Assembly: GCA_030148425.1 (NCBI GenBank)
Contig: JASBTM010000017.1
Coordinates: 558,001 to 622,000 of the forward strand
Length of the DNA stretch: 64,000 nucleotides
Direction of reading: 5' to 3'
Origin: Hyphomicrobium sp.
Lineage (GTDB): Bacteria; Pseudomonadota; Alphaproteobacteria; Rhizobiales; Hyphomicrobiaceae
The position numbers and the translations under genes are program-made. Below, piece by piece: positions 1-64,000 of the stretch (positions are counted from its first letter, which is position 1; every line of letters begins with the position of its first letter). Under the pieces are notes generated by a model, which was given only the letters and a program-made list of their open reading frames with translations, did no database searches and was not told the DNA's origin.

Positions 1-181
1 GAGCGCTCTCGACAACGTCGGCTCCGGCGAGATCGGCAACCTTGACAGTGGCGTCCGTCGAGCCGCCATCGACGACGATGACCTGCCTCACGATGCCGTC
101 CACTGCTGCGGGAACCAGCGCCGAAAGGGTCGGTGCTAACGTGCGTTCAGCATTCCGGGCGGGAATGATTACTGAGATCAT
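1..181 (-). CDS. Glycosyltransferase family 2, N-terminal part (runs off window)
   Basis: The gene reads leftward and is cut by the window edge, so only the first 60 or so residues are present. The protein opens with ISVIIPARNAE, the first beta strand of GT-A fold family 2 glycosyltransferases, followed by QVIVVDGGSTDAT, the nucleotide-sugar binding strand with its acidic residue. The start is the ATG at 181, preceded by an AGGAAAAG ribosome binding site. Family 2 enzymes transfer sugars from nucleotide sugars to lipids or glycans at the cytoplasmic membrane face; the acceptor cannot be read from this fragment. Confidence 0.8.
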   Translation of the reverse strand, partial: MISVIIPARNAERTLAPTLSALVPAAVDGIVRQVIVVDGGSTDATVKVADLAGADVVESA

Positions 182-334
182 TTTCTTTTCCTGACACGTC
201 ATTCCGCGCGCGGCAAGGCGCGCCAAGTCGCGGACCTTAACCAAAGGCCGCGCCGAATTCCGTCGATGCTATGTTCTTTATTTGTTCTCTTGGTCGTGCT
301 AGAGATTGATCGAAATCAGCAGCATTTGGAAAAA

Positions 335-1447
335 ATGGCTCCGGACCGAGACCAGCAAAATCGCCTCGCAACGCCCCTTTCCGTCGATTCCGAGCGTCGG
401 CGCGGGCGCGGGGCGCGAACGAATAAAAGCGGGCGGTTCGAAGCGGAGGCCTACGAGGCATTCGACGATGGCTGGGAAAGCCTCGGAGATCTCGACGCGT
501 TCAAGACGGAAGTGACTGAGGAAGCTGCGAAGTCGATCATCTCGCACAACGACAGTCCAGACGTTTCGTTCGAGAGTTCGATTAACCCGTACCGGGGCTG
601 CGAGCATGGCTGCATCTATTGCTACGCCCGGCCGAGCCATTGTTATCTCGGGCACTCCGCGGGCCTGGATTTCGAGACCAAGCTTTATGCCAAGCCGAAC
701 GCAGCCGAACTTCTTCGGCGGGAATTCAAGAAGCCGAGCTACCGGCCAGAAACGATTGCTCTCGGCGGCAACACCGATCCCTATCAACCTGTCGAGCGAG
801 AGCGTTGCATTACGCGCTCGATTCTCGAGGTGATGGCAGAGACTAATCATCCCGTCGGCATCATCACGAAATCGGCGCTGGTCGCGCGCGACATCGATAT
901 CCTAGCGCCAATGGCCGAGAAAAAACTCGCGCGCGTTGCGGTCTCGATTACGACGCTCGACCGCCGTGTCGCCCGCGCGATGGAGCCGCGCGCCGCGACG
1001 CCGCCGAAGCGCCTCGAAACCGTGAAGCGGCTCGCGGATGCCGGCATTCCCGTGACGGTCATGGTGGCTCCGATCATTCCGGGGCTGACGGATCACGAGA
1101 TCGAGCCCATTCTCGAAGCGGCGCGCGAGGCCGGGGCGCGCGAAGCAGGTTATGTGCTCCTCCGCCTGCCGCTCGAGATCAAGGATCTCTTTCGCGAATG
1201 GCTCGCGGAGGAATTTCCCAACCGCGCCGACAGAGTCATTTCGCTTTTGCGCTCGATGCACGGCGGACGCGATTACACGCCCGACTTTGGTGTACGGCAG
1301 GTCGGGCGCGGCCCCTACGCGACGCAGATCGCGCTGCGCTTCCGGCTTGCAAAGAAGCGCCTCGGCTTCGGTGGCGATCGAGTTGCCTTGCGAACCGATC
1401 TCTTCCTGCGTCCCGGTAACGGTGGACAACAGCTCTCTCTGCTTTGA
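335..1447 (+). CDS. PA0069-family radical SAM protein (spore photoproduct lyase-like)
   Basis: This 370-residue protein has the radical SAM motif Cys-x3-Cys-x2-Cys at residues 89, 93 and 96 in NPYRGCEHGCIYCYARPSH, which binds a [4Fe-4S] cluster that cleaves S-adenosylmethionine. The sequence GGNTDPYQPVE and the later TIM-barrel strands fit the PA0069/SplB-like group found in many proteobacteria, whose substrate is not established. An upstream ATG at 266 would add 23 hydrophobic residues but has no ribosome binding site and is out of character for the family, so I prefer the ATG at 335. The gene lies 32 bases before rnhB on the same strand. Confidence 0.85.
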   Translation: MAPDRDQQNRLATPLSVDSERRRGRGARTNKSGRFEAEAYEAFDDGWESLGDLDAFKTEVTEEAAKSIISHNDSPDVSFESSINPYRGCEHGCIYCYARPSHCYLGHSAGLDFETKLYAKPNAAELLRREFKKPSYRPETIALGGNTDPYQPVERERCITRSILEVMAETNHPVGIITKSALVARDIDILAPMAEKKLARVAVSITTLDRRVARAMEPRAATPPKRLETVKRLADAGIPVTVMVAPIIPGLTDHEIEPILEAAREAGAREAGYVLLRLPLEIKDLFREWLAEEFPNRADRVISLLRSMHGGRDYTPDFGVRQVGRGPYATQIALRFRLAKKRLGFGGDRVALRTDLFLRPGNGGQQLSLL

Positions 1448-1479
1448 CAGGCCGATCCGCGCGATGACCAACTTGGCGA

Positions 1480-2121
1480 ATGAAGATCGCCGATTCGCGC
1501 ATCAGGCCGACGTTCGAACTCGAAGCCGCTGAGCATCAGCTTGGTTTGCGGCCGATCGCGGGTGTCGATGAGGCTGGTCGCGGTCCGTGGGCCGGTCCCG
1601 TCGTGGCCGCGGCGGTCATTCTCGATCCCGATAAACTCCCGGCGAACATCGACGATAGCAAAGCGCTCGACGAAGAGTCCCGCGCCTATCTTTACAATCG
1701 CATCACGAAGGTGGCGATTGTGGCGGTCGGTATCGCCGAGGTCGACCGCATCGATCGCGATAACATCCTCGCCGCGACGCTCTGGGCAATGGCACAGGCC
1801 ATTGGACAACTTGCAGAGGTGCCGAAGCTCGTGCTCGTGGATGGCAACAAGGCGCCGCGCGTGTCCATGACCACGCGCACCATCGTCAAGGGCGACGCGA
1901 AGTGCCTGTCCATCGCGGCGGCATCGATCATCGCGAAGGTTACGCGCGACCGCATCATGATGCAGATGGCGCGCGATTATCCGGGTTATGGATTCGAGCG
2001 CCACAAAGGTTACGGCACGCCGGAGCATCAGGCCGCGATCGATAAGCTCGGCGTATCGCCATTGCACCGGCGCTCGTTCAAGCCCGTACAGCTCGCGCTC
2101 GGCCTTGGCACCCTGGTTTGA
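1480..2121 (+). CDS. rnhB: Ribonuclease HII
   Basis: RNase HII removes the RNA strand from RNA-DNA hybrids and nicks at single ribonucleotides in DNA. The 213-residue protein has the family opening IAGVDEAGRGPWAGPVV, with the catalytic Asp30 and Glu31, and the later LVDGN strand that supplies another metal-binding aspartate. The length matches bacterial RnhB. It stands directly upstream of the CcrM methyltransferase, an adjacency common in alphaproteobacteria. The ribosome binding site before 1480 is weak. Confidence 0.96.
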   Translation: MKIADSRIRPTFELEAAEHQLGLRPIAGVDEAGRGPWAGPVVAAAVILDPDKLPANIDDSKALDEESRAYLYNRITKVAIVAVGIAEVDRIDRDNILAATLWAMAQAIGQLAEVPKLVLVDGNKAPRVSMTTRTIVKGDAKCLSIAAASIIAKVTRDRIMMQMARDYPGYGFERHKGYGTPEHQAAIDKLGVSPLHRRSFKPVQLALGLGTLV

Positions 2122-2184
2122 ATTCCAAACCTCTCGCGGACTCTTTCACTACATTCGTCACCACGCAGAAAGCCGGGAAAGTCG

Positions 2185-2353
2185 TGCTTGGACGGATCCC
2201 CGCCTTCCCGGGGATGACGTTCTTGGTGGGGCAGGACGTGAAGTCCCCTCACCTGTCATCCCGGGCGAGTCCACTTGCGAGATCCGGGACCCAGGAAGAA
2301 TTTCACTCGACACTCTGGGACCCGGCTCTCAGCTTCGCTGGGGCCGGGATGAC
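2185..2353. repeat. Inverted GTCATCCCGG repeat elements (REP-like) in the rnhB-ccrM gap
   Basis: The 481-base gap between rnhB and ccrM holds two copies of a repeat facing each other: GTCATCCCGG at 2255-2264 and its reverse complement at 2344-2353. The similarity continues inward, because both arms carry a GATCCGGGACCCAG-like block. A third related half, ending GGGGATGAC, lies at about 2193-2218. This is the pattern of alphaproteobacterial intergenic palindromic elements. Small open frames here simply cross the repeats and are not genes. Confidence 0.7.
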
Positions 2354-2464
2354 AATATCTTGGCTTTATATCGGGCGCCCATTGCGCGGCGCTGCGGATG
2401 CATCGGGATGAACCCGAGGATGACAGCAAGATGCTTTCGCGCGCATCGCGTCAGGTTGCAGATC

Positions 2465-2517
2465 GAATCAAAAATATAAATCGCTTGCGCGCATTGAGGG
2501 CGTATCCAAGTGGATTC
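2465..2517. promoter_or_regulatory. Two GANTC sites upstream of ccrM
   Basis: GAATC at 2465-2469 and GATTC at 2513-2517 are both substrates of a CcrM enzyme and lie 134 and 86 bases before the ccrM start. In Caulobacter the ccrM promoter carries GANTC sites whose methylation state tunes its own transcription; here the same role is an inference. The flanking AAAATATAAATC stretch is AT-rich and could hold the promoter. A third GANTC (GAGTC, 2267-2271) lies inside the repeat. Confidence 0.4.
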
Positions 2518-2584
2518 CCCATGATGTACAAAGCTCGACGGTCCGCCGCGTTTATTCAATGGCGGACGTTCAAGTCATATGTAG

Positions 2585-3718
<1,134 letters not shown>

Positions 3719-3744
3719 TAAAAATGACGCGAATAACGGCATTT

Positions 3745-3771
3745 CCGATGGCCAAATCCGTTGGCCATCGG
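3745..3771 (+). terminator. Hairpin downstream of ccrM
   Basis: An 11-base-pair perfect stem (CCGATGGCCAA against TTGGCCATCGG) with a five-base ATCCG loop lies 27 bases after the ccrM stop. There is no T-run after it, so it may be a Rho-assisted stop or an mRNA-stabilising hairpin. The remainder of the 305-base gap up to 4023 shows no gene; it presumably holds the promoter of the next gene. Confidence 0.5.
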
Positions 3772-4023
3772 GCGCATTAAGACGGCCGTAACCATGTCGC
3801 GAGAAAGACTCTGCTCATCGTCTCGGCACCTAAGCGCGCTGAAACCGCGAATTTGGCTCGAATTGTCTATTCCGTTGTCAGCTTGCTGATTTGAGACGCA
3901 GCCCTGCGTCCGGTTTGAACAGATACCGGGCAAGATCGCTCACACCGCCGCTTCGAGCCCTCAAGTTCTTTTAACGAGCCCCGCCAATACTTCCGCCCGA
4001 TTTTAGTCAGTAGGGGGGGAGCA

Positions 4024-6219
4024 ATGGCACATACGTTCGTTCGTAAGAGCCCATCGCCATCGAAACCGAGTGCGCAGGCAAATCTTCATCGCGTCAGGGC
4101 TCGAAAGAAGAGCCGGCCTGCCTTGAGGCTTGTCCAGGATCGCGATGAATCTTTGGCGCAGCGTCTTCAGCGCGCCGAGGCCACCAACAAGCAACTGCGC
4201 GAAGCTATCGACATGCTTCCGCAGGGCGTGGTGGTTCTGGACCGCGACGGACGCTATGTTTTGTGGAACCAGCAATACGCGAGCATTTACAAAAAGAGCG
4301 CGGACTTGTTCGAGATCGGCGTTCGCCTCGAAGACACGCTGCGGATCGGTGTCAGTCGCGGCGATTATCCGGAAGCTGCAGGGCGCGAAGAGCAATGGAT
4401 CGCCGAGCGTATTTCGCGGCTCTATCAGCCTAAGGACCGTCACGAACAATGGATTTCGGACGGGCGCTGTATACTGATCGATGAAAGACTGACGACCGAT
4501 GGCGGCGTTGTCGGCCTGCGCGTCGACATCAGCGAACTGAAAGAGCGCGAAGCATCTTTCCGCATGCTCTTCGAAGCCAATCCCGTTCCGATGTTCGTCG
4601 CCCGCAAAGATGACAAGGTGATCTTGAGCGCGAACTCGGCCGCGCTTCGTCACTATGGATTCAAGGCGGAAGAATTATCGACGAAGACCCTGTTCGACCT
4701 GCATCACCCGGAAGATCACGCGGATCTAGAAAGCTTCTACGGCGGAAATGCAGAACTGTTCGCCGGGCAGACTTGGCGGCATCTCAAGGCGGATCGGACG
4801 TCGATCGATGTCGCGATCTATTCAAGCTCGATAACGCAGGGCCACACGCCAGCAATTCTGTTCGCCGCTATCGACATCACGGAGCGCAAACTCGCGGAGG
4901 CGAAAGTCGCCTACCTGGCGCATCACGACGCGCTAACGGGCCTCGCCAATCGCGTGTTTTTGCGCGAGCGCCTCAACGCGCTGCTGACCTCGCGCAAACG
5001 TTCGGGCAATGGCATCGCGGTGCTCTGTATCGACCTCGATAACTTCAAGGTCATCAACGATTCGATGGGTCACGCCGCCGGAGACTCGCTCCTGCAGCAA
5101 TTGGCTCATCGCATTCAGGACACGCTGAGAAAGGACGACATTGCGGCGCGATTGGGCGGCGACGAGTTTGCCGTCGTGCTGGCGAACACGAATCACGCCG
5201 TCGAAGTGAGTTCGGTCGCGCAGCGGATCATCGACGTTCTGCGCGAGCCGTTCGAGATCGCAGATCTCAGCATGAACGTGACCGCGAGCGTTGGCATTGC
5301 CCTGTGCCCGAGCGACGCCGATACCGCCGAGGCGCTGTTGAAGAATGCGGATCTCGCGCTTTATCAAGCGAAAGAAGACGGCAAGGGCTGCTACCGCTAT
5401 TTCGAAGCTGAGATGAATGCTCGCGTTCAGGCGCGGCGCAAAATCGAAAGCGATTTGCACCATGCGCATATGAGCGGCGCGCTGGAAATTCATTACCAGC
5501 CGTTGGTGACTTTGAATTCGGGAGAAGTTTCCGGTTTCGAAGCCCTGCTGCGCTGGCCGCATCCGGAACGCGGCTACATTCCGCCGTCCGAATTCATACC
5601 GATCGCGGAGGAGTGCGGTCTCATCGCGCCGATCACGGATTTCGTCTTGCATCGCGCCTGTCGCGACGCAACGACATGGCCGAAGAAAGCGCGGCTTGCC
5701 GTGAACATGTCACCGCAGCGGTTCCGGATCGGCAACGTCTTTCAGGCCGTATCGGAAGCGTTGAAGGCCTCTGGGCTCGAGCCGGAGCGGCTCGAACTTG
5801 AAATCACCGAAGCGCTGCTGCTCGAAAACTCAGAAAGCGTGCTGTCTATTCTCCACGCGATCAGGGGGCTCGGCGTGCGCATCTCGATGGACGACTTCGG
5901 GACAGGCTACTCGTCACTCAGTTATCTACGCATGTTCCCCTTCGATAAGATCAAGATCGATGGATCGTTCGTGCGCGGCATCGGTTTCGGCAATGAATCG
6001 CAGGCGATCATCCGGGCGATCATGGGCTTGGGCTCGAGTCTCGGCATGACGATCACGGCCGAAGGCATCGAGACGGAGTCGGAGCAAGCGTTCCTGCGGG
6101 CGGTCGGATGCGATGAGGGTCAGGGCTTTCTCTACAGCAAAGCGCGCCCGGTCGCCGAGGTCCCGCGGATACTCGATGCATTGAGTCAGGCTTATCTGGC
6201 GCAAGCACCGGCGAAATAG
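4024..6219 (+). CDS. PAS-PAS-GGDEF-EAL protein (cyclic di-GMP synthesis and breakdown)
   Basis: This 731-residue cytoplasmic protein has two N-terminal PAS domains (about 58-172 and 178-288), a GGDEF domain (about 292-460) and an EAL domain (about 475-720). The diguanylate cyclase motif GGDEF is intact at 378-382, with the product-inhibition site RKDD (RxxD) at 369-372. The phosphodiesterase motif EAL is intact at 506-508, and DDFGTG stands at 623-628. Both activities are therefore possible; which dominates cannot be told. There are no membrane segments. The start is backed by an AGGGGGGAGC ribosome binding site. It converges with mutY 21 bases away. Confidence 0.93.
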   Translation: MAHTFVRKSPSPSKPSAQANLHRVRARKKSRPALRLVQDRDESLAQRLQRAEATNKQLREAIDMLPQGVVVLDRDGRYVLWNQQYASIYKKSADLFEIGVRLEDTLRIGVSRGDYPEAAGREEQWIAERISRLYQPKDRHEQWISDGRCILIDERLTTDGGVVGLRVDISELKEREASFRMLFEANPVPMFVARKDDKVILSANSAALRHYGFKAEELSTKTLFDLHHPEDHADLESFYGGNAELFAGQTWRHLKADRTSIDVAIYSSSITQGHTPAILFAAIDITERKLAEAKVAYLAHHDALTGLANRVFLRERLNALLTSRKRSGNGIAVLCIDLDNFKVINDSMGHAAGDSLLQQLAHRIQDTLRKDDIAARLGGDEFAVVLANTNHAVEVSSVAQRIIDVLREPFEIADLSMNVTASVGIALCPSDADTAEALLKNADLALYQAKEDGKGCYRYFEAEMNARVQARRKIESDLHHAHMSGALEIHYQPLVTLNSGEVSGFEALLRWPHPERGYIPPSEFIPIAEECGLIAPITDFVLHRACRDATTWPKKARLAVNMSPQRFRIGNVFQAVSEALKASGLEPERLELEITEALLLENSESVLSILHAIRGLGVRISMDDFGTGYSSLSYLRMFPFDKIKIDGSFVRGIGFGNESQAIIRAIMGLGSSLGMTITAEGIETESEQAFLRAVGCDEGQGFLYSKARPVAEVPRILDALSQAYLAQAPAK

Positions 6220-6239
6220 CGAAGCCTCGAGGCGTTCAC

Positions 6240-7370
6240 TCAGTTGTCGGCGAGGCCGTGCGCGATGATTTTCCTCATCACGCTCGGCAGAGCCTGTCCT
6301 TGCAGATCGCGGCGCTGGACCCAGCGGCAACGCTCCTGGCCAGCCCAAAGCGTGAGCGTGGTGTCGAGTGGAACAATGGCGCGATAGAGGGTGATTTCGA
6401 GGCGGAAGTGCGTGAAAACATGCACGACCGTTCCCGTAACTAGATGCCACGATGCTTTGACAGGCGCAGAGCGCATCGCCTCCGTTCGTGCTGGAAGCAC
6501 ATCGCCCCAGGGCGTCGAAGGCACCTCGAGCATGCCGCCGAGCAGTCCTGCTTCGGGTCGCTGGCGCAGAAGCACCGCGCCGTCCTCGCGTTGCACCAGA
6601 AATGCAATGCCGTGGCGGGATGGTCGCGCGGCCTTTGCGGCCTTGAGCGGCAAAAGCTCGGCGAGGTTCTGGGCGCTCGCCGAGCAATCCCGCTGCACGG
6701 GACAGACGAGGCACGACGGCTTTTTCGGCGTGCAGATTTCGGCGCCCAAATCCATCATGGCCTGAGCGAAGTCTCCGGCGCGACGCTGGGGCGTGAGCGT
6801 GCCTGCTAGCCTGCGGATCTCGGGCTTGGAGCCGGGCAGCGGCTGTCTTACGGCGAAGAGGCGCGCAACGACACGCTCTACATTGCCATCGACAGGCGTC
6901 GCCTTTTCCCCGAAGGCAATCGCGGAAATCGCGGCGGCGGTGTATGGCCCGATGCCCGGAAGCTTCAGCAGCTCGGCTTCGGCGCGCGGAAACTCACCGC
7001 CGTAATCGCGCACGACGGCATCAGCGCAGGCCTTCAGGTTGCGTGCGCGCGAATAATAGCCGAGGCCCGCCCATTGCTGCAGAACCTCTTCGAGCGGAGC
7101 GGCGGCGAGCGCCGTGACCGTTGGCCAGCGCGCTACGAACTTCTGGAAGTACGGCACGACGGCTTTCACCGTCGTTTGTTGCAGCATGATTTCGGAGAGC
7201 CATACCCGATAAGGATTGGCGGCCTTGCGCGGGCCGTAGCGCCAAGGTAGATCGCGCCGCTCGGCCTCATACCAGGCAAGCAACGATTTGACCGTCAGCG
7301 GGCCCGCGGGCCGCAACGGGAGCTGTTGCTGCTTTCGTCGAAGAGCAACATTTTCCTGGACCGCGCCCAT
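6240..7370 (-). CDS. mutY: Adenine DNA glycosylase
   Basis: MutY removes adenine mispaired with 8-oxoguanine. The 376-residue protein has the helix-hairpin-helix glycosylase core with the catalytic Glu60 in LSEIMLQQTT and Asp161 in VDGNVERVVAR, then four iron-sulfur cysteines (213, 220, 223, 229) spaced as in MutY, and a C-terminal NUDIX-like domain that reads the 8-oxoguanine. The frame stays open to 7547, but the ATG at 7370 has a GAAGGG ribosome binding site and gives the usual length, and it leaves 124 bases for divergent promoters shared with the DUF721 gene. Confidence 0.95.
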   Translation of the reverse strand: MGAVQENVALRRKQQQLPLRPAGPLTVKSLLAWYEAERRDLPWRYGPRKAANPYRVWLSEIMLQQTTVKAVVPYFQKFVARWPTVTALAAAPLEEVLQQWAGLGYYSRARNLKACADAVVRDYGGEFPRAEAELLKLPGIGPYTAAAISAIAFGEKATPVDGNVERVVARLFAVRQPLPGSKPEIRRLAGTLTPQRRAGDFAQAMMDLGAEICTPKKPSCLVCPVQRDCSASAQNLAELLPLKAAKAARPSRHGIAFLVQREDGAVLLRQRPEAGLLGGMLEVPSTPWGDVLPARTEAMRSAPVKASWHLVTGTVVHVFTHFRLEITLYRAIVPLDTTLTLWAGQERCRWVQRRDLQGQALPSVMRKIIAHGLADN

Positions 7371-7494
7371 GCGCCCTTCGTCTCCGGTTGCGCGGGAACC
7401 TCGAATCACATCGACAATGGTATCTGTCCTTTGCGTCACTACAAGCCTTGCAGGCGACAGAACTGCCCTGTTCGAGACGGAACCCACAAGCCAG

Positions 7495-8010
7495 ATGGCA
7501 AAGCTGCCGCCCGATACGCGAAGCACCACCAAGGGCCAGTTCGCCAAGTCCGTGGGTGCGTTCGTCCCTAAAGTGACGGCAGCGGTGTTTCAGAAATTCG
7601 GATTTCACAACGCCGAGATCATGGCGTCATGGGAGACGATCGTCGGGCCAGAGCTTGCCCGTCTGACGCGGCCCGAAGCCATCAAATGGCCCCGCGGCGC
7701 CAAAGTGCAGGGCGAAGCCGATGACGACGGCCGAAACGCGGGGGCAACGCTTATCGTTGCGACAGACCCGGCTTTTGCTCTCGACGTGTCCTACCGACAC
7801 AAAGAAATCATCGACCGGATCAACCGGTATTTCGGATATCGGGCCATCGGGCAGGTGAAAGTGCACCAAGTGCCGTTCACCAAAGCCGCCCCCGCCAAGG
7901 CCCCCGCCGCGCCTGTCCCGGCCGAAAGCCCTGTTTCCGGGACGCCGTGTGATCTCGCATCCGCGCTGGACGCGCTCGGCAGAAGTGTGGCGGCCGCCAA
8001 CGCGCGCTGA
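7495..8010 (+). CDS. DUF721 family protein
   Basis: The 171-residue protein carries the DUF721 core: a helical segment with IMASWETIVGPELARLTRPEAIKWPRG, then beta strands, LIVATDPAFALDVSYRHKEIIDRINRYFGYRAIGQVKV. The family is widespread in bacteria and actinobacterial members are linked to DNA replication start, but no function is proven for this branch. The ATG at 7495 gives the normal family start; the frame continues upstream to 7288 across the mutY promoter and that part is unlikely to be translated. The C-terminal 40 residues are Ala/Pro-rich. The next gene follows after 142 bases. Confidence 0.85.
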   Translation: MAKLPPDTRSTTKGQFAKSVGAFVPKVTAAVFQKFGFHNAEIMASWETIVGPELARLTRPEAIKWPRGAKVQGEADDDGRNAGATLIVATDPAFALDVSYRHKEIIDRINRYFGYRAIGQVKVHQVPFTKAAPAKAPAAPVPAESPVSGTPCDLASALDALGRSVAAANAR

Positions 8011-8152
8011 GCCCTTTGTCACCCAATATTGCCGATCGTTCGGTTGCTATTCAGCTCGGATTGGGCTTATTCGGGCGCCGGAACCCCGCTCGGCCGACCG
8101 TTGTTTGACCGCCGTTCCGTCGCGAATACGCATTCCCAGAGGAGTTGGGACC

Positions 8153-8821
8153 TTGATCACGTTCAAAAAAATTATTCCGGGCCTGCTGGCTTTGGCGGCC
8201 TTGGCTGGCGTCGCGATCGTAACCGCGGAGCCGAGCTTCGCTCAGCGCAAGGACGGCCCCGCCGAGGTTTCGGTCGAGGAACTCATGAAACCGACGGATC
8301 TGCCGGATCTCGCTGTCGGACCGGCCGACGCGAAGATCACCATCGTCGAATATGCCTCGATGACGTGCCCGCACTGCGCGCACTTCACCAACGATGTCTT
8401 CGAACCCCTCAAGAAGAAGTACATCGACACCGGCAAAGTCCGGTACATCTTCCGCGATTTCCCGCTCGATAATCTCGCCGCGGCCGTTTCGATGCTGGCC
8501 CGCTGCGTCGAGCCCGAGAAAGCGCTGCCGATGATCGAGACGTTCTATTCCAAGCAGCAAGACTGGGCGTTTGCTGAAGGCAGCCCGGTACCGAAGCTGT
8601 TCGACATCGCGAAGCAGGCCGGGTTTACTCAGGAAAGCTTTGATAAGTGCCTGACGAACCAGAAGCTTCTGGACCAAATCACCGCTGAGCGGACGCGCGC
8701 GAGCGAAACGTTTGGCGTCAATGCCACACCGACGTTCTTTATCAACGGCAAGAAGCTTCAAGACGCTCCAACTCTCGAAGCATTTGATAAGGTGCTTGGG
8801 CCGCTTCTGTCGGCGAAGTAA
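8153..8821 (+). CDS. DsbA-family thiol:disulfide oxidoreductase, periplasmic
   Basis: This is a thioredoxin-fold protein with a CPHC active site (Cys72, Cys75) in MTCPHCAHF and a long helical insert, as in DsbA/BDBD-type proteins. An N-terminal signal peptide (about residues 1-30, ending PSFA) sends it to the periplasm. No ATG fits: the start is the TTG at 8153, eight bases after an AGAGGAG ribosome binding site, followed directly by the basic FKK of the signal. The cis-proline loop is visible as NATPTFFING. It is followed after 12 bases by a second DsbA-like gene, so the two form an operon. Confidence 0.9.
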   Translation: MITFKKIIPGLLALAALAGVAIVTAEPSFAQRKDGPAEVSVEELMKPTDLPDLAVGPADAKITIVEYASMTCPHCAHFTNDVFEPLKKKYIDTGKVRYIFRDFPLDNLAAAVSMLARCVEPEKALPMIETFYSKQQDWAFAEGSPVPKLFDIAKQAGFTQESFDKCLTNQKLLDQITAERTRASETFGVNATPTFFINGKKLQDAPTLEAFDKVLGPLLSAK

Positions 8822-8833
8822 CCGGAAAATCAG

Positions 8834-9643
8834 ATGCCTTTCGTCCGCCCCCTCAGCTTCGCCGCCGCCATTTTATTCGCAGGCTGGCTGGTGGGATGCG
8901 GAGCGAACTCGCCGTCGCTGTCTCCACTGGCGACGGCAAGCGTCTCGACGGACAGCAATAATCTCGGAGCCTATCCGACCACCGGCTCCGAGACTTCCGA
9001 CGGAATGCCGACGCCGTTCGGAGATCCGAGCGCTACAGCCGTGACGGGGCGGCAAGTCATCGAGAACCCAACGGTCGCCGATATCATGGCACCGAGCCCT
9101 CTCCCCGAAATGAGCTGGGGGCAGCCGAATGCGCCGGTGACGATCGTGCAGTACATGTCCCTCACCTGCCCGCACTGCCGGAACTTCCACCAGACCGTCT
9201 ATCCCGAGTTCAAGCGCCGCTTCATCGACACGGGACGGGTGCGCTATGTCCTGCGTGAATTCCCGATCGGTAAGGCCTCCGGCAACGCGACCATCGTGCT
9301 CCGCTGCGCGCCGCCCGATAAGTATTTGGATCTCTATGGAAAATTCATGGAGCAGCAGGCTTCATGGGTCAGCCAGGAGGTGCGGCTCGACGCCATTTAC
9401 GCGGTCGCCAAACAGGTGGGGATGACGCGCCCGCAGTTTGACGCTTGCCTGCAGAATCAAGACATGATCCAGAAGTTGAAGTGGGTTAAGGATCGTGGGC
9501 GCAAGCTCGGCATCATTGGAACGCCGAACTTTTTCATCGGCACCAAGCTCATAAAGAAAGAGCTGACGATCGCCGAAATTGCCGACTACGTCGAGCAGGC
9601 CAACCAGCAGCGCAGCACGCCAACCGCGGCTGCGACCCCCTAG
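8834..9643 (+). CDS. DsbA-family lipoprotein
   Basis: A second thioredoxin-fold protein of 269 residues, paralogous to its upstream neighbour, with CPHC at residues 112-115 in LTCPHCRNF and the cis-proline loop IGTPNFFIG. Its N-terminus is a lipoprotein signal with the lipobox LVGC (Cys22), then a flexible Ser/Thr/Pro-rich linker of about 70 residues before the catalytic domain, so the enzyme is probably tethered to a membrane. Having one soluble and one tethered copy suggests division of labour in periplasmic disulfide formation; that is inference. Confidence 0.88.
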   Translation: MPFVRPLSFAAAILFAGWLVGCGANSPSLSPLATASVSTDSNNLGAYPTTGSETSDGMPTPFGDPSATAVTGRQVIENPTVADIMAPSPLPEMSWGQPNAPVTIVQYMSLTCPHCRNFHQTVYPEFKRRFIDTGRVRYVLREFPIGKASGNATIVLRCAPPDKYLDLYGKFMEQQASWVSQEVRLDAIYAVAKQVGMTRPQFDACLQNQDMIQKLKWVKDRGRKLGIIGTPNFFIGTKLIKKELTIAEIADYVEQANQQRSTPTAAATP

Positions 9644-9702
9644 CGGGCTTTGCGACGGTCCTGAAGCCACGGCAGTATGGCATCGAGGACCGACGCAAGC
9701 GA

Positions 9703-12700
9703 ATGAAGATTACCCGCCTCAGGCTTCTCGGATTCAAGTCCTTCGTGGACCCGACCGAGCTCGTGATCGAGCCGGGGCTTACGGGCGTCGTCGGTCCGAA
9801 CGGTTGCGGCAAGTCGAACCTGCTGGAAGCGCTCCGCTGGGTGATGGGCGAAAGCTCGCACAAATCCATGCGCGCCGCCGCCATGGACGACGTGATCTTT
9901 TCGGGCAGCGGCGGCCGCCCCGAACGGCAGAGCGCCGAGGTCACGATGTTCCTCGACAACAGCGCACGCAAGGCGCCTGCAGAGTTCAACGGCGGCGACG
10001 TGATTGAAATCACGCGGCGCATCGAGCGCGACGCTGGCTCCGCTTATCGCATCAATGGACGCGAAGTTCGTGCGCGCGACGTCAAGGTTCTGTTCGAAGA
10101 CGCGGCGACTGGCGCGCGGTCTCCCGCTCTCGTGCGGCAGGGCCAGATCGGCGAGATCGTCAACGCAAAGCCCGAGCAGAGGCGGCGCATCCTCGAAGAC
10201 GCGGCGGGCATCGCGGGCCTGCACACGCGCCGTCATGAAGCCGAGCTGAAACTCAAGGCGGCAGAGGCCAATATCGAGCGCGTGAGCGACGTTGCGGGAC
10301 AGCTGCAATCGCAAACGGAAACGTTGAAACGGCAGGCGCGGCAAGCGCGTCGCTACAAGGAGCTTTCGACCGAGATCCGGCAGCAGGAAGCGCTTGCGCT
10401 GCATCTCACATGGCAGGATGCGCAGCAGAGTGTCGATGCGGAGGAAACGCACCTCGCCGATGCCATGATGCGGCTCGGCGCGGCAACGGCGGCGGAGACG
10501 AGAGCCTTCAACGACGAGCTTCGCCTCGGCGAAACTCTGCCCGCTTTGCGCGAAGCCGAGGCCGTTAAAGGTGCAGCACTTGCGCGCTTCAAGATCGAGC
10601 AGGAGACGCTCGAACGCGAAGCAAGCCGCGCGGCGGACCGCGCGCGGGAGGTCGAAGCGCGCGCCAAGCAGCTCGATTCAGACCTCACGCGAGAAACCGG
10701 GTTCATCGAGGAAGCCAGGGAAACGCTCGTCCATCTCGAAGCCGATCTTGCCGCGATCCAGGACGCGGATCGTACCGCTCACGACGAAGAGGCCGCCGAA
10801 AAGATCAAGTACGAAGCGGCGGAAGGGCATCGCATCGAGGCGGATGCGCATTTTGCCGACATTACGCATCGGGCGGCGGAAGCGCGCGCCAAGCTGCGCA
10901 GTCTCGAAGCCGCGCTCACCGAGCGAAAAGAGGCCGTCGCGAAAGTTACGCGGCAGATCGCGGCGTTCGATGCGCAGATCTCCGATCTGACGGCCAAGGC
11001 GCCCGACAACGACAAGATCGCGGAGACGTCGCAGCGCGGGCAAGCGCTGGTACAAGAGATCGGCAAAATCGAAGCCGATACGCTTGTCGCAGAGGAACAT
11101 CTCCGGACATCGCAAGCCGAGGCGAAAGCGCGGCGTGACGATGCCCAGCGCGTGCGGCTTGCCGCGAACGCGTTCTCCACGGAACGCGAGACGATTGCGA
11201 AGCTGCTCGCGCGCGGCGACGAAGATGCTTATCCGCCGGCAGTCGATTTCATTCGCGTCTCGCCCGGATACGAAGCGGCTCTCGGCGCCGCGCTTGGCGA
11301 TGATCTCGAAGCGCCGATCGATCCCGAAGCGGCGGTCCATTGGCGGCGTCTCGATCTTCCGGCCGAAGATCATGCGTTGCCCGCGGACGCCGAGCCCCTC
11401 GACATGCATGTCGAAGCGCCGATGGAATTGACGCGACGCCTTCGCCAAATCGGCGTCGTGAAGCGCACCGATGGCGCGCGCCTGCAGCCCCATCTGAAGC
11501 CAGGACAGCGCCTCGTCTCGCCCGAGGGCGATCTCTGGCGGTGGGATGGCTTCGTCGCGGCGTCGGATGGCGTCACGCCCGCCGCACAACGCCTCGCGCA
11601 CAAGAACCGTCTGGCTGATCTCGACCGCAACGCCCAGGCTGTCCTGAACGAAGCCAAGGACACCATCGAGGCCGAGCGTGCGGCGGCGACGGCGGTCCAC
11701 GAGGCTGAAGCGGAAGAGCGACGCTTGCGCCAGCTTTATCGCGACAAACAGAACGAGCTTGCGCAGGTTCGCCAGCAGCTCACCGGTCTCGAGAAGCTTC
11801 AGCGCGAGAGCGAAACGCGACTCGCGGCCGTCACGGCACAACGCGCACGCGCAGACGAAGACTTGACGACGGCGCAAGCCCGTCACGTCGAAATCGAAGC
11901 CCATATCGTGACAATGAGCGAGGGCGAAGATCTCGAGCCGCTGCTCAAGACGGCGCAAGCAGAAGCCGAGACGGCACGTCGCGACGTTGCGGAGTCTCGC
12001 GTCCGGCTCGGCAGTCTCGAACGGGACAAACAGATCCGCGCCGAACGCATCCGCCATTCGCACGCCGAGATCGCGCGATGGAAAGGCCGGCAGGCGAGCG
12101 CGGAAACGCAGGTCGAAAGCCTGAGCGGCCGCCTTAAAGAAGCGCGCGATGAAATCGCGGCGACCGCGGATCTGCCAGCCAAAATCGCGGCCCAGCGCGA
12201 GACGCTGCTTTCGGCTTTGTCGACGGCGGACGAAGAACGCCGGATAGCGGCGGACGCGTTGGCGGCGGCGGAGACAGCGGTCAAAGCCGCAACAGATGCG
12301 CTCAGGGCCAACCAAGCCGAAGTCTCGGCCGCGCGCGAAGCCAATGCACGCGTCGAGACACGACTTGAGAATGCCCGGCAGAAACGGCAGGAAGCGGCGC
12401 GCCATATCCGCGAAACGTTCGAGGTCGCACCGGAGAATTGCCTCGCGCTCGCTGCGCTTCCGGAGGCCTCCGCCATTCCCATGCTCGTCGATGTCGAGCG
12501 GCATCTGGCAAAGCTCAAAGCCGATCGCGAGCGCCTCGGCGGCGTCAACCTTCAGGCGGACGAGGATCTGGCCGAAGTTTCAAAGCAGCTCGAAACTCTG
12601 GTCGCGGAGCGCGAAGACCTTGAGCAGGGCATCGCCAAGCTTCGCCAAGCCATTCAGCAGCTCAATCGTGAAGGCAAGTCGCGCCTCGACGAAGCGTTCC

Positions 12701-13164
12701 AGACCGTCAACGCGCATTTCGAGCGGCTGTTCACGCATCTCTTCGGCGGCGGCGAAGCACGTCTGGAAATGATCGAGAGCCCTGAGGATCCGCTGGAGGG
12801 CGGGCTCGAAATCATCGCTAAGCCGCCCGGTAAGAAGCCGGCGACGCTGTCTCTGCTTTCCGGTGGCGAGCAGACGCTGACGGCGCTGTCGCTCATCTTC
12901 GCGGTGTTCCTCACCAATCCGTCGCCGATCTGCGTGCTCGACGAGGTCGACGCGCCGCTCGACGACGCCAACGTCGACCGCTTTTGCCGGCTGATGGAGC
13001 AGATGGCCAGCGAGACGGCGACGCGCTTCCTGGCCATCACCCACCATCCGATGACGATGGCGCGGATGAACCGGCTGTTCGGCGTCACGATGGCGGAGAA
13101 GGGCGTGTCGCAGCTCGTGTCGGTCGACCTGCAGACCGCCCAGAGCTTCCGCGAAGCCAGCTAA
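9703..13164 (+). CDS. smc: Chromosome segregation ATPase SMC
   Basis: SMC, with ScpA and ScpB, compacts and helps segregate the chromosome. The 1153-residue protein has the Walker A loop GPNGCGKSN at residues 31-39, two long coiled coils rich in Ala, Glu and Arg, a hinge region near residues 505-640, and at the C-terminus the ABC signature LLSGGEQTLTALSL followed by Walker B ICVLDEVDAPLDD. The length is usual for alphaproteobacteria. The coiled coils produce very long open frames on the opposite strand, which are not genes. Confidence 0.98.
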   Translation: MKITRLRLLGFKSFVDPTELVIEPGLTGVVGPNGCGKSNLLEALRWVMGESSHKSMRAAAMDDVIFSGSGGRPERQSAEVTMFLDNSARKAPAEFNGGDVIEITRRIERDAGSAYRINGREVRARDVKVLFEDAATGARSPALVRQGQIGEIVNAKPEQRRRILEDAAGIAGLHTRRHEAELKLKAAEANIERVSDVAGQLQSQTETLKRQARQARRYKELSTEIRQQEALALHLTWQDAQQSVDAEETHLADAMMRLGAATAAETRAFNDELRLGETLPALREAEAVKGAALARFKIEQETLEREASRAADRAREVEARAKQLDSDLTRETGFIEEARETLVHLEADLAAIQDADRTAHDEEAAEKIKYEAAEGHRIEADAHFADITHRAAEARAKLRSLEAALTERKEAVAKVTRQIAAFDAQISDLTAKAPDNDKIAETSQRGQALVQEIGKIEADTLVAEEHLRTSQAEAKARRDDAQRVRLAANAFSTERETIAKLLARGDEDAYPPAVDFIRVSPGYEAALGAALGDDLEAPIDPEAAVHWRRLDLPAEDHALPADAEPLDMHVEAPMELTRRLRQIGVVKRTDGARLQPHLKPGQRLVSPEGDLWRWDGFVAASDGVTPAAQRLAHKNRLADLDRNAQAVLNEAKDTIEAERAAATAVHEAEAEERRLRQLYRDKQNELAQVRQQLTGLEKLQRESETRLAAVTAQRARADEDLTTAQARHVEIEAHIVTMSEGEDLEPLLKTAQAEAETARRDVAESRVRLGSLERDKQIRAERIRHSHAEIARWKGRQASAETQVESLSGRLKEARDEIAATADLPAKIAAQRETLLSALSTADEERRIAADALAAAETAVKAATDALRANQAEVSAAREANARVETRLENARQKRQEAARHIRETFEVAPENCLALAALPEASAIPMLVDVERHLAKLKADRERLGGVNLQADEDLAEVSKQLETLVAEREDLEQGIAKLRQAIQQLNREGKSRLDEAFQTVNAHFERLFTHLFGGGEARLEMIESPEDPLEGGLEIIAKPPGKKPATLSLLSGGEQTLTALSLIFAVFLTNPSPICVLDEVDAPLDDANVDRFCRLMEQMASETATRFLAITHHPMTMARMNRLFGVTMAEKGVSQLVSVDLQTAQSFREAS

Positions 13165-13216
13165 CTCCGCCCGTCAGTTGTATTCACATTGCCTATGCCG
13201 ATCACGGGCTCGTGCG

Positions 13217-13241
13217 GGAACCTGTCGCAGGAGGAGACGTT
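13217..13241 (+). promoter_or_regulatory. Candidate general-stress (EcfG-type) promoter
   Basis: GGAAC at 13217-13221 and CGTT at 13238-13241 are separated by exactly 16 bases, matching the known alphaproteobacterial EcfG consensus GGAAC-N16/17-CGTT. It lies 29 bases upstream of the small membrane gene starting at 13271, on the same strand. Confidence 0.65.
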
Positions 13242-13270
13242 TCGTTCTTTCAGGAGAAAGGAAGCGCCTC

Positions 13271-13567
13271 ATGCAACCACAGCACGATCCCCGCTCGCGA
13301 CGAGATACGCTCGAGCCGACCGAGGCCCGTCAGGCGAGCCCTCGCAAGATGAACCTTCGGGTTTTGATTGGTTCCATGGCATTGGCGGTCGTAGTTGGCG
13401 TCATACTGGTCACGGGCTTTTGGCGCGCAACGCCGCCTCGCCAAGATGCGTCCTCCGGCGGCAATCCAAGCCAGAATACGCAACAAACCACGACGCCGAG
13501 CCCTGCGACCACTCCAGAGGCCCCGGCGCCCACAGCGCCGCCTTCTCAAAATCAGACCACGCCCTAA
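13271..13567 (+). CDS. Small single-pass membrane protein, Pro/Thr-rich tail
   Basis: I do not recognise this 98-residue protein. A polar, arginine-rich N-terminus (residues 1-28) is followed by one hydrophobic helix (about 29-50) and a tail dominated by Pro, Thr, Ser and Gln, which would be periplasmic. The ATG at 13271 has an AGGAGAAAGGAAG ribosome binding site; an upstream ATG in frame at 13178 is not supported. An EcfG-type promoter just upstream and a strong terminator downstream make it a single-gene transcript, probably induced by general stress. Confidence 0.75.
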   Translation: MQPQHDPRSRRDTLEPTEARQASPRKMNLRVLIGSMALAVVVGVILVTGFWRATPPRQDASSGGNPSQNTQQTTTPSPATTPEAPAPTAPPSQNQTTP

Positions 13568-13593
13568 GACAGCGCAATAATCAGATAAAAATC

Positions 13594-13630
13594 AAAAGCC
13601 CTCCCCTTGCGGATCGAGGGCTTTTCCTTT
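13594..13630 (+). terminator. Rho-independent terminator
   Basis: AAAAGCCCTC at 13594-13603 pairs with GAGGGCTTTT at 13616-13625, followed by CCTTTT. It ends the transcript of the small membrane gene and separates it from the ATP synthase operon. Confidence 0.85.
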
Positions 13631-13723
13631 TGCATCGCACTCCTCAAAAGTGCTGAAAATAGTTCAGGAAAAGCCTGCGCGGTTTCGCCGTACCCCGTTG
13701 GGAGAAAGCGTTATGCCCAATTC

Positions 13724-13752
13724 CTTGACACCCCCATACCCCCTAACTATGG
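13724..13752 (+). promoter_or_regulatory. Housekeeping-type promoter of the F0 ATP synthase operon
   Basis: CTTGAC at 13724-13729 and CTATGG at 13747-13752 with a 17-base spacer fit the alphaproteobacterial sigma-70 consensus (CTTGAC-N17-CTATAT). It lies 60 bases upstream of the chosen atpI start. Confidence 0.6.
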
Positions 13753-13812
13753 TCCGCGCCGTCGATCTCCCCCGAGCGGCAGGTTTTCCGCGTTATCTGG
13801 ATGGTTGGAACC

Positions 13813-14220
13813 ATGTCAGCCGATGGCAAGGGTCAGCCCCCGGAACGAGGCGAAATTAGCCCGGAAGACCGCGAAGCGTTTCGCAAGCGGTCGGAGGAAC
13901 TCGGCCAGAAGCTTGACGCGCTCAAATCGCAGAAAGCCAAGGCCGAACGATCGGTGGGCGGAGGACCTCAAAATCAGTCCGCCTATGGAGCCGCTTTCAA
14001 GTTTGCGGCCGAGTTGCTGGTTGGCGTCATCGTCGGCGGCGGGCTTGGCTGGGCGCTTGATAAACAGTTCGGCACGGCGCCTTGGCTGATGATCGTTCTG
14101 GTCATTCTCGGCTTTGCGGCGGGTCTTCTGAATGTCGTCCGCGCCGCCCAACAGGCGCAGGCAAAAAACGAACCGCTGCAAAAAGCAGCGCCGTCCGTCA
14201 AAGATGACGACGAAGAATGA
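13813..14220 (+). CDS. atpI: ATP synthase subunit I (AtpI)
   Basis: AtpI helps assemble the c-ring of F0. The 135-residue protein has a charged N-terminal half with helical EDREAFRKRSEELGQKL, then two membrane helices (about residues 58-80 and 87-107) joined by the family signature GGGLGWALDKQFGTAPW. It is the first gene of the F0 operon. The ATG at 13813 is preferred over the ATG at 13801, four codons upstream, because GGTTGGAA precedes it. The C-terminus is a charged tail ending in acidic residues. Confidence 0.9.
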   Translation: MSADGKGQPPERGEISPEDREAFRKRSEELGQKLDALKSQKAKAERSVGGGPQNQSAYGAAFKFAAELLVGVIVGGGLGWALDKQFGTAPWLMIVLVILGFAAGLLNVVRAAQQAQAKNEPLQKAAPSVKDDDEE

Positions 14221-14238
14221 GAGACTAGGGGGTAGACC

Positions 14239-14988
14239 TTGGCTGCGGAAGGCACCGGACATCATGGTCCGATGGAGCAGTTCGAGATCAAGAAGATCAT
14301 AGATCTCGATCTTCTCGGTCACGATATTTCGTTTACCAACTCGTCGTTGATGATGGTCCTCGCGTTCGCGATCATCGTCGGCTACATGCTCTACGCCATG
14401 CGCGGGCGCGCGCTTGTTCCCACGCGCATCCAGTCGACGGCCGAAGTGGTGTATGAGTACATCGCCGGCATGGTGAAGGAGAACATCGGCCCAGAGGGCA
14501 TGAAGTTCTTCCCCTGGGTGTTCACGATCTTCATTTTCATCCTGGTTCTGAATATCTTCGGCCTGATCCCGGGCAATTTCGCAGTTACCAGCCACATCAT
14601 CGTCACCTTCGCGCTGGCCGCCATGGTCTGGCTCGTCGCGACAGGCGTCGGCTTCTGGAAGCACGGTGTCGGCTATCTGAAATTATTCGCGCCTGCGGGC
14701 GTGCCGCTATGGCTCATGCCGATCATCATCCCGATCGAGCTGACCTCGTACCTCATTCGGCCGATCAGCCACTCTGTCCGTCTCTTCGCCAACATCATGG
14801 CCGGACACACCATGCTCGAAGTGTTCGCAGGCTTTGCGGTGCTGCTGCCCTGGTGGGGCAAGATCGCTCCGACGGGCTTTATGGTGGCTTTCACCGGGCT
14901 TGAACTGCTGGTCGCGTTCCTGCAGGCCTTCATCTTTACCGTTTTGACCTGCATCTACCTCAACGACGCGGTCAACATGCACCACTGA
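14239..14988 (+). CDS. atpB: F0F1 ATP synthase subunit a
   Basis: Subunit a forms the proton half-channels against the c-ring. The 249-residue protein is strongly hydrophobic with the conserved block SYLIRPISHSVRLFANIMAGH, in which Arg181 is the essential arginine facing the c-ring carboxylate. The start is a TTG at 14239 after a GGGGGT ribosome binding site; the family usually opens with a short segment before QFEIKKI, which fits this start. The first ATG (14272) is a possible alternative. Confidence 0.97.
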   Translation: MAAEGTGHHGPMEQFEIKKIIDLDLLGHDISFTNSSLMMVLAFAIIVGYMLYAMRGRALVPTRIQSTAEVVYEYIAGMVKENIGPEGMKFFPWVFTIFIFILVLNIFGLIPGNFAVTSHIIVTFALAAMVWLVATGVGFWKHGVGYLKLFAPAGVPLWLMPIIIPIELTSYLIRPISHSVRLFANIMAGHTMLEVFAGFAVLLPWWGKIAPTGFMVAFTGLELLVAFLQAFIFTVLTCIYLNDAVNMHH

Positions 14989-15081
14989 TCATCGCAGGGC
15001 GTGGGCGGACTAACATCCGTCAGCGTCCTGTTTTGCTGTTTGTCTGAAACCACTAAAACTGCACTTAAAGGGAGAAACTCA

Positions 15082-15306
15082 ATGGATCCGCAAGCCGCCA
15101 AATTCATCGGCGCTGGCCTCGCCTGCTTTGCGCTCATCGGCGCCGGCATCGGCATCGGCAACATTTTCGGCAACTACCTCGCTGGTGCTCTTCGCAACCC
15201 GTCGGCTGCCGCTTCGCAGTTCACCAACCTGCTGATCGGCTTCGCGCTTGCTGAAGCGACCGGCCTTTTTGGCCTTCTGATCGCGCTCATCATCCTCTAC
15301 GGTTGA
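15082..15306 (+). CDS. atpE: F0F1 ATP synthase subunit c
   Basis: This 74-residue proteolipid has two membrane helices around the polar loop RNP (residues 38-40) that touches the central stalk, and the proton-carrying Glu58 in [10 protein letters not shown]. The first helix has the tight glycine motif [11 protein letters not shown] used for ring packing. The ATG at 15082 follows AAGGGAGAAACTCA; the frame is open further upstream but the family length fixes this start. It lacks the extra glutamine or threonine ligands of sodium-type rings, so it is proton-type. Confidence 0.97.
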
Positions 15307-15352
15307 GACTGGGCTGGAAGTCTAAACCACGCTCGATCAACCGGAGGCACTG

Positions 15353-15910
15353 ATGTTTGCCGGCACGACTATGCTGTTCGCGGTCGCCGCTGAGGCGGCC
15401 GGGGAAGCTGCCAAATCCGGCGGCTTGCCTCAGCTCAATCCGCATACCTTCGAGGCACAGCTCTTCTGGCTCGTCGTAACGTTTCTGGCTTTGTTTTTCG
15501 TCATGTCGAAGATTGCGCTGCCGCGCGTCGGAGAAGTGATCGAAGAGCGCCGGGACCGGATCAAACGCGATCTCGATGCGGCTGCTCGTCTCAAGGACGA
15601 GACGGACAAGGCACTCGCAGACTACGAAAAGGCCCTCGCGGACGCTCGTAGCAATGCTTCCGGCATTGCCAAGCAAACGCGCGAGACGCTTGCTGCCGAG
15701 ACGGAGGCTGAACGCCATCGTGTCGACGAGCAGATCTCCGTCAAGCTGCGTGACGCCGATACCCGTATCTCCGCGTCGAAGACCAAGGCTCTTTCGGCCA
15801 TTGGCGACATCGCTACGGATACGGCGCGGGCCGTCGTCGAAAAGCTCATCGGTCAGGACGTGCCTGCCGACGACGTCAAGAAGGTGCTGCGTCCGGCGAC
15901 GGGCGGCTAA
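15353..15910 (+). CDS. atpF': F0F1 ATP synthase subunit b'
   Basis: The b' subunit pairs with b to make the peripheral stalk in alphaproteobacteria and phototrophs. The 185-residue protein has a short N-terminal extension, a membrane helix (about 42-60, FWLVVTFLALFFVMSKIAL) and a long charged helix rich in Ala, Glu, Lys and Arg. It lies between atpE and atpF, with a CGGAGG ribosome binding site and 11 bases to the next start. Confidence 0.94.
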   Translation: MFAGTTMLFAVAAEAAGEAAKSGGLPQLNPHTFEAQLFWLVVTFLALFFVMSKIALPRVGEVIEERRDRIKRDLDAAARLKDETDKALADYEKALADARSNASGIAKQTRETLAAETEAERHRVDEQISVKLRDADTRISASKTKALSAIGDIATDTARAVVEKLIGQDVPADDVKKVLRPATGG

Positions 15911-15921
15911 GGATTAGGGCC

Positions 15922-16413
15922 ATGTTCGATCCAGAGAATCCACTATTTTGGGTGTTGGTCGCCTTCGTCGCGTTCGTCGCCCTGCTCGTCTACTTTCGCG
16001 TCCCGGCGATTCTCGGCAAAGCTCTCGACGAGCGCGCCGAGGGCATCCGCAAGGAACTCGATGAGGCTCGCAAGCTGCGCGAGGAAGCTCAGGCTCTGCT
16101 CTCCGATTATCAGCGCAAAGCACGGGAAGCCGAGAAGGAAGCCGAGTCGATCATCGAGCAAGCCAAGCGCGAGGCCGAGGCACTGGCTGCCGATGCACGC
16201 AAGGCTCTGACCGAAACTCTGGAACGGCGCTCAAAGATCGCCGAAGAGAAAATCGCCCGTGCCGAAGCTCAAGCCCTCAGCGAAGTTCGCTCGACGGCCG
16301 TCGAAACCGCCCTTGCTGCTGCCCAGGAGATTTTGAAATCTCGCGCTGGCGGAGAAACGGGAAACACGCTGGTTTCGCAGTCCATCACGGATTTGCGCGG
16401 CAAGCTCAACTGA
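15922..16413 (+). CDS. atpF: F0F1 ATP synthase subunit b
   Basis: This 163-residue stalk subunit starts almost at once with its membrane helix (about residues 7-27, FWVLVAFVAFVALLVYFRVPAI split over the boundary) and continues as a long amphipathic helix, including the EEAQALLSDYQRKAREAEKEAE stretch, here cited as a coiled-coil region of about residues 50-160. It is the last F0 gene and is followed by a terminator. The F1 genes are not in the window, as is normal for alphaproteobacteria, where F0 and F1 operons are apart. Confidence 0.94.
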   Translation: MFDPENPLFWVLVAFVAFVALLVYFRVPAILGKALDERAEGIRKELDEARKLREEAQALLSDYQRKAREAEKEAESIIEQAKREAEALAADARKALTETLERRSKIAEEKIARAEAQALSEVRSTAVETALAAAQEILKSRAGGETGNTLVSQSITDLRGKLN

Positions 16414-16446
16414 GCCGCCTGAAACAAGCTTCCAGGTACAAAGATC

Positions 16447-16475
16447 AAAAGCCGGGCTGATGCCCGGCTTTTTAT
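16447..16475 (+). terminator. Rho-independent terminator of the F0 operon
   Basis: AAAAGCCGGGC pairs with GCCCGGCTTTT around a four-base TGAT loop, then TTTATTT. It stands 33 bases after atpF and may also serve the converging lipoprotein gene. Confidence 0.9.
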
Positions 16476-16513
16476 TTGGTCGCGATGGGAATTGAGAGAG
16501 CGCGCGTCGGCTG

Positions 16514-17179
16514 TCAGCCGGAACTCGGAGCGCGACTGTCGAAGCCCACGATCAACTGGTATTCGCCCGGGCGCGAACCTTCCTCGATTGGGAACGTCAG
16601 CGTGCGCACGGTCGAGAAATAGCTGATCGGCTTGTCGAGGCCGACGCTGACATCGATCTTCACGCTGTCGCCAGCCACCTTTGTGCGCTTGCCATCGTTG
16701 ACCGCGACCGTAATCGGCAACGAGACGCTGCCCGGCTGACCTTTCGGGCCAAGAAGCAGACGTCCGGAGAAACCGTACTTCACCGTCACGCGGCCCGGCT
16801 CGACCTGACACTCGCGCGCTGTCTTGGTGATCTCACCGCGTTGGGCAACTGCGAGCGGATCGCCGACATGGCCGATCTCGTAGAAGGTGATGTAATTGTC
16901 ATGCGGAGCAATCACGAGACGCGGGCAACCGGCATCGACGTCTCCGGAGAATGTGCTGCCCGTCGCGCTCGGATCGCCGGATTTGGCGGCGTCGAGCAAT
17001 TGGGCTTCATTCACCGATGAAATTTCCGATGTCGCGGACGAGCCGCCGAACATTCCGCCACCGAGGCCGGAGGTCAGTGAGGACATACCGCAGCCACCGA
17101 GAGCTGCTATCGGGAGGGCGAGCGAGGCCGCCGCCATAATTCGGGCAATCGGCGTAAAGAAGCGACGCGTAGACGTCAC
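16514..17179 (-). CDS. Putative outer-membrane or periplasmic lipoprotein
   Basis: I do not recognise the family. The protein has a lipoprotein signal: basic RRFF, a hydrophobic stretch and the lipobox ALGGC with cysteine near residue 29. A Gly/Ser-rich linker follows, then a mostly beta domain with two cysteines (AGCPRLVI and RECQVEPGR). The last 100 residues look like an immunoglobulin-type beta sandwich. The start is uncertain: the frame stays open to 17395, no ATG fits well, and I chose the GTG at 17179 because it places the basic residues in front of the signal, although its AGGA is very close. It is divergent from ispH. Confidence 0.65.
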
Positions 17180-17345
17180 ATCCTCGCCAAAAGGGTGCCG
17201 AAAACCCGAATTGTGCAACACTGTCCCACGGGGTTCGCCGCCCCGGCCCCTTGTATTGTCAGAAAAGCACCGTAGCATCCGACGCGACCGGTACCCAAAT
17301 GCATTTTCATGCAAGCCGAACGAAAATAGAGGACGTCTTTCTTCC

Positions 17346-18347
17346 ATGTCCGGCCTTAACCAAAGCGAAGCGACCGTGAAAAAGCCGCCCCTCAAGATTT
17401 TACTCGCTGCGCCGCGCGGGTTTTGCGCGGGCGTCGATCGCGCAATTCAAATCGTAGAACAGGCTTTGACCAAATTCGGCGCGCCCGTCTACGTCCGTCA
17501 TGAGATCGTGCACAACCGATACGTGGTCGACTCCCTGCGGGCGAAAGGCGCCGTTTTTGTGAAGGAGCTGGACGAGATCCCAGATACCGAACAGCCCGTG
17601 ATCTTTTCGGCACACGGAGTGAGCAAGGCGATCCCAGCCGTCGCCCGCAGCCGCAATATGTTCGTCGTCGACGCGACCTGCCCGCTGGTCTCGAAGGTGC
17701 ACATGGAATCGGCCCGGCATTACGAGCAGGGCAAGGAAATCATTCTCGTCGGCCACGCCGGGCACCCCGAGGTGGTCGGCACGCTCGGCCAGCTGCCCGA
17801 GGGCGCGATCACGCTCGTCGAATCGGTCGAAGATGTGCTGGAGTTCACGCCGCGCGACGCTTCGAAGCTGGCGTTTGTCACGCAGACGACTTTGTCGCTG
17901 GACGATACCGCCGAGATCGTCGCTGTGCTGAAGGAACGTTTTCCGGGCATCGGCGGCCCCGTGAAGGAAGACATCTGCTACGCGACGACGAATCGTCAGA
18001 ACGCAGTCAAAGCGCTGGCGCCGCAGATCGATGGTCTGATCGTCGTCGGAGGTCCAAAGAGTTCGAATTCGCTGCGGCTCGTCGAAGTCGCGGCGCGCGC
18101 GGGATGCAAATTCTCGTTCCTGGTCGAGCGGGCAACCGACATTCCCTGGGACAAACTCGAAGGCGCGGAAACCGTCGGCATCACGGCCGGGGCTTCGGCA
18201 CCGGAAGTGGTCGTCGAGGAAGTGGTCGAAGCGTTCCGCGATCGGTATGATGTCACGATCGACGTCGTCACGACGCTTGAGGAGCGTGTGGTCTTCAATG
18301 TGCCGCGTGAGGTCAGGGTCGCGCGCGCTCCCGCCGAGCAGCACTAG
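17346..18347 (+). CDS. ispH: 4-hydroxy-3-methylbut-2-enyl diphosphate reductase
   Basis: IspH is the last enzyme of the non-mevalonate isoprenoid pathway and makes IPP and DMAPP with a [4Fe-4S] cluster. The 333-residue protein has the three cluster cysteines: Cys27 in [11 protein letters not shown], Cys112 in [11 protein letters not shown] and Cys211 in [11 protein letters not shown], together with the substrate histidines in SAHGVS and GHAGHPE. The ATG at 17346 is chosen by family length; the frame is open well upstream. It heads a block with thrB and rnhA. Confidence 0.96.
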
Positions 18348-18367
18348 CCCATTCAGTACATAGAACC

Positions 18368-19339
18368 ATGGCCGTTTATACTGAAGTCAGCGACGACGAT
18401 CTCGCGTGTTTTATCGCCAGGTATGATCTCGGCACGCTGTTGTCGTTCAAGGGTATCGCCGAAGGCGTCGAGAATACCAACTATCTGCTACATACGACCG
18501 GCGGCACCTTCATCCTCACGATCTATGAGAAGCGCGTCGACGTCGCGGACCTGCCATTTTTCCTTGGGCTGATGGAACACCTCGCGGCGCGCGGGGTGAA
18601 TTGTCCGCTGCCCGTGCGCGACACCAAAGGCAACGTTCTGAACGAGCTTGCCGGACGCCACGCAGCGCTTATCACTTTTCTCAAGGGTGTCTGGCCGAGG
18701 CGGCCGAAGGTTGAGCATTGTCTCGAACTTGGCAAGGCGCTCGCGCGCATGCATCTCGCGGGCGAGGATTTTCCGTTGCAGCGCCCCAACGCGTTGGGGC
18801 TTTCGGGATGGCGGCCGCTGTTCGAGAAGTTCGCGGCACGAACGGACGAAATCAGCGCGGGCCTTCATGAGCTGATTTCGAGCGAGCTTCGCTATCTCGA
18901 ACAGTCATGGCCAAACGATCTGCCGCAAGGCGTCATCCATGCCGATCTCTTCCCCGACAACGTGTTCTTCATCGATGACAAACTTTCGGGGATCATCGAC
19001 TTCTATTTCGCATGCAACGATGCTCTGGCTTACGACATCGCGGTTTGTCTGAACGCCTGGTGCTTCGATGCTTCGTCCATGTTCGTGCCGGCCAAGGGTT
19101 CGGCGCTTCTCAGGGGCTACGAGAGTGTGCGTCCGCTGAGCGCGCGTGAGCGCGGCGCCATGCCGACGCTGGCCCGTGGCGCGGCCATGCGCTTCTTGTT
19201 GACGCGAAGTTTCGATTGGCTCAACACACCGAAGGATGCGCTCGTCGCCCGTAAGGACCCCGACGATTACATTCGCCGCCTCGCCTTCCACCAGTCGGTC
19301 GGAAGCATCGCAGATTACGCACCGCAATTGATTTCATGA
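18368..19339 (+). CDS. thrB: Homoserine kinase (APH-fold ThrB)
   Basis: This enzyme phosphorylates homoserine on the way to threonine. It is of the aminoglycoside phosphotransferase-like type used by alphaproteobacteria, not the GHMP type. In 323 residues it shows the N-terminal lobe [18 protein letters not shown], the catalytic HADLFPDN loop (His191, Asp193, Asn198) and the metal-binding Asp211 in GIIDFYFA. It lies 20 bases after ispH and overlaps rnhA by four bases (ATGA), so the three are co-translated. The next pathway enzyme, thrC, is at 27.8-29.2 kb. Confidence 0.95.
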
Positions 19340-19788
19340 CGACTGAACGAGCCAAAATCCAAATCTATAGCGACGGCGCCTGTTCGGGAAATCCGGGTCC
19401 CGGAGGTTGGGGTGCGATCCTCATTTCGGGCGAGCACCGGAAAGAGATCAACGGCGGCGAAAAGCTGACGACGAACAATCGCATGGAGCTCAAGGCCGCG
19501 ATCTCGGCGCTCGAAGCTCTGAAAAAAAAGAGCGACGTCGATCTGTGGACCGACAGCAACTACGTGCGCCAAGGCATCACAGCGTGGATTCACGGCTGGA
19601 AAAGGAACGGCTGGAAGACGGCCGATAAGAAGCCAGTGAAGAACGCCGAGCTTTGGCAGGAACTCGATGCGTTGCGCGCCAAGCACGACGTGACGTGGCA
19701 CTGGCTCAAGGGCCATGCTGGCCATCCGGAAAACGAGCGCGCCGATGAGCTGGCGCGCCTCGCGATGGCGCCCTTCAAGGGCCGGTGA
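19336..19788 (+). CDS. rnhA: Ribonuclease HI
   Basis: RNase HI cuts the RNA strand of RNA-DNA hybrids. The 150-residue protein has the full catalytic set: Asp13 in [17 protein letters not shown], Glu51 in [10 protein letters not shown], Asp73 in LWTDSNYV and Asp137 in ERADELA, plus the basic handle region [17 protein letters not shown]. The start overlaps the thrB stop (ATGA). With rnhB at 1.5 kb, the window holds both cellular RNase H types. Confidence 0.97.
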
Positions 19789-19812
19789 GCCGAAAAGCTC
19801 CCGGCTGACGCC

Positions 19813-20310
19813 CTAGAGCGAGCGGTCGATCATCGAGCAGAGCGTGGCGGCGCTGGATTTCTCGGCCATCGGCGGCGCATCCTCGACGTTCAGAACCTTG
19901 ACGACGCCATCTTCCACCAGCATCGCGTAGCGCTTCGAGCGAAGACCCAGGCCGAAGTTCGAAAGATCGATCTCAAGGCCGATTGCCTTCGCGAAATCGC
20001 CTGAGCCGTCGGCAAGCATCTCGATCTTGCCGGTCGCGCCGGTGTCCTTCGCCCAATTCGTCAATACGAAGACGTCGTTGACGGCGGTGCAGGCAATGGT
20101 GTCGATGCCCTTCGCCTTCAGTTCATCGACGCGCTCGACGAAGCCCGGCATGTGGCTTTTGCTGCAGGTCGGCGTATAGGCGCCAGGGACGGCGAACATT
20201 GCGACAGTCTTGCCAGCAAAGATTTCACTGACGGTCTTCGGCGTCGGGCCATCGGGTCCCATGACCGTGAATTTTCCGTCCGGCAGGTGGTCTCCGACCT
20301 TGATCGTCAT
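19813..20310 (-). CDS. Peroxiredoxin, Prx5/AhpE-like thioredoxin-fold peroxidase
   Basis: The 165-residue protein reduces peroxides. The peroxidatic Cys49 lies in PGAYTPTCSKSHMPGF, the Prx5-type active site, with a further cysteine in DTIACTAVND that can act in recycling. The ATG at 20310 has AGAGGT upstream and yields the normal length; the frame extends 23 codons further, into the end of the next gene, without support. It follows a DsbD-N-like gene on the same strand, 61 bases away. Confidence 0.93.
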   Translation of the reverse strand: MTIKVGDHLPDGKFTVMGPDGPTPKTVSEIFAGKTVAMFAVPGAYTPTCSKSHMPGFVERVDELKAKGIDTIACTAVNDVFVLTNWAKDTGATGKIEMLADGSGDFAKAIGLEIDLSNFGLGLRSKRYAMLVEDGVVKVLNVEDAPPMAEKSSAATLCSMIDRSL

Positions 20311-20371
20311 GGGCGATACCTCTGTGTTTTCAGGCCTCGGCGGCCGGTCTCTATGTAAACACCGAGGATCG

Positions 20372-21196
20372 CTACTCAAGCGTAATCGTCGTCTCGGATT
20401 GCCCTTTCGCGTCGATCATCGTGACCGTCAGCGGCTTGCCCTTCAGGTCCTTGAGATCAACGCCGTCGGTGAGATCGACTTCAAGCACGGCTTTTCCGCT
20501 CATGTTTGCAGTCCGCTTCGGCAGCGGCACGTAGACGCCCGCGGGGCCTTCGACGAAAGCATCGGCGGTCGACGGATCGGCGCTCGCGACATCGAGCACC
20601 AGCTTCGGCTTGCCGGAAGACTGATCGAGATGCCAAGCGGACAGCGTCGGATCTTCTCCAGCACGGACTTGCTTACCGGGCACCCGCAGGAGGGCGTCGG
20701 TCAACTCGGCTGAGGTACCGACCGCTGGGGGAATGACGAGTTCGAGTGCGGCTTCGGCGGGGATGCAGATATCCTTGCAGACGCCGTAATCGATCTTAGC
20801 CCGCAGCGTGACAGGCTTGCTCGCATCCTTGGGCTTCAACAAAACAGGAAAAAGAACGCCGTCCTTATAGCCGACGACGTCGCCCGCCTTGTCATGAATT
20901 CGGTGCGGAGCCGGATAGAGCACTGTCGCCGACGCGAGGTTGTCCGAGCCTGCCCAGTCGAAGTCCGGCGGGACACCGCCAGCATCCCCCGGAGATCGCC
21001 AATAGGTTTTCCAACCGCCAGGCATCGACATGTCGACACCCGCGTAAAGCGAGGTTTCGCCCGCGCGCGATGCGTGACCAGCTATGAGACGCGCTTGATT
21101 GTTGAAGCCTCGATACCAATCGGATGCCAAAGAGGCCTCGCCCCCCCAAGCCGTGGCCGTACTCAACAATAGAAGCGCCAATGCCCGCGTGATCAC
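20372..21196 (-). CDS. Secreted DsbD N-terminal-like (DsbC-binding) domain protein
   Basis: The 274-residue protein has a signal peptide (residues 1-18) and the domain of the DsbD N-terminal family: SLYAGVDMSMPGGWKTYWRSPGDAGGVPP, here about residues 48-76, and the redox pair Cys140-x3-Cys144 in DYGVCKDICIP. It lacks the membrane domain of full-length DsbD, so it must work with a separate electron donor such as a CcdA-type protein elsewhere. It probably passes reducing power to periplasmic thiol proteins. It precedes the peroxiredoxin gene. Confidence 0.82.
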   Translation of the reverse strand: MITRALALLLLSTATAWGGEASLASDWYRGFNNQARLIAGHASRAGETSLYAGVDMSMPGGWKTYWRSPGDAGGVPPDFDWAGSDNLASATVLYPAPHRIHDKAGDVVGYKDGVLFPVLLKPKDASKPVTLRAKIDYGVCKDICIPAEAALELVIPPAVGTSAELTDALLRVPGKQVRAGEDPTLSAWHLDQSSGKPKLVLDVASADPSTADAFVEGPAGVYVPLPKRTANMSGKAVLEVDLTDGVDLKDLKGKPLTVTMIDAKGQSETTITLE

Positions 21197-21362
21197 GATC
21201 CGATGCCTCGCTGCCTAAATCATAGTCATGAACGGGCCTGACGGCTCGCCCGAGTGCGTCACGCCCTTATATGCGAGTTTGAGGGCGGTCGTTACAGGGG
21301 TAACGGATTTGACATCCTTAAAGATCTTCACCTCGCCGTAGTATGGGGTTAGTCTTGCGCTC

Positions 21363-21980
21363 ATGAAGGTTAGCCGACAGACGGACCGGCCAGAGGGCTC
21401 GGAAATCAAGCTTGAAGGGCAGCTCCTCATCGCGATGCCGTCGATGAGTGACCGGCGGTTTCAGCGTTCGGTGATCTACATGTGCGCGCATTCTTCCGAG
21501 GGCGCCATGGGCCTCATCATCAATCAGCGCGCCAACCATATTTCGGCACCAGACTTGCTTGAGCGGCTCGGCATTTCGCCGCGAAATCCGGACGATGAGA
21601 TCACGAGCGAAGTGCTTTCGCTGTCGATCCAGGTTGGCGGACCGGTAGAGACGGGCCGCGGATTCGTGTTGCATAGCTCTGATTATTTCTCGGAAGACTC
21701 GACACTCGCCATCGAGCAGGGCGTGTGCCTGACGGCCACCATCGACATACTGAAGGCGATAGCCCAAGGGCGCGGGCCGGCGCGGGCGCTTTTGGCACTC
21801 GGCTATGCCGGATGGTCGCCCGGCCAGCTCGAAACCGAGCTGCAGGCCAACGGGTGGCTACACTGCCCGGCCGATCCGGACCTCATTTTTGATGAGGACC
21901 TCGAGACCAAGTATTCCCGGGCGCTTGCCAAGATGGGGATCGACCTTTCGCATCTCGTCAGCGATGCAGGTCACGCGTAA
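21363..21980 (+). CDS. yqgE: YqgE/AlgH family protein
   Basis: The 205-residue protein matches the YqgE/AlgH family throughout, with [38 protein letters not shown] (about residues 18-55) and the [14 protein letters not shown] block. The fold is known, but the molecular role is not; AlgH was first noted in alginate regulation in Pseudomonas. It is transcribed alone, divergent from the DsbD-like gene and converging on the large EAL gene 39 bases away. Confidence 0.93.
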
Positions 21981-22019
21981 CGCCCACGCCTAACCGTTTT
22001 CCCTCGCAGCAGGTCGTTT

Positions 22020-25000
22020 TCAGACTCCAGCCGAGCCGACCTTCGGCACGCGCTTGGCGTCCGGAGCAGCGCCGTCGCTCGCCGCTGCTGGGCCGCCGCT
22101 TGTCTTGTCGCCGCCGGGCAACGGCGTCCCGGCAAGGCGCGCGAGACTCGCAGCGATGGACGGAGGCAACGTCGAGAAGTCCGGCTGCGTTGCGGGCTGA
22201 GACGGGAATCCGGTCGCGCCGTTTGCAGGCAGCGGAGGAGGCGCGGCCGTCGACATGATCGTGGGCGTATCGCTGCGCAGCGATGCCGGAATAGGAGTTC
22301 CGGTGATGGGCGCGCCGTTGGGGGGAATCCCGTTGATTGGCGAAGGCGGCGGGCCGGGTGGGACAGGTGCAGCCTGTGCCGGCGTCGCGCTCGCGCGGGC
22401 CAACGCCTCAGCGAGCGGAGAAACGATGTTCTTCCTGTGCTCTTCCGCCAAGCGGTCTGCGCCGCCACGAGCGTGCGGAGGAGGTGCCATCGGAGCACCG
22501 TTTGCCATTTGCTGTGGCGGCAAAGAGGGTGAGGGAAGCGGCCCAGCGGGACCGGTGTCCTTCGTCTGAACCGGCGGGCGAGATTGCGTCAGCGTTTTCG
22601 GCGGCTGTGTCTTCGGGGGCACCGGCGGCGCCGTGACTGGGTCCGAAGTTCGCAGACCATCCGGCGGGAACTTCGCCATGCCATTCGGTGCGCCGTTGAG
22701 GGCGACAACGCCCGGTCCGCCGATGGGCGGCGCGGATGATGGCGCATGCGCTGCACCGTTCGCAACGATCGGTTTGGCAGATGCGGCGGGCACCGGTTTC
22801 TGCCGCTGACGCACGACGGAGCCGGTCGGCAAGGCGGCGGGCGTCTTGGCAGGCAACCCTGCGGTTACGGGCACGGGGGCCGATCCCGGCGCAGGGATCG
22901 CGGTCGCCGGTTTTTTGGCTTCTTTCGCGCTCTTAGGCTTCGGCCGGAAGAATCCGCGCGGCTGGAGTTTGCGCTCGGAGCGGCGGACCATCTTCAAAAG
23001 CTGCGAAACCGCGCGCTCTGGGATGGGTTCGCCGAAATGGTAGCCCTGCGCGTATTCGCAGCCGATCGAACGTAGAAAGACGGCTTCGTCGGCGCGCTCG
23101 ACGCCTTCGGCCGTGATCGTCATCGATAGTTCGTGGGCCAACGCCACCATCGAGCGCATGATCGCGGCGCCGCCGCCCGTGCCGCTGCCGCGCACCAGAT
23201 CGCCGTTGATCTTGATCGTGTCGAACGGGAAGCGATGGAGATAGGCGAGCGATGAAAATCCGGTGCCGAAATCGTCGAGGGTGAGCTCTACGCCCGAACC
23301 GCTCAAGAGCTTCAGAACTTCCACGGCCTGCTCAGGATTATCCATCAGCAGGTTTTCAGAGATTTCGAGTTTCAGGGTTCCTTGCGGCGCAATGTTGCGG
23401 CCGAGCACGTGGCGCACTTCCTGCACCGATTCCGGACGGAAGAACTGGCGGCCCGACACATTCACCGAAACGAAGATCGGCCGCTCCGAGCGCGGCAGCT
23501 CGAGCACCCAGCGGGCGACATCCTTCGCCGCTTTGACCAGAAGATGCGAGCAGAGCTTGATCAGAAGCTCGGTGTCGGCGGTATCGCCGAGCTGCGCCAT
23601 CGGATTGATGAGGCCGAGATTGGGATGCTCCCAGCGCAATTGCGCCTCGAAGCCCGCCAGCTCTTTCGTCGGCAGGTAGACGATCGGCTGATAGAGAACC
23701 TTGATATGGTTCTTCTCGATGGCGCGAGCGAGATCGGCCTCGATCTGCGCATCGGCATCGCGGTCGCGGCGCATGGCCGGCTCGAAGACTTCAATGCGAT
23801 CCGAGCCACTCTGCTTGGCGCGATACATCGCGAGTTCGGCATCCTTCAGGAGGTCGCCGTCAGTGCCTTGCGTTCCGTCCCAAATGGCAATGCCCATGGA
23901 GCCGGTCAAAATCACTTCCTGGTTTGCAAGCGGGATGGGCGCGCGCAACGATCGGCGGACGCGCTCGGCGAGCGCAGGCAAATTGCGGGCTTCGCGCTCG
24001 CCGGTAAACATCATGGCGAACTGATCGCCGCCGACACGCGCGACCGTGTCCTGCGGACCGAGATGGCGCTGCAGGCGACGGGCGACCGTCAGCAGCAGGC
24101 TATCGCCGCGAACCAGCCCGAACGACGCGTTCACGCTCTTGAACTTGTCGAGATCGATAAAGATCACCGCGGGTTTCACTGTGTTGTCCGACTTGGCGCG
24201 AACGATCACGTTCTTCAGCCGGTCAATGAACAGCTCGCGATTGGGAAGGCCGGTCAGACTGCAATGGACGGCATCGTGCAGCAGGCGCTCGTGCGCACGC
24301 TTCACATCGGAGACGTCGCGCATCAAGCCGACGCAACGCAGCGTCCGGCCGTCGGCATTCGGAACGCTGGCGGCTTCCAGCTCGAACCAGCGCCAGCTGT
24401 TGTCCGAATGGCGCAAGCGGAAATCGCTCTTGATGCGGATGCCGGAGCGTTCCTGCGCCGACATCAGCGTGACACGGAAGCGCTCCTTGTCGGTCGGATG
24501 GACGTGCTTGAGAAAATCCTCGACCTTCGATGACAGCTCGCCCGGCATGAGCGCTAGCGCGATCTCGACTTCGGATCCGACTTTGATTTCGTCCCTGCGG
24601 ATGTTCCATTCCCAGATGGTCGACCCCGAAGCTGCAAGCGCAAGCGATCGTCCTTGAAGCTCCGTTGGTGCGCCGGTGTAGACGGCGTCTCCCGAGCGGA
24701 ACGCAAACTGCGTGACGGTGAAACCCATCAGAATGACGACAAGGACGAGCCCGGCGACGAGGCTCGCGACCACCACATCGCCCGACATGCGGCCCGTAAG
24801 CGTCATGCCGGTCGCGAAGATCCACACGAGGAACAGGAGCCACGTCGGGACCAGCGACAAAGCCCGATCCTGGCCTTTCAGCGCCAGGAAAAGAATGAAC
24901 AAGCCGCCGAAGCCGCCAATAGCCAGGAACGATAATCGAGCGAAGGTGGCTGCGAGGCGCGGATCGATGACGGCAACGGCAATCAGCGTCAGCTGCGCGA

Positions 25001-25883
25001 CGATCCAGACGCCGATCATCATGCGGACGATGCCGTGCCATAGCCCCAGCCGCAGGAACGTCGACAGGAAAATCACGATACTGGACGCCATCGCCGCTTC
25101 GCCTGCGGCGCGATAGACGGCGTTGTCCTCCGGCCTCAAATTAAAGAGCTTATGGAAGAAGCCGAAGTCGACGCAGAGATAGTTGAGGACGGTCCAGGCG
25201 ACCAAAGCGGCGGCAGGAAAGATCAACTTGTGATTGGCCGCGAAAATCGACGTCAAGAAGATCGCGAGCAGGCCCGTCAGGCCAAGCATGGCGCCGTTAA
25301 ACAATTGACGGTCGCGGCTTTTGATTTCGTAGTCGATCGGTTGCCAGAGGTACATGCGGGCATAGCGATCGCCGGCGAGTTCGGCGACGTAGGTGATCGT
25401 CTGCCCCGGTTCTAGCGTGATGCGGAAGACGTCGGCCTTGTCGCTCTTGATGCGCTCGGGCACGAAGCCAACGGATGGCGTGACGCTTTCGATGCGGCGG
25501 GCATCGAGATCAGGCCAGACCGTACCTGAACCGACGACGGTATAGCGATCCGCGGTCAGAAGCCGTTCGAGAGATTTGTCGGTCTTGTTCGTGAGCGCGA
25601 AGACCATCCAGTTCGGGCTGGTGCCCGGCACCGACGCACGCACCGCCATTCGGCTCGACACACCATCGGAGCCCGCGGCCGTCTCGACCTGCAGGCTGTC
25701 GCCGCGGCCTTCGTAGGCCTCACCCAGCGTCGTAATTTCGAGGCGTTCCTGGTCGGCTCCGACGGGTATCGGCGTCAACGCCTCAGCTCGGCTCGCGAGC
25801 GCCACGAGACACGACACCACGACACCCAGCAGCCCTAGCCAGGATCGTGCTCGCGCCCCCGTGACCTTCCCCCAGGCTGCCAT
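22020..25883 (-). CDS. Very large 7TM-PAS-GGDEF-EAL protein with proline-rich tail
   Basis: This 1287-residue protein has a signal-like helix (about 15-35), a periplasmic beta-rich domain (about 36-190), seven or eight membrane helices (about 194-396) as in 7TMR-DISM receptors, a PAS domain (about 415-530), a GGDEF domain, an EAL domain, and a Pro/Ala-rich tail (about 1010-1287). The cyclase motif is GGDQF (618-622), lacking a key glutamate, with no RxxD inhibition site. The EAL motif reads EAQ (746-748), keeping the metal-binding glutamate, and DDFGTG, SENL and AEGVE remain. It is therefore probably a phosphodiesterase or a c-di-GMP sensor. The ATG at 25883 overlaps the acetyltransferase stop (TGATG). 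Confidence 0.9.
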   Translation of the reverse strand: MAAWGKVTGARARSWLGLLGVVVSCLVALASRAEALTPIPVGADQERLEITTLGEAYEGRGDSLQVETAAGSDGVSSRMAVRASVPGTSPNWMVFALTNKTDKSLERLLTADRYTVVGSGTVWPDLDARRIESVTPSVGFVPERIKSDKADVFRITLEPGQTITYVAELAGDRYARMYLWQPIDYEIKSRDRQLFNGAMLGLTGLLAIFLTSIFAANHKLIFPAAALVAWTVLNYLCVDFGFFHKLFNLRPEDNAVYRAAGEAAMASSIVIFLSTFLRLGLWHGIVRMMIGVWIVAQLTLIAVAVIDPRLAATFARLSFLAIGGFGGLFILFLALKGQDRALSLVPTWLLFLVWIFATGMTLTGRMSGDVVVASLVAGLVLVVILMGFTVTQFAFRSGDAVYTGAPTELQGRSLALAASGSTIWEWNIRRDEIKVGSEVEIALALMPGELSSKVEDFLKHVHPTDKERFRVTLMSAQERSGIRIKSDFRLRHSDNSWRWFELEAASVPNADGRTLRCVGLMRDVSDVKRAHERLLHDAVHCSLTGLPNRELFIDRLKNVIVRAKSDNTVKPAVIFIDLDKFKSVNASFGLVRGDSLLLTVARRLQRHLGPQDTVARVGGDQFAMMFTGEREARNLPALAERVRRSLRAPIPLANQEVILTGSMGIAIWDGTQGTDGDLLKDAELAMYRAKQSGSDRIEVFEPAMRRDRDADAQIEADLARAIEKNHIKVLYQPIVYLPTKELAGFEAQLRWEHPNLGLINPMAQLGDTADTELLIKLCSHLLVKAAKDVARWVLELPRSERPIFVSVNVSGRQFFRPESVQEVRHVLGRNIAPQGTLKLEISENLLMDNPEQAVEVLKLLSGSGVELTLDDFGTGFSSLAYLHRFPFDTIKINGDLVRGSGTGGGAAIMRSMVALAHELSMTITAEGVERADEAVFLRSIGCEYAQGYHFGEPIPERAVSQLLKMVRRSERKLQPRGFFRPKPKSAKEAKKPATAIPAPGSAPVPVTAGLPAKTPAALPTGSVVRQRQKPVPAASAKPIVANGAAHAPSSAPPIGGPGVVALNGAPNGMAKFPPDGLRTSDPVTAPPVPPKTQPPKTLTQSRPPVQTKDTGPAGPLPSPSLPPQQMANGAPMAPPPHARGGADRLAEEHRKNIVSPLAEALARASATPAQAAPVPPGPPPSPINGIPPNGAPITGTPIPASLRSDTPTIMSTAAPPPLPANGATGFPSQPATQPDFSTLPPSIAASLARLAGTPLPGGDKTSGGPAAASDGAAPDAKRVPKVGSAGV

Positions 25884-26491
25884 CAGCCCCCCTGTTCTAA
25901 CCCACCCGGCGCCGGCCCATCGGCCAAGCGCGCGTAAAGGACGTGATCTTCCCAACGTCCGTTGATCTTGAGATAGCCCCGCGCCGTGCCCTCGCGCCCG
26001 AAGCCGACAGATTCAAGAACTCGCATAGAAGCGAAGTTGTTCAACATCGTGGCAGCTTCAATGCGGTGCAACCGAAGCGCGTTAAATGCCATAGGGAGAA
26101 GCATGCCCACTGCCTCGCGCATATAGCCGCGACCGGCATATGGCGCGCCCATCCAATAGCCGAGAGAGGCGGTCTGCGCCGATCCCCGACGGACATTCGA
26201 GAGGGTGACGCCGCCAATCAGCGAGCCCGTGGCGTTCTCGAAAATGAAATAAGGATATGAAACGTCGTTGTGGATATCTTTGGCGTAGGCGCGCAGGCGG
26301 CGCCGGTACATGGCACGCGAAAGGTCATCGGGAGACCAGGTTGGCTCCCAGGGCGTCAGATGTGCGCGGCTCAATGCGCGAAGCTCCGCCCAGGGGTTAT
26401 AGTCGGCGACGACGGGCTGACGTAGCGTCAGGCTGCGGCCACTGACGACCTCGAAATCTTCATCGGGACGAATGGAGCGAAGGAATGCCAC
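25883..26491 (-). CDS. GNAT-family N-acetyltransferase, RimJ/RimL type
   Basis: The 202-residue protein has the GNAT fold with the acetyl-CoA loop in YAGRGYMREAVGMLLPMAF (about residues 120-138) and the RimJ/RimL-like ending RIEAATMLNNFASMRVLESVGFGREGTARGYLKINGRWEDHVLYARL across the C-terminal third. RimJ and RimL acetylate ribosomal protein N-termini; the substrate here is unknown. It lies six bases after the M16 protease gene and overlaps the large EAL gene by one base, so all three are in one transcript. Confidence 0.9.
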   Translation of the reverse strand: MAFLRSIRPDEDFEVVSGRSLTLRQPVVADYNPWAELRALSRAHLTPWEPTWSPDDLSRAMYRRRLRAYAKDIHNDVSYPYFIFENATGSLIGGVTLSNVRRGSAQTASLGYWMGAPYAGRGYMREAVGMLLPMAFNALRLHRIEAATMLNNFASMRVLESVGFGREGTARGYLKINGRWEDHVLYARLADGPAPGGLEQGG

Positions 26492-26497
26492 GCGCTC

Positions 26498-27799
26498 TTA
26501 CCCCGCGACCTTAGCAGCTGCGGCGTGTGCCTCGCTCGGCGCGAACCGATTGGCGATGCGCGATGCCTGCCCTGACGATTTCCGACCCGAGCCGATGACG
26601 GCGACCGACGCCGTTTGCGCGGTCAGTACCTCTGCGAACGTCTTGACGCGCGCCGCGTCGACCGCATCGACCTGTTCGATCAGCTCGGCGATCGGGATGA
26701 GACGTCCCTGCGCAAGAAGCTGACGCGCCATCTGCTCGGCATTCACGGACGAGCTTTCGAGCGCCATCAGCAGACCTGCCTTGAGCTGCGCCTTCGAGCG
26801 CTGCAGTTCCGCTTCCGTCGGGCCCGTCTCGGCGATCTCGGCAAGCTGCGCCGCGACGACATCGGCGAGTTCGCCGACCATCTCAGGGGATGTCGCTGCA
26901 TGCACGGAAAGCATTCCAGTGTCTCTCAGCCCCCAAACCGAAGAGTCGATCGAATAGCAGAGCCCTCGATCTTCCCTGATCTCTTGAAACAATCGCGACG
27001 ACATTCCGCCGCCGAACAACCCCGAGAATACCTGCGCGGTATAGAATTCCGGTTCCAGATAGGACGGCGAGGGCAATCCGATCAGGACATGGCTTTGCTC
27101 GAAAGGCTTGTTGGACCCCGAGAAGCCTCCTCGGTAATGCGCAGGCGATTCAATTCCCCGTTTACCTTGAGTGAGCCCCCCGAATAGGGCCTCAACGTGG
27201 CGAACGATGGCTTTGTGCTGAACGGCACCTGCGGCCGAAATGATAATATCATCAGGAAGATAGTGCTCGTCGAGGTAGGATTTGAAATCCGCGGCCCGGA
27301 AACTTCCCACGCTCGCCTTGGTGCCGAGGATCGGCCGTCCGATGGATTGGCCCGGAAATGCCACGCCCTGCATCATATCGAAGGCCATATCGTCGGGATT
27401 GTCGTCGGAAGCCGCAATCTCCTGCTGGATGACGACGCGCTCGCGCTCGATGTCCTCTGCGGAGAATTTCGAGTTGAGCAGGATATCGGCGATGAGCTCT
27501 AACGCGACCAAATCATCGCCCTTCAGCACGCGGGCGAAATAGGCGGTCGTGTCCAGTCCAGTCGACGCATTGAGATCCCCACCGACGCTTTCGATTTCGT
27601 CGGCGATCTGGCGCGCGGAACGCTTCTGCGTACCTTTGAAGGCCATGTGTTCGAGAAAATGGGCGAGCCCGTGCTGATCGTCGCGTTCGTGGCGTGCGCC
27701 AACGGCGACCCAGACGCCGAGAGACACCGTCTCAAGCCGCGGAATGTGTTGAGTGACGACACGCAGGCCGTTGGAAAGGGTGGTCAGTTCCGTGGTCAT
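26498..27799 (-). CDS. M16-family zinc metallopeptidase (mitochondrial processing peptidase-like)
   Basis: The 433-residue protein has the inverted zinc motif HxxEH at residues 47-51 in LAHFLEHMAFKGTQKR, and resembles the beta subunit of mitochondrial processing peptidase, the usual single M16 protein of alphaproteobacteria. It degrades peptides, probably in the cytoplasm or periplasm; no clear signal peptide is seen. It overlaps thrC by four bases (ATGA), a linkage seen in many Rhizobiales genomes. Confidence 0.93.
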   Translation of the reverse strand: MTTELTTLSNGLRVVTQHIPRLETVSLGVWVAVGARHERDDQHGLAHFLEHMAFKGTQKRSARQIADEIESVGGDLNASTGLDTTAYFARVLKGDDLVALELIADILLNSKFSAEDIERERVVIQQEIAASDDNPDDMAFDMMQGVAFPGQSIGRPILGTKASVGSFRAADFKSYLDEHYLPDDIIISAAGAVQHKAIVRHVEALFGGLTQGKRGIESPAHYRGGFSGSNKPFEQSHVLIGLPSPSYLEPEFYTAQVFSGLFGGGMSSRLFQEIREDRGLCYSIDSSVWGLRDTGMLSVHAATSPEMVGELADVVAAQLAEIAETGPTEAELQRSKAQLKAGLLMALESSSVNAEQMARQLLAQGRLIPIAELIEQVDAVDAARVKTFAEVLTAQTASVAVIGSGRKSSGQASRIANRFAPSEAHAAAAKVAG

Positions 27800-29211
27800 C
27801 GCGATACCCCCGCCGTGACGCGCGTATGACTGAGTACGAAATCCTCGACGGCGGCGAGGCTGTTAGGAAGCACTTCAAAGCGCTCGCTGTCAGTCATCAG
27901 GTGTTCGAAGCCTGGCGGCAGGGGAGGACGCTTCTTGGTGATGGCTTCGATGGCATCTGGGAACTTGGCGGGATGCGCCGTCGAGAGAATAACCGTGTTG
28001 CCCGATGCGACACGATCCGCGGCCACGACAGCGCAGGCCGTGTGCGGATCGAGCTGATAACCGAATTGCGCCTCGGTCGAGCGAATGCAGTCGGCTACGT
28101 CTTGCTCGGTGGCGGAGACAGCCTCGAACTCGGATTTCAGAATTGGCGCAAGGCGGCCCAATTCGAAGGAACCTTTGGCGGCGAGAGAGGTCATCAGGCT
28201 GCGGACGAGATCGGCGTCGCGGCCGGATGCCTCGAACAGATAGCGTTCGAAGTTCGAGGAAATTTGGATGTCCATTGACGGCGATGAGGTCGCGATGACG
28301 TCGCGCATGCTGTAGACGCCGGTTGCGACGGCGCGCGGCAGGATGTCGTTTTCGTTCGATGCGATGATGAGCTTATCGATCGGAAGACCGAGGCGCTTTG
28401 CGACGTAACCCGCAAAAATGTCGCCGAAATTGCCCGTTGGGACGGCGAACGACAAAGGACCGCTATTGCCGCCACCAAGACGCGAAGCGGCGTAGAAATA
28501 ATAGGTCACCTGCGCGACGATACGAGCCCAATTGATCGAGTTGACGCCTGACAGCTCAACGCGATCACGGAAAGCGTGGTCGTTGAACATGGCTTTGACG
28601 AGCGCCTGGCAGTCGTCGAACGTGCCGCGAATGGCGAGGGCATGGACGTTTTCTTCCGGCGGCGTCGTCATCATGCGGCGCTGGACGTCGGAGACGCGGC
28701 CTTCCGGAAACAGGATCACGACGTCGACGCGCTTTGAGGTTCTGAAGGCTTCGATCGCAGCGCCGCCAGTGTCGCCGGATGTCGCGCCGACAATCGTTGC
28801 GCGGCGATCGCGCTTCGCCAGCACGTGATCCATAAGCCGGGCCAGCAACTGCATCGCGACGTCTTTGAAGGCGAGCGTTGGGCCATGAAAAAGTTCGAGG
28901 ATCGTGAAGCCGGGCTTCAACTCGTGAAGGGGCGTCACCTCACCGGTGTCGAACGTCGCGTAGGCGTCCTCGGCCATGCGGGCAAGGTCGGCGCGGGAGA
29001 TTTCGTTGCCGGTGAACGGGTGGATGACGTCGACCGCAATCTCGGCGAAGGATTTCGACGGAAAGGACGCGATCGTCGCGGGGGAGAGGACCGGCCAAGT
29101 CTCCGGCAGGTAAAGGCCGCCGTCGCGCGCCAGACCGGCGAGGACGACATCCTCAAACCCGAGCTTTTCGACTTCGCCGCGCGTTGAGATGTAGTTCAAA
29201 TTCGTTCTCAT
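27796..29211 (-). CDS. thrC: Threonine synthase
   Basis: ThrC turns phosphohomoserine into threonine with pyridoxal phosphate. The 471-residue protein has the N-terminal signature YISTRGEVEKLGFEDVVLAGLARDGGLYLPE (about 8-37), the PLP lysine Lys116 in PTLAFKDVAMQ, and the phosphate cup ATSGDTGGAA. The C-terminus LPPGFEHLMTDSERFEVLPN is typical of the long type II enzyme. It follows the SURF1 gene after 86 bases and is translationally coupled to the M16 gene. Confidence 0.96.
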   Translation of the reverse strand: MRTNLNYISTRGEVEKLGFEDVVLAGLARDGGLYLPETWPVLSPATIASFPSKSFAEIAVDVIHPFTGNEISRADLARMAEDAYATFDTGEVTPLHELKPGFTILELFHGPTLAFKDVAMQLLARLMDHVLAKRDRRATIVGATSGDTGGAAIEAFRTSKRVDVVILFPEGRVSDVQRRMMTTPPEENVHALAIRGTFDDCQALVKAMFNDHAFRDRVELSGVNSINWARIVAQVTYYFYAASRLGGGNSGPLSFAVPTGNFGDIFAGYVAKRLGLPIDKLIIASNENDILPRAVATGVYSMRDVIATSSPSMDIQISSNFERYLFEASGRDADLVRSLMTSLAAKGSFELGRLAPILKSEFEAVSATEQDVADCIRSTEAQFGYQLDPHTACAVVAADRVASGNTVILSTAHPAKFPDAIEAITKKRPPLPPGFEHLMTDSERFEVLPNSLAAVEDFVLSHTRVTAGVSR

Positions 29212-29297
29212 TCCTCGTGTCGCGGCGGAACGCCGCCAGCAAGCCTAATTCGACGCTTGCGGACGAACAACCGAAGCCGTGTCAGTCCGTTACCAAT

Positions 29298-30092
29298 TCA
29301 TTCGCTCTTTGGTTGCGAATTATCGTTTTTCACAGCCGCCAATCGCTGTCGAGCAAAGACTGCAAAAACGGCGATCAGTGTCAGCGCGAGCCCATACCAC
29401 GTTACAACGTATTGCAGGTGGTTATTGGGCAAATTGATTTCAGTGGTCCCGCCCTTGGGCCAGCCGCCAGGGTTGGCGGGCAGTGCATCGGCGTCGAGCG
29501 AAAAGGGGGCATAGGCCTGCCCTTTTTCGGCATTGAACTGGAGCGCCGAGGGGGGGCCTTGCGGGCCCCACTGCATGGCTTCAAGGTCGCGCCAATACCA
29601 GCGATTTCCGGCGTAGTCGTTGTCAGCCGAGAACCAAGTTTTAGACTGCGGCAAACGCACGAGGCCCGTGACGGTCACCGGCCCCTGCACCTGGCCTTCA
29701 GCCCGCTTGGAAGGGTCCCTCAGTTCGTCCGGGACCCAGCCGCGGTTGACGAAAATCGGCGGCAAGCCGCCCTGCGGAATGAGCAGCGTATAGACGTCCC
29801 AGCCCTGAGACTGCGTGGTCGGGTCGTAGAGATGGCGTTCGCGGCTATAGTCGAACGTGCCGGTAACGCGCATGTGCGTGTATTCAACGTCGCCCGATTT
29901 GACGTACTCAGACAGGACAGCCGGATAGGAGACGGGCTCGGCGGTGCTCCGGGTCTCGATGCGCGCAATCAGCCCCTCTTTCCAGGTCTTGCGGTGCCAT
30001 TGCCAATTTCCAAGAGCAATCAGGAACGGCAGAAGGGCAAGCGTCAAAAGACCTGGAACGATGAGACCGGCGGCGCGCCAACGCGCAAACAT
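29298..30092 (-). CDS. SURF1-family cytochrome oxidase assembly protein
   Basis: SURF1 helps insert heme a into subunit I of aa3 oxidases. The 264-residue protein has two membrane helices, one near the N-terminus (about 10-30) and one near the C-terminus (about 235-252), around a periplasmic domain, with the family motifs LGNWQWHRKTWKE, VNRGWVP and the C-terminal HLQYVVTWYGLALTL. The ATG at 30092 has AAGGAG upstream, which lies over the stop of the preceding DUF983 gene, so the two are coupled. It is the last oxidase assembly gene of the cluster. Confidence 0.94.
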   Translation of the reverse strand: MFARWRAAGLIVPGLLTLALLPFLIALGNWQWHRKTWKEGLIARIETRSTAEPVSYPAVLSEYVKSGDVEYTHMRVTGTFDYSRERHLYDPTTQSQGWDVYTLLIPQGGLPPIFVNRGWVPDELRDPSKRAEGQVQGPVTVTGLVRLPQSKTWFSADNDYAGNRWYWRDLEAMQWGPQGPPSALQFNAEKGQAYAPFSLDADALPANPGGWPKGGTTEINLPNNHLQYVVTWYGLALTLIAVFAVFARQRLAAVKNDNSQPKSE

Positions 30093-30094
30093 GG

Positions 30095-30517
30095 TCACTC
30101 CTTGGAGAGGCGGCCTTCCTCGGCCTTGTTCTTGTATTGCAGAGCGATCAGCAGCGCCTTCAGGAAGCGCAGAAGAAATACGGCAAGCAACGGCGTCAGG
30201 ATGCCCCAAAGCAGCACGTGCGCCCACCAGGGAACGCCAAACTTGAACTCGGCGATAAGCGCGCCGCCGATGCACAGAAAGCCCAAGATAAAGATGGCGA
30301 ACACCGCGGGGCCGTCGCCGGTGTCGACGAACTTATAGTCGAGGCCGCAGTTCTCGCAGGTCTCGCGCATGTTCAGCACATCGACGAAGAGCTTACCCTT
30401 GCCGCAACGGGGGCATCGGCAGGCGAGCCCGGCGACAATCGGCGAAACGGATTGAGAGGTGTCTTGCAAGGCTATCTCGATTTCTGCGCCAAAGCTTCCA
30501 TGCCGACTACTGCGCAT
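30095..30517 (-). CDS. DUF983 membrane protein with zinc-ribbon-like cysteines
   Basis: The 140-residue protein carries two CxxC pairs in CRCPRCGKGKLF and CENCGLDY, likely a small metal site, and then two membrane helices (about 70-90 and 95-120). DUF983 genes sit in cytochrome oxidase clusters of alphaproteobacteria between coxC and SURF1, as here, which suggests a role in oxidase assembly; direct evidence is not known to me. The start could be the ATG at 30517 or an alternative codon nearer QDTSQSVSPI. Confidence 0.85.
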   Translation of the reverse strand: MRSSRHGSFGAEIEIALQDTSQSVSPIVAGLACRCPRCGKGKLFVDVLNMRETCENCGLDYKFVDTGDGPAVFAIFILGFLCIGGALIAEFKFGVPWWAHVLLWGILTPLLAVFLLRFLKALLIALQYKNKAEEGRLSKE

Positions 30518-30560
30518 CGCGTGCCGACATTCAACATCGAAGAGTGCGGCGTTTCAAACG

Positions 30561-30589
30561 GCAAGAGGCGGCTTTGAGCCGCCTCTTGC
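30561..30589 (-). terminator. Perfect hairpin between ctaE and the DUF983 gene
   Basis: GCAAGAGGCGGCT and AGCCGCCTCTTGC form a 13-base-pair perfect stem with a three-base loop, 33 bases after the ctaE stop. Neither strand has a proper T-run after it, so it may be a partial terminator or an mRNA-processing or stabilising hairpin that lowers expression of the DUF983, SURF1 and thrC genes relative to the structural subunits. Confidence 0.6.
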
Positions 30590-30621
30590 ACAAATCGTAA
30601 CCGAGAGCACGTGCTTCGGGC

Positions 30622-31560
30622 TTATTCGGCGCCCGGAACAATCGGACCGGCGCCCCAGACGTAAATGCAGGCGAACAGGAACAGCCAGACAACGTCGACG
30701 AAATGCCAGTACCAGGCAGCCGCCTCGAAACCGAAGTGCTGCTGCGGCGTGAAGGCACCGCGGATCGCGCGGACGAGGCAGACGAATAGGAAGATCGTGC
30801 CGATGATAACGTGCACGCCGTGGAAGCCCGTCGCCATGAAGAACGTCGAGCCGTAGGCGTGGCCGGCGAAGCTGAAGCCCGCGTGGCTGTACTCCAGAGC
30901 CTGGCAGTACGTGAACGTCATGCCGAGCAGCACAGTCAGGATGAGGCCGATAACGAGGCCGCGGCGGTCGTTCTTCAGAAGCGCATGGTGCGCCCATGTC
31001 ACCGTGCAGCCAGAGGTCAGCAGGATGAGCGTGTTGACGAGCGGCAGCCCCCAGGGATTGAAGGTGTGCTTGAAGAAGCCCGGAATCGACGCATCCGTCG
31101 CTTCAACCGGCACCGGCGGCCACTTACCGCCGAAGACTTGATCGCGCGTGGTCGTGCCGACGAGCTGAGTCGTGTTGTTCATCAGATCGTGCACGCCGGC
31201 CGGGAAGAGGGCGAAATCGAAGTAGGCCCAGAACCAGGCAACGAAGAACATCACTTCCGAGGCGATGAATAGGATCATGCCGTAGCGAAGATGGAGCTGA
31301 ACGACGGGCGTCTGGTAGCCCTGGTTGGCTTCGCGGATGACGTCGATCCACCAAGCCCAAGCGGTCGCAACAACAGCAGTAAAGCCGATGGCGAAAAGCC
31401 AGGGGCCTTTCATACCGAGAACGCCTTCACCGTCGACGTGCGTACGCATCCAAACGATGCCGCCAACCGCCAGGATGAGCGCCGAAATGGACGCGGCGAT
31501 CGGCCAGGGGCTCGGATTCAAAAGGTGATAGTCATGGTGCTTCGCGTGCGTATCCGCCAT
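30622..31560 (-). CDS. ctaE: Cytochrome c oxidase subunit III
   Basis: Subunit III stabilises the proton-pumping core. The 312-residue protein has seven membrane helices with the family sequences YGMILFIASEVMFFVAWFWAY and HGVHVIIGTIFLFVCLVR, and ends with AAAWYWHFVDVVWLFLFACIYVWG, here about residues 280-305. It is longer than minimal COX3 because of a loop after the fourth helix (MNNTTQLVGTTTRDQVFGGKWPP). Position after ctaG agrees with the alphaproteobacterial aa3 cluster. Confidence 0.96.
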   Translation of the reverse strand: MADTHAKHHDYHLLNPSPWPIAASISALILAVGGIVWMRTHVDGEGVLGMKGPWLFAIGFTAVVATAWAWWIDVIREANQGYQTPVVQLHLRYGMILFIASEVMFFVAWFWAYFDFALFPAGVHDLMNNTTQLVGTTTRDQVFGGKWPPVPVEATDASIPGFFKHTFNPWGLPLVNTLILLTSGCTVTWAHHALLKNDRRGLVIGLILTVLLGMTFTYCQALEYSHAGFSFAGHAYGSTFFMATGFHGVHVIIGTIFLFVCLVRAIRGAFTPQQHFGFEAAAWYWHFVDVVWLFLFACIYVWGAGPIVPGAE

Positions 31561-31678
31561 TTCCGTCTCCGTCCCCTTCAGGCCCGTTCTTGCTTTGACT
31601 TCCAGTCCGGTGTCGCAGTTTATTGCCGTTTCGCCGGACTTTCCGTTGGATTTTTGAACCGTTTTACTTATCTCGCCG

Positions 31679-32299
31679 TTAGCCGCCGTTCTTTGCCGGC
31701 TTGCCTGTCACGTCAGCTGTCGCTGCCGGGCGGTCCACCGGGTAGAAGATGTAGGATAACGTGACTTCCGACAGCGATGCCGTATCCCTGTCCTCGACCA
31801 TCTTCGGATCGACGAAAAAGGTGACCGGCATCTCCACAGTCTGATGCGGTTTGAGTGTCTGCTCGGTAAAGCAGAAGCACTGGATCTTGTTGAAGTAGGC
31901 ACCGAAAATTTCGGGCGTGACGTTGAACGACGCTTGTCCGGTGACCGGCTTGTCGGAATTGTTCGTTGCGCGGAAGAACGCGAGACCCGTCTCGCCGATC
32001 TTCAAGTCCATCTTGTTGACGTCGGGCTCGAAGGTCCAGGCCAGACCTGGGGCGACGTTGGAATCGAAGCGAACGGTGATCGTCCGGTCGAGGACCTTGT
32101 GGGTGTTCGCGTCCGCACGCTGCGTCGTGCCGTTGTAGCCCGTCGCCTTGCAGAACATGGTGTAGAGGGTCGGCGAGGCCGCAGTGATCGCGCCCATCAC
32201 ACCGAGCGCGGCGAGGCAGACGTAAACGGTGCGGCGATTGTTGCGCGAAGACTTCGCCGCCCTCGCCTCTTCGGTGTCGTCGACATCATTTTTGTCCAT
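31679..32299 (-). CDS. ctaG: Cytochrome c oxidase assembly protein Cox11/CtaG (CuB insertion)
   Basis: Cox11 delivers copper to the CuB site of subunit I. The 206-residue protein has one membrane helix (about 24-44), a periplasmic immunoglobulin-like domain and the copper-binding CFCF motif in IQCFCFTEQTL, together with an upstream cysteine in MFCKATGYNGTT that is also conserved. Its ATG overlaps the stop of the small coxF gene (TGATG). Confidence 0.95.
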   Translation of the reverse strand: MDKNDVDDTEEARAAKSSRNNRRTVYVCLAALGVMGAITAASPTLYTMFCKATGYNGTTQRADANTHKVLDRTITVRFDSNVAPGLAWTFEPDVNKMDLKIGETGLAFFRATNNSDKPVTGQASFNVTPEIFGAYFNKIQCFCFTEQTLKPHQTVEMPVTFFVDPKMVEDRDTASLSEVTLSYIFYPVDRPAATADVTGKPAKNGG

Positions 32300-32463
32300 C
32301 AGCCCATTCCGTTCACGACGTTGCCGCCCAGACGGACGAACGTGGCAATGTAGAAGGCGATGACCATGAAGCCCAGCGCCAGGCCGATCGCGATCGAGCG
32401 GCGACGGCGGATCTTCTCGGCCCGCGGATCAAGACGTTCAGGAAATTTCGGCTCTTCCGTCAC
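32299..32463 (-). CDS. coxF: CoxF-like small membrane protein of the oxidase cluster
   Basis: This 54-residue gene is too short for most gene callers. It starts with GTG at 32463, seven bases after a GAGG in TGAGGCAGAGC, begins TEEPKFPERLDPRAEKIRRRR, has one membrane helix (about 24-44, IAIGLALGFMVIAFYIATFV) and ends VVNGMG. A protein of this kind stands between ctaB and ctaG in rhizobial aa3 clusters and is called CoxF. Its function is unknown. It lies eight bases after ctaB and overlaps ctaG by one base. Confidence 0.85.
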   Translation of the reverse strand: MTEEPKFPERLDPRAEKIRRRRSIAIGLALGFMVIAFYIATFVRLGGNVVNGMG

Positions 32464-32471
32464 GCTCTGCC

Positions 32472-33395
32472 TCACGCAAGGATACGGCTGACGACGGCTT
32501 CGCCAAGAAGCACCGCGAACAACACGTAAAGATAAAAGATCGAAAACCAGAAGAGCTGCCGTGCGACGGTATCGGCCTCGCGTCCCTCTGTCGTGACGTA
32601 GACGCGGACGGCGAGGGCCAAGAAGACGGCGCCGAGCAGCGTCGAGCAGACGAGATAGGTGACGCCACCGAGACCGACGAAATAAGGAACGACAGCCAGC
32701 GGCACCAGCAGCACGGAATAAATCAGGATCTGACGACGCGTCTCTTGCAAGCCCGACACGACCGGAAGCATCGGCACGCCCACGCGTTCGTAGTCGCGGC
32801 AGCGATAGAGAGACAGCGCCCAGAAGTGCGGCGGAGTCCACATGAAGATGATGAGGAACAACAGAAGACTGTCGAAGCTGACATTGCCCGTTACGGCGGC
32901 CCAACCGATCATTGGAGGGAACGCGCCGGCGGCGCCGCCGATAACGATATTATAGGGAGTCCGGCGCTTCAGCCACATCGTGTAGACGAAGAGATAGAAG
33001 GCGATAGTGATCGCGAGCAGCGCGCCTGCTGTCCAGTTGACGAGCACGCCGAGGGTCAGGACCGAGCAAACCGCAAGGACACCGCCGAAGCTCAGCGCTT
33101 CATCGCCGGTGACGCGGCCGCGTGGCAGCGGGCGAGCCGCTGTTCGCGCCATGCGGGCGTCGATATCGGCGTCGTACCACATGTTGAGGGCGCCCGACGC
33201 GCCAGCACCGATAGCGATGGTGATGATCGCGATCACGCCGAGGATAGGGTTGATTGGACCGGGAGCCGCCAACATGGCGGCAAGCGCCGTAAAAACGACG
33301 AGCGCCATAACACGCGGCTTCATGAGCTGAATGAAATCGCTAACGCTCGGCTCGAGCGTCAGATCGACTTCACTGACTTCACTTTGAATGCTCAT
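32472..33395 (-). CDS. ctaB: Protoheme IX farnesyltransferase (heme O synthase)
   Basis: CtaB attaches a farnesyl chain to protoheme, the first step of heme A synthesis. The 307-residue protein of the UbiA family has about nine membrane helices, the first polyprenyl-diphosphate motif NMWYDADIDARMART with its aspartates, and the second loop YRCRDYERVGVPMLPVVSG. It lies between ctaD and coxF on the same strand. The heme A synthase gene (ctaA) is not in the window. Confidence 0.96.
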   Translation of the reverse strand: MSIQSEVSEVDLTLEPSVSDFIQLMKPRVMALVVFTALAAMLAAPGPINPILGVIAIITIAIGAGASGALNMWYDADIDARMARTAARPLPRGRVTGDEALSFGGVLAVCSVLTLGVLVNWTAGALLAITIAFYLFVYTMWLKRRTPYNIVIGGAAGAFPPMIGWAAVTGNVSFDSLLLFLIIFMWTPPHFWALSLYRCRDYERVGVPMLPVVSGLQETRRQILIYSVLLVPLAVVPYFVGLGGVTYLVCSTLLGAVFLALAVRVYVTTEGREADTVARQLFWFSIFYLYVLFAVLLGEAVVSRILA

Positions 33396-33482
33396 GGTCC
33401 ACGATACCGATCTTGATTTTAGGTTTTTGGTTTTTGGCTGCGGGCCGGAAGACCGGCCCGCAGCATATTCCGTTCGTCAAAT

Positions 33483-35108
33483 TCAGTGATGGTCCGTCGA
33501 GGCGATGCGCGGCAACGTCTCATAGGAATGGAAGTCCGGCGGAGACGGCAGCGTCCATTCGAGGGTGGTTGCGCCGACGCCCCACGGATTGCTCGCCGCT
33601 TTTTCCTTCTTGATGAAGTAAGCGTAGAACATGCCGAAGAGGAAGACGAGCAAGCCCGCGGTCGTGATGTACGACCCGATCGACGAGACCCGGTTCCAGT
33701 AGGTGAATGCTTCCGGATAGTCGGCGTAATGGCGCGGCATGCCGGCGAGGCCGAGGAAGTGCTGCGGGAAGAAGAGAATGTTGGCGCCGATGAACGTCAA
33801 CCAGAAGTGCAGCTTACCCAGGAACTCGCTGTACATGTAGCCCGACATCTTCGGGAACCAGTAATACCAGCCCGCGAAGATCGAGAACACGGCGCCGAGC
33901 GACAGCACGTAATGGAAGTGCGCCACGACGTAGTAGGTATTGTGCAGCGAACGGTCGATACCGGCGTTCGAGCACATGACGCCCGTGACGCCGCCGATCG
34001 TGAAGAGGAAGATGAAGCCCAGCGCCCAGACCATCGGCGTGCGGAACTGAATCGACCCGCCCCACATCGTCGCGATCCAAGAGAAGATCTTGATGCCAGT
34101 CGGCACGGCGATGACCATGGTCGCGAACATGAAGTAGGCCTGCGTATCGACGCTGAGACCCGCAGTATACATGTGGTGCGCCCACACGACGAAGCCGACG
34201 AGACCGATGGCAACCATCGCGTAGGCCATGCCGAGGTAGCCGAAGATCGGCTTCCGCGAGAAGGTCGAGACGATGTGGCTGACCATGCCGAAGCCGGGCA
34301 GGATCAAAATGTAAACTTCGGGATGGCCGAAGAACCAGAACAGATGCGCGTAGAGCAGCGGGTCGCCGCCGCCTGCGGCATCATAGAAGGTCGTGCCGAA
34401 GTTGCGGTCCGTCAGCAGCATCGTGATGGCGCCGGCGAGAACCGGCAGCGACAGAAGCAGAAGGAATGCGGTGACGAGCACCGACCAGGCAAAGAGCGGC
34501 ATCTTGTGCAGCGTCATGCCCGGAGCGCGCATGTTGAAGATCGTGGTGATGAAGTTGATGGCGCCGAGGATCGACGAAGCGCCCGCGATGTGAAGCGAGA
34601 GGATCGCGAAATCGACTGCCGGTCCCGGATGACCGATCTTGCTCGATAGCGGAGCAACGACGATCCAGCCCGTGCCGACGCCGTTCGCATCGGCCGTTCC
34701 AGGAACGAACAGCGAGATGATGAGAAGCGTAAAGGCAACCGGCAGAAGCCAGAACGAGATGTTGTTCATGCGCGGGAAGGCCATATCCGGCGCGCCGATC
34801 ATCAAAGGCACGAACCAGTTGCCGAAGCCGCCGACCATGGCAGGCATGACCATGAAGAACACCATGATCAGGCCGTGCGCGGTCACGAACACGTTGTAGA
34901 CGCCTTCGTTCGCGAAATATTGCAGGCCGGGCTCCTGGAGCTCCAATCGCATCATGAGCGAAAGGAAGGCGCCGACGCAGCCTGCGAAGATCGCGAACAA
35001 CAGATAAAGGGTGCCGATATCTTTATGGTTGGTCGAAAAGAACCAGCGCTTAAAGAAAGGCGGGGCGTGATCGTGGCCGTCCCCCGCTGCGTGTGCCGTG
35101 CTTCCCAT
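33483..35108 (-). CDS. ctaD: Cytochrome c oxidase subunit I, with altered Mg-site residues
   Basis: The 541-residue catalytic subunit keeps all core residues: His78 and His399 for heme a, His397 for heme a3, His262, His311 and His312 for CuB, the cross-linked Tyr266 with Glu264 in [12 protein letters not shown], and the K-channel lysine in [11 protein letters not shown]. Against this, the pair that is normally His-Asp before [10 protein letters not shown] reads His389-Asn390, and the normally double arginine of GMPRRY reads Arg459-His460. In known enzymes the aspartate binds the non-redox Mg ion and the arginine contacts heme propionates near the proton exit. A-type oxidase; see findings. Confidence 0.97.
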
Positions 35109-35210
35109 TTCGTAAAGCCCTTGTCCCGGTAATTTGCTTGATCTTTTTATTGTTGTAGCTGACGGCTGACAGTTGCCTCGGCCATCGGCCGGGCCTCCGT
35201 CAGCCTGCGA

Positions 35211-36194
35211 TTACTGTGCCTGCGCCATATCCTGCTGAATAATGGCCTGACTTGCCGTATCGGCGTTGAGGATTTGCTGAGCCTTTTTCTTGTCCTTGGC
35301 TTTCAGCGCAGCCATCCATGCATCATAGACAGGCTGATCGACAACACGAATGGCGATGGGCATGGCTGAATGGAGCTTGCCGCATAGGACGGAGCACTGG
35401 CCGAAGTAAGAGCCAATCTTCGTCGCCTTGAACCAAACGGCAGAGGTGCGGCCAGGCACGGCCTGCATCTTTACGCCGAAAGACGGGATCGTCCACGAAT
35501 GGATGACGTCGTTCGAGGTCACCAGGACGTCCACGACCTTGTTCACCGGCACGGCGATTTCCTGATCGACGGCGAGGCGACGGATCTTCTTGTCTTCCTT
35601 CCAGACCGGAAGAGAGTCGACGTAGAGCGCGTTATGCAGCGCGGCGCCTTCAAGCGAACCGTACTTCTTGTCGAAGGCGTCGTCGCCCAGCTTGGCGCGC
35701 AGCACGTCCTCGTCGTTGATCATGTTGGAGGTGATGGTCACCTTGTCGTCGACGTATTCGTGCTCCCAGAACCAAGCGTTGCCGGTGGCCTTGATCGTCA
35801 CCTCGGGCTTCGGGAACGTGTAGATATTGAAGAGGAGGTGGAAGGAGGGAATCGAAATGCCGACGAGGATCAAGATCGGCACGATCGTCCAAGCAACTTC
35901 GAGGAGCGTATGATGCGTCGTGCGAGAGGGAGTTGGGTTCTTTTTCTCGCTGAAGCGGAACATCACCCAGACCATCAGCACCATAACAAAAAGAACGATA
36001 ACGGTGATGATGATGTTGATGACGTTAAAGAGGTGCGAGATCTCGTCCATGATCGGAGAGGCCGACACCTGCAGTCCAAGCTCTCCATCCGTCGGTTGGC
36101 CGAGACCGGCCAATGCGGGCGTCACTCCCCCGAGGGCAACCGCCAAGCACACGGCTGCCAGAGCGGCAACCGCGCCAAACATCCTTTTCGACAT
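35211..36194 (-). CDS. ctaC: Cytochrome c oxidase subunit II, CuA motif with Glu to Val change
   Basis: Subunit II takes electrons from cytochrome c through CuA. The 327-residue protein has a signal peptide (about 1-29), two membrane helices (about 58-80 and 99-121) and a periplasmic cupredoxin domain. The CuA ligands His232, Cys267, Cys271, His275 and Met278 are present, but the loop reads CSVLCG instead of CSELCG: Val269 replaces the glutamate that also binds Mg. The aromatic patch reads AWFWEHEY rather than the usual QWYWSYEY. A roughly 45-residue insert (about 155-200) precedes LAVDQEIAVPV. First gene of the cluster, with GGAGCGAAGGA before the ATG. Confidence 0.96.
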   Translation of the reverse strand: MSKRMFGAVAALAAVCLAVALGGVTPALAGLGQPTDGELGLQVSASPIMDEISHLFNVINIIITVIVLFVMVLMVWVMFRFSEKKNPTPSRTTHHTLLEVAWTIVPILILVGISIPSFHLLFNIYTFPKPEVTIKATGNAWFWEHEYVDDKVTITSNMINDEDVLRAKLGDDAFDKKYGSLEGAALHNALYVDSLPVWKEDKKIRRLAVDQEIAVPVNKVVDVLVTSNDVIHSWTIPSFGVKMQAVPGRTSAVWFKATKIGSYFGQCSVLCGKLHSAMPIAIRVVDQPVYDAWMAALKAKDKKKAQQILNADTASQAIIQQDMAQAQ

Positions 36195-36586
36195 TCCTTC
36201 GCTCCAAGTTCGTCGTCTCAGCCCCAGCTAAGCCGACTGCCTCCCTAGTACTTTAAGATTTAGCGAGCCCAGCCGGCTGCCAATCCCCGTTTGCTTGTTG
36301 CCCGGCGCCAACTCCGGGGACGGCCCAGTGTCGCAATGGACCGAATGCCCTATCGTTTTGTTAAGGCGGGTTGATAAAGAGCACAATCCGTTCAAGCGCC
36401 TCAAGTCAAGTTTTCTGCGTCATTTATTCGCGAAAGCGTGCGCAAGATCAGCGAATCAACGACCCTGGTCGATGCGTTTCTGTTGCGTCGCCGCGACAGA
36501 ATTCGGCCGAATTCCTGGACGACGAAGCGCAGTCTTTCTACCTCCGCATAAACCGGGCGCCGCCCGCGAAAACCAAGGACACCTGC
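36195..36586. other. Divergent intergenic region between ctaC and the IalB-like gene
   Basis: No gene is supported here. The right part stays open in the frame of the IalB-like gene from 36371, but the translation before 36587 (rich in Arg, Ser and charged residues without a membrane segment) does not look like a secreted protein start. The left part must hold the oxidase operon promoter; I see no strong consensus. Confidence 0.5.
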
Positions 36587-37195
36587 TTGTCGCTGCAAAA
36601 CCCGGGCTCCCGAGGTGGACGCTCTCTCCTGACGCGCGTAGGCGAAGGGGCTCTCGCCAGCAATTGGCCTATCGTCGCGTGCAGCGTCGCGTTCATCTTC
36701 TTCGCACTTGCACAATTCGCTGTGATACTCGGCACTTCGAGCCCGGCTTTCGCCGTCGATGCGCCCGAGGGAACCGTGAAGGCGCAGCACGGAGATTGGC
36801 AGGTCGTCTGCAAGGACCCGCCGCCCGGGGCGAAGAATGGCGTTTGCGCTCTCGTCCAAAGCGTCACCGCCGAGGACAAGAACAACATCGGCCTAACGGT
36901 CTATTTCCAAAAATTCTCGAACGGCACGCGGGTGCTGAGGGTCTTCGCGCCGCTCGGGGTGTTGTTGCCGCCGGGACTCGGGCTCAAGATCGACGACAAG
37001 GATGTCGGCCATGCACCGTTTCTGCGCTGCCATAGCTTCGCCTGCTATGCACAGGTGGTCGTCGAGGATTCTCTCATCCAGCAGTTGAAGACGGGGAAGA
37101 CCGCGATCTTCATTATTTTCCAGACCGAAGAAGCGGGCATCGGCATTCCGATCTCGCTCAAGGGTTTTGGCGAGGCTCTTCAGGACCTCAAGTGA
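36587..37195 (+). CDS. Invasion-associated locus B (IalB) family protein, secreted
   Basis: The protein has an IalB domain: EGTVKAQHGDWQVVCKDPP, the cysteine pairs typical of the family (KDPPPGAKNGVCALVQ and RCHSFACYAQ) and the C-terminal KTGKTAIFIIFQTEEAGIGIPISLKGF, spanning about residues 60-200. It has a signal-type helix (about 30-55) ending SPAFA. IalB was named from Bartonella, but the family is general in Rhizobiales and its role is unclear. The start is uncertain: I chose the TTG at 36587 with AAGGA seven bases before it; an ATG at 36371 would add 72 residues in front of the signal. Confidence 0.82.
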   Translation: MSLQNPGSRGGRSLLTRVGEGALASNWPIVACSVAFIFFALAQFAVILGTSSPAFAVDAPEGTVKAQHGDWQVVCKDPPPGAKNGVCALVQSVTAEDKNNIGLTVYFQKFSNGTRVLRVFAPLGVLLPPGLGLKIDDKDVGHAPFLRCHSFACYAQVVVEDSLIQQLKTGKTAIFIIFQTEEAGIGIPISLKGFGEALQDLK

Positions 37196-37210
37196 TCGGA
37201 GAGGCCGCCG

Positions 37211-37630
37211 TCAGGCGACCCTACGCTCGGACGCCGCTTCATCCCGGTCGAGAAGAATGAGCGTATCTCGCGCCGGTTTGGCGGGCAGGTGCAGAATCGC
37301 CGGGATCGTCGCCGCTTCCGTTGCCGTCTCGACCGCGGCAGCCACGCGTGGGGCGGCTTCGGCGTAATCCTGCATGATCGTCGACCAGAGTTGGGCGTTG
37401 GCATTGAAGATCTCAGCCGGGCCCGTTGGATGCATCCATTGATATGCCCAATGAACGAATGCGCGCGTTTGCTTCGCCTGCAGGCCAGCAAATTCTAATT
37501 GCGCCCGGCCGATTGCCTTGAGCGCGGGCTGCCAGAAACTCGCGGTCATATCCGCTGCTTCGAATATATATTGAAATGCCGGATAGTATAGCGAAGTATT
37601 CCGAGCTGTTTCTTCTGCGCCCTCTTCCAT
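37211..37630 (-). CDS. Phasin-like protein
   Basis: The 139-residue protein is mostly amphipathic helix with the arrangement FWQPALKAIGRAQLEFAGLQAKQTRAFVHWA, about residues 30-60, and WSTIMQDYAEAAPRVAAAVETATEAA, which resembles phasins that coat polyhydroxyalkanoate granules. The match is by pattern, and other granule or membrane-surface roles are possible. The ATG at 37630 has GGGAGGA upstream; the frame is open to 37717. It converges with the IalB-like gene 15 bases away. Confidence 0.65.
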   Translation of the reverse strand: MEEGAEETARNTSLYYPAFQYIFEAADMTASFWQPALKAIGRAQLEFAGLQAKQTRAFVHWAYQWMHPTGPAEIFNANAQLWSTIMQDYAEAAPRVAAAVETATEAATIPAILHLPAKPARDTLILLDRDEAASERRVA

Positions 37631-38032
37631 ATACGCGTCCTCCCAGACACTAACTTGTTTCAGGCCATTTGGCGGGCTGCGATTGTTTTTGGCGCGGTCT
37701 CGGTGACGAGCGCTCATTTATTAATCAGTAGCACGATGGACAGGCGGTCGCAGTTCACAGATCCGTGGGCTGAATAACACGCGGTATGGCTGAGTGTTTT
37801 GAGAAGGATCAATCCAAGGATGGCGCCTTATTCCGGTCCGGTTGCCAGTCCGGCGCCGATCTCCGCGGTGCTATGAGCCGATGCTGGACGCAACCCACGG
37901 CCACACTAAAACTCATTGCACAATTTTCAATTGATCAAAATTTCTACTTTGTTCTTCTTGCGGAAGTTCGAGCAATGGGTGCTTATGTTCAAGATGGTTA
38001 ATAGGTAATTTGTTGTATTTCGTAGGTATCGC
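37631..38032. other. AT-rich intergenic region
   Basis: About 400 bases separate the phasin-like gene from the BcsS-like gene. The right third (about 37905-38030) is clearly richer in A and T than its surroundings, with runs such as CAATTTTCAATTGATC and TTAATAGGTAATTTG, suggesting a regulated promoter. One 71-codon frame at 37786-38001 has no ribosome binding site and a mixed composition; I do not accept it. Confidence 0.5.
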
Positions 38033-38890
38033 GTGTTGCGTCGGGGGAGCAGTATCGGCCTCGCTGCGATCTCCATCGCGACGGCCGGATTCGCGGTTTC
38101 TCTCATGCCGCATGCCGCATCTGCCCAAGACGGCGCTGCTCCAGCGAATTGGGGACAAACCTTATACGGCTGGCGAGAGACGTACGGCGGCGTCGATGCG
38201 GCTCGCAATCAATGGCTTTTCTATTCGGGCATGACGGTGGCCCCCTTCAGCCGCGACATCTACAGCGATGGATGGCGGCTGAGGTTTGGCGGTGGATACG
38301 GGCGCTACGATTACGATGCGATCAGCGCGCATACGAATTGCGGGGTCGCCACCCAAAACGACAGCTGCTCCGAAGCCGACCGCAAGACAAAGCATTTCGA
38401 AGTGTCACATTCGTATGCCGAAGCGCTGGTCGGTTATTATCTTCAGCTTGGACGCCTGACTGCGAAAGCATTCGCCGGAGCTTCGATGTCCGCGGAGCAC
38501 CACGTTGGCGGCCGAGACCCTGACCATGACCATGACAACGACGGAACGGAATTCGGCGTCAAAGGCGCGTTGGAGTTTTGGCTCACTGTGAGTGAGCGAT
38601 CTTGGACGTCGCTCGATCTCAGCTATTCGACCGCACGCAACGAGACGGCCTCCAGATGGCGCGCAGGTTGGCGCGTGATGCCGTCGCTTTCGATCGGGCC
38701 GGAGCTTCGCTACGACAAAAACATCGAAACCGGTGACGGGGCCTGGAACGGGAGAAGTGGGGCCTTTGCCCGCTACGAATGGACCAGCGGAGAGATCTCT
38801 CTCGCGGGCGGCGCCGCATGGCGGCTGGACGACTGGAACCCGAAGGACCCATCAGCTTACGGAACCCTCAACGTGCTCTTTCAGTATTGA
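38033..38890 (+). CDS. BcsS-like outer-membrane beta-barrel protein
   Basis: The 285-residue protein has a signal peptide (about 1-32, ending ASAQ) and an all-beta body of alternating aromatic and small residues, with WLFYSGMTVAPFSRDIYSDGWRLRFGGGYGRYDYD early and closing with GTLNVLFQY, whose terminal aromatic is typical of outer-membrane barrels. The pattern matches the cellulose biosynthesis protein BcsS family of alphaproteobacteria. No other bcs gene is nearby. The start is GTG at 38033 after a TAGGT; a His/Asp-rich loop (HHVGGRDPDHDHDNDG) is notable. Confidence 0.75.
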   Translation: MLRRGSSIGLAAISIATAGFAVSLMPHAASAQDGAAPANWGQTLYGWRETYGGVDAARNQWLFYSGMTVAPFSRDIYSDGWRLRFGGGYGRYDYDAISAHTNCGVATQNDSCSEADRKTKHFEVSHSYAEALVGYYLQLGRLTAKAFAGASMSAEHHVGGRDPDHDHDNDGTEFGVKGALEFWLTVSERSWTSLDLSYSTARNETASRWRAGWRVMPSLSIGPELRYDKNIETGDGAWNGRSGAFARYEWTSGEISLAGGAAWRLDDWNPKDPSAYGTLNVLFQY

Positions 38891-38981
38891 GGCGTGGCCC
38901 GGCTGTCCTTGCCAAATCGCCGGGAAACATCGTTCCTTGCGTTTCGATTCTGGTGATGAAGCGTCGGCATTGCGGGGCACT

Positions 38982-39287
38982 ATGACGAAGGCTCTCGGGA
39001 CCATTGCGGTCTTCATCCTTGCGGGTTTTGTGGTTTCCGATTTTCCCGGGGCGGCGCTTGCCGACACCTGCGCACCCACACCGACCACGGCGCGGGGCGA
39101 GGAATCTCGCTTCATGTGGTCGGCCAAAGCCAAAACGCGCGCCAACTGGCGGGCGAAAGTGAGGGCGATCCCAACCCTCGGTCCCGACTACGCTAACTGG
39201 GCCCGGGCACAGGATACGGAAGAGCGTTGCCTTTCGGGTCCCAATGGCACGGTATGCATCTTCACCGGCAGGCCCTGCCGCCCCTAG
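38982..39287 (+). CDS. Small secreted protein with cysteine-rich C-terminus
   Basis: The 101-residue protein has a signal peptide (about 1-27, FILAGFVVSDFPGAALA) and a short mature domain with KAKTRANWRAKVRAIPTLGPDYANWARAQ and the ending RCLSGPNGTVCIFTGRPC, which gives four cysteines. Similar small secreted proteins with a tryptophan-containing stretch and a terminal cysteine motif are common in Rhizobiales and have no known role. The stop at 39285-39287 is followed in the same frame by a further open stretch (see next entry). The ribosome binding site is weak. Confidence 0.65.
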   Translation: MTKALGTIAVFILAGFVVSDFPGAALADTCAPTPTTARGEESRFMWSAKAKTRANWRAKVRAIPTLGPDYANWARAQDTEERCLSGPNGTVCIFTGRPCRP

Positions 39288-39374
39288 CCGATCGCCTATC
39301 GTCTCCCTGACAAATTTTTCACTCCCGCGCCCAAGGAAAAGCTCAACTCCATCGTCCAATGGGCTGAGAGAGCC

Positions 39375-39611
39375 GTGGGCATGGACGACGAGAGGGACGC
39401 CCTCGTCGATCTGTTGCAGACGGACGATACGGTCGGCATCGTCACCTACGCTTCCGGGTCCGACATCGATCTGCAAGAATCTGAATTCGGCTTCTTGAAA
39501 TTACGCCACAAGAAACCAAGCTCTGATGCGTCGGAACTTATTTCGCTGCCGATCACGGATGCGTCGAGAAAAACGCCGGTCAATGACATTCTCGCCCTCG
39601 CGCGGCGATGA
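39375..39611 (+). CDS. Possible small orphan gene in frame behind a stop codon
   Basis: From the TAG at 39287 the same frame stays open to 39611 with a strong G/C third-position bias, so the stretch looks coding. The first start codons are GTG at 39375 and ATG at 39381, giving about 78 residues (MDDERDALVDLLQTDDTVGIV and onward); 29 codons before them (PDKFFTPAPKEKLNSIVQW region) are open but lack a start. The ALVDLLQTDDTVGIVTYA segment faintly recalls a von Willebrand A domain. Either this is a small independent gene, or the 3' part of a longer gene broken by one stop. No function is assigned. Confidence 0.4.
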   Translation: MGMDDERDALVDLLQTDDTVGIVTYASGSDIDLQESEFGFLKLRHKKPSSDASELISLPITDASRKTPVNDILALARR

Positions 39612-39923
39612 TCCATTCGGTTACCGTGCAGAGTTCATGACGCTTGCGCGGCTTGCGAAATCCGCCCGGCCCTGAGGCTCGGGCGGCTAAGAGAGGAGCG
39701 GTGGGCTGCGGGACCTACCGCTCTTCTTTATTTCAGGGAACCGGCTGCCGATTCAGCGCTGGACGCCCCCATCGCGGCTACTCAGACGCGATAGGACGCG
39801 CACTGCGTTTTTCCTGCCTTCGGCAACAAAAATTTACAAAACGAACAAGCATTCGCCTTGACGTTTCCACAATCCGTCAGCAAACAGAATGCTCATTCGG
39901 TTTTATTTGGGGCTCATCGAGCC
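39612..39923. other. Intergenic region with hairpin before tetR
   Basis: A stem CCGCCCG (39662-39668) pairs with CGGGCGG (39680-39686) and may end transcription from the left. The rest shows no gene; AT-rich sequence at about 39825-39915 (AAAAATTTACAAAACGAAC) likely holds the promoter and operator of the tetR efflux operon. I could not pick out a clear palindromic operator. Confidence 0.5.
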
Positions 39924-40586
39924 ATGCCAAGGCTTCGTCCAGATACGCAACGTGCACGTCGCGAGCACATTCTCGATGCGGCTCTTACTTGCTTCGTCCG
40001 CGGGGGCTTTCACGCCACGACGATGCAAATGATTTGCCGTGAGGCCGGCGTGTCGCCCGGCGCGCTCTACGTTTACTTCGACAGCAAGGAAGCCTTGATC
40101 GCAGGTTTGTGCGAACGCGACCGCGCGGAATTTGCAGAACGCTTCGCGACGCTCGCAACGGCACCGGACTTTCTCAAAGCGCTCGCGGCCATCGGCGAGC
40201 ACTATTTCGTCAACGAGGCGGCGGAGAAGCAGCGCTTCGTCGTCGAAATGGGAATCGAGGCGACGCGCAATCCGCGGATCTCGGAAATCTTCATGGGCGT
40301 CGACAAGTACTGCAATGACGCCTTCGAAGCCTTGTTTCATCGACTGGAAGATGAAGGGCGGATCGCGCCGCTCGTCGATATTCCGACTCTCGTGAAAGTG
40401 TTCAATGTTTTCGGCGACGGCATGTTCTGGCGCCGGGCGATCGATCCCGATGCGGATATCGGCGCCGTTCTTCCCGTCGTCATCGAGTTGATCGGCGGCC
40501 TCCTCAATCCGAAGAAGGCCGCGCCCGCTCGCCGATCGCGGCCGCGATCAAAGACCAAAACTGCAACGCGCGAGGCCAGACAATGA
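39924..40586 (+). CDS. TetR/AcrR-family transcriptional regulator
   Basis: The 220-residue protein begins with a TetR DNA-binding domain: REHILDAALTCFVRGGFHATTMQMICREAGVSPGALYVYFDSKEALI, about residues 13-59, with the recognition helix at SPGALYVYF. The C-terminal half is a helical ligand domain and ends in a basic tail. It overlaps the membrane fusion protein gene by four bases (ATGA) and so is the repressor of the efflux operon it leads, acting on the promoter just upstream (inference from arrangement). Confidence 0.93.
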   Translation: MPRLRPDTQRARREHILDAALTCFVRGGFHATTMQMICREAGVSPGALYVYFDSKEALIAGLCERDRAEFAERFATLATAPDFLKALAAIGEHYFVNEAAEKQRFVVEMGIEATRNPRISEIFMGVDKYCNDAFEALFHRLEDEGRIAPLVDIPTLVKVFNVFGDGMFWRRAIDPDADIGAVLPVVIELIGGLLNPKKAAPARRSRPRSKTKTATREARQ

Positions 40587-41797
40587 AATTCAGGACATTT
40601 GTCGTTGTCCTGCTCGCGACCGGATCTGTCGTCGGCGCGAACTATCTCTATCTCGAGAAGCGGCATACCGCCGAAATCCAAGCCGAGCGTATGGAAGCGG
40701 CGAAGCCGATCGCCGCGCCAGCCGTCACCGTAACGAAGGTTGCGACGGAGAACTTCGTCGAGACCGCCGTGGTTTCGGGGTCTCTCGTCCCGCGAGAAGA
40801 AATTCTCGTCTCGCCGGAGGTCGAAGGCCTGCGCGTGCTCGAACTCTACGCGGACGAAGGCGATAAGATCAAAAAGGGTCAGATCCTCGCGCGCCTCGTC
40901 GCCGAGCAGCTCGACGCGCAACTCGCGCAGAATGACGCAAACATTGCTCGCGCCACTGCAGCAATTGCACAAGCGGAAAGCCAAATCGTGCAGGCGGAGG
41001 CGCAAGCAAAGGAGGCCGCTGCTCAGCTTGAGCGCGCCGTGCCGTTGAAGCAATCCGGCTATCTTTCGGGCTCGATGTACGACCAGCGGGAAAGCGCGGC
41101 GCGAACGACGCAAGCGCAGCTGGTCGCGGCGCGCGATGGCCTCAAAGCTGCAAACGCCGAGAAAGAGCAGGTTGAAGCGCAACGACGCGAACTGCAATGG
41201 CGGCGCAGCAATACCGACGTCACCGCTCCGGAAGACGGTGTCATCAGCCGGCGGATGGCGCGCATCGGCGCCATGGCGTCCGCCAATGGCGAACCGATGT
41301 TCCGCATCATTCAGAAGGGTGAGATCGAACTCGATGCCGAAATCGTCGAGACGGAACTCAAGAATGTTCGGGTCGGACAGAAGGCCATCGTCACGGTTCC
41401 TCAGCTCGGAGACTTCGAAGGCAAGGTTCGGCTTGTCTCTCCCGAAGTCGACAAGGCGACGCGTCTCGGCCGCGTGAAAGTGTTCCTTGGCGTCAATCCG
41501 GTGCTTCGCATCGGCGCATATGCGCGCGGACGGATCGAAACAGCAACGAGCCGCGGGCTCGCGGTTCCCTCTTCCGCCGTCGCGTTCGACCATGATCTCG
41601 CGTCAGTGCAGGTCGTGCGGGACAACAAGGTGCAAAAGCACATGGTATCGATCGGGCTCATCGCGAACGATCTCATCGAGATCAAAAGCGGCGTCGCCGA
41701 GGGCGATCTCGTCGTGACGCGCGCCGGTACTTTTCTGCGCGACGGCGATGTCGTTCGCCCCATCCTCCCCGAACCGCGCCTTAGCGAGGTGAAGTAA
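40583..41797 (+). CDS. RND efflux periplasmic adaptor (membrane fusion protein)
   Basis: The 404-residue protein has one N-terminal membrane anchor (about 5-25), a barrel-sandwich lipoyl domain (VVSGSLVPREEILVSPEVEGLRVLELYADEGDKIKKGQ, about 68-105), a coiled-coil hairpin rich in Ala, Gln and Glu (about 110-200) and a beta-barrel domain. These are the features of HlyD/AcrA-type adaptors that bridge an RND pump to an outer-membrane channel. Overlaps of ATGA with tetR and TAATG with the pump gene show tight co-translation. No outer-membrane channel gene follows, so the pump must borrow one. Confidence 0.94.
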   Translation: MKFRTFVVVLLATGSVVGANYLYLEKRHTAEIQAERMEAAKPIAAPAVTVTKVATENFVETAVVSGSLVPREEILVSPEVEGLRVLELYADEGDKIKKGQILARLVAEQLDAQLAQNDANIARATAAIAQAESQIVQAEAQAKEAAAQLERAVPLKQSGYLSGSMYDQRESAARTTQAQLVAARDGLKAANAEKEQVEAQRRELQWRRSNTDVTAPEDGVISRRMARIGAMASANGEPMFRIIQKGEIELDAEIVETELKNVRVGQKAIVTVPQLGDFEGKVRLVSPEVDKATRLGRVKVFLGVNPVLRIGAYARGRIETATSRGLAVPSSAVAFDHDLASVQVVRDNKVQKHMVSIGLIANDLIEIKSGVAEGDLVVTRAGTFLRDGDVVRPILPEPRLSEVK

Positions 41798-44700
41798 TGC
41801 GCCTCAATATTTCGGCATGGTCCATTCGTCGTCCGGTTCCTGCGATCGTGTTGTTCGCGGTCCTGATGCTGCTCGGCACATTGAGCTTCAAGTCGCTTCC
41901 CGTTACGCGCTTTCCGAACATCGACGTTCCGATCGTGTCTATCCAGGTGACGCAATCGGGAGCAGCGCCTGCCGAACTTGAAACGCAGGTCACGAAAGTT
42001 ATCGAGGACGCGGTTGCAAACCTCGTCGGCATCAAACACATCACGTCCACGCTGACGGACGGACTGTCGTCGACCATCCTCGAGTTCCGCCTCGGCGTCG
42101 ATACCGATCGAAGCTTGAACGATGTCCGGGACGCGGTGGCGAAGGTGCGCGCCGATCTTCCGCGTACCATCGACGAGCCCATCGTCGAGCGGATCGACGT
42201 TGAAGGCCAAGCGATCCTATCGTTCGCGGCGACGTCTCCGGGAATGACGCTCGAAGAGCTGTCGTGGTTCGTCGATGACGTTATCAAGCGGAAGCTGCAG
42301 GCGACAAAGGGCGTCGGCCGCGTCGAACGCTACGGCGGCGTCGCCCGAGAAATTCGCGTCAATCTCGATCCGGATAAGCTGCTGGCGTACGGGATAACCG
42401 CCGCGCAAGTGAACTCGCAGGTTCGCGCGACCAACGTCGATCTTGGATCGGGGCGTGGCGAGATCGGCAGTCAGGAACAGGCGATCCGAACGCTGGCTGG
42501 CGCCAGAGAAGTTGAAACGCTTGCCGATGCGAAAATCATTCTGGCGGGCGGACGCGAAGTCCGCCTCAAGGATCTCGGTCGCGTCATGGACGACGCGAGC
42601 GAGCAGAGATCGTTCGCGCGGCTCGACGGCAAGCCGGTCGTCTCGTTCTCGGTTTTCAGAACCAAAGGATCGAGCGAGCTTTCCGTTTCCGATGCCGTCA
42701 ATCAGACGCTCAAGGAACTCGAGACCGAATATCCCGACGTGCATCTGACGAACATCGACGATGCTGTCGCCTATACGCGCGGGAACTACGTGGCAGCGAT
42801 GCAAACCCTCATGGAGGGAGCTGCGCTCGCGATTCTCGTCGTTCTTATATTCCTCAGAAATTGGCGCGCGACGATGATCGCCGCCATTGCCCTGCCGCTT
42901 GCAGCGATCCCGACGTTCTGGGCGATGAGTGCGCTTGGATTTTCGCTCAATCTCGTCAGCCTGTTGGGCATTACGCTCGCGACCGGCATTCTCGTCGACG
43001 ACGCGATCGTCGAAATCGAGAACATCGTGCGGCACATGCACATGGGGAAATCGCCCTATCGCGCGGCGCTCGAGGCGGCCGACGAAATTGGGCTAGCTGT
43101 CATCGCCATCACTCTGACGATCGTCGCAATTTTTGCGCCCGTCTCATTCATGGGCGGCGTTGCGGGACAATATTTCCGGCAGTTCGGTATGACCGTCGCA
43201 GTGGCGGTTCTCGTGTCGCTGCTTGTGGCGCGTCTCATAACGCCGATGATGGCGGCTTATCTCCTGCGGCCAATCCCGGAAGAAGCGCATGTCGACGGGC
43301 CGATCATGCGTTTCTATACGCGTTTCCTGAAGATGACGCTTCGCCATCCCTATGTGACGCTGATCACCGGCATCGCGCTTTTCTCGGCGTCGGTCTATGC
43401 GACGACGCTATTGCCGACCGGCTTTCTTCCGGACGAAGATACGTCGCGCGTGGTCGTCTCTGTTGAGCTTCCGCCTGGCACCCAGCTCGAGGAAACGCTA
43501 ACGAAGAGCGATGAAGTCGTCAAAGCGCTGCGAGTCATTCCCGAAGTTTCGCAAGTGTTCGTGCTTGGCGGCACGAGCCCCACGGGACAGCTCGAAGTCC
43601 GGCGCGCGGCGCTCTTCATGCAGCTCGTTCCCAAAGACGAGCGGAAGCTGACGCAGAAGCAAATCCAATCGATCATCGCAGCAAAGATCGCCGACATTCC
43701 AGACGCACGCGCCTGGTACGTCAACGAGCGTGGGGAGCGAGAGCTTTCATTCTCGATGTTGTCGAGGGAAGGCGATGATCTCAATGCCGCCATCGGCAAA
43801 GTGGAAGGCGCGCTGCGCAGCGTTCCGGGCTTCCGCAACGTCGCCGCTTCCGGATCTACGGACCGGCCGGAAATCCGAGTGGTGCCGCGGCTCGACGTCG
43901 CCGCACGCCTTGGCATTGCACCCGATCAAATCGCAGAAGCCATTCGCGTCGCGACGATCGGCGATGCCGGCTTCAATCTCGCGAAGTACACAGTCGGCGA
44001 CAGGCAAATTCCGATCCGCGTGCAGCTAGAGGAAAATACGCGAACTGATCTGAAGAAGATCGAGCAGCTTCGCCTCATGAATGCGCAAGGCAAGGCTATT
44101 CCGCTGACCGCCGTCGCTTCAGTTTCGCTCGGGCGCGGCCCGGCGTCGATCGAACGGTTCGACCGGCTGCGCCGCGCGGTCATCGGCGTCGATCTCGATC
44201 GCGGCATGCCGTTGAGCGTCGCCCGCGAAAACTTTCTGAAAGTTATAGAAGATCAGAATTTGCCGAAGACCGTAACGCTCCAGCCATCCGGCGACGCGGA
44301 AGTGCAAGATGAAGTCGCCGAAGGCTTCATCACCGCGATGGGCACAGGCATTCTCATCGTCTTCGGACTTTTGGTTCTGCTGTTCGGCAGCGTATTCCAG
44401 CCCATCACGATTTTGCTGTCGCTCCCTCTATCGTTCGGCGGCGTTGCTCTCGGTCTGCTCGTTACGAACAATCCGATCAGCATGCCTGTCTACATCGGTC
44501 TTCTGATGCTCATGGGCATCGTGACGAAGAACGCGATCATGCTCGTCGATTTCGCAATCGAGGAGATTGCAGCGGGTGTGGAGCGCAGCCAGGCCGTGAT
44601 CGATGCAGGCCGGAAGCGAGCGCGTCCCATCATCATGACGACGCTGGCGATGGCGGCGGGTATGTTGCCCAGCGCCTACGCGCTCGGCGACGGCGGCGAA

Positions 44701-44925
44701 TTCCGCGCGCCGATGGCCATTGCGGTTATCGGCGGGTTGATCGTGTCGACGTTGCTATCGCTCGTCTTTGTGCCGTCATTCTTTACCGTGATGGACGATC
44801 TCGGCCACTTGATGCAGCGCGTTTTCGGCAGGTTCATTGGCCCGACCGACGAGCCAGTAAGCAGCCACGACGTGCCAAAATCAGATGAGCATTCACCAAG
44901 ACCGCTGCCGCTTGCGGCGGAATAA
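41797..44925 (+). CDS. RND-family efflux transporter permease (HAE1 type)
   Basis: The 1042-residue inner-membrane pump has the RND layout of twelve membrane helices and two large periplasmic loops. The N-terminal SIRRPVPAIVLFAVLMLLG and the proton-relay segment GITLATGILVDDAIVEIENI, with the two adjacent aspartates of helix 4, are clear, as is GIVTKNAIMLVDFA of the second half. The sequence resembles the MdtB/C-like or MexF-like multidrug branch rather than the heavy-metal branch. It exports drugs or toxic organics at the cost of the proton gradient. Confidence 0.96.
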   Translation: MRLNISAWSIRRPVPAIVLFAVLMLLGTLSFKSLPVTRFPNIDVPIVSIQVTQSGAAPAELETQVTKVIEDAVANLVGIKHITSTLTDGLSSTILEFRLGVDTDRSLNDVRDAVAKVRADLPRTIDEPIVERIDVEGQAILSFAATSPGMTLEELSWFVDDVIKRKLQATKGVGRVERYGGVAREIRVNLDPDKLLAYGITAAQVNSQVRATNVDLGSGRGEIGSQEQAIRTLAGAREVETLADAKIILAGGREVRLKDLGRVMDDASEQRSFARLDGKPVVSFSVFRTKGSSELSVSDAVNQTLKELETEYPDVHLTNIDDAVAYTRGNYVAAMQTLMEGAALAILVVLIFLRNWRATMIAAIALPLAAIPTFWAMSALGFSLNLVSLLGITLATGILVDDAIVEIENIVRHMHMGKSPYRAALEAADEIGLAVIAITLTIVAIFAPVSFMGGVAGQYFRQFGMTVAVAVLVSLLVARLITPMMAAYLLRPIPEEAHVDGPIMRFYTRFLKMTLRHPYVTLITGIALFSASVYATTLLPTGFLPDEDTSRVVVSVELPPGTQLEETLTKSDEVVKALRVIPEVSQVFVLGGTSPTGQLEVRRAALFMQLVPKDERKLTQKQIQSIIAAKIADIPDARAWYVNERGERELSFSMLSREGDDLNAAIGKVEGALRSVPGFRNVAASGSTDRPEIRVVPRLDVAARLGIAPDQIAEAIRVATIGDAGFNLAKYTVGDRQIPIRVQLEENTRTDLKKIEQLRLMNAQGKAIPLTAVASVSLGRGPASIERFDRLRRAVIGVDLDRGMPLSVARENFLKVIEDQNLPKTVTLQPSGDAEVQDEVAEGFITAMGTGILIVFGLLVLLFGSVFQPITILLSLPLSFGGVALGLLVTNNPISMPVYIGLLMLMGIVTKNAIMLVDFAIEEIAAGVERSQAVIDAGRKRARPIIMTTLAMAAGMLPSAYALGDGGEFRAPMAIAVIGGLIVSTLLSLVFVPSFFTVMDDLGHLMQRVFGRFIGPTDEPVSSHDVPKSDEHSPRPLPLAAE

Positions 44926-45014
44926 GATGGAAAGATTGTTCTGTCGTCCGATTGTGCGTTGGGCGGAGCATACTTAAGTTGCAGGCCATTGGCCGCAACA
45001 AAAGGACCCCCGCC

Positions 45015-46115
45015 ATGTTCGACGCCAAATCAATTCTCGAAAATCTCGTACGCGGCGCCGCGCCGTCCGGATCGGGCACCGCCCCGCAATCCGCCGGCGG
45101 CGGACTCGGCGACATACTGAACGACATTTTGAAGAACTCCGGCAACAGCACAGGAGGATCGCAGACCGCCGGGGGCGGGGGGTTTGGCGATATTCTAAGT
45201 CAGATCGGCAGAAGCCTATCCCAACAACAGGCACCCGCTGCCGGAACGGGCACCGGTACAGCGACTGGCCAAGCGCCGACTTCGGCGAGCCCCGAGCTCG
45301 GAGACATTCTCGCGCAGATTAAGGATAGGCTCGGGCAGGCTGGCGGCAGCGTCACCGATGCCGGCAGCATCAGCGATATTCTCGGCAAGGTCTTCTCGCA
45401 GGCGACCCAGGGCGTGAAGGACGGTTCGGCCCGGATCGGCGAAGCGACAGGCGCCAATGATGCGCTCGGCCGTCTCGCTGCAGATCCGCAGGCCGCGCAG
45501 ATCCTCGGCAAGCTCAAGGACTTCATTCAGAATAACCCCTACACCGCCGGCGCAGCCGCCGGAGGTTTGGGTGGCTTGGTGCTCGGCACGCGAACGGGCC
45601 GATCGCTCGCCGCGAGCGCGGCGCGGGTCGGTGCTTTAGCGATGATCGGTGGCCTCGCGTACAAGGCCTTGCAGAACTATCAGGCGGGACGACCGCTCAT
45701 CACGGGTGCAGCGTCCGCCGAGCCGCCGCCGGCCGGATCCGGCTTCGAGCCGTCAGCCGTCAGCAACGATGCGGCCATCCACTATATCCAGGCGATGATC
45801 GCCGCCGCTTACGCCGATGGGCGCATCGATCCCGCCGAGTATGACAAGATCGTTGGTAGCCTGAAGCAGGCGGGTCTCGACGGCGAGGCTGAAGCGTTCC
45901 TCGCGAAAGAGCTCAATAGTCCGGTTTCGGTTCAGGAGCTGGCACAGTCGGTGAAGAGTCCGCAGGAGGCCGTTCAGCTTTATACGGCCGCCAGGATTGC
46001 GGTGGCGGACAACTCTCCAGCGGAGAAGGCGTTCCTGTCATCGCTCGCGCAGGCGCTCGGGCTCGACCCGAGACTGGCTGAACATATCGATGCCACTGCT
46101 GCTGCAGCGGCGTAA
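45015..46115 (+). CDS. DUF533 / TerB-like membrane-associated protein
   Basis: The 366-residue protein starts MFDAKSILENLV, then has a Gly/Ser-rich low-complexity first half with repeated GDILxxI segments, a hydrophobic stretch (about 185-225, AAGGLGGLVLGTRTGRS) and a helical C-terminal DUF533 domain with IHYIQAMIAAAYADGRIDPAEYDKI, an acidic TerB-like site. TerB-type domains bind metal ions and are linked to membrane stress, but the role here is unknown. The ATG at 45015 has AAAGGA upstream. A terminator follows. Confidence 0.85.
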   Translation: MFDAKSILENLVRGAAPSGSGTAPQSAGGGLGDILNDILKNSGNSTGGSQTAGGGGFGDILSQIGRSLSQQQAPAAGTGTGTATGQAPTSASPELGDILAQIKDRLGQAGGSVTDAGSISDILGKVFSQATQGVKDGSARIGEATGANDALGRLAADPQAAQILGKLKDFIQNNPYTAGAAAGGLGGLVLGTRTGRSLAASAARVGALAMIGGLAYKALQNYQAGRPLITGAASAEPPPAGSGFEPSAVSNDAAIHYIQAMIAAAYADGRIDPAEYDKIVGSLKQAGLDGEAEAFLAKELNSPVSVQELAQSVKSPQEAVQLYTAARIAVADNSPAEKAFLSSLAQALGLDPRLAEHIDATAAAAA

Positions 46116-46142
46116 CTTTTTCGCGGTTTTGAGCAGTTAAGA

Positions 46143-46176
46143 AAAAGGGCGTCCGCGTTGCTGCGGGCGCCCTTTT
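46143..46176 (+). terminator. Rho-independent terminator, probably bidirectional
   Basis: AAAAGGGCG at 46143-46151 pairs with CGCCCTTTT at 46168-46176, with an inner CCGC/GCGG stem. It lies between the converging DUF533 and DevB-like genes and has T-runs on both strands. Confidence 0.85.
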
Positions 46177-46206
46177 ACAATTCCGATATGAGACGCCGAC
46201 GAAAGA

Positions 46207-47307
46207 TCAGTTCGTCTTGACCGCGGAGGTCGTGACGTTCGCTTCGCTGTCGAGCTTGAAGAACGTGTCCACACGCATTCCGGTGAACAATGGCGGATGA
46301 CCGTCGAGTGAAATCATGACCTCGACGACTTCGACGTCGTTCGGCCGACGCGGGCCTCGTGTTGCGATACGCGGCGCGCCGAGAGACTGAGAAATAGACG
46401 TAACGGTGCCTTCGAACGTCTTGTCGGGGAAAGCATCCGCTTTCACCACCACGCGCTGGCCGACGCGAACCTTGGCGGCGTCACGTTCTTCGACTTCGGC
46501 GCGAAGGCGAAGGCTCGACATGTCACCGAAGACGACAAGCGCACTGTCGGGCGACGGGACTGCGGTTTCGCCGACGCGAGCCAAGACGTTGAGCACGGTG
46601 CCGTCGGCGGGGGCGCGGATGCGCGTACGCTCAAGCGCAAGCTCAGCCGAACGGAGGTCGGAACGTGACAGCGCGAGCGAAGACTCAAGGCGCTGCTCAA
46701 GCGGCATGCCCGTCTCTTTCTCGACTTGCGCAAACTTGTCCTTGGCGGTTGCCAAGGCGCTTTCCTTATCGGCGAGATCCTTGCGCGCAGTTTCGACAGC
46801 ATCTTCCGGTCCGCCGGTGACTTTCCAGGCGCGATAGGCTTTGTCGAAGGCTTCGTGCGCAGTGAAAACAGCTTGCTGCGCCTTGAACACTGCATCGTCG
46901 GCGTTGCGGCGATCGAGGGCCGGACCCGTCACCGGCTCGTCAGCGCGTTCGCGCTCACGCACGCCGGCTTCAGCCGCGGCCGCGTAAATCTTATTGTAAT
47001 AGTCGGCATCGTCTAAACGGAGCAGGAGATCGCCCGCTTTAACGACGTCGTTGTTCTTGGCGAGGATCTCGACGATCTTGCCGCCAACTTCGCTCGCAAT
47101 CCGGACTTCGCCATCTTTCGGCTCGACGCGAGCCGTGGCGGACGCCGCCCACTGCGGGGCTGCCGGGGTGTCGGCATGAGCCGAACCTGCTACGCCGGCA
47201 AGACTTCCGTCGCCGTTCGTCAGCGCATGGATGCCAAAACTACCTACGAGCGCCACAGCGGCGGCGGCCACGATGGCCGAGATCGCAGGATTAATCTTCT
47301 TAAGCAT
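46207..47307 (-). CDS. DevB-type periplasmic adaptor of an ABC exporter
   Basis: The 366-residue protein has an N-terminal membrane anchor (about 8-30), a lipoyl half-motif (AKNNDVVKAGDLLLRLDDADY), a long coiled-coil hairpin (about 110-225) and a second lipoyl half, RIRAPADGTVLNVLARVGE, then a beta-barrel. This is the HlyD/DevB adaptor of a type I-like tripartite exporter. Its ATG at 47307 follows GAGGCGAAAG and overlaps the ATPase gene by eight bases. The substrate is unknown; the model DevBCA system of heterocystous cyanobacteria exports glycolipids. Confidence 0.9.
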   Translation of the reverse strand: MLKKINPAISAIVAAAAVALVGSFGIHALTNGDGSLAGVAGSAHADTPAAPQWAASATARVEPKDGEVRIASEVGGKIVEILAKNNDVVKAGDLLLRLDDADYYNKIYAAAAEAGVRERERADEPVTGPALDRRNADDAVFKAQQAVFTAHEAFDKAYRAWKVTGGPEDAVETARKDLADKESALATAKDKFAQVEKETGMPLEQRLESSLALSRSDLRSAELALERTRIRAPADGTVLNVLARVGETAVPSPDSALVVFGDMSSLRLRAEVEERDAAKVRVGQRVVVKADAFPDKTFEGTVTSISQSLGAPRIATRGPRRPNDVEVVEVMISLDGHPPLFTGMRVDTFFKLDSEANVTTSAVKTN

Positions 47308-48052
47308 GCAGCTTTCGCCTCTTCGTAAGGTCGGTAATTTCCGGGGAATCGATGCCCTCCGGCCGGCGTTCTTCGCCAACGATCTTGCCGTCTTCGATAC
47401 GCACGACGCGGTCGGCGTAGCCCAAGGTTCTCGGATCGTGCGTGACGGCAAGCACGCTGCGATTTTGCTCCTTGGCGATACGGGACAGAAGTCCCATCAC
47501 GGCGTGGCCATTCTCACTGTCGAGCGCGGCGGTCGGCTCGTCGGCGAGCACCAGAGAGGGTGAGCTTGCAATCGCGCGCGCAACCGCGACGCGCTGCTGC
47601 TCACCGCCCGAGAGATTGCGTGGATAGTTGGTCAACCTGTGACCGAGCCCGACCTCACGCAGAACTTCTTCCGAACGGCTGGTGGCCGCGAAACCCTTGA
47701 CGCCACGGACGTCCAAGGAAATGCGCACGTTCTCGAGGGCATTGAGCGTCGGGAACAAATTGTAGGACTGGAAGATGAAGCCGATGTGCTCGCGGCGGAC
47801 CTTCGCCAGCTCTTCAGCGGAGAGACCGTCGACGACCGTGTCGGCGATCCGAAGGCTGCCCGAGGTCGGCTTCAGGATGCAGCCGAGGATGGAGAGCAAC
47901 GTCGTCTTGCCGGAGCCCGATGGCCCCATCAACAACGTCAGTTCTCCCGGCACGAGGTCGAGGGACACGCCCTTGACCGCGACGACCAATCCGGCGCCGC
48001 TGCCGAGTTCCTTGACGATATTGTCTGCTTGCAGGACAGGTGCCGTGGTCAT
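47300..48052 (-). CDS. ABC exporter ATP-binding protein (DevA/LolD/MacB type)
   Basis: The 250-residue ATPase has Walker A GPSGSGKTT (43-51), the Q-loop in GFIFQSYNLFPTLNALENV, the signature NLSGGEQQRVAVARAI, Walker B SLVLADEPTAALDSENG and the switch histidine in AVTHDPR. The pattern SYNLFPTLNALENV is typical of the MacB/LolD/DevA group. The ATG at 48052 overlaps the permease stop by four bases (ATGA). Confidence 0.94.
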   Translation of the reverse strand: MTTAPVLQADNIVKELGSGAGLVVAVKGVSLDLVPGELTLLMGPSGSGKTTLLSILGCILKPTSGSLRIADTVVDGLSAEELAKVRREHIGFIFQSYNLFPTLNALENVRISLDVRGVKGFAATSRSEEVLREVGLGHRLTNYPRNLSGGEQQRVAVARAIASSPSLVLADEPTAALDSENGHAVMGLLSRIAKEQNRSVLAVTHDPRTLGYADRVVRIEDGKIVGEERRPEGIDSPEITDLTKRRKLHA

Positions 48053-49179
48053 CTGGAAAACACCGTGGCCGGATCTATCTTCGTGACCTTGACGATGGCC
48101 GAAAGCGCCGAGATCGCGCACATGAACAAAGTAAGTGCGAAAAGCCAGAATGCCAAACCAGGGGTCATCACCAACGGCAATGACGAGTTCCTGCTGAGGT
48201 AAAGTATCAATAACGCGATCGCCATACCAAGAACATAACCGATGATGGCGCTGAGCGCCGCCTGAGCAAGGATAACCTTGTAAATGTAGCCCCTGGACGA
48301 GCCGAGGGCGCGCAAGGTCGCGAACTCGTGAATGTGATCCTTGGTGCTCGAGTACAGCGTCTGAGCGACGATAACGGTTCCGACGAGACTGCCGAGGATT
48401 GCGCCGCCGATCAGCGCAAGACCCGCGCCAGTGCGGAACAACCACTGCTTGAGGCTGCGACTCTCGAATTCATCTTTGGTCAGGACGTCGGCGGAATCGA
48501 GACGCTGGGACAAATCTTTTTGAACCTCGGCGACGTTTGCGCCGGGCGCGAGCTTCACGAGCAGAAAGGTGGACTTGTCGTCATCGGAACCGAGAAGCTG
48601 GCGGGCGCGATTGAGCGTCGTGTAGGCGTAGGGCGACTGGGTAAACGAGCGGATACCTTCTGTCAGGGCGCGAATCTTGACGCGGCCGTTTGCGACCTGC
48701 GCGGTATCGCCGATGCCGTCAATGCCAAGCTCGCCGAGATAGGTCTGGTCGACAGCAATTGCATCAGGCGCCTTGATGTCTTCGACGGTGCCCTTGGTCA
48801 GCGACCACGGCACCAGACCTTGATCGTCAGCATCGGCACCAATCAAAACGACGCGCGAAGATCCGCCGGACGGTTTGCGCCATTCAGCGAACGCAACCAC
48901 GATAGGCACTACGCTTTCGATCCCGGGCGTCGCCAAAGCCTGATGGCGCTCGCGGTCGCCTAGAAGAAGACCGCCGTCCTCGAAGCTCTTGGCACCGTAG
49001 GTCGTCACGATGAGATCGGCGTTCGAACGCGCGATGTTCGCGGTGATCATGCGGCTCGAACCCAGGTAGAGGCCAAGTTGCACAGCCACCAAGACAATCG
49101 AGAAAAGAATGCCGACCAACGTCACCGCGAGGCGAACACGATCGTGCAGCAAATTCCGGAGCGCAAGAGTGAAGACCAT
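48049..49179 (-). CDS. ABC exporter permease (DevC/FtsX-MacB type)
   Basis: The 376-residue protein has one N-terminal membrane helix (about 17-40, LAVTLVGILFSIVLVAVQLG), a large periplasmic domain (about 45-245) and three C-terminal helices, the layout of the FtsX/MacB permease family; the cytoplasmic loop HIHEFATLRALGSSRGYIYKVILAQA contacts the ATPase. The ATG at 49179 has TGAGGC upstream; an ATG at 49218 is less likely. It is the first gene of the three-gene exporter operon (permease, ATPase, adaptor). Confidence 0.93.
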   Translation of the reverse strand: MVFTLALRNLLHDRVRLAVTLVGILFSIVLVAVQLGLYLGSSRMITANIARSNADLIVTTYGAKSFEDGGLLLGDRERHQALATPGIESVVPIVVAFAEWRKPSGGSSRVVLIGADADDQGLVPWSLTKGTVEDIKAPDAIAVDQTYLGELGIDGIGDTAQVANGRVKIRALTEGIRSFTQSPYAYTTLNRARQLLGSDDDKSTFLLVKLAPGANVAEVQKDLSQRLDSADVLTKDEFESRSLKQWLFRTGAGLALIGGAILGSLVGTVIVAQTLYSSTKDHIHEFATLRALGSSRGYIYKVILAQAALSAIIGYVLGMAIALLILYLSRNSSLPLVMTPGLAFWLFALTLFMCAISALSAIVKVTKIDPATVFSR

Positions 49180-49463
49180 GTGCCTCAGGGATCTCTCAAA
49201 GGTTTCGATTGGGGCCACCGGACCCGACGCATGGCGCTTGCTCTCAAATCGCGATCGGGGCGCCTATGAAGGGTCCTATAACCTTATTGTCTCGTTGCTA
49301 CCACAGCGAAACGCCAATTCCGGCCGCGGCACGTTCCGCAGTCTTGAAGTGGTAATCTTCCGCGCCTCTACCAAAGACTGCCCCAAAATTGCTGAAGCCT
49401 TAGCGAGGGTTTAACAAATTGGTTCCAATGTTTTGCCTCTTTCGCGGCATAGGAGATTGAAAG

Positions 49464-50177
49464 TTGGGCTTTCATCTGCGGTTTATTGTCATGCGTTGCT
49501 TCAACATTGCGAATTGTTCAGGCGCTGCGTTCGTTGCCGCTGGATTGCTACTCGGCTTTTCTTTGAGTTCCACTCCGGCAGCGGCAGAGCCGAGAGAAGT
49601 TGGCGTCTGGTACGACGATACCGGCCGCGGAGCCGTCAAAATCGAAATCTGCACACCGACAACGCTGTGCGCAAAGATCTATTGGCTCAAAGAGAAAACG
49701 TCCGCTGACAGCGGGAAGCCGCTCGTGGACCGTCTTAATCCCGAGCCGTCCATGCGCAACCGTCCGATTTGCGGTCTCCCCGTCATGGGCGACTTGGTGA
49801 AGATCGACAGCGGCTTCGACAACGGCTGGATCTACGATCCGAAGGCCGGCAAATCCTACAGTGTCGCGCTCGATCTGGTCGATGCCGACACGCTGAAGGT
49901 TACGGGTTACAAAGGCATGCGCTTCCTGGGCAAGTCCTTCATCTGGACGCGTGCGCCCGTGGATCTGCCGTCTTGCGATCAAGAAGCGGCACTCCCGCCG
50001 GCTCCTGCGCCCGTGCCCGCCGTTCGCAAAAAGCAGGTTCAGAACACGGCGGCGAAAAAGACCAAACACGAAACCGGCGCCTCCAAGCTTGGAGCCGCCG
50101 ATGTCGCAAAGTCATCTCATAAGAAGAAACCCGAGAAGGCGGCGGCTACTCAGCCGCCCCCAGTTGCTTCGAACTAG
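49464..50177 (+). CDS. DUF2147 secreted protein with lysine-rich tail
   Basis: The 237-residue protein has a signal peptide (about 10-42, ending AAAEP) and a DUF2147 domain: EVGVWYDDTGRGAVKIEIC, LCAKIYWLKE, DGWIYDPKAGK-type GWIYDPKAGKSYS and GFMGKSF-like RFLGKSFIWTR. DUF2147 proteins are small beta barrels of unknown role. About 70 C-terminal residues form a tail rich in Lys, Pro and Ala. The start is TTG at 49464, nine bases behind AGGAGAT; the ATG at 49491 is possible. The 3' end overlaps the converging hydrolase by 32 bases. Confidence 0.85.
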   Translation: MGFHLRFIVMRCFNIANCSGAAFVAAGLLLGFSLSSTPAAAEPREVGVWYDDTGRGAVKIEICTPTTLCAKIYWLKEKTSADSGKPLVDRLNPEPSMRNRPICGLPVMGDLVKIDSGFDNGWIYDPKAGKSYSVALDLVDADTLKVTGYKGMRFLGKSFIWTRAPVDLPSCDQEAALPPAPAPVPAVRKKQVQNTAAKKTKHETGASKLGAADVAKSSHKKKPEKAAATQPPPVASN

Positions 50178-51036
50178 TCGAAACGGCCTTCTGAATGGCG
50201 ACCTTGTCGGCCTGACGCGCGAGCAGACGGTCGACAAATTCGACTGTACGATCAACGACGTATCCACGCTGACGGTCGAGCATCACGAGGTGATAGCTGT
50301 CGTCGAGAACGGAGACCTCGACCAACCCGCCCAGGCGACGCTGAAGCGCCATCGTATTCTTGATGTCGCTCTGGTCGTCATGACGGGGGTGGAAAATCAA
50401 GGTATGTAACTTGACGAGCGGCAGCATGGGCCGCACGTTTCTTACGAGGGACAAGAACTCGTAAACCGTGCCGCCGCCACGCTCGGTGATGTCGGCCGGG
50501 AGGTTGTCCGGACCGCGCAGCGATTCAAGCGCGAAGTTACGGATTCGCTCGTCCTTGATACCGTAAGGCGCAGGCGTGCGGAATTTGAAGAGACGCGCCG
50601 TCCACTTATCGGTGACGAGGTGGAAGAGTTTAATCGTCTTCGGGATTGCCCAGCCGTTGACCGACAAGGTCGGCGCGAACAGCATCAGGCCACAGGCTTG
50701 ATCTTGCCGATAAGCCGCGAGCCTCAAGGCGAGGATCGATCCCGCCGAAGCACCGCCAATGACGATGTTATCGCAAACCGTCCGCATGTGATCGAACGCA
50801 GCAGCGACCGACTTATACCAATCCTGCCATGTCGACAGACCGGACACGTCGGTGCCGAAGGTCAGACCCGGAACCACGGGACAGTAAACTGTCATGCCCT
50901 TGCGCGAGAGCGCGTGTGCGATTGCTTTCATCTCAAGCGGCGAACCGCCAAGAGAATGAACCAGAAGCACCCCCGAACGGCCGCCGGGGATGTACAAACT
51001 TCCACGAGGGGCCTGAAATTTTTCTTTGTTTTTCAT
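50146..51036 (-). CDS. Alpha/beta hydrolase, carboxylesterase-like
   Basis: The 296-residue protein has the nucleophile elbow GASAGS with Ser98 in NIVIGGASAGSILALRLA, the oxyanion loop LLVHSLGGSPLE, an acid in FHPRHDDQSDI and the catalytic histidine in DDSYHLVMLD. This is the pattern of carboxylesterase/monoacylglycerol lipase-type hydrolases of the Est30 kind. No signal peptide is seen, so it is cytoplasmic. Its substrate is not known. The last 11 codons overlap the end of the DUF2147 gene on the other strand. Confidence 0.85.
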   Translation of the reverse strand: MKNKEKFQAPRGSLYIPGGRSGVLLVHSLGGSPLEMKAIAHALSRKGMTVYCPVVPGLTFGTDVSGLSTWQDWYKSVAAAFDHMRTVCDNIVIGGASAGSILALRLAAYRQDQACGLMLFAPTLSVNGWAIPKTIKLFHLVTDKWTARLFKFRTPAPYGIKDERIRNFALESLRGPDNLPADITERGGGTVYEFLSLVRNVRPMLPLVKLHTLIFHPRHDDQSDIKNTMALQRRLGGLVEVSVLDDSYHLVMLDRQRGYVVDRTVEFVDRLLARQADKVAIQKAVSTSSKQLGAAE

Positions 51037-51459
51037 TACCTACGTTGAACTCGTTATTTCCCTGTCGCTGGCTCTTACGACGCGGCTGCTTCAGATGCTA
51101 ACGCAACTTTGTCGCGTCGCCGTAGATTTGAGCTTCTTTGCAGATTCCCGCAGTTGAGACGTGGTTTGTGAAGCTATTACGAAGTGGCTGAAAACGCCAT
51201 AGCTTTTGACATCAGCTTACTGCTGTTTGGTTAAGCTGGACGTCATGCCGCGGCGCCTTTCTTTCAAACTGTTGCTGCGTTGCAGCAGATAAGTGCTATT
51301 AGCGCGAGTCGCACGCTGTCTGGCGCGATAAATGGTCCGCGCAATTCAGCCTTTCGCCGGGCACATAGCACTGCCACCGGATTTTTAGACCGGACGAAAT
51401 CGCGAGAAAAACCGCCGGTTTGGCCACTGTTCTCCCGCAATCCCTGATTTATACTTAAA
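51037..51459. other. Intergenic region, 423 bases
   Basis: No gene is supported. It holds the divergent promoters of the hydrolase and the 626-residue orphan. A TTGACA at about 51209 has no good -10 partner at normal distance. A small hairpin (TGCTGC-GTT-GCAGCA) lies near 51275. Confidence 0.4.
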
Positions 51460-53340
51460 ATGGGTATCCACCGGGTCCCGGTCTGCGATCAACGACGCTG
51501 GCCAGAGTTGCTTTGGGGCTATGCTGCAGTGGCTTTTTCGTTACGTCCGCTTGTCTCGCTCGTGACCGCCGCCGCCATCGCGACCGGGCACGTTTGGCCC
51601 ATCTCCGCCTCGGCTCAACCCATCAGCCGTGCCGAATACGAGGCCTGCCAAGCCAAGGATGACACCGCGCTTCGAGCAGCGGTGGTCACGATTGCGACCG
51701 ATGCCATTACGAACGGCACCAAATCGATCGACTACCATGCCCTCGTCGCGGAGCAGTGGCGGACCAGGAATCTCGACCAGATCATCGATACGCGGGTCGA
51801 TATCGCGATCGACGAAGTTACGAACGAGACGAGCTGGTCGGACCGGCTCCAATCGCTGGCCTACAGCGAAAAAGCTCAACAGCTCGCGACCGCTGTTGCC
51901 GAACGGGTCTACCGCTCCGACGCGGTCAAGGCCGGAATCGAGGATCTTGCGGCCGGTGTTGCGAAGGAAGTCGGCAAAACGATCGAGTTCGCAAGCTCCG
52001 ACGCAACCGGCTCTTTGCTCGATTGCCTCAAGGCCTACGTCGGGCCGCGTTACGGCGGCGCGGTTGCGAGCGCTCTCGCCGGCGACGCGAGCAAAGGCGT
52101 CATCGTCGATCCGAATAAGGGTTCGGGCGGCGTCTCGGCCGGGTCGGTGCTGAATGAGACGAGCGGCGGCCTCGCCGGAGCGACGATCCTGATCGTCCGC
52201 CGCCAACTTGCCAATCTCGCTTCGCGCGTCGGTCAGCGTATCGTCGGCAGCGTTCTGTCGCGGCTCGTTTCCGTGGTTGCGGGTGGCGTGGGCTTAGTGC
52301 TGATCGCCAAAGACCTATGGGACTTCCGCAACGGCGTTCTGCCGATCATCGCGCAGGAAATGAAATCGCCCGCCACAAAGGACAAAGTCCGCGACGAGCT
52401 TGCCAGCACGCTCAGCCAACAGATGAACGAGCACGTCAAGGAGATCGCGGAGGCTGCGGCAGATCAGGTTATCGAGGTCTGGCAGTCATTCCGGAGGGCG
52501 CACGCGCTTGTGCTGCGGCTCGCCGAGCAGAACGGTGAATTCAGGGCCTTTCTCGATGGCGTGAAGCCGGACGCGCTGCCTCGCCTCGACGAGGTCGTTT
52601 CGATCCTCGTGGCGTCGGAGGGCGAGGCGTCGGTCCTGCGGCGGCTCCAGGACGGCTCGCTCAACACCGCCGTTCATCTGATGCCCAGCAAGGGGATGGA
52701 GGTCGCACGCGATCTCAAGTCGCTTCAGGCCGGACTCGACTGGACCGCCCTCGCGGGTAACCAGCTCGACGCCGTCGTCCAATATGAGTTGCATAAGCGG
52801 ATTAACCCGGCCGAGCTGACCCGCGCATCGCTCGACAGAATACTGGCGCTCGGAGACCGGACCGCGATCCTGAAGGTTGCGCGCCTACCCGCCGGCGCGC
52901 GCGATCTTCTCTTCACCCTGAATTCGAACGATCTCAACGGCTTGCTGAGATCGCTTTCGGACAACGAACTCGAGGCGCTCGCGAGCTACCTTTCCGGTCT
53001 CAAGCCGGACAGCCGGGACAAGGTCTTGCGGATCGTCGCCGCCGAGCCGGTCAAAATGCAGGTCCTGGCGTCAAAGCGTGTCCGAGAGCGCATCATTGCC
53101 AGCCGCGACCAGTCTGCCGCAGTCGACATGATGCTGGCTCCGGACAGCGGGCTTTCGACGCAAGCGCTCGTCCGGGACACCACGCTCGTCTGGGACGGTC
53201 AGGTCGCGCCGCTGTTGCTTTGGGATAAACATCCGACCGCAGTGACGCTCGCAGGGATCCTGGGCTTCATCGTGCTTTTCTGGTTTGGACGCCTGTTTCG
53301 GCCGAGGCGGATTTCCGGGCCACAGCCTGGCGGCACATAA
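51460..53340 (+). CDS. Large orphan membrane/periplasmic protein
   Basis: I do not recognise this 626-residue protein. It has a signal-like helix (about 26-52, ending ISASAQP), a helical domain with two cysteines (EYEACQAKDD and LLDCLKAY), an internal hydrophobic segment (about 260-286, VVAGGVGLVLIAKDLW), a long alpha-helical region (about 290-580) with repeat-like pieces such as RLPAGARDLLF, LNSNDLNGLLRSLSDNELEALASYLSGL, and a final membrane helix (about 590-612) with a basic tail. Thus it probably spans the membrane with most of its mass in the periplasm. The ATG at 51460 has no clear ribosome binding site, so the true start may be a little downstream. Confidence 0.75.
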   Translation: MGIHRVPVCDQRRWPELLWGYAAVAFSLRPLVSLVTAAAIATGHVWPISASAQPISRAEYEACQAKDDTALRAAVVTIATDAITNGTKSIDYHALVAEQWRTRNLDQIIDTRVDIAIDEVTNETSWSDRLQSLAYSEKAQQLATAVAERVYRSDAVKAGIEDLAAGVAKEVGKTIEFASSDATGSLLDCLKAYVGPRYGGAVASALAGDASKGVIVDPNKGSGGVSAGSVLNETSGGLAGATILIVRRQLANLASRVGQRIVGSVLSRLVSVVAGGVGLVLIAKDLWDFRNGVLPIIAQEMKSPATKDKVRDELASTLSQQMNEHVKEIAEAAADQVIEVWQSFRRAHALVLRLAEQNGEFRAFLDGVKPDALPRLDEVVSILVASEGEASVLRRLQDGSLNTAVHLMPSKGMEVARDLKSLQAGLDWTALAGNQLDAVVQYELHKRINPAELTRASLDRILALGDRTAILKVARLPAGARDLLFTLNSNDLNGLLRSLSDNELEALASYLSGLKPDSRDKVLRIVAAEPVKMQVLASKRVRERIIASRDQSAAVDMMLAPDSGLSTQALVRDTTLVWDGQVAPLLLWDKHPTAVTLAGILGFIVLFWFGRLFRPRRISGPQPGGT

Positions 53341-53488
53341 GCGGCCTTCAACAAGCTTTCCACATCAATTGCCGGGGCGTCGTCTCGGCTGTGACGACTG
53401 CCTGCTATAAGGATTCGCGATCATGAACCCGCGACCAAAGGGGGTGGAAATGCGCGTTCGTTTGAGAAGCGAGGACGGAGCTCACGAC

Positions 53489-53665
53489 ATGGGATTGAAG
53501 GCACCGGGCATCATAACGTTTATGCTCTCCGTGATTTTGACTGTGATCGTACTGATGTCCAAGTTCTTCGGTGCAGAAATTCCTGGCCTGACCGGCAATG
53601 AATCCTGGGCAATGCTCGGAGCGTATACGCTGCTGATGCTCGGCTGCATGGTCCGCGGAATGTAG
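53489..53665 (+). CDS. Small two-helix membrane protein
   Basis: The 58-residue protein MGLKAPGIITFML continues as two membrane helices around a short loop, SKFFGAEIPGLTGNES, and ends CMVRGM. Proteins of this pattern are frequent in Rhizobiales and have no known function. The ATG at 53489 has GGAG eight bases upstream and gives the compact form; ATGs at 53423 and 53450, also with ribosome binding sites, would add 22 or 13 polar residues. Confidence 0.7.
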   Translation: MGLKAPGIITFMLSVILTVIVLMSKFFGAEIPGLTGNESWAMLGAYTLLMLGCMVRGM

Positions 53666-53785
53666 GCGCGCGAGCATGCCAAAAACCCGCCATGGCGGCC
53701 CGGAACGGCATCTCGTTTATGTTCGTCAATTGGCGCGCTTTTCATGTGCGCTGGTGTCGCGCGGCATCCGGCGATCTAGAGAGAC

Positions 53786-54025
53786 ATGATGCCTGCGATT
53801 ATCCATCAAGGCATGCCGAAAGAAATGTCTCAAGTCTTTGCTCGCCGTGCGCGGCTTTCATCGAAAGCTATCGTCACCGCGATCGTATTGACACTGGCCG
53901 CACTTGCAGCGATCGCCGTCGCCGCAAGGCAGGAGAGACAGACGTCGGCGATCAAAAACCTTGATCCGGTAACGCGCTTATCGGTCGGAACCGGCTCAGT
54001 TCTGGTTCCTGTCGTCAACCGCTAA
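53786..54025 (+). CDS. Small single-pass membrane protein
   Basis: The 79-residue product has a basic N-terminus (ARRARLSSK), one membrane helix (about 27-47, AIVTAIVLTLAALAAIAVAA) and a short polar tail. I do not recognise it. The start could be either of two adjacent ATGs at 53786 and 53789 or the ATG at 53813. Its last 30 bases overlap the end of the converging pabB-pabC gene. The composition and clean membrane helix suggest it is real, but no other support is visible. Confidence 0.5.
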   Translation: MMPAIIHQGMPKEMSQVFARRARLSSKAIVTAIVLTLAALAAIAVAARQERQTSAIKNLDPVTRLSVGTGSVLVPVVNR

Positions 54026-55903
54026 CCTCGGCACAAGCGGTTCGGCCCGCACCAGACCCCGGACCGAGTTGCCAAGGTAAATCGTCTTTGTCGAATTGAC
54101 GTCATTTATCGTCAGCCGCGCTTCGACGGCGCGCCCCTCATCGATCAAAGCTGCGCGTAGTGTCCCGGGCAGCAGTCCTGCTGCGAGACGCGGCGTTAAC
54201 AGGCGGCCGTCGCTCTCGATGAAGATCGTGGTCCGGCTGCCTTCGGCGAGTTCACCGTCCTCGTTAAGATAAATGACCTCGTCGGCGCCGAGCGTGTCGG
54301 CGTAATGCTTCCATTCTCGATCGTAAAGCTCACGACGGGTCGTCTTGTGATAGAGGAACAGGTCGCCGCTGTTGGTGCGCGTGTCGGAGACGACATAGCG
54401 CATGACGGCACCGGGAGCCGTCTCAGCTTGCGGCATCGCGGTTGCGGAGACGCCGCCGTCTTCGTCGAGAAGCAAGCGAATGCGCAGCCGCTCTGCGGGG
54501 GCCGTCGCGACAGCGGTGTCGATGGCGTCCCGAACCTTCAATGCGTCATAGGCGAAGCCGAAATACGCGGCCGACGCGGCGAGCCGCGCAAGATGATAAC
54601 CCCTCAGCCAAACGCCATCGCCTGGAACGTAAACCATCGTCTCGATCAACTCGAAACGCCGCACCGGGTCGGTGAGGAATTTCATCTTGAGCAGACACTC
54701 GGCGTATTCTTTCGGACCATCGGAATCGGCGACCACGCCAGAACCGATGCCCATTTCTCCCGCGCCGTTGCGATCCACAATGGCCGTCCGGATCGCGACG
54801 TTAAATTGCGCCGTGCCGTCCGGCGAGAAGCGGCCGATGGCGCCGCAGTAGACGCCGCGCGGCTCCGTCTCAAGCTCGCGGATCAATTCCATCGCGCGGA
54901 TTTTCGGCGCACCTGTGATCGATCCAGGCGGGAAGATCGCCTTCAGGATATCGACGATGCCGACGCCATCCTTCAAGTGCGCCTGCACGCCGGATGTCAT
55001 TTGATGCAGCGTCTTGAAGGTCTCGACGGTGAAGAGATCCGTGACATTGACGGAGCCGAGATCGGCGATGCGGCCGAGGTCGTTGCGCATGAGATCGACG
55101 ATCATCAGATTTTCTGCGCGATTTTTGACGTCCTTGGCGAGTGCGCTGCGCACCTCTGTTTCGCCTTCCGGAGTTCCGGCGCGGGGCGCTGTCCCCTTCA
55201 TCGGCCGCGTCTCGATGATGCGGTCGTGCTGATTGATGAAAAGCTCCGGCGACGCCGATAGGATCGTAACGTCTCCGGTATCGACAATCGCGGCGTAAGC
55301 GACGCGCTGCTTCAGGCGAAGATCGCGATAGAGCGCCAGCGGCGAGCCTTCGAGATTGAACTTCGCCTTGAAGGTCAGATTGAGCTGATAAATGTCGCCG
55401 CTGCGGATGTTCTTCTGAACTTCCTCGAAGCGTTTGACGTAGGCGTCGCGGTCCCAGCTTCGCGCCAGCTTACCGAGCGTCGGATTGCCGATCGCTTCTT
55501 CCGTCAGCCAACTCTGGACTTCGGACCCTGCAAGCTGGCGCGGCCCGGCATAGAGGCCGAACCAAAGTAAGGGCATCTTGCGATCCGGCGGCAACAGGTG
55601 CGCGAGCCTCGGTTCCAACAGATAGCCGAGTTCGTAAGAGAAGAATCCCGCCGCATGCAGACCGCGCGCGATACCCGATTGAAGGGCCTCAAGCGCGGCA
55701 TCAACCTCGGCGGGCTCATCCGCGCGGATGATCTCGACGGGCTTTTCGAAAAGCTCGGATACGGCGTCTAGGCTCGTGCTGTTGTCGAGCAACACGAAAC
55801 CTTCCGCCAGCGCCGGTGACTGAGGTTTCGCGGCGTTGCCGGGAGCGGAGTTCGACGCCCCCTGGCGGGAGGCTTCAGCGGATTTGGGAGAATTGGACTG
55901 CAT
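53996..55903 (-). CDS. pabB: Aminodeoxychorismate synthase component I fused to 4-amino-4-deoxychorismate lyase
   Basis: The 635-residue fusion makes p-aminobenzoate for folate. Residues about 1-420 are PabB, a chorismate-binding domain with the catalytic Lys236 in RPMKGTAPR, the SGDIYQLNLT and DLMRNDLGRIAD blocks and PPGSITGAPK. Residues about 425-635 are a PabC-like PLP lyase of the aminotransferase IV fold, with the PLP lysine in LFLYHKTTRREL and the EVIYLNEDGELAEGSRTTIF region. The first 30 residues are a Ser/Ala/Pro-rich lead, so a later start is possible. The glutamine amidotransferase partner (PabA) is not in the window. Confidence 0.94.
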   Translation of the reverse strand: MQSNSPKSAEASRQGASNSAPGNAAKPQSPALAEGFVLLDNSTSLDAVSELFEKPVEIIRADEPAEVDAALEALQSGIARGLHAAGFFSYELGYLLEPRLAHLLPPDRKMPLLWFGLYAGPRQLAGSEVQSWLTEEAIGNPTLGKLARSWDRDAYVKRFEEVQKNIRSGDIYQLNLTFKAKFNLEGSPLALYRDLRLKQRVAYAAIVDTGDVTILSASPELFINQHDRIIETRPMKGTAPRAGTPEGETEVRSALAKDVKNRAENLMIVDLMRNDLGRIADLGSVNVTDLFTVETFKTLHQMTSGVQAHLKDGVGIVDILKAIFPPGSITGAPKIRAMELIRELETEPRGVYCGAIGRFSPDGTAQFNVAIRTAIVDRNGAGEMGIGSGVVADSDGPKEYAECLLKMKFLTDPVRRFELIETMVYVPGDGVWLRGYHLARLAASAAYFGFAYDALKVRDAIDTAVATAPAERLRIRLLLDEDGGVSATAMPQAETAPGAVMRYVVSDTRTNSGDLFLYHKTTRRELYDREWKHYADTLGADEVIYLNEDGELAEGSRTTIFIESDGRLLTPRLAAGLLPGTLRAALIDEGRAVEARLTINDVNSTKTIYLGNSVRGLVRAEPLVPRLAVDDRNQN

Positions 55904-56030
55904 GGCCCGCTTCTAGCGCGGCGAACCCTGGATTGCCACAGCGCGTTCGTCTGAAGCCGGTGGTTCCGGCTGCAGCAAGCGGTCGCGCCGGTGGTCAGCT
56001 CTCAGATGGCATTTAGCGCCGGGACGCCAC

Positions 56031-56249
56031 TCACCGCCTGAACTGCTGCGGAGGCGGGCGGCGCAGCGGGCGAGGCCCCTTCGACGCGGCGTATCCGTGC
56101 GCGGCGATGCCGATGCCCCAACCCAGGAGCGGCCAGATAAACCAGATGTGCGTCGGGTTCATCATATTGACGACGAAGAGGATCGCGTTGACGACGAGGT
56201 AGGCCAGCAAATGGTATTTGAAGCCCTGATCTTGCAGCAATTTGTTCAT
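56031..56249 (-). CDS. 2TM-domain membrane protein
   Basis: The 72-residue protein has the two-helix 2TM domain pattern: FKYHLLAYLVVNAILFVVNMM, then a short loop NPTHIWFIWPLLGWGIGIAAHGY with the terminal histidine (about residues 9-55), and a Pro/Arg-rich tail. The domain often stands alone or beside LytTR regulators, and its role is unknown. The ATG at 56249 has GGAG at good distance; an ATG at 56261 is possible. Confidence 0.85.
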   Translation of the reverse strand: MNKLLQDQGFKYHLLAYLVVNAILFVVNMMNPTHIWFIWPLLGWGIGIAAHGYAASKGPRPLRRPPPQQFRR

Positions 56250-56466
56250 GTCGTTCTCCATCCCATCGCTCGATTGTTCAACCGCGATGGCATTCGGGTG
56301 TCTCCGTCCATATATATGTTCTCGGAGTAATGCGCACGGACGGACACGGCCACCGTTAATGAGATTATCGCGACTGCAGGGTCCTTGATGGGATCTGGCG
56401 GCCCGGCGCAGCGTTGATATCGGTCAGTCCCCTGCGGGTTAGCAGGTGTTTTTGTGGAGAGCGCAT

Positions 56467-56667
56467 GTGACCAAGGAAAAGCCTAAAGCCGAGATAGACA
56501 AAGAGCTCAATCAAGCTCTTGAGGATACCTTCCCCGGTAGCGATGCGATTGCAGTCGATAGTACGGACGACAAGCCGATCCGGCCAGTCGATCGCAAACC
56601 TCCGCTGATCGACAAAGAACTCGTCGAGAAGCTCGCCGAGGAAGCGAAGTCCAAGAAGACGGATTAG
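56467..56667 (+). CDS. Small acidic protein with an ALEDTFPGSDAIAV motif
   Basis: The 66-residue, highly charged protein has an N-terminal helix KPKAEIDKELNQALEDTFPGSDAIAVDS, about residues 5-32, whose TFPxSD motif recurs in small stress-associated Rhizobiales proteins, and a C-terminal helix with VEKLAEEAKSKK. Function unknown. The start is the GTG at 56467 behind GGAGA; another GTG at 56446 would add seven residues. It converges with the next gene. Confidence 0.7.
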   Translation: MTKEKPKAEIDKELNQALEDTFPGSDAIAVDSTDDKPIRPVDRKPPLIDKELVEKLAEEAKSKKTD

Positions 56668-56703
56668 CCGCCGTTCTTTTGGAACTCTATTAGCGGATAT
56701 AAA

Positions 56704-56916
56704 TTAGGGGTTTGGAACGCCGTGGACGGATTTCATAAGGGCATCTGAAGTCGTCGTCACGCCAGGCGATGGGCCTCGCGCCACAACGTACCAGCCCGCC
56801 AAAACGACGCCGATCAGAAGTACGATCACACTTATCCAAGACGACGACGCCGTGGGTCTCGAAGTTTCGAGATCATCGAGGGGCTGCCCGGTGCGCGGAT
56901 CCGTATGAATGTCCAT
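56704..56916 (-). CDS. Small single-pass membrane protein behind a stress-type promoter
   Basis: The 70-residue protein starts MDIHTDPRTGQPLDDLE, has one membrane helix (about 30-50, SWISVIVLLIGVVLAGWYVVA) and a short tail. The ATG at 56916 follows an excellent GGGAGGAGCGC ribosome binding site, although the frame is open to 57243. A GGAAC-N16-GGTT element lies just upstream, close to the EcfG consensus. Function unknown. Confidence 0.75.
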   Translation of the reverse strand: MDIHTDPRTGQPLDDLETSRPTASSSWISVIVLLIGVVLAGWYVVARGPSPGVTTTSDALMKSVHGVPNP

Positions 56917-56944
56917 GCGCTCCTCCCACTCCACCTTGGCAGAC

Positions 56945-56969
56945 AACCGCGTCTGGCCCTGCAAGTTCC
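56945..56969 (-). promoter_or_regulatory. Weak candidate general-stress promoter (GGAAC-N16-GGTT)
   Basis: On the minus strand GGAAC (56965-56969) and GGTT (56945-56948) are spaced by 16 bases, one mismatch from the EcfG consensus at the first base of the -10. It lies 29 bases upstream of the small membrane gene at 56916. Confidence 0.4.
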
Positions 56970-57058
56970 CGCCTGGAATTACACGACGTTCAAAATGAAA
57001 GGAGTTGATGACAGGAGCAGGTCGACTGTATCGGACTGAATCGGGCAGGGAAAAATTG

Positions 57059-57475
57059 ATGACAATTCGACAAGTCGGTGCGCTCCCATTTCGGAAACTA
57101 CGCGGCGGGGGATTTGAAATTCTTCTCGTTTCGTCGCGTGAAACCGGCCGATGGGTGATCCCGAAAGGCTGGCCTGCCAAGCGTCTGAGCGATCCCAAAG
57201 CCGCCGCGCGGGAAGCGCGCCAAGAAGCAGGTGTATTGGGCAAAATCGGTGGCGTTCCGATTGGGAGTTATCGCTATCGCAAGCGCATGCCCGGAGAAAT
57301 CGTCAAATTGGTCGATGTTGCCGTTTACGCGCTCATGGTCAAAAAGGAACGCAAGAGCTGGCGAGAAAGGCATGAACGCGTGCGCGTGTGGTTTTCTCAG
57401 GTCGAGGCCGCAAAGAAGGTGAGAGAGCCAAAGCTCAAAGAGCTCATCGCAGCTTTCGGGCGTGATGCAATCTAA
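57059..57475 (+). CDS. NUDIX hydrolase (DIPP-like) with altered catalytic glutamate
   Basis: The 138-residue protein resembles the small NUDIX enzymes of Rhizobiales related to diadenosine/diphosphoinositol polyphosphate hydrolases: GRWVIPKGWPAKR, then the Nudix helix AAAREARQEAGV. In the usual REUxEExGU motif the first of the paired glutamates is glutamine here (Gln55, codon CAA), so a metal ligand is changed. Activity may be altered or lost. The ATG at 57059 follows CAGGGAAAAATTG; the frame is open to 57005. It converges with the DUF763 gene four bases away. Confidence 0.88.
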   Translation: MTIRQVGALPFRKLRGGGFEILLVSSRETGRWVIPKGWPAKRLSDPKAAAREARQEAGVLGKIGGVPIGSYRYRKRMPGEIVKLVDVAVYALMVKKERKSWRERHERVRVWFSQVEAAKKVREPKLKELIAAFGRDAI

Positions 57476-57479
57476 TCTC

Positions 57480-58730
57480 TCAGCCCGTGCCGGTCTCGTC
57501 GGAGGTATCCTCTTCCCAACCGAATACTGAAAGGCCACCATATTCAGGCGAGCGAGCGCGCTCTCTGGCAATGTGCGCTTGCAGCGACGGGCCGTCGGCG
57601 GTCTTCTCGAGCCGGCGCGCCTGATCGTCGAGCCGCTTCAAGGCGGCAAGCATCTCGCTGTTTCCGAGCTTCGCTTTCTGCATCGCCGACTTCAGGACGT
57701 TGATCGTCTCGTCGTAGACCTTGATCGCAACGGGATAGGGATGCCGGTCCTTGCCGCCGAGTGCCAACGAAAATCTTCCCGGGTCCTGAAAACGATATGG
57801 CGCGCCATGCACGACTTCCGCGACCATCGCGAGCGACTGAACCGTTCTGGCGCCGACACCCGGGGTCAACAGCAGCTCCGGGAAATCGGTCGGGCCTTGC
57901 TCGATCGCCGCGGCGAGCGTGCCATGCAGACGACGAATGAAAACATCGCCCGAACGAACGTCGTGATGGGCGGGCATGATGAGGTGCGGCAGCGATAACT
58001 GGTCAGATGGCTCCGGCTCCGCATCGGTCTGTGCCATCAACTCCTTCACGATGCGGTCGGGACCGAGCGTCGCGAGCAAGTCGAGCTGCGCCGATCTCGA
58101 TTTCTCCGCCCGGCGATCGGTCAAATTGACGATCTCGCCCTGCGCCGGACCTTCGATGGCCGCATGAGGCTGATCGACGAAGCTCGTCAGAGATCCAGAA
58201 TGCCAATGATACCGGCGCGCTTGGCGCTTCTCGCCGTTCATCCCCTGCTGGACTACGGTCCAATGACCGTCGCGCGTTACGAAGAAGCCGTGGAGGTAGA
58301 GATCGAAACCGTCCTGCACGGCGGCGCTATCGACTTTGGCAACGAGGCGACTCGCGCGGCACAAACCCGGCGCATCGATGCCGACGCGTTGCCCAAGCAT
58401 GGTCAGTTCATCAGGTGTACGGCGCGAATGCCGGCCTCGACCGCCGCAAACGTAAATGCCGAGTTCGTCGCGCATCGGTTCGAGCCCGCGCTTCAAGGCG
58501 CCGATGACGCTCGTCGTAATGCCCGAGGAATGCCAATCCATTCCCATCACCGCACCGAAGGATTGGAACCAGAATGGATGAGCGAGGCGGCCCAACAGTT
58601 CGTCACGGCCGTAGTGCTCGACGATGGCTTGGCAAATGATCGCGCCAAGCGTCGACATGCGCTCCGCGAGCCACGGAGGGACGCGACCGTTATGAAGTGG
58701 GAGATCAGCGCTTCCGGTGCGACGAGCCAT
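57480..58730 (-). CDS. DUF763 family protein
   Basis: The 416-residue protein matches DUF763 over its length, starting RRTGSADLPLHNGRVPPWLAERM, with HPFWFQSFGAVMGMDWHSSGITTSVIGALKRGL, the GIYVCGGRGRHSRRTPDEL stretch and, later, the helix-hairpin-helix-like LLTPGVGARTVQSLAMVAEVVHGAPYRF. The family is spread across archaea and bacteria; its helix-hairpin-helix suggests nucleic acid binding, but its function is unknown. The ATG at 58730 gives the family start; the frame is open to 58766. Confidence 0.88.
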   Translation of the reverse strand: MARRTGSADLPLHNGRVPPWLAERMSTLGAIICQAIVEHYGRDELLGRLAHPFWFQSFGAVMGMDWHSSGITTSVIGALKRGLEPMRDELGIYVCGGRGRHSRRTPDELTMLGQRVGIDAPGLCRASRLVAKVDSAAVQDGFDLYLHGFFVTRDGHWTVVQQGMNGEKRQARRYHWHSGSLTSFVDQPHAAIEGPAQGEIVNLTDRRAEKSRSAQLDLLATLGPDRIVKELMAQTDAEPEPSDQLSLPHLIMPAHHDVRSGDVFIRRLHGTLAAAIEQGPTDFPELLLTPGVGARTVQSLAMVAEVVHGAPYRFQDPGRFSLALGGKDRHPYPVAIKVYDETINVLKSAMQKAKLGNSEMLAALKRLDDQARRLEKTADGPSLQAHIARERARSPEYGGLSVFGWEEDTSDETGTG

Positions 58731-58861
58731 GGAATCGTCATCGCATGTTCGGTCGCGCATCGTCAAATTGATGAATGCAACGCGCGGCGAAGGAAGTTGC
58801 AGTAACCGCGCATTGCGATTTTAGCTGGACTCTTTCCGGCTACGGGGAGCGCGGGCGAGTC

Positions 58862-59050
58862 CTACCGTTGAAACAGCGTCAGGACTGGGCGCTCCGATTC
58901 GCTTCGAATATACGTATGGGGACGCTCCGCAGTGACAGCCGCGCCAGAAATGTTCAAATCGCGTAGCGCGCGCTCGAATGCGGCATCGAACTTGGCTTTC
59001 TTTTCCAGACGGGACGCACGGGCTCGGCGCGTGAACTCGCTCAATTTCAT
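58862..59050 (-). CDS. Small basic orphan protein behind an EcfG-type promoter
   Basis: The 62-residue protein is basic and helical: MKLSEFTRRARASRLEKKAKF, then AAFERALRDLN and a polar end. I do not recognise a domain. The ATG at 59050 has AGGATCGAG upstream; the frame is open to 59149. A perfect GGAAC-N16-CGTT promoter lies about 100 bases upstream, and the leader between holds a GCTCC/GGAGC hairpin. Likely part of the general stress response. Confidence 0.65.
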   Translation of the reverse strand: MKLSEFTRRARASRLEKKAKFDAAFERALRDLNISGAAVTAERPHTYIRSESERPVLTLFQR

Positions 59051-59147
59051 GTCTCGATCCTGTCGAAGGGCCAATGGAGCACCAGCGAGACCCTGAGGCC
59101 GCCAGTGCTCCTTACAGAAAGGAGCTGTCGCTCCATCCGGGATATTC

Positions 59148-59172
59148 AACGCGGATTCACGACTGAGGTTCC
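59148..59172 (-). promoter_or_regulatory. Candidate general-stress (EcfG-type) promoter
   Basis: On the minus strand GGAAC (59168-59172) and CGTT (59148-59151) are exactly 16 bases apart, a full match to the alphaproteobacterial EcfG consensus. It faces the small basic gene starting at 59050 and leaves a leader of about 90 bases. Confidence 0.65.
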
Positions 59173-59200
59173 ACCTGCGCGCTTGTGCGCAGGGCTTCCA

Positions 59201-60055
59201 TCAGCGGTGGCTGCCGCCGCTCGCGTGCCAGCTCATGGCTCGCCCTGAAAACATCGAAGAGCTTCCGCGAAATGCTGGGCGTAAGGCACGCGGCCCAATC
59301 GAATTTAACCCGTTCGATGTCGCTGCGATCGACGGACTTATGACCGACGAGGAACCGACCGTGCGCATGAACGCCGAAGAGCCGGAAGATGCCGGCATCG
59401 AAGCCATCGTTTCGACCGCACTCGCGTTCGTCACGGCGGCGGAGCCGATCAGCGGGCCCATGGCGGTCGACGTCGAACTTCCGCGCGCAGCACCAGCTCC
59501 ACGCGATGCGCGGCTAGAGAGCCCCTGCAGGAACGCCTGCGTCGCGGCTGGCTCCGCAATAGCGGCCGGATAGAAGCTCGTCGATGTCGGCGATGAGACC
59601 GAACCAAGCGCGGACGATGGCGATATGGATATAGGAGTCGTACCCTGCACTGCGTTGAGGGATAACCCGGCGGTGGTCGGCGCTAGGCTCGTTGCGTCGG
59701 GCGTGAGAACGGCTGCCGAACTTGACGGATCGATCGACAATCGGAGGCTCGTATCCGCAGATGGATCGACGCGGTTCGTTTCAATTGGCGGGGGCGTGAA
59801 CGTCGCTGGAACCTCCGAACTCGATTGCACGGCCGCGGAACTTGTCGATTGCTGCGTTTGGCCGGTGACGGGGTTGACCGGGTTAGGAGTCAGCGGACTG
59901 CCGTTATTGTTGGATGGCGTCAACGGACTGCTCGTGTCGGGAGGTGGCGTCGTCGTTTGAGTCTGCGGCGTCGTCCCAGCGTCTTGCGCCATGGCTGCGG
60001 ACGATGCGGTAATTGCAATCGCACCAACGAGTGCCGCTATGGAGAATCTGTTCAT
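59201..60055 (-). CDS. Secreted Ser/Thr/Pro-rich protein
   Basis: The 284-residue protein has a signal peptide (about 1-23, SAAMAQ) and a mature part that is low in complexity and dominated by Ser, Thr, Pro, Ala and Asn, without cysteines or recognisable domains. It ends in a Ser/Gly/Arg-rich segment. It could be a cell-surface or periplasmic filler protein. The ATG at 60055 has GAGG at some distance. A GGAAC-N17-AGTT element upstream suggests stress control. Confidence 0.75.
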   Translation of the reverse strand: MNRFSIAALVGAIAITASSAAMAQDAGTTPQTQTTTPPPDTSSPLTPSNNNGSPLTPNPVNPVTGQTQQSTSSAAVQSSSEVPATFTPPPIETNRVDPSADTSLRLSIDPSSSAAVLTPDATSLAPTTAGLSLNAVQGTTPISISPSSALGSVSSPTSTSFYPAAIAEPAATQAFLQGLSSRASRGAGAARGSSTSTAMGPLIGSAAVTNASAVETMASMPASSGSSAFMRTVGSSSVISPSIAATSNGLNSIGPRALRPAFRGSSSMFSGRAMSWHASGGSHR

Positions 60056-60089
60056 GTTCGCTCAACCTCGGGCATAACCCCGAGATAGG

Positions 60090-60115
60090 AACTTGATGCA
60101 GAATTTCCCAGTTCC
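60090..60115 (-). promoter_or_regulatory. Weak candidate general-stress promoter (GGAAC-N17-AGTT)
   Basis: On the minus strand GGAAC (60111-60115) and AGTT (60090-60093) are 17 bases apart, one mismatch from the EcfG consensus. It lies 35 bases upstream of the Ser/Thr-rich secreted protein gene. Confidence 0.45.
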
Positions 60116-60271
60116 CTAAGGAACAGCGCAACGCCGCAGCATTCTTGTCGCGCCGCCCGGTCAGATCCGACAAATGGATGATGGGCCTGTTACGCTATAT
60201 TTGCTGGGCAGCCATCACGTCGCCACTGTTTGGTATTGAACAGTCCCCGCAATACCGACGCAGGAGGTTGC

Positions 60272-60868
60272 ATGAGAGCAGGAAAATTAGCGGGGGCCTT
60301 GGCCATCTTCTTGGCGTTAGGGGCCGCAGCCGCTGAAGCGGCGCCAGGATATTCTACGGCGAACGTCAATATGAGGACGGGGCCCGACACCGACTTCCCA
60401 AGCGTTGGCGTGATTCCGGAAGGCGATTCCCTGGACGTCCGGGGCTGCCTTCGCGACGAGTCATGGTGCGATGTGATCTGGGGTGGCAATCGCGGCTGGG
60501 TTTACAGCGAGTACCTCGGGTTTGATTACCGTGGCCAGACAACGCTGCTGCCCGACGTCGGCGTTGCCGCATTCGGCATTCCGGTCGTGGCGTTTGCCGC
60601 AGCGGATTATTGGAACCGCTACTACGTCGGCCGTCCGTGGTATGCTGATCGGCAGAGATGGTTCGGCTTTCAAGTGCATACGCGTCCGGGTTGGCGCGCA
60701 CCGCCTCCTGGCCCGCGCCACGCCGGCTGGTGGCGCCAGGGCTATCGTGCTCCGACGGGCATGAGGCCACCGCCGGATCGCGGCTGGCACCGGCCAGACC
60801 GTGGTCCTGGCCAAGGCCCTCGTCCAGGTGATCGTCGCCCGGATTTCCGTCCCGACGACCGACGCTGA
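60272..60868 (+). CDS. Secreted protein with bacterial SH3 domain
   Basis: The 198-residue protein has a signal peptide (about 1-24, AAAAEAAPG) and a bacterial SH3 domain (about 25-88): STANVNMRTGPDTDFPSVGV, LDVRGCLRDESWCDVIWGGNRGWVYSEYL. After a tryptophan/tyrosine-rich stretch, the tail is rich in Pro, Arg, Gly and Asp. SH3b domains usually bind peptidoglycan or other cell-wall ligands. The ATG at 60272 follows AGGAGGTTGC; the frame is open to 60230. Confidence 0.88.
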   Translation: MRAGKLAGALAIFLALGAAAAEAAPGYSTANVNMRTGPDTDFPSVGVIPEGDSLDVRGCLRDESWCDVIWGGNRGWVYSEYLGFDYRGQTTLLPDVGVAAFGIPVVAFAAADYWNRYYVGRPWYADRQRWFGFQVHTRPGWRAPPPGPRHAGWWRQGYRAPTGMRPPPDRGWHRPDRGPGQGPRPGDRRPDFRPDDRR

Positions 60869-60888
60869 CATCGACATCAAGCAAAGAT

Positions 60889-60924
60889 AAAAAGCGCCCA
60901 GGCAGATGCCTCAGGCGCTTTTTT
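60889..60924 (+). terminator. Rho-independent terminator
   Basis: AAAAAGCGCC at 60889-60898 pairs with GGCGCTTTTTT at 60914-60924, with an inner AGGCA/TGCCT stem. It follows the SH3-domain gene by 20 bases. Confidence 0.9.
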
Positions 60925-61049
60925 CTAATCTCCAAGCCATCGCGTGCGGGTCAGAGATCTTCTCCATAACGTCGAGGTGAGCCTCCCAGCCTTTCTATCG
61001 CCGTTCTTCCGCTGACTGAATGCTTGCGGGGAGAAATGGGGTGTGAACG

Positions 61050-61589
61050 ATGGGATTTTTCACATCGAGATTGCTCTTGGCCTTGGCAATCATCGGCGGT
61101 CAGGCGGCGCCGATGTTCGCAGAGGAAGCATCCTCGCTCGCAGCGCTTCCGGCATTCGTCTCGCAGACGGGTCGCGCGAATTATTCCGAAGCCGTGAATG
61201 ACACGAGGTCCAACGTCCAAGCCCGGCGCGCGGCGGAAGCGTTGAGCGCGAAATTCTCCGACATGACGACAAGCTCAATTTCGAAAGACGAGCGGTCATC
61301 AGCGATAGCTTATGCCGATCCGTCCGTAGTTGAGCGAAGCGATGCTTCCAGATCCATTGTCCTCGCCGTAAATCGGCCGGAGGATCCCAAAAATCCTACG
61401 TTCGAAGCACCCGAGCCAGCGCCGAAAGCTCTCGCTCCGACTCGCCGAATTCCGCGACGCGCAATGACCAAGACATCCGAACCGGTCCGTCGTGGTACGA
61501 GCGCGCAAGCCCCGCACAACACGCTTGCGAGCATCGGTCAAAAAGTGGGATTTCTCGATCTGCTCACCAATCCGGCGTTGTGGCACTGA
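61050..61589 (+). CDS. Secreted orphan protein
   Basis: The 179-residue protein has a signal peptide (about 1-24, PMFAEE) and a polar mature domain that is rich in Ser, Ala, Arg and Pro, has no cysteine and shows no domain I know. The C-terminal SIGQKVGFLDLLTNPALWH is hydrophobic. Start ATG at 61050 behind GGGGTG. It converges with the next gene 27 bases away. Confidence 0.65.
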   Translation: MGFFTSRLLLALAIIGGQAAPMFAEEASSLAALPAFVSQTGRANYSEAVNDTRSNVQARRAAEALSAKFSDMTTSSISKDERSSAIAYADPSVVERSDASRSIVLAVNRPEDPKNPTFEAPEPAPKALAPTRRIPRRAMTKTSEPVRRGTSAQAPHNTLASIGQKVGFLDLLTNPALWH

Positions 61590-61616
61590 AACCCAGCGCG
61601 GCAGGCAGCATATCGG

Positions 61617-61823
61617 TCACGCCCCGGTAGCTGCCGTTTGATCACCGAAGACTGCTGCAAAGAAATTTTGGGCATTGCGTTCGCCGCGGTCGGCAAGCTC
61701 GCAAACACGTTGAACGATTTCGTCAGTCGATAATTCCGACTGATCCCGGCGTGCTTCGACAAGAATTTCATTCAAGACGCGCGCGAGATTCTTCAGCTCG
61801 TCCGAGGTGTAGCTGCCGGGCAT
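61617..61823 (-). CDS. Small helical orphan protein behind an EcfG-type promoter
   Basis: The 68-residue protein is predicted helical and acidic: TSDELKNLARVLNEILVEARR, STDEIVQRVCELADRGERNAQNFFAAVF. One cysteine. No known domain, though similar short proteins are common in Rhizobiales. The ATG at 61823 has CAGGGAA upstream. A perfect GGAAC-N16-CGTT promoter sits about 75 bases upstream, marking it as a probable general-stress gene. Confidence 0.7.
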   Translation of the reverse strand: MPGSYTSDELKNLARVLNEILVEARRDQSELSTDEIVQRVCELADRGERNAQNFFAAVFGDQTAATGA

Positions 61824-61897
61824 TGCAATTTCCCTGATTCGACGGACCAGCCGGGATCACCGCAGTGCGGGCCGCCGGCATGTTCAATCGAGACTGA

Positions 61898-61922
61898 AAC
61901 GCATGCAGGCCTGCACAGTTCC
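61898..61922 (-). promoter_or_regulatory. Candidate general-stress (EcfG-type) promoter
   Basis: On the minus strand GGAAC (61918-61922) and CGTT (61898-61901) are exactly 16 bases apart, a full match to the EcfG consensus. It faces the 68-residue gene at 61823. The bases from 61923 to 62121 hold no gene that I can see. Confidence 0.65.
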
Positions 61923-62121
61923 TTATGAAAGGAGGTCCTGGTTGGCCTGCGCCGGAATGGCTAATTGTCCCCCGAGTCCGCCGCGTAACACTTGCGCCAA
62001 CAACCGTATTTGACGAAGCCGAACAGTGGTGAAAATTTACGAGTTATGAAGACGGGCCGCCCCGACGCATGCAAGCATTGAGTCGGTCTGAACTTCTGTT
62101 GCTGATGCGGAAGGTGAGCAG

Positions 62122-62379
62122 ATGGGAAATCTAGTTCTTCTTAGTGGCGAACGCGCAAAAAAAGAGTTGGAAGAAAAGCAGAGAATTATCGTCGGTTTGA
62201 AGGAGCTTTTGGCGCGCGCCGAGTGCGGAGAGCTTAAGGCGATTTGCTACGCGAGCGTAGACGCCGACGGGCAAAACGTAACGCTCGGCATTCTGCAAGA
62301 CGACAAGACGGGACTTCACGAATTGATTGGTCTATCGCAGATGTTGAGCGACGCCATCTTGCAAGGTGCGAGGGACTAG
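62122..62379 (+). CDS. Small orphan protein
   Basis: The 85-residue protein has a charged N-terminal helix (GERAKKELEEKQRIIVGLKELL) and a small alpha/beta part with CYASVDADGQNVTLGILQDDKTGLHELIGL. It lacks signal or membrane segments. No family recognised. The ATG at 62122 has a GGAAGGTGAGCAG ribosome binding site. A hairpin at 62476-62510 probably terminates it. Confidence 0.7.
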   Translation: MGNLVLLSGERAKKELEEKQRIIVGLKELLARAECGELKAICYASVDADGQNVTLGILQDDKTGLHELIGLSQMLSDAILQGARD

Positions 62380-62475
62380 ACCTCAAAAGAATCGCGGATT
62401 TCGAAACGAGGCTGAAATAAGCGGCGTTTCCTGCGGAAAACGAGAGAATTAGCCGTTCTCGTTTTCGGGTAAAGG

Positions 62476-62510
62476 TATCAGGTGCGAGGCGTCCGGCCGC
62501 GCACCTGATA
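62476..62510. terminator. Hairpin between converging genes
   Basis: TATCAGGTGCG at 62476-62486 pairs perfectly with CGCACCTGATA at 62500-62510 (11 base pairs, 13-base loop). It stands between a plus-strand gene ending at 62379 and a minus-strand gene ending at 62518, and could stop both. A smaller GAAAACGA/TCGTTTTC stem lies at 62438-62466. Confidence 0.55.
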
Positions 62511-62517
62511 AATCCGG

Positions 62518-62805
62518 TTAGCCGGCCTTCTTCGTCGTGTGCTTAGAAGCGACGTGCTTCTTCGTCGTGTGCTTGGAAGCCGTGTGCTTCTTGGTCGACT
62601 TCGACGCAACGTGCTTTTTCGCAGCGTGCTTCGAGGCGACATGCTTTTTGGCAGCCGGCTTCGCAGCGACGTGCTTATGAGCAACGTGCTTAGAAGCATG
62701 ATGATGAGAATGGTGGACCGGCTTTGCGGCTTCAGCAGCGCTTGCAACGCCAGCGCCGAGCATCATTGCAACTGCGGCCAAGGCCACCGTCAGAGTCGTC
62801 TTCAT
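62518..62805 (-). CDS. Secreted His/Lys-rich repeat protein
   Basis: The 95-residue protein has a signal peptide (about 1-23, ASAAEA) and a mature part made almost only of Lys, His, Ala, Ser, Thr and Val, as near-repeats of KKHVASKH, for example KHVAAKPAAKKHVASKHAAK. It begins with the cluster HHSHHHASKH. The DNA shows matching tandem repeats. Very basic, histidine-rich secreted proteins may bind metals or anionic surface polymers; this is speculation. The start ATG at 62805 lacks a strong ribosome binding site. Confidence 0.75.
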   Translation of the reverse strand: MKTTLTVALAAVAMMLGAGVASAAEAAKPVHHSHHHASKHVAHKHVAAKPAAKKHVASKHAAKKHVASKSTKKHTASKHTTKKHVASKHTTKKAG

Positions 62806-63079
62806 TATTGGGCTCCATTAGAATTATCGCGACCCGTGATGGCGTCGCCGTGGGGCTCTCGTACCCCGTTCTTCCTGTCATGAAGATGAACAAACCGCCG
62901 AATTCTGCATACGGTTTCGTAAGGAGCATAAGCTGTCTGCTGGGACGCGCGCGCCTGGGGTCCGCGGTTGTAGGTGACGCCGTCTGCAATTTTTAAACGT
63001 GCGCGGGCTTGACCACTCCGGGCCAAATCAGATTGCTTACGACATGCCGACAGCAGCGTGTGTGTTGAGTAGTTGTTGC

Positions 63080-63211
63080 CCCTGAATCTACAGGGTCAAC
63101 CTCTACCCCAGAGGTCCTATCGGCGGCAGACAGAACCGCGCCGTCCCCAAATGGTTCTGTCCTGAGCGATAAGCTCAAAGAAGAGAGCGGGTTTACCCTC
63201 CGCTCTCTTCT
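63080..63211 (+). ncRNA. Candidate structured small RNA (five tandem perfect hairpins)
   Basis: In a 501-base gap (62806-63306) without a credible gene, five perfect stems follow each other almost without spacer: CCCTG/CAGGG (63080-63095), ACCTCT/AGAGGT (63099-63115), GACAGAACC/GGTTCTGTC (63129-63161), TGAGC/GCTCA (63163-63177) and a 12-base-pair AGAAGAGAGCGG/CCGCTCTCTTCT (63179-63211), the last followed by TCCATTTTC as a weak terminator. Two loops are C-rich (ACCCC and CCGTCCCC), as in trans-acting alphaproteobacterial small RNAs that pair with ribosome binding sites. Strand is inferred from the terminator-like end; the RNA family is unknown to me. No promoter is evident. Confidence 0.5.
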
Positions 63212-63249
63212 CCATTTTCAAGCCTGCTTCGGCATTACTTTGGCGTGTG

Positions 63250-63275
63250 GGAACCCTCCCACGCTGAGAGATGTT
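63250..63275 (+). promoter_or_regulatory. Weak candidate general-stress promoter (GGAAC-N17-TGTT)
   Basis: GGAAC at 63250-63254 and TGTT at 63272-63275 are 17 bases apart, one mismatch from the EcfG consensus, 31 bases before the gene at 63307. The -35 lies within a GTGGGA/TCCCAC palindrome (63247-63262). Further on, ATCCTC (63277-63282) can pair with GAGGAT (63295-63300), which overlaps the ribosome binding site GGAGG; whether that pairing exists in the mRNA depends on the transcription start. Confidence 0.4.
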
Positions 63276-63306
63276 AATCCTCTAAGTTCGTTTGGAGGAT
63301 ACGCAC

Positions 63307-63537
63307 ATGACCCTCAATCATGATCGCGAATTCGTCGATACCGCAGAGGAAGCCGACGCCCGGCGCGCGGCTCGCCGCATTTCTTTCATCGGCAGCCTCG
63401 CCGCGTTGATCCTCGGGTTTGGTCTCGTTTCATTGCTGATGTACGGGCCGCTTTCGGATTCGGGCGTTAGAGAACTCAGCCCGTCCAACCCTGTTACGGC
63501 CCCTCAGATTCCGACTCCGAAAGCACCGGCACCGTAA
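63307..63537 (+). CDS. Small single-pass membrane protein, Pro-rich tail
   Basis: The 76-residue protein has a polar, acidic then arginine-rich N-terminus (TAEEADARRAARR), a membrane helix (about 26-47, FIGSLAALILGFGLVSLLMY) and a tail with SPSNPVTAPQIPTPKAPAP. It resembles in design the 98-residue protein at 13271. The ATG at 63307 has GGAGGAT upstream. It is followed after nine bases by another small membrane gene, so they form an operon. Confidence 0.75.
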   Translation: MTLNHDREFVDTAEEADARRAARRISFIGSLAALILGFGLVSLLMYGPLSDSGVRELSPSNPVTAPQIPTPKAPAP

Positions 63538-63546
63538 GAGGCACAA

Positions 63547-63741
63547 ATGGCATTTTTGCACGATAGCGGAAGCGTCGACGGCCTTGTGCGGGCGAGCGAC
63601 CGGACATTGAACGTGCTTTTGGTTGTTATGCTGGCAGCCTTCGCGCTCGGTTCAGGCGCCTATTACTATGGCCAGATGAACCCGCGCGTCGCGCCCGCGC
63701 AGTCGAACGCGCAACCCCACCCCGTTCTCCCGCGAGCCTGA
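63547..63741 (+). CDS. Small single-pass membrane protein
   Basis: The 64-residue protein has one membrane helix (about 21-41, LNVLLVVMLAAFALGSGAYYY) and a Pro/Ala/Gln-rich tail. It follows the previous small membrane gene by nine bases with an AAGAGG ribosome binding site and is probably co-expressed and possibly a partner. Function unknown. Confidence 0.75.
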   Translation: MAFLHDSGSVDGLVRASDRTLNVLLVVMLAAFALGSGAYYYGQMNPRVAPAQSNAQPHPVLPRA

Positions 63742-63900
63742 TTTTCAGGGCTGATTCCGCACCAAGCCGTTTTGATACTTTGGTTCGGAAATTGGTTACT
63801 TTACCGCGAGATTGAAAAGTGCGGACGAACCGGCACTAGGCCGGCCGAAACGATTTTCTCCGATGCTCTCCTCCTGCGCGCTTCAACCCGGAGGAAAGCC

Positions 63901-64000
63901 GTGAAGACCATCGCAATCATTGCCGCGGCCGCCGGTACGGTGCTGACGACCTCGGCAATCGCTGGACCGTTTGCCCCAGCGCTTCCTTCCCATCATTCGC
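63901..64000 (+). CDS. Secreted protein, N-terminal part (runs off window)
   Basis: A GTG at 63901 follows a very good CGGAGGAAAGCC ribosome binding site and opens a frame that runs off the window. The 33 visible residues are a classic signal peptide (KTIAIIAAAAGTVLTTSAIAG) and the start of a mature protein with FAPALPSHHS. Nothing can be said of its function. Confidence 0.6.
   Translation, partial: MKTIAIIAAAAGTVLTTSAIAGPFAPALPSHHS

Follow-up and report, generated by a model that had tools for sequence, protein, structure and literature searches.

Replacement of Mg-site ligands in both subunits of an aa3 cytochrome c oxidase from Hyphomicrobium, and its link to loss of a subunit II glutamate in related enzymes

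The oxidase gene cluster and its replaced residues

The window, by which we mean the whole 64,000-nucleotide stretch of Hyphomicrobium DNA analysed here, carries an ordinary cytochrome oxidase gene cluster on its reverse strand, in the order ctaC, ctaD, ctaB, ctaG, ctaE, a putative DUF983-type gene and a SURF1-type gene.

35211..36194, reverse strand: ctaC, subunit II of aa3 cytochrome c oxidase, 327 aa; TIGR02866 at 172.3 bits against a cut-off of 147.7
33483..35108, reverse strand: ctaD, subunit I of aa3 cytochrome c oxidase, 541 aa; TIGR02891 at 709.6 bits against a cut-off of 670.75
32472..33395, reverse strand: ctaB, heme o synthase, adjoining ctaD; TIGR01473 above cut-off
31679..32299, reverse strand: ctaG-type cytochrome c oxidase assembly protein; NF003465 above cut-off
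30622..31560, reverse strand: ctaE, subunit III, assigned from its position in the cluster and from subunit III models matched below their cut-offs
30095-30517, reverse strand: DUF983-type gene between ctaE and the SURF1-type gene; NF004633 match below cut-off
29298..30275, reverse strand: SURF1-like assembly protein, given as the listed open reading frame, with the true start probably internal; NF050123 match below cut-off

The DUF983-type gene overlaps the listed start of the SURF1-type gene. On the forward strand, a putative TetR-like regulator and, after it, a putative pair of RND efflux pump genes were called by eye at 39858-44925.

The reading frames of ctaC and ctaD are both intact. The window genome is a draft of 3.72 Mb, and this ctaC is the sole CuA-type subunit II found in it, at 85.9% completeness. 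A second oxidase of the same genome (L002, on contig C15 of G000) is a bo3-type quinol oxidase, with CyoA and CyoB above cut-off.

CtaD contains His78, His262, His311, His312, His397 and His399, which we take to be the ligands of heme a, heme a3 and CuB, as well as Tyr266, presumably the cross-linked tyrosine. Also present are Asp108, Asn97, Asn115, Glu264, Lys340, Thr337 and Ser277, regarded here as the residues of the D and K channels and including the Glu286 of the GHPEV motif. The CuA ligands His232, Cys267, Cys271, His275 and Met278 are all found in CtaC. The initial annotation had stated that every heme, CuB and CuA ligand was kept, and all those that we tested are indeed in place. Together with scores above the TIGR02891 and TIGR02866 cut-offs, these residues identify an A-type aa3 oxidase, in which Mg/Mn ligands (His and Asp of subunit I, Glu of subunit II) are usual but not family-defining; here the histidine is kept, and Asn390 and Val269 stand in place of the other two. 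B-type (ba3) oxidases generally lack the A-type D-channel residues, of which Asp108, Asn97, Asn115 and Glu264 are present in the window enzyme. A quinol oxidase of the bo3 or aa3-600 kind does not fit either, as the CuA ligands are present and the CyoB and QoxB scores fall below cut-off.

The replaced residues were placed by alignment to the chains of solved oxidases:

33939..33941, reverse strand: CtaD Asn390 (codon AAT, context GIDRSLH389-N390) for the Mg ligand Asp (bovine Asp369)
33942..33944, reverse strand: CtaD His389, the third Mg ligand, retained (bovine His368)
35388..35390, reverse strand: CtaC Val269 (codon GTC) for the Mg ligand Glu (bovine Glu198)
33729..33731, reverse strand: CtaD His460 for the second arginine of the propionate region (bovine Arg439)
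35463..35465, reverse strand: CtaC Gln244 for Asp (bovine Asp173), water cluster
34662..34664, reverse strand: CtaD Ile149 for Thr (bovine Thr127), water cluster
34656..34658, reverse strand: CtaD Val151 for Tyr (bovine Tyr129), water cluster
34347..34349, reverse strand: CtaD Ala254 for Gln (bovine Gln232), water cluster

The codons of Asn390 and Val269 were confirmed where the initial annotation had put them, and the CuA loop reads GQC267-S-V269-L-C271-G-K-L-H275-S-A-M278. By the same alignment, Asn390, His389 and His460 correspond to Asp412, His411 and Arg482 of the Rhodobacter sphaeroides enzyme, so that the Arg-Arg pair near the heme propionates (R. sphaeroides Arg481-Arg482) has become Arg459-His460. 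Val269 aligns with R. sphaeroides subunit II chain residue 229, which is Glu254 in precursor numbering according to the table in PMC12901375. An AlphaFold model of CtaD (21 rows) had a mean pLDDT of 71.6, with values below 50 at residues 383-393 and 454-456 that are too low for side-chain distances.

Distribution of the changes among related oxidases

The comparison rests on 368 paired CtaC/CtaD rows (289 + 43 + 36). The first set comprised L001 and L007-L334, minus two window copies (L087, L205), the other COX2-like genes (L109-L116) and 16 short loci that were refetched longer; of the resulting 303 rows, 289 had both residues readable, two had CtaD only and 12 had CtaC only (Glu in nine, Val in three). 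The second set added 43 of 45 loci (L348 was without CtaC and L358 a duplicate) and the third added 36 of 41 (L384 was without CtaC; L380, L386, L395 and L408 were duplicates). Twenty rows come from other classes of the phylum; the remainder belong to the window's own class or are named loci, which nearly all carry alphaproteobacterial titles. Rows L007 and L145 are identical, and the sampling is non-random, since the window's family is over-represented, as are best hits and those named loci that lie nearest the window.

The window oxidase belongs to a 27-row clade of the gene tree (support 99) that holds the window, 20 further members of its genus and six members of four other genera. Asn390, Val269, His460, Gln244 and Ile149 occur in all 27 rows. 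At CtaD 149 the 297 rows of the comparison that keep Glu269 have Thr (286) or Val (11); at 151 the clade has Val in 21 rows and Leu in six, and at 254 Ala in 21 and Gln in six, whereas the Glu-keeping rows have Tyr and Gln, respectively, in 297 of 297. The initial annotation had named two lost ligands. Both losses are real, and the change is wider than it described, since the clade is also fixed for Arg460His, Asp244Gln, Thr149Ile and Tyr151Val/Leu.

The window genus is represented by 22 genomes, and a CtaC match was found in 97 of the 103 genomes of the window's family. Wherever the positions were readable, the window genus and genera g12, g21, g22 and g24 have Asn390, Val269 and His460, and the other genera read have Asp390, Glu269 and Arg460. 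Asp390 and Glu269 are found in each of the four nearest sister rows; three of these have Arg460, and one is unread at 460. On these sequences the Asn390/Val269 change looks to have happened once in the window clade and to have been held since. Sister genera with His-Asp and CSELCG therefore do exist, which might have pointed to local errors in the window, yet the change is common to the whole clade. Because the same residues recur in 27 of 27 clade rows from separate genomes, Asn390/Val269 is an evolutionary switch and not a sequencing or local error.

Residues 161-205 of CtaC (35580-35714) form a CuA-domain stretch that is 45-52 residues long in the clade and 30-34 or less in other rows. We considered this long stretch as a compensation for the altered site and ruled it out, as four sisters that keep the Mg ligands (L134, L135, L195 and L196) share it.

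Across the comparison, Glu269 is kept in 297 of the 368 rows and lost in 71, where it is replaced by Gln (35), Val (27), Arg (2), Lys (2), Asn (2), Phe (2) or His (1). Every row with Asn390 (53), Ala390 (3) or His460 (39), and every row that has lost CtaC Asp244 (51), is without Glu269; among the 297 Glu-keeping rows we found no Asn390, no His460 (two unread) and no loss of Asp244. The initial annotation had asked whether Asn390 and Val269 go together in other genomes, and had read the joint loss as a site given up or rebuilt, not as a single error; the association of Asn390 with loss of Glu269 in 53 of 53 Asn390 rows among the 368, together with the sharing of the change throughout the clade, supports that view. 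The coupling is one-way, as 14 of the 71 Glu-less rows retain Asp390. With Glu269 kept, Asp390 has changed to Gly in two rows (L012, L365) and to Glu in five. The replacements themselves are restricted: where a Glu-less row has a non-acid at 390 it is Asn in 53 of 56 cases, and Arg460 is replaced by His only.

The catalytic residues tested are unchanged in the Glu-less enzymes. Cys267, Cys271, His275 and Met278 are found in 368 of 368 rows, and the heme a, heme a3, CuB and CuA ligands, Tyr288 and the tested D- and K-channel residues are unaltered in all 71 Glu-less rows, with Asp407 kept in 70. Because these residues are retained, the Glu-less oxidases look like complete A-type enzymes. In one of the 297 Glu-keeping rows CtaD 399, a histidine ligand of heme a, is Asn, possibly through a sequence error.

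All 71 Glu-less rows retain His389, compared with 271 of 297 Glu-keeping rows; the other 26 have lost it to Gln or Thr. Gln at this position occurs in 25 of the 368 rows (including L051, L230, L337 and L361), all Glu-keeping and some from outside the alphaproteobacteria, and is another, separate way of altering the Mg site.

At first His460 was seen solely alongside Asn390 (29 of 29 rows), a rule broken by L338 and L389-L391, which have Asp390 and Gln269, and by L393, L394 and L400, which have Ala390. The rule that survives is that His460 occurs only where Glu269 is absent. L393, L394 and L400 were found with L008 as the query and combine Ala390 with Phe or His at 269 and with His460. L338, L389, L390 and L391, from four genomes of one family, combine Gln269 and His460 with a CuA loop of unusual length, in which five additional residues separate the second cysteine ligand from the histidine ligand (CGAGEGYAGHSFMP type).

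On a FastTree tree built with these columns removed, parsimony counted 12 losses of Glu269, seven gains of Asn390, four gains of His460 and six losses of Asp244. All of the Asn390 gains (7/7), His460 gains (4/4) and Asp244 losses (6/6) fell on Glu-less branches, with P values under random placement by branch length of about 3e-6, 8e-4 and 2e-5, respectively; for gain of any non-acid at 390 the count was six of eight (P 4e-4). The number of origins shifts with the row set: a smaller tree gave five Asn390 gains (P 1.2e-4), and three of the seven gains fall within a set of 19 rows that another tree recovered as a single clade. Independent-pairs sign tests (treekit), with few independent pairs, did not reach 0.05, with medians of 0.0625-0.25 for these traits. 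Three further occurrences of His460, near L008 (L392-L394, L400), L309 (L385, L387) and L338 (L389-L391), are each shared by at least two genomes, and in the family of L309 another genus retains Asp, Glu and Arg (L388). As judged from these sequences, other lineages appear to have altered the same site separately.

Conserved columns and comparison with known oxidases

Among 218 columns that are at least 97% conserved in the Glu-keeping rows, 200 are unchanged in the sense that none of ten Glu-less groups has half or more of its rows altered. The columns changed in at least three groups, besides Glu269, are CtaC 242 (partly to Arg), which we take to be bovine Lys171 and added to the cluster list, CtaC 244, and CtaD 390, 460, 395 (Val to Ile) and 254. 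CtaD 390, 460 and 254 and CtaC 244 and 269 map to bovine Asp369, Arg439, Gln232, Asp173 and Glu198, all of which stand in the Mg-water-cluster residue table of PMC12901375.

A wider set of 333 columns, at least 90% conserved in the Glu-keeping rows, contains six fixed differences of the window clade: CtaD 149, 151, 390 and 460, and CtaC 244 and 269. All six are among the 21 of these columns on the cluster list (P 3e-8, or 6e-6 after dropping the two originally reported residues and Lys171), and all six appear in the published table (PMC12901375). At a looser cut of 80%, CtaC 140 and 214, both outside the cluster list, also differ in the clade.

A second lineage of alphaproteobacterial aa3 oxidases, with Asn390, Gln269 and Tyr244 (19 rows, for example L050 from Plastoroseomonas and L061 from SAR116), has changed the same three cluster positions. 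It differs from the window clade in having Gln and not Val, Tyr and not Gln, Arg460 kept and CtaC Lys242 replaced by Gln, and it lies apart from that clade on the trees. It too has six fixed differences, five of them in the published table and the sixth at the added Lys171.

The aa3 oxidases of R. sphaeroides and Paracoccus denitrificans share with the window enzyme the CuA, heme and CuB ligands and the D- and K-channel residues; relative to R. sphaeroides, the window enzyme has Asp412Asn, Glu254Val, Arg482His, Asp229Gln, Tyr175Val and Gln276Ala (R. sphaeroides numbering). The bo3 and aa3 quinol oxidases (CyoB/QoxB) have His-Asn at the Mg site, as seen in the CyoB of the window genome, but use a different electron donor and have a subunit II without the CuA cysteines, again as seen in the window genome. 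The B-type ba3 oxidase of Thermus thermophilus also has Asn for the subunit I Asp and a subunit II without the Glu; it differs in having both arginines, Gln151 and Glu126, and the window enzyme is set apart from it by A-type channel residues and by Val269, His460 and Gln244. With Asn377 and Gln151, the ba3 enzyme is described in PMC12901375 as being without Mg while its water cluster persists. As aligned, the Asn390/Gln269 lineage carries the residue pair published for this Mg-free enzyme. The natural absence of Mg ligands has thus been described for a B-type oxidase (PMC12901375); our literature search, judged by titles and the starts of abstracts and with thin coverage of subscription papers, returned no paper on natural loss of Mg ligands in aa3 oxidases, which is weak evidence of novelty.

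A proposed route to an oxidase without the Mg/Mn ion

According to a review, the main-chain carbonyl of Glu198 binds CuA and its side chain binds Mg, and the residue changes with redox state (PMC10194837; PMC10598403). The first of these sources also describes an interaction of Glu198 with Arg439 through water and a model in which the Mg-water cluster stores at least four protons; it names Tyr129, residue 173, Asp364, His368, His291 and Arg438 as proton-accepting, with a polar lining that includes Thr127 and Gln232 (PMC10194837). Residue 173 is printed as Arg173 there and as Asp173 in the table of PMC12901375.

We consider it likely, from the residues present, that the window oxidase is an A-type aa3 enzyme that no longer carries the non-redox Mg/Mn ion. 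In several lineages, loss of the Glu198 equivalent would have been accompanied or followed by loss of Asp369, Arg439, Asp173 and polar residues of the pocket. Without Glu198 the main-chain carbonyl could still serve CuA, Mg would be short of one ligand and Arg439 of its partner. Asp369, Asp173 and Arg439 would then be free to change, which fits the one-way pattern observed. The published roles of Glu198, and the Mg-free ba3 enzyme with Asn377 and Gln151, suggest that no Mg or Mn is bound in the window enzyme and that the water pocket is kept in a less acidic form. Electron transfer from CuA to heme a would continue, since the CuA ligands remain and so does the Arg438 equivalent, the first of the two paired arginines. 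Pumped protons and product water may leave via the heme propionates, His389 and possibly His460, in place of the carboxylate-Mg network.

The window enzyme is predicted to be, probably, still a proton pump. A bolder version of this proposal, which we put forward only tentatively, is that it pumps with full stoichiometry although Mg is absent and Glu198, Asp369, Asp173, Tyr129 and Arg439 are all replaced; in that case neither the storage nor the exit of protons would strictly require the cluster, and His460 would have stepped in as a titratable group next to the heme propionates or would contribute, together with His389, to a new metal site. The clade has replaced Tyr129, Asp173, Thr127, Glu198, Asp369 and Arg439, and in 21 of 27 rows Gln232, while retaining those catalytic and channel residues that were tested. 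Pumping measurements on an enzyme of this kind would test models of proton storage and exit without engineered mutations, and would offer a natural test of what the Mg-water pocket does in proton movement. The losses further suggest a dependence of certain residues on Glu198, Arg439 foremost among them.

An ion might instead still be bound more weakly, by His389, the side-chain oxygen of Asn390, waters and perhaps a different acid, so that the site is altered and not lost. The retention of His389 in all Glu-less rows, despite its loss in 26 Glu-keeping ones, speaks for such a site, and acids at CtaC 144 and 301 in 27 of 27 clade rows are possible stand-ins. However, these acids are not special to the clade, being found in 18-19% of Glu-keeping rows too, Val269 offers no side-chain ligand and the cluster residue Asp244 is also gone. 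Given also that the published account of ba3 with Asn and Gln at the site reports no Mg (PMC12901375), we regard a weaker site as unlikely.

Decay of the aa3 oxidase, the pocket having drifted after loss of Glu269 while a second oxidase carries respiration, appears less probable still. The bo3-type quinol oxidase of the window genome could play that part, but the replacements are uniform (Val269, Asn390, His460, Gln244 and Ile149 in 27 of 27 rows each) and some of them recur in separate lineages, always to His at 460 and, among Glu-less rows with a non-acid at 390, nearly always to Asn. The tested catalytic, CuA and channel residues are retained, and fixed changes at columns at least 90% conserved are confined to the pocket list, so that a new stable state is indicated rather than drift.

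The joint pattern could also have come from a foreign oxidase gene, of ba3 or quinol type for instance, by recombination; the match of Asn390/Gln269 to the ba3 residues (PMC12901375) and the His-Asn of CyoB in the same genome speak for it. This origin is very improbable, since the fixed differences at conserved columns are scattered pocket positions in two genes and both proteins score above the aa3 cut-offs. Sequence or assembly error, or chance, might be suspected of a draft genome that is 85.9% complete and is refuted by the relatives, in which 27 rows of separate genomes have the same residues.

Genes of the PQQ alcohol-dehydrogenase type scored above cut-off in 21 of 22 window-genus genomes and in none of 14 control genomes; cytochrome c-linked respiration is therefore likely to be in use in the genus. 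Some window-genus genomes (G019, G005 and G013, with loci L110, L111 and L112) encode an extra CuA-type COX2 beside the Val269 enzyme, with the loop CTEYCG or CAEYCG, in which the Glu is kept.
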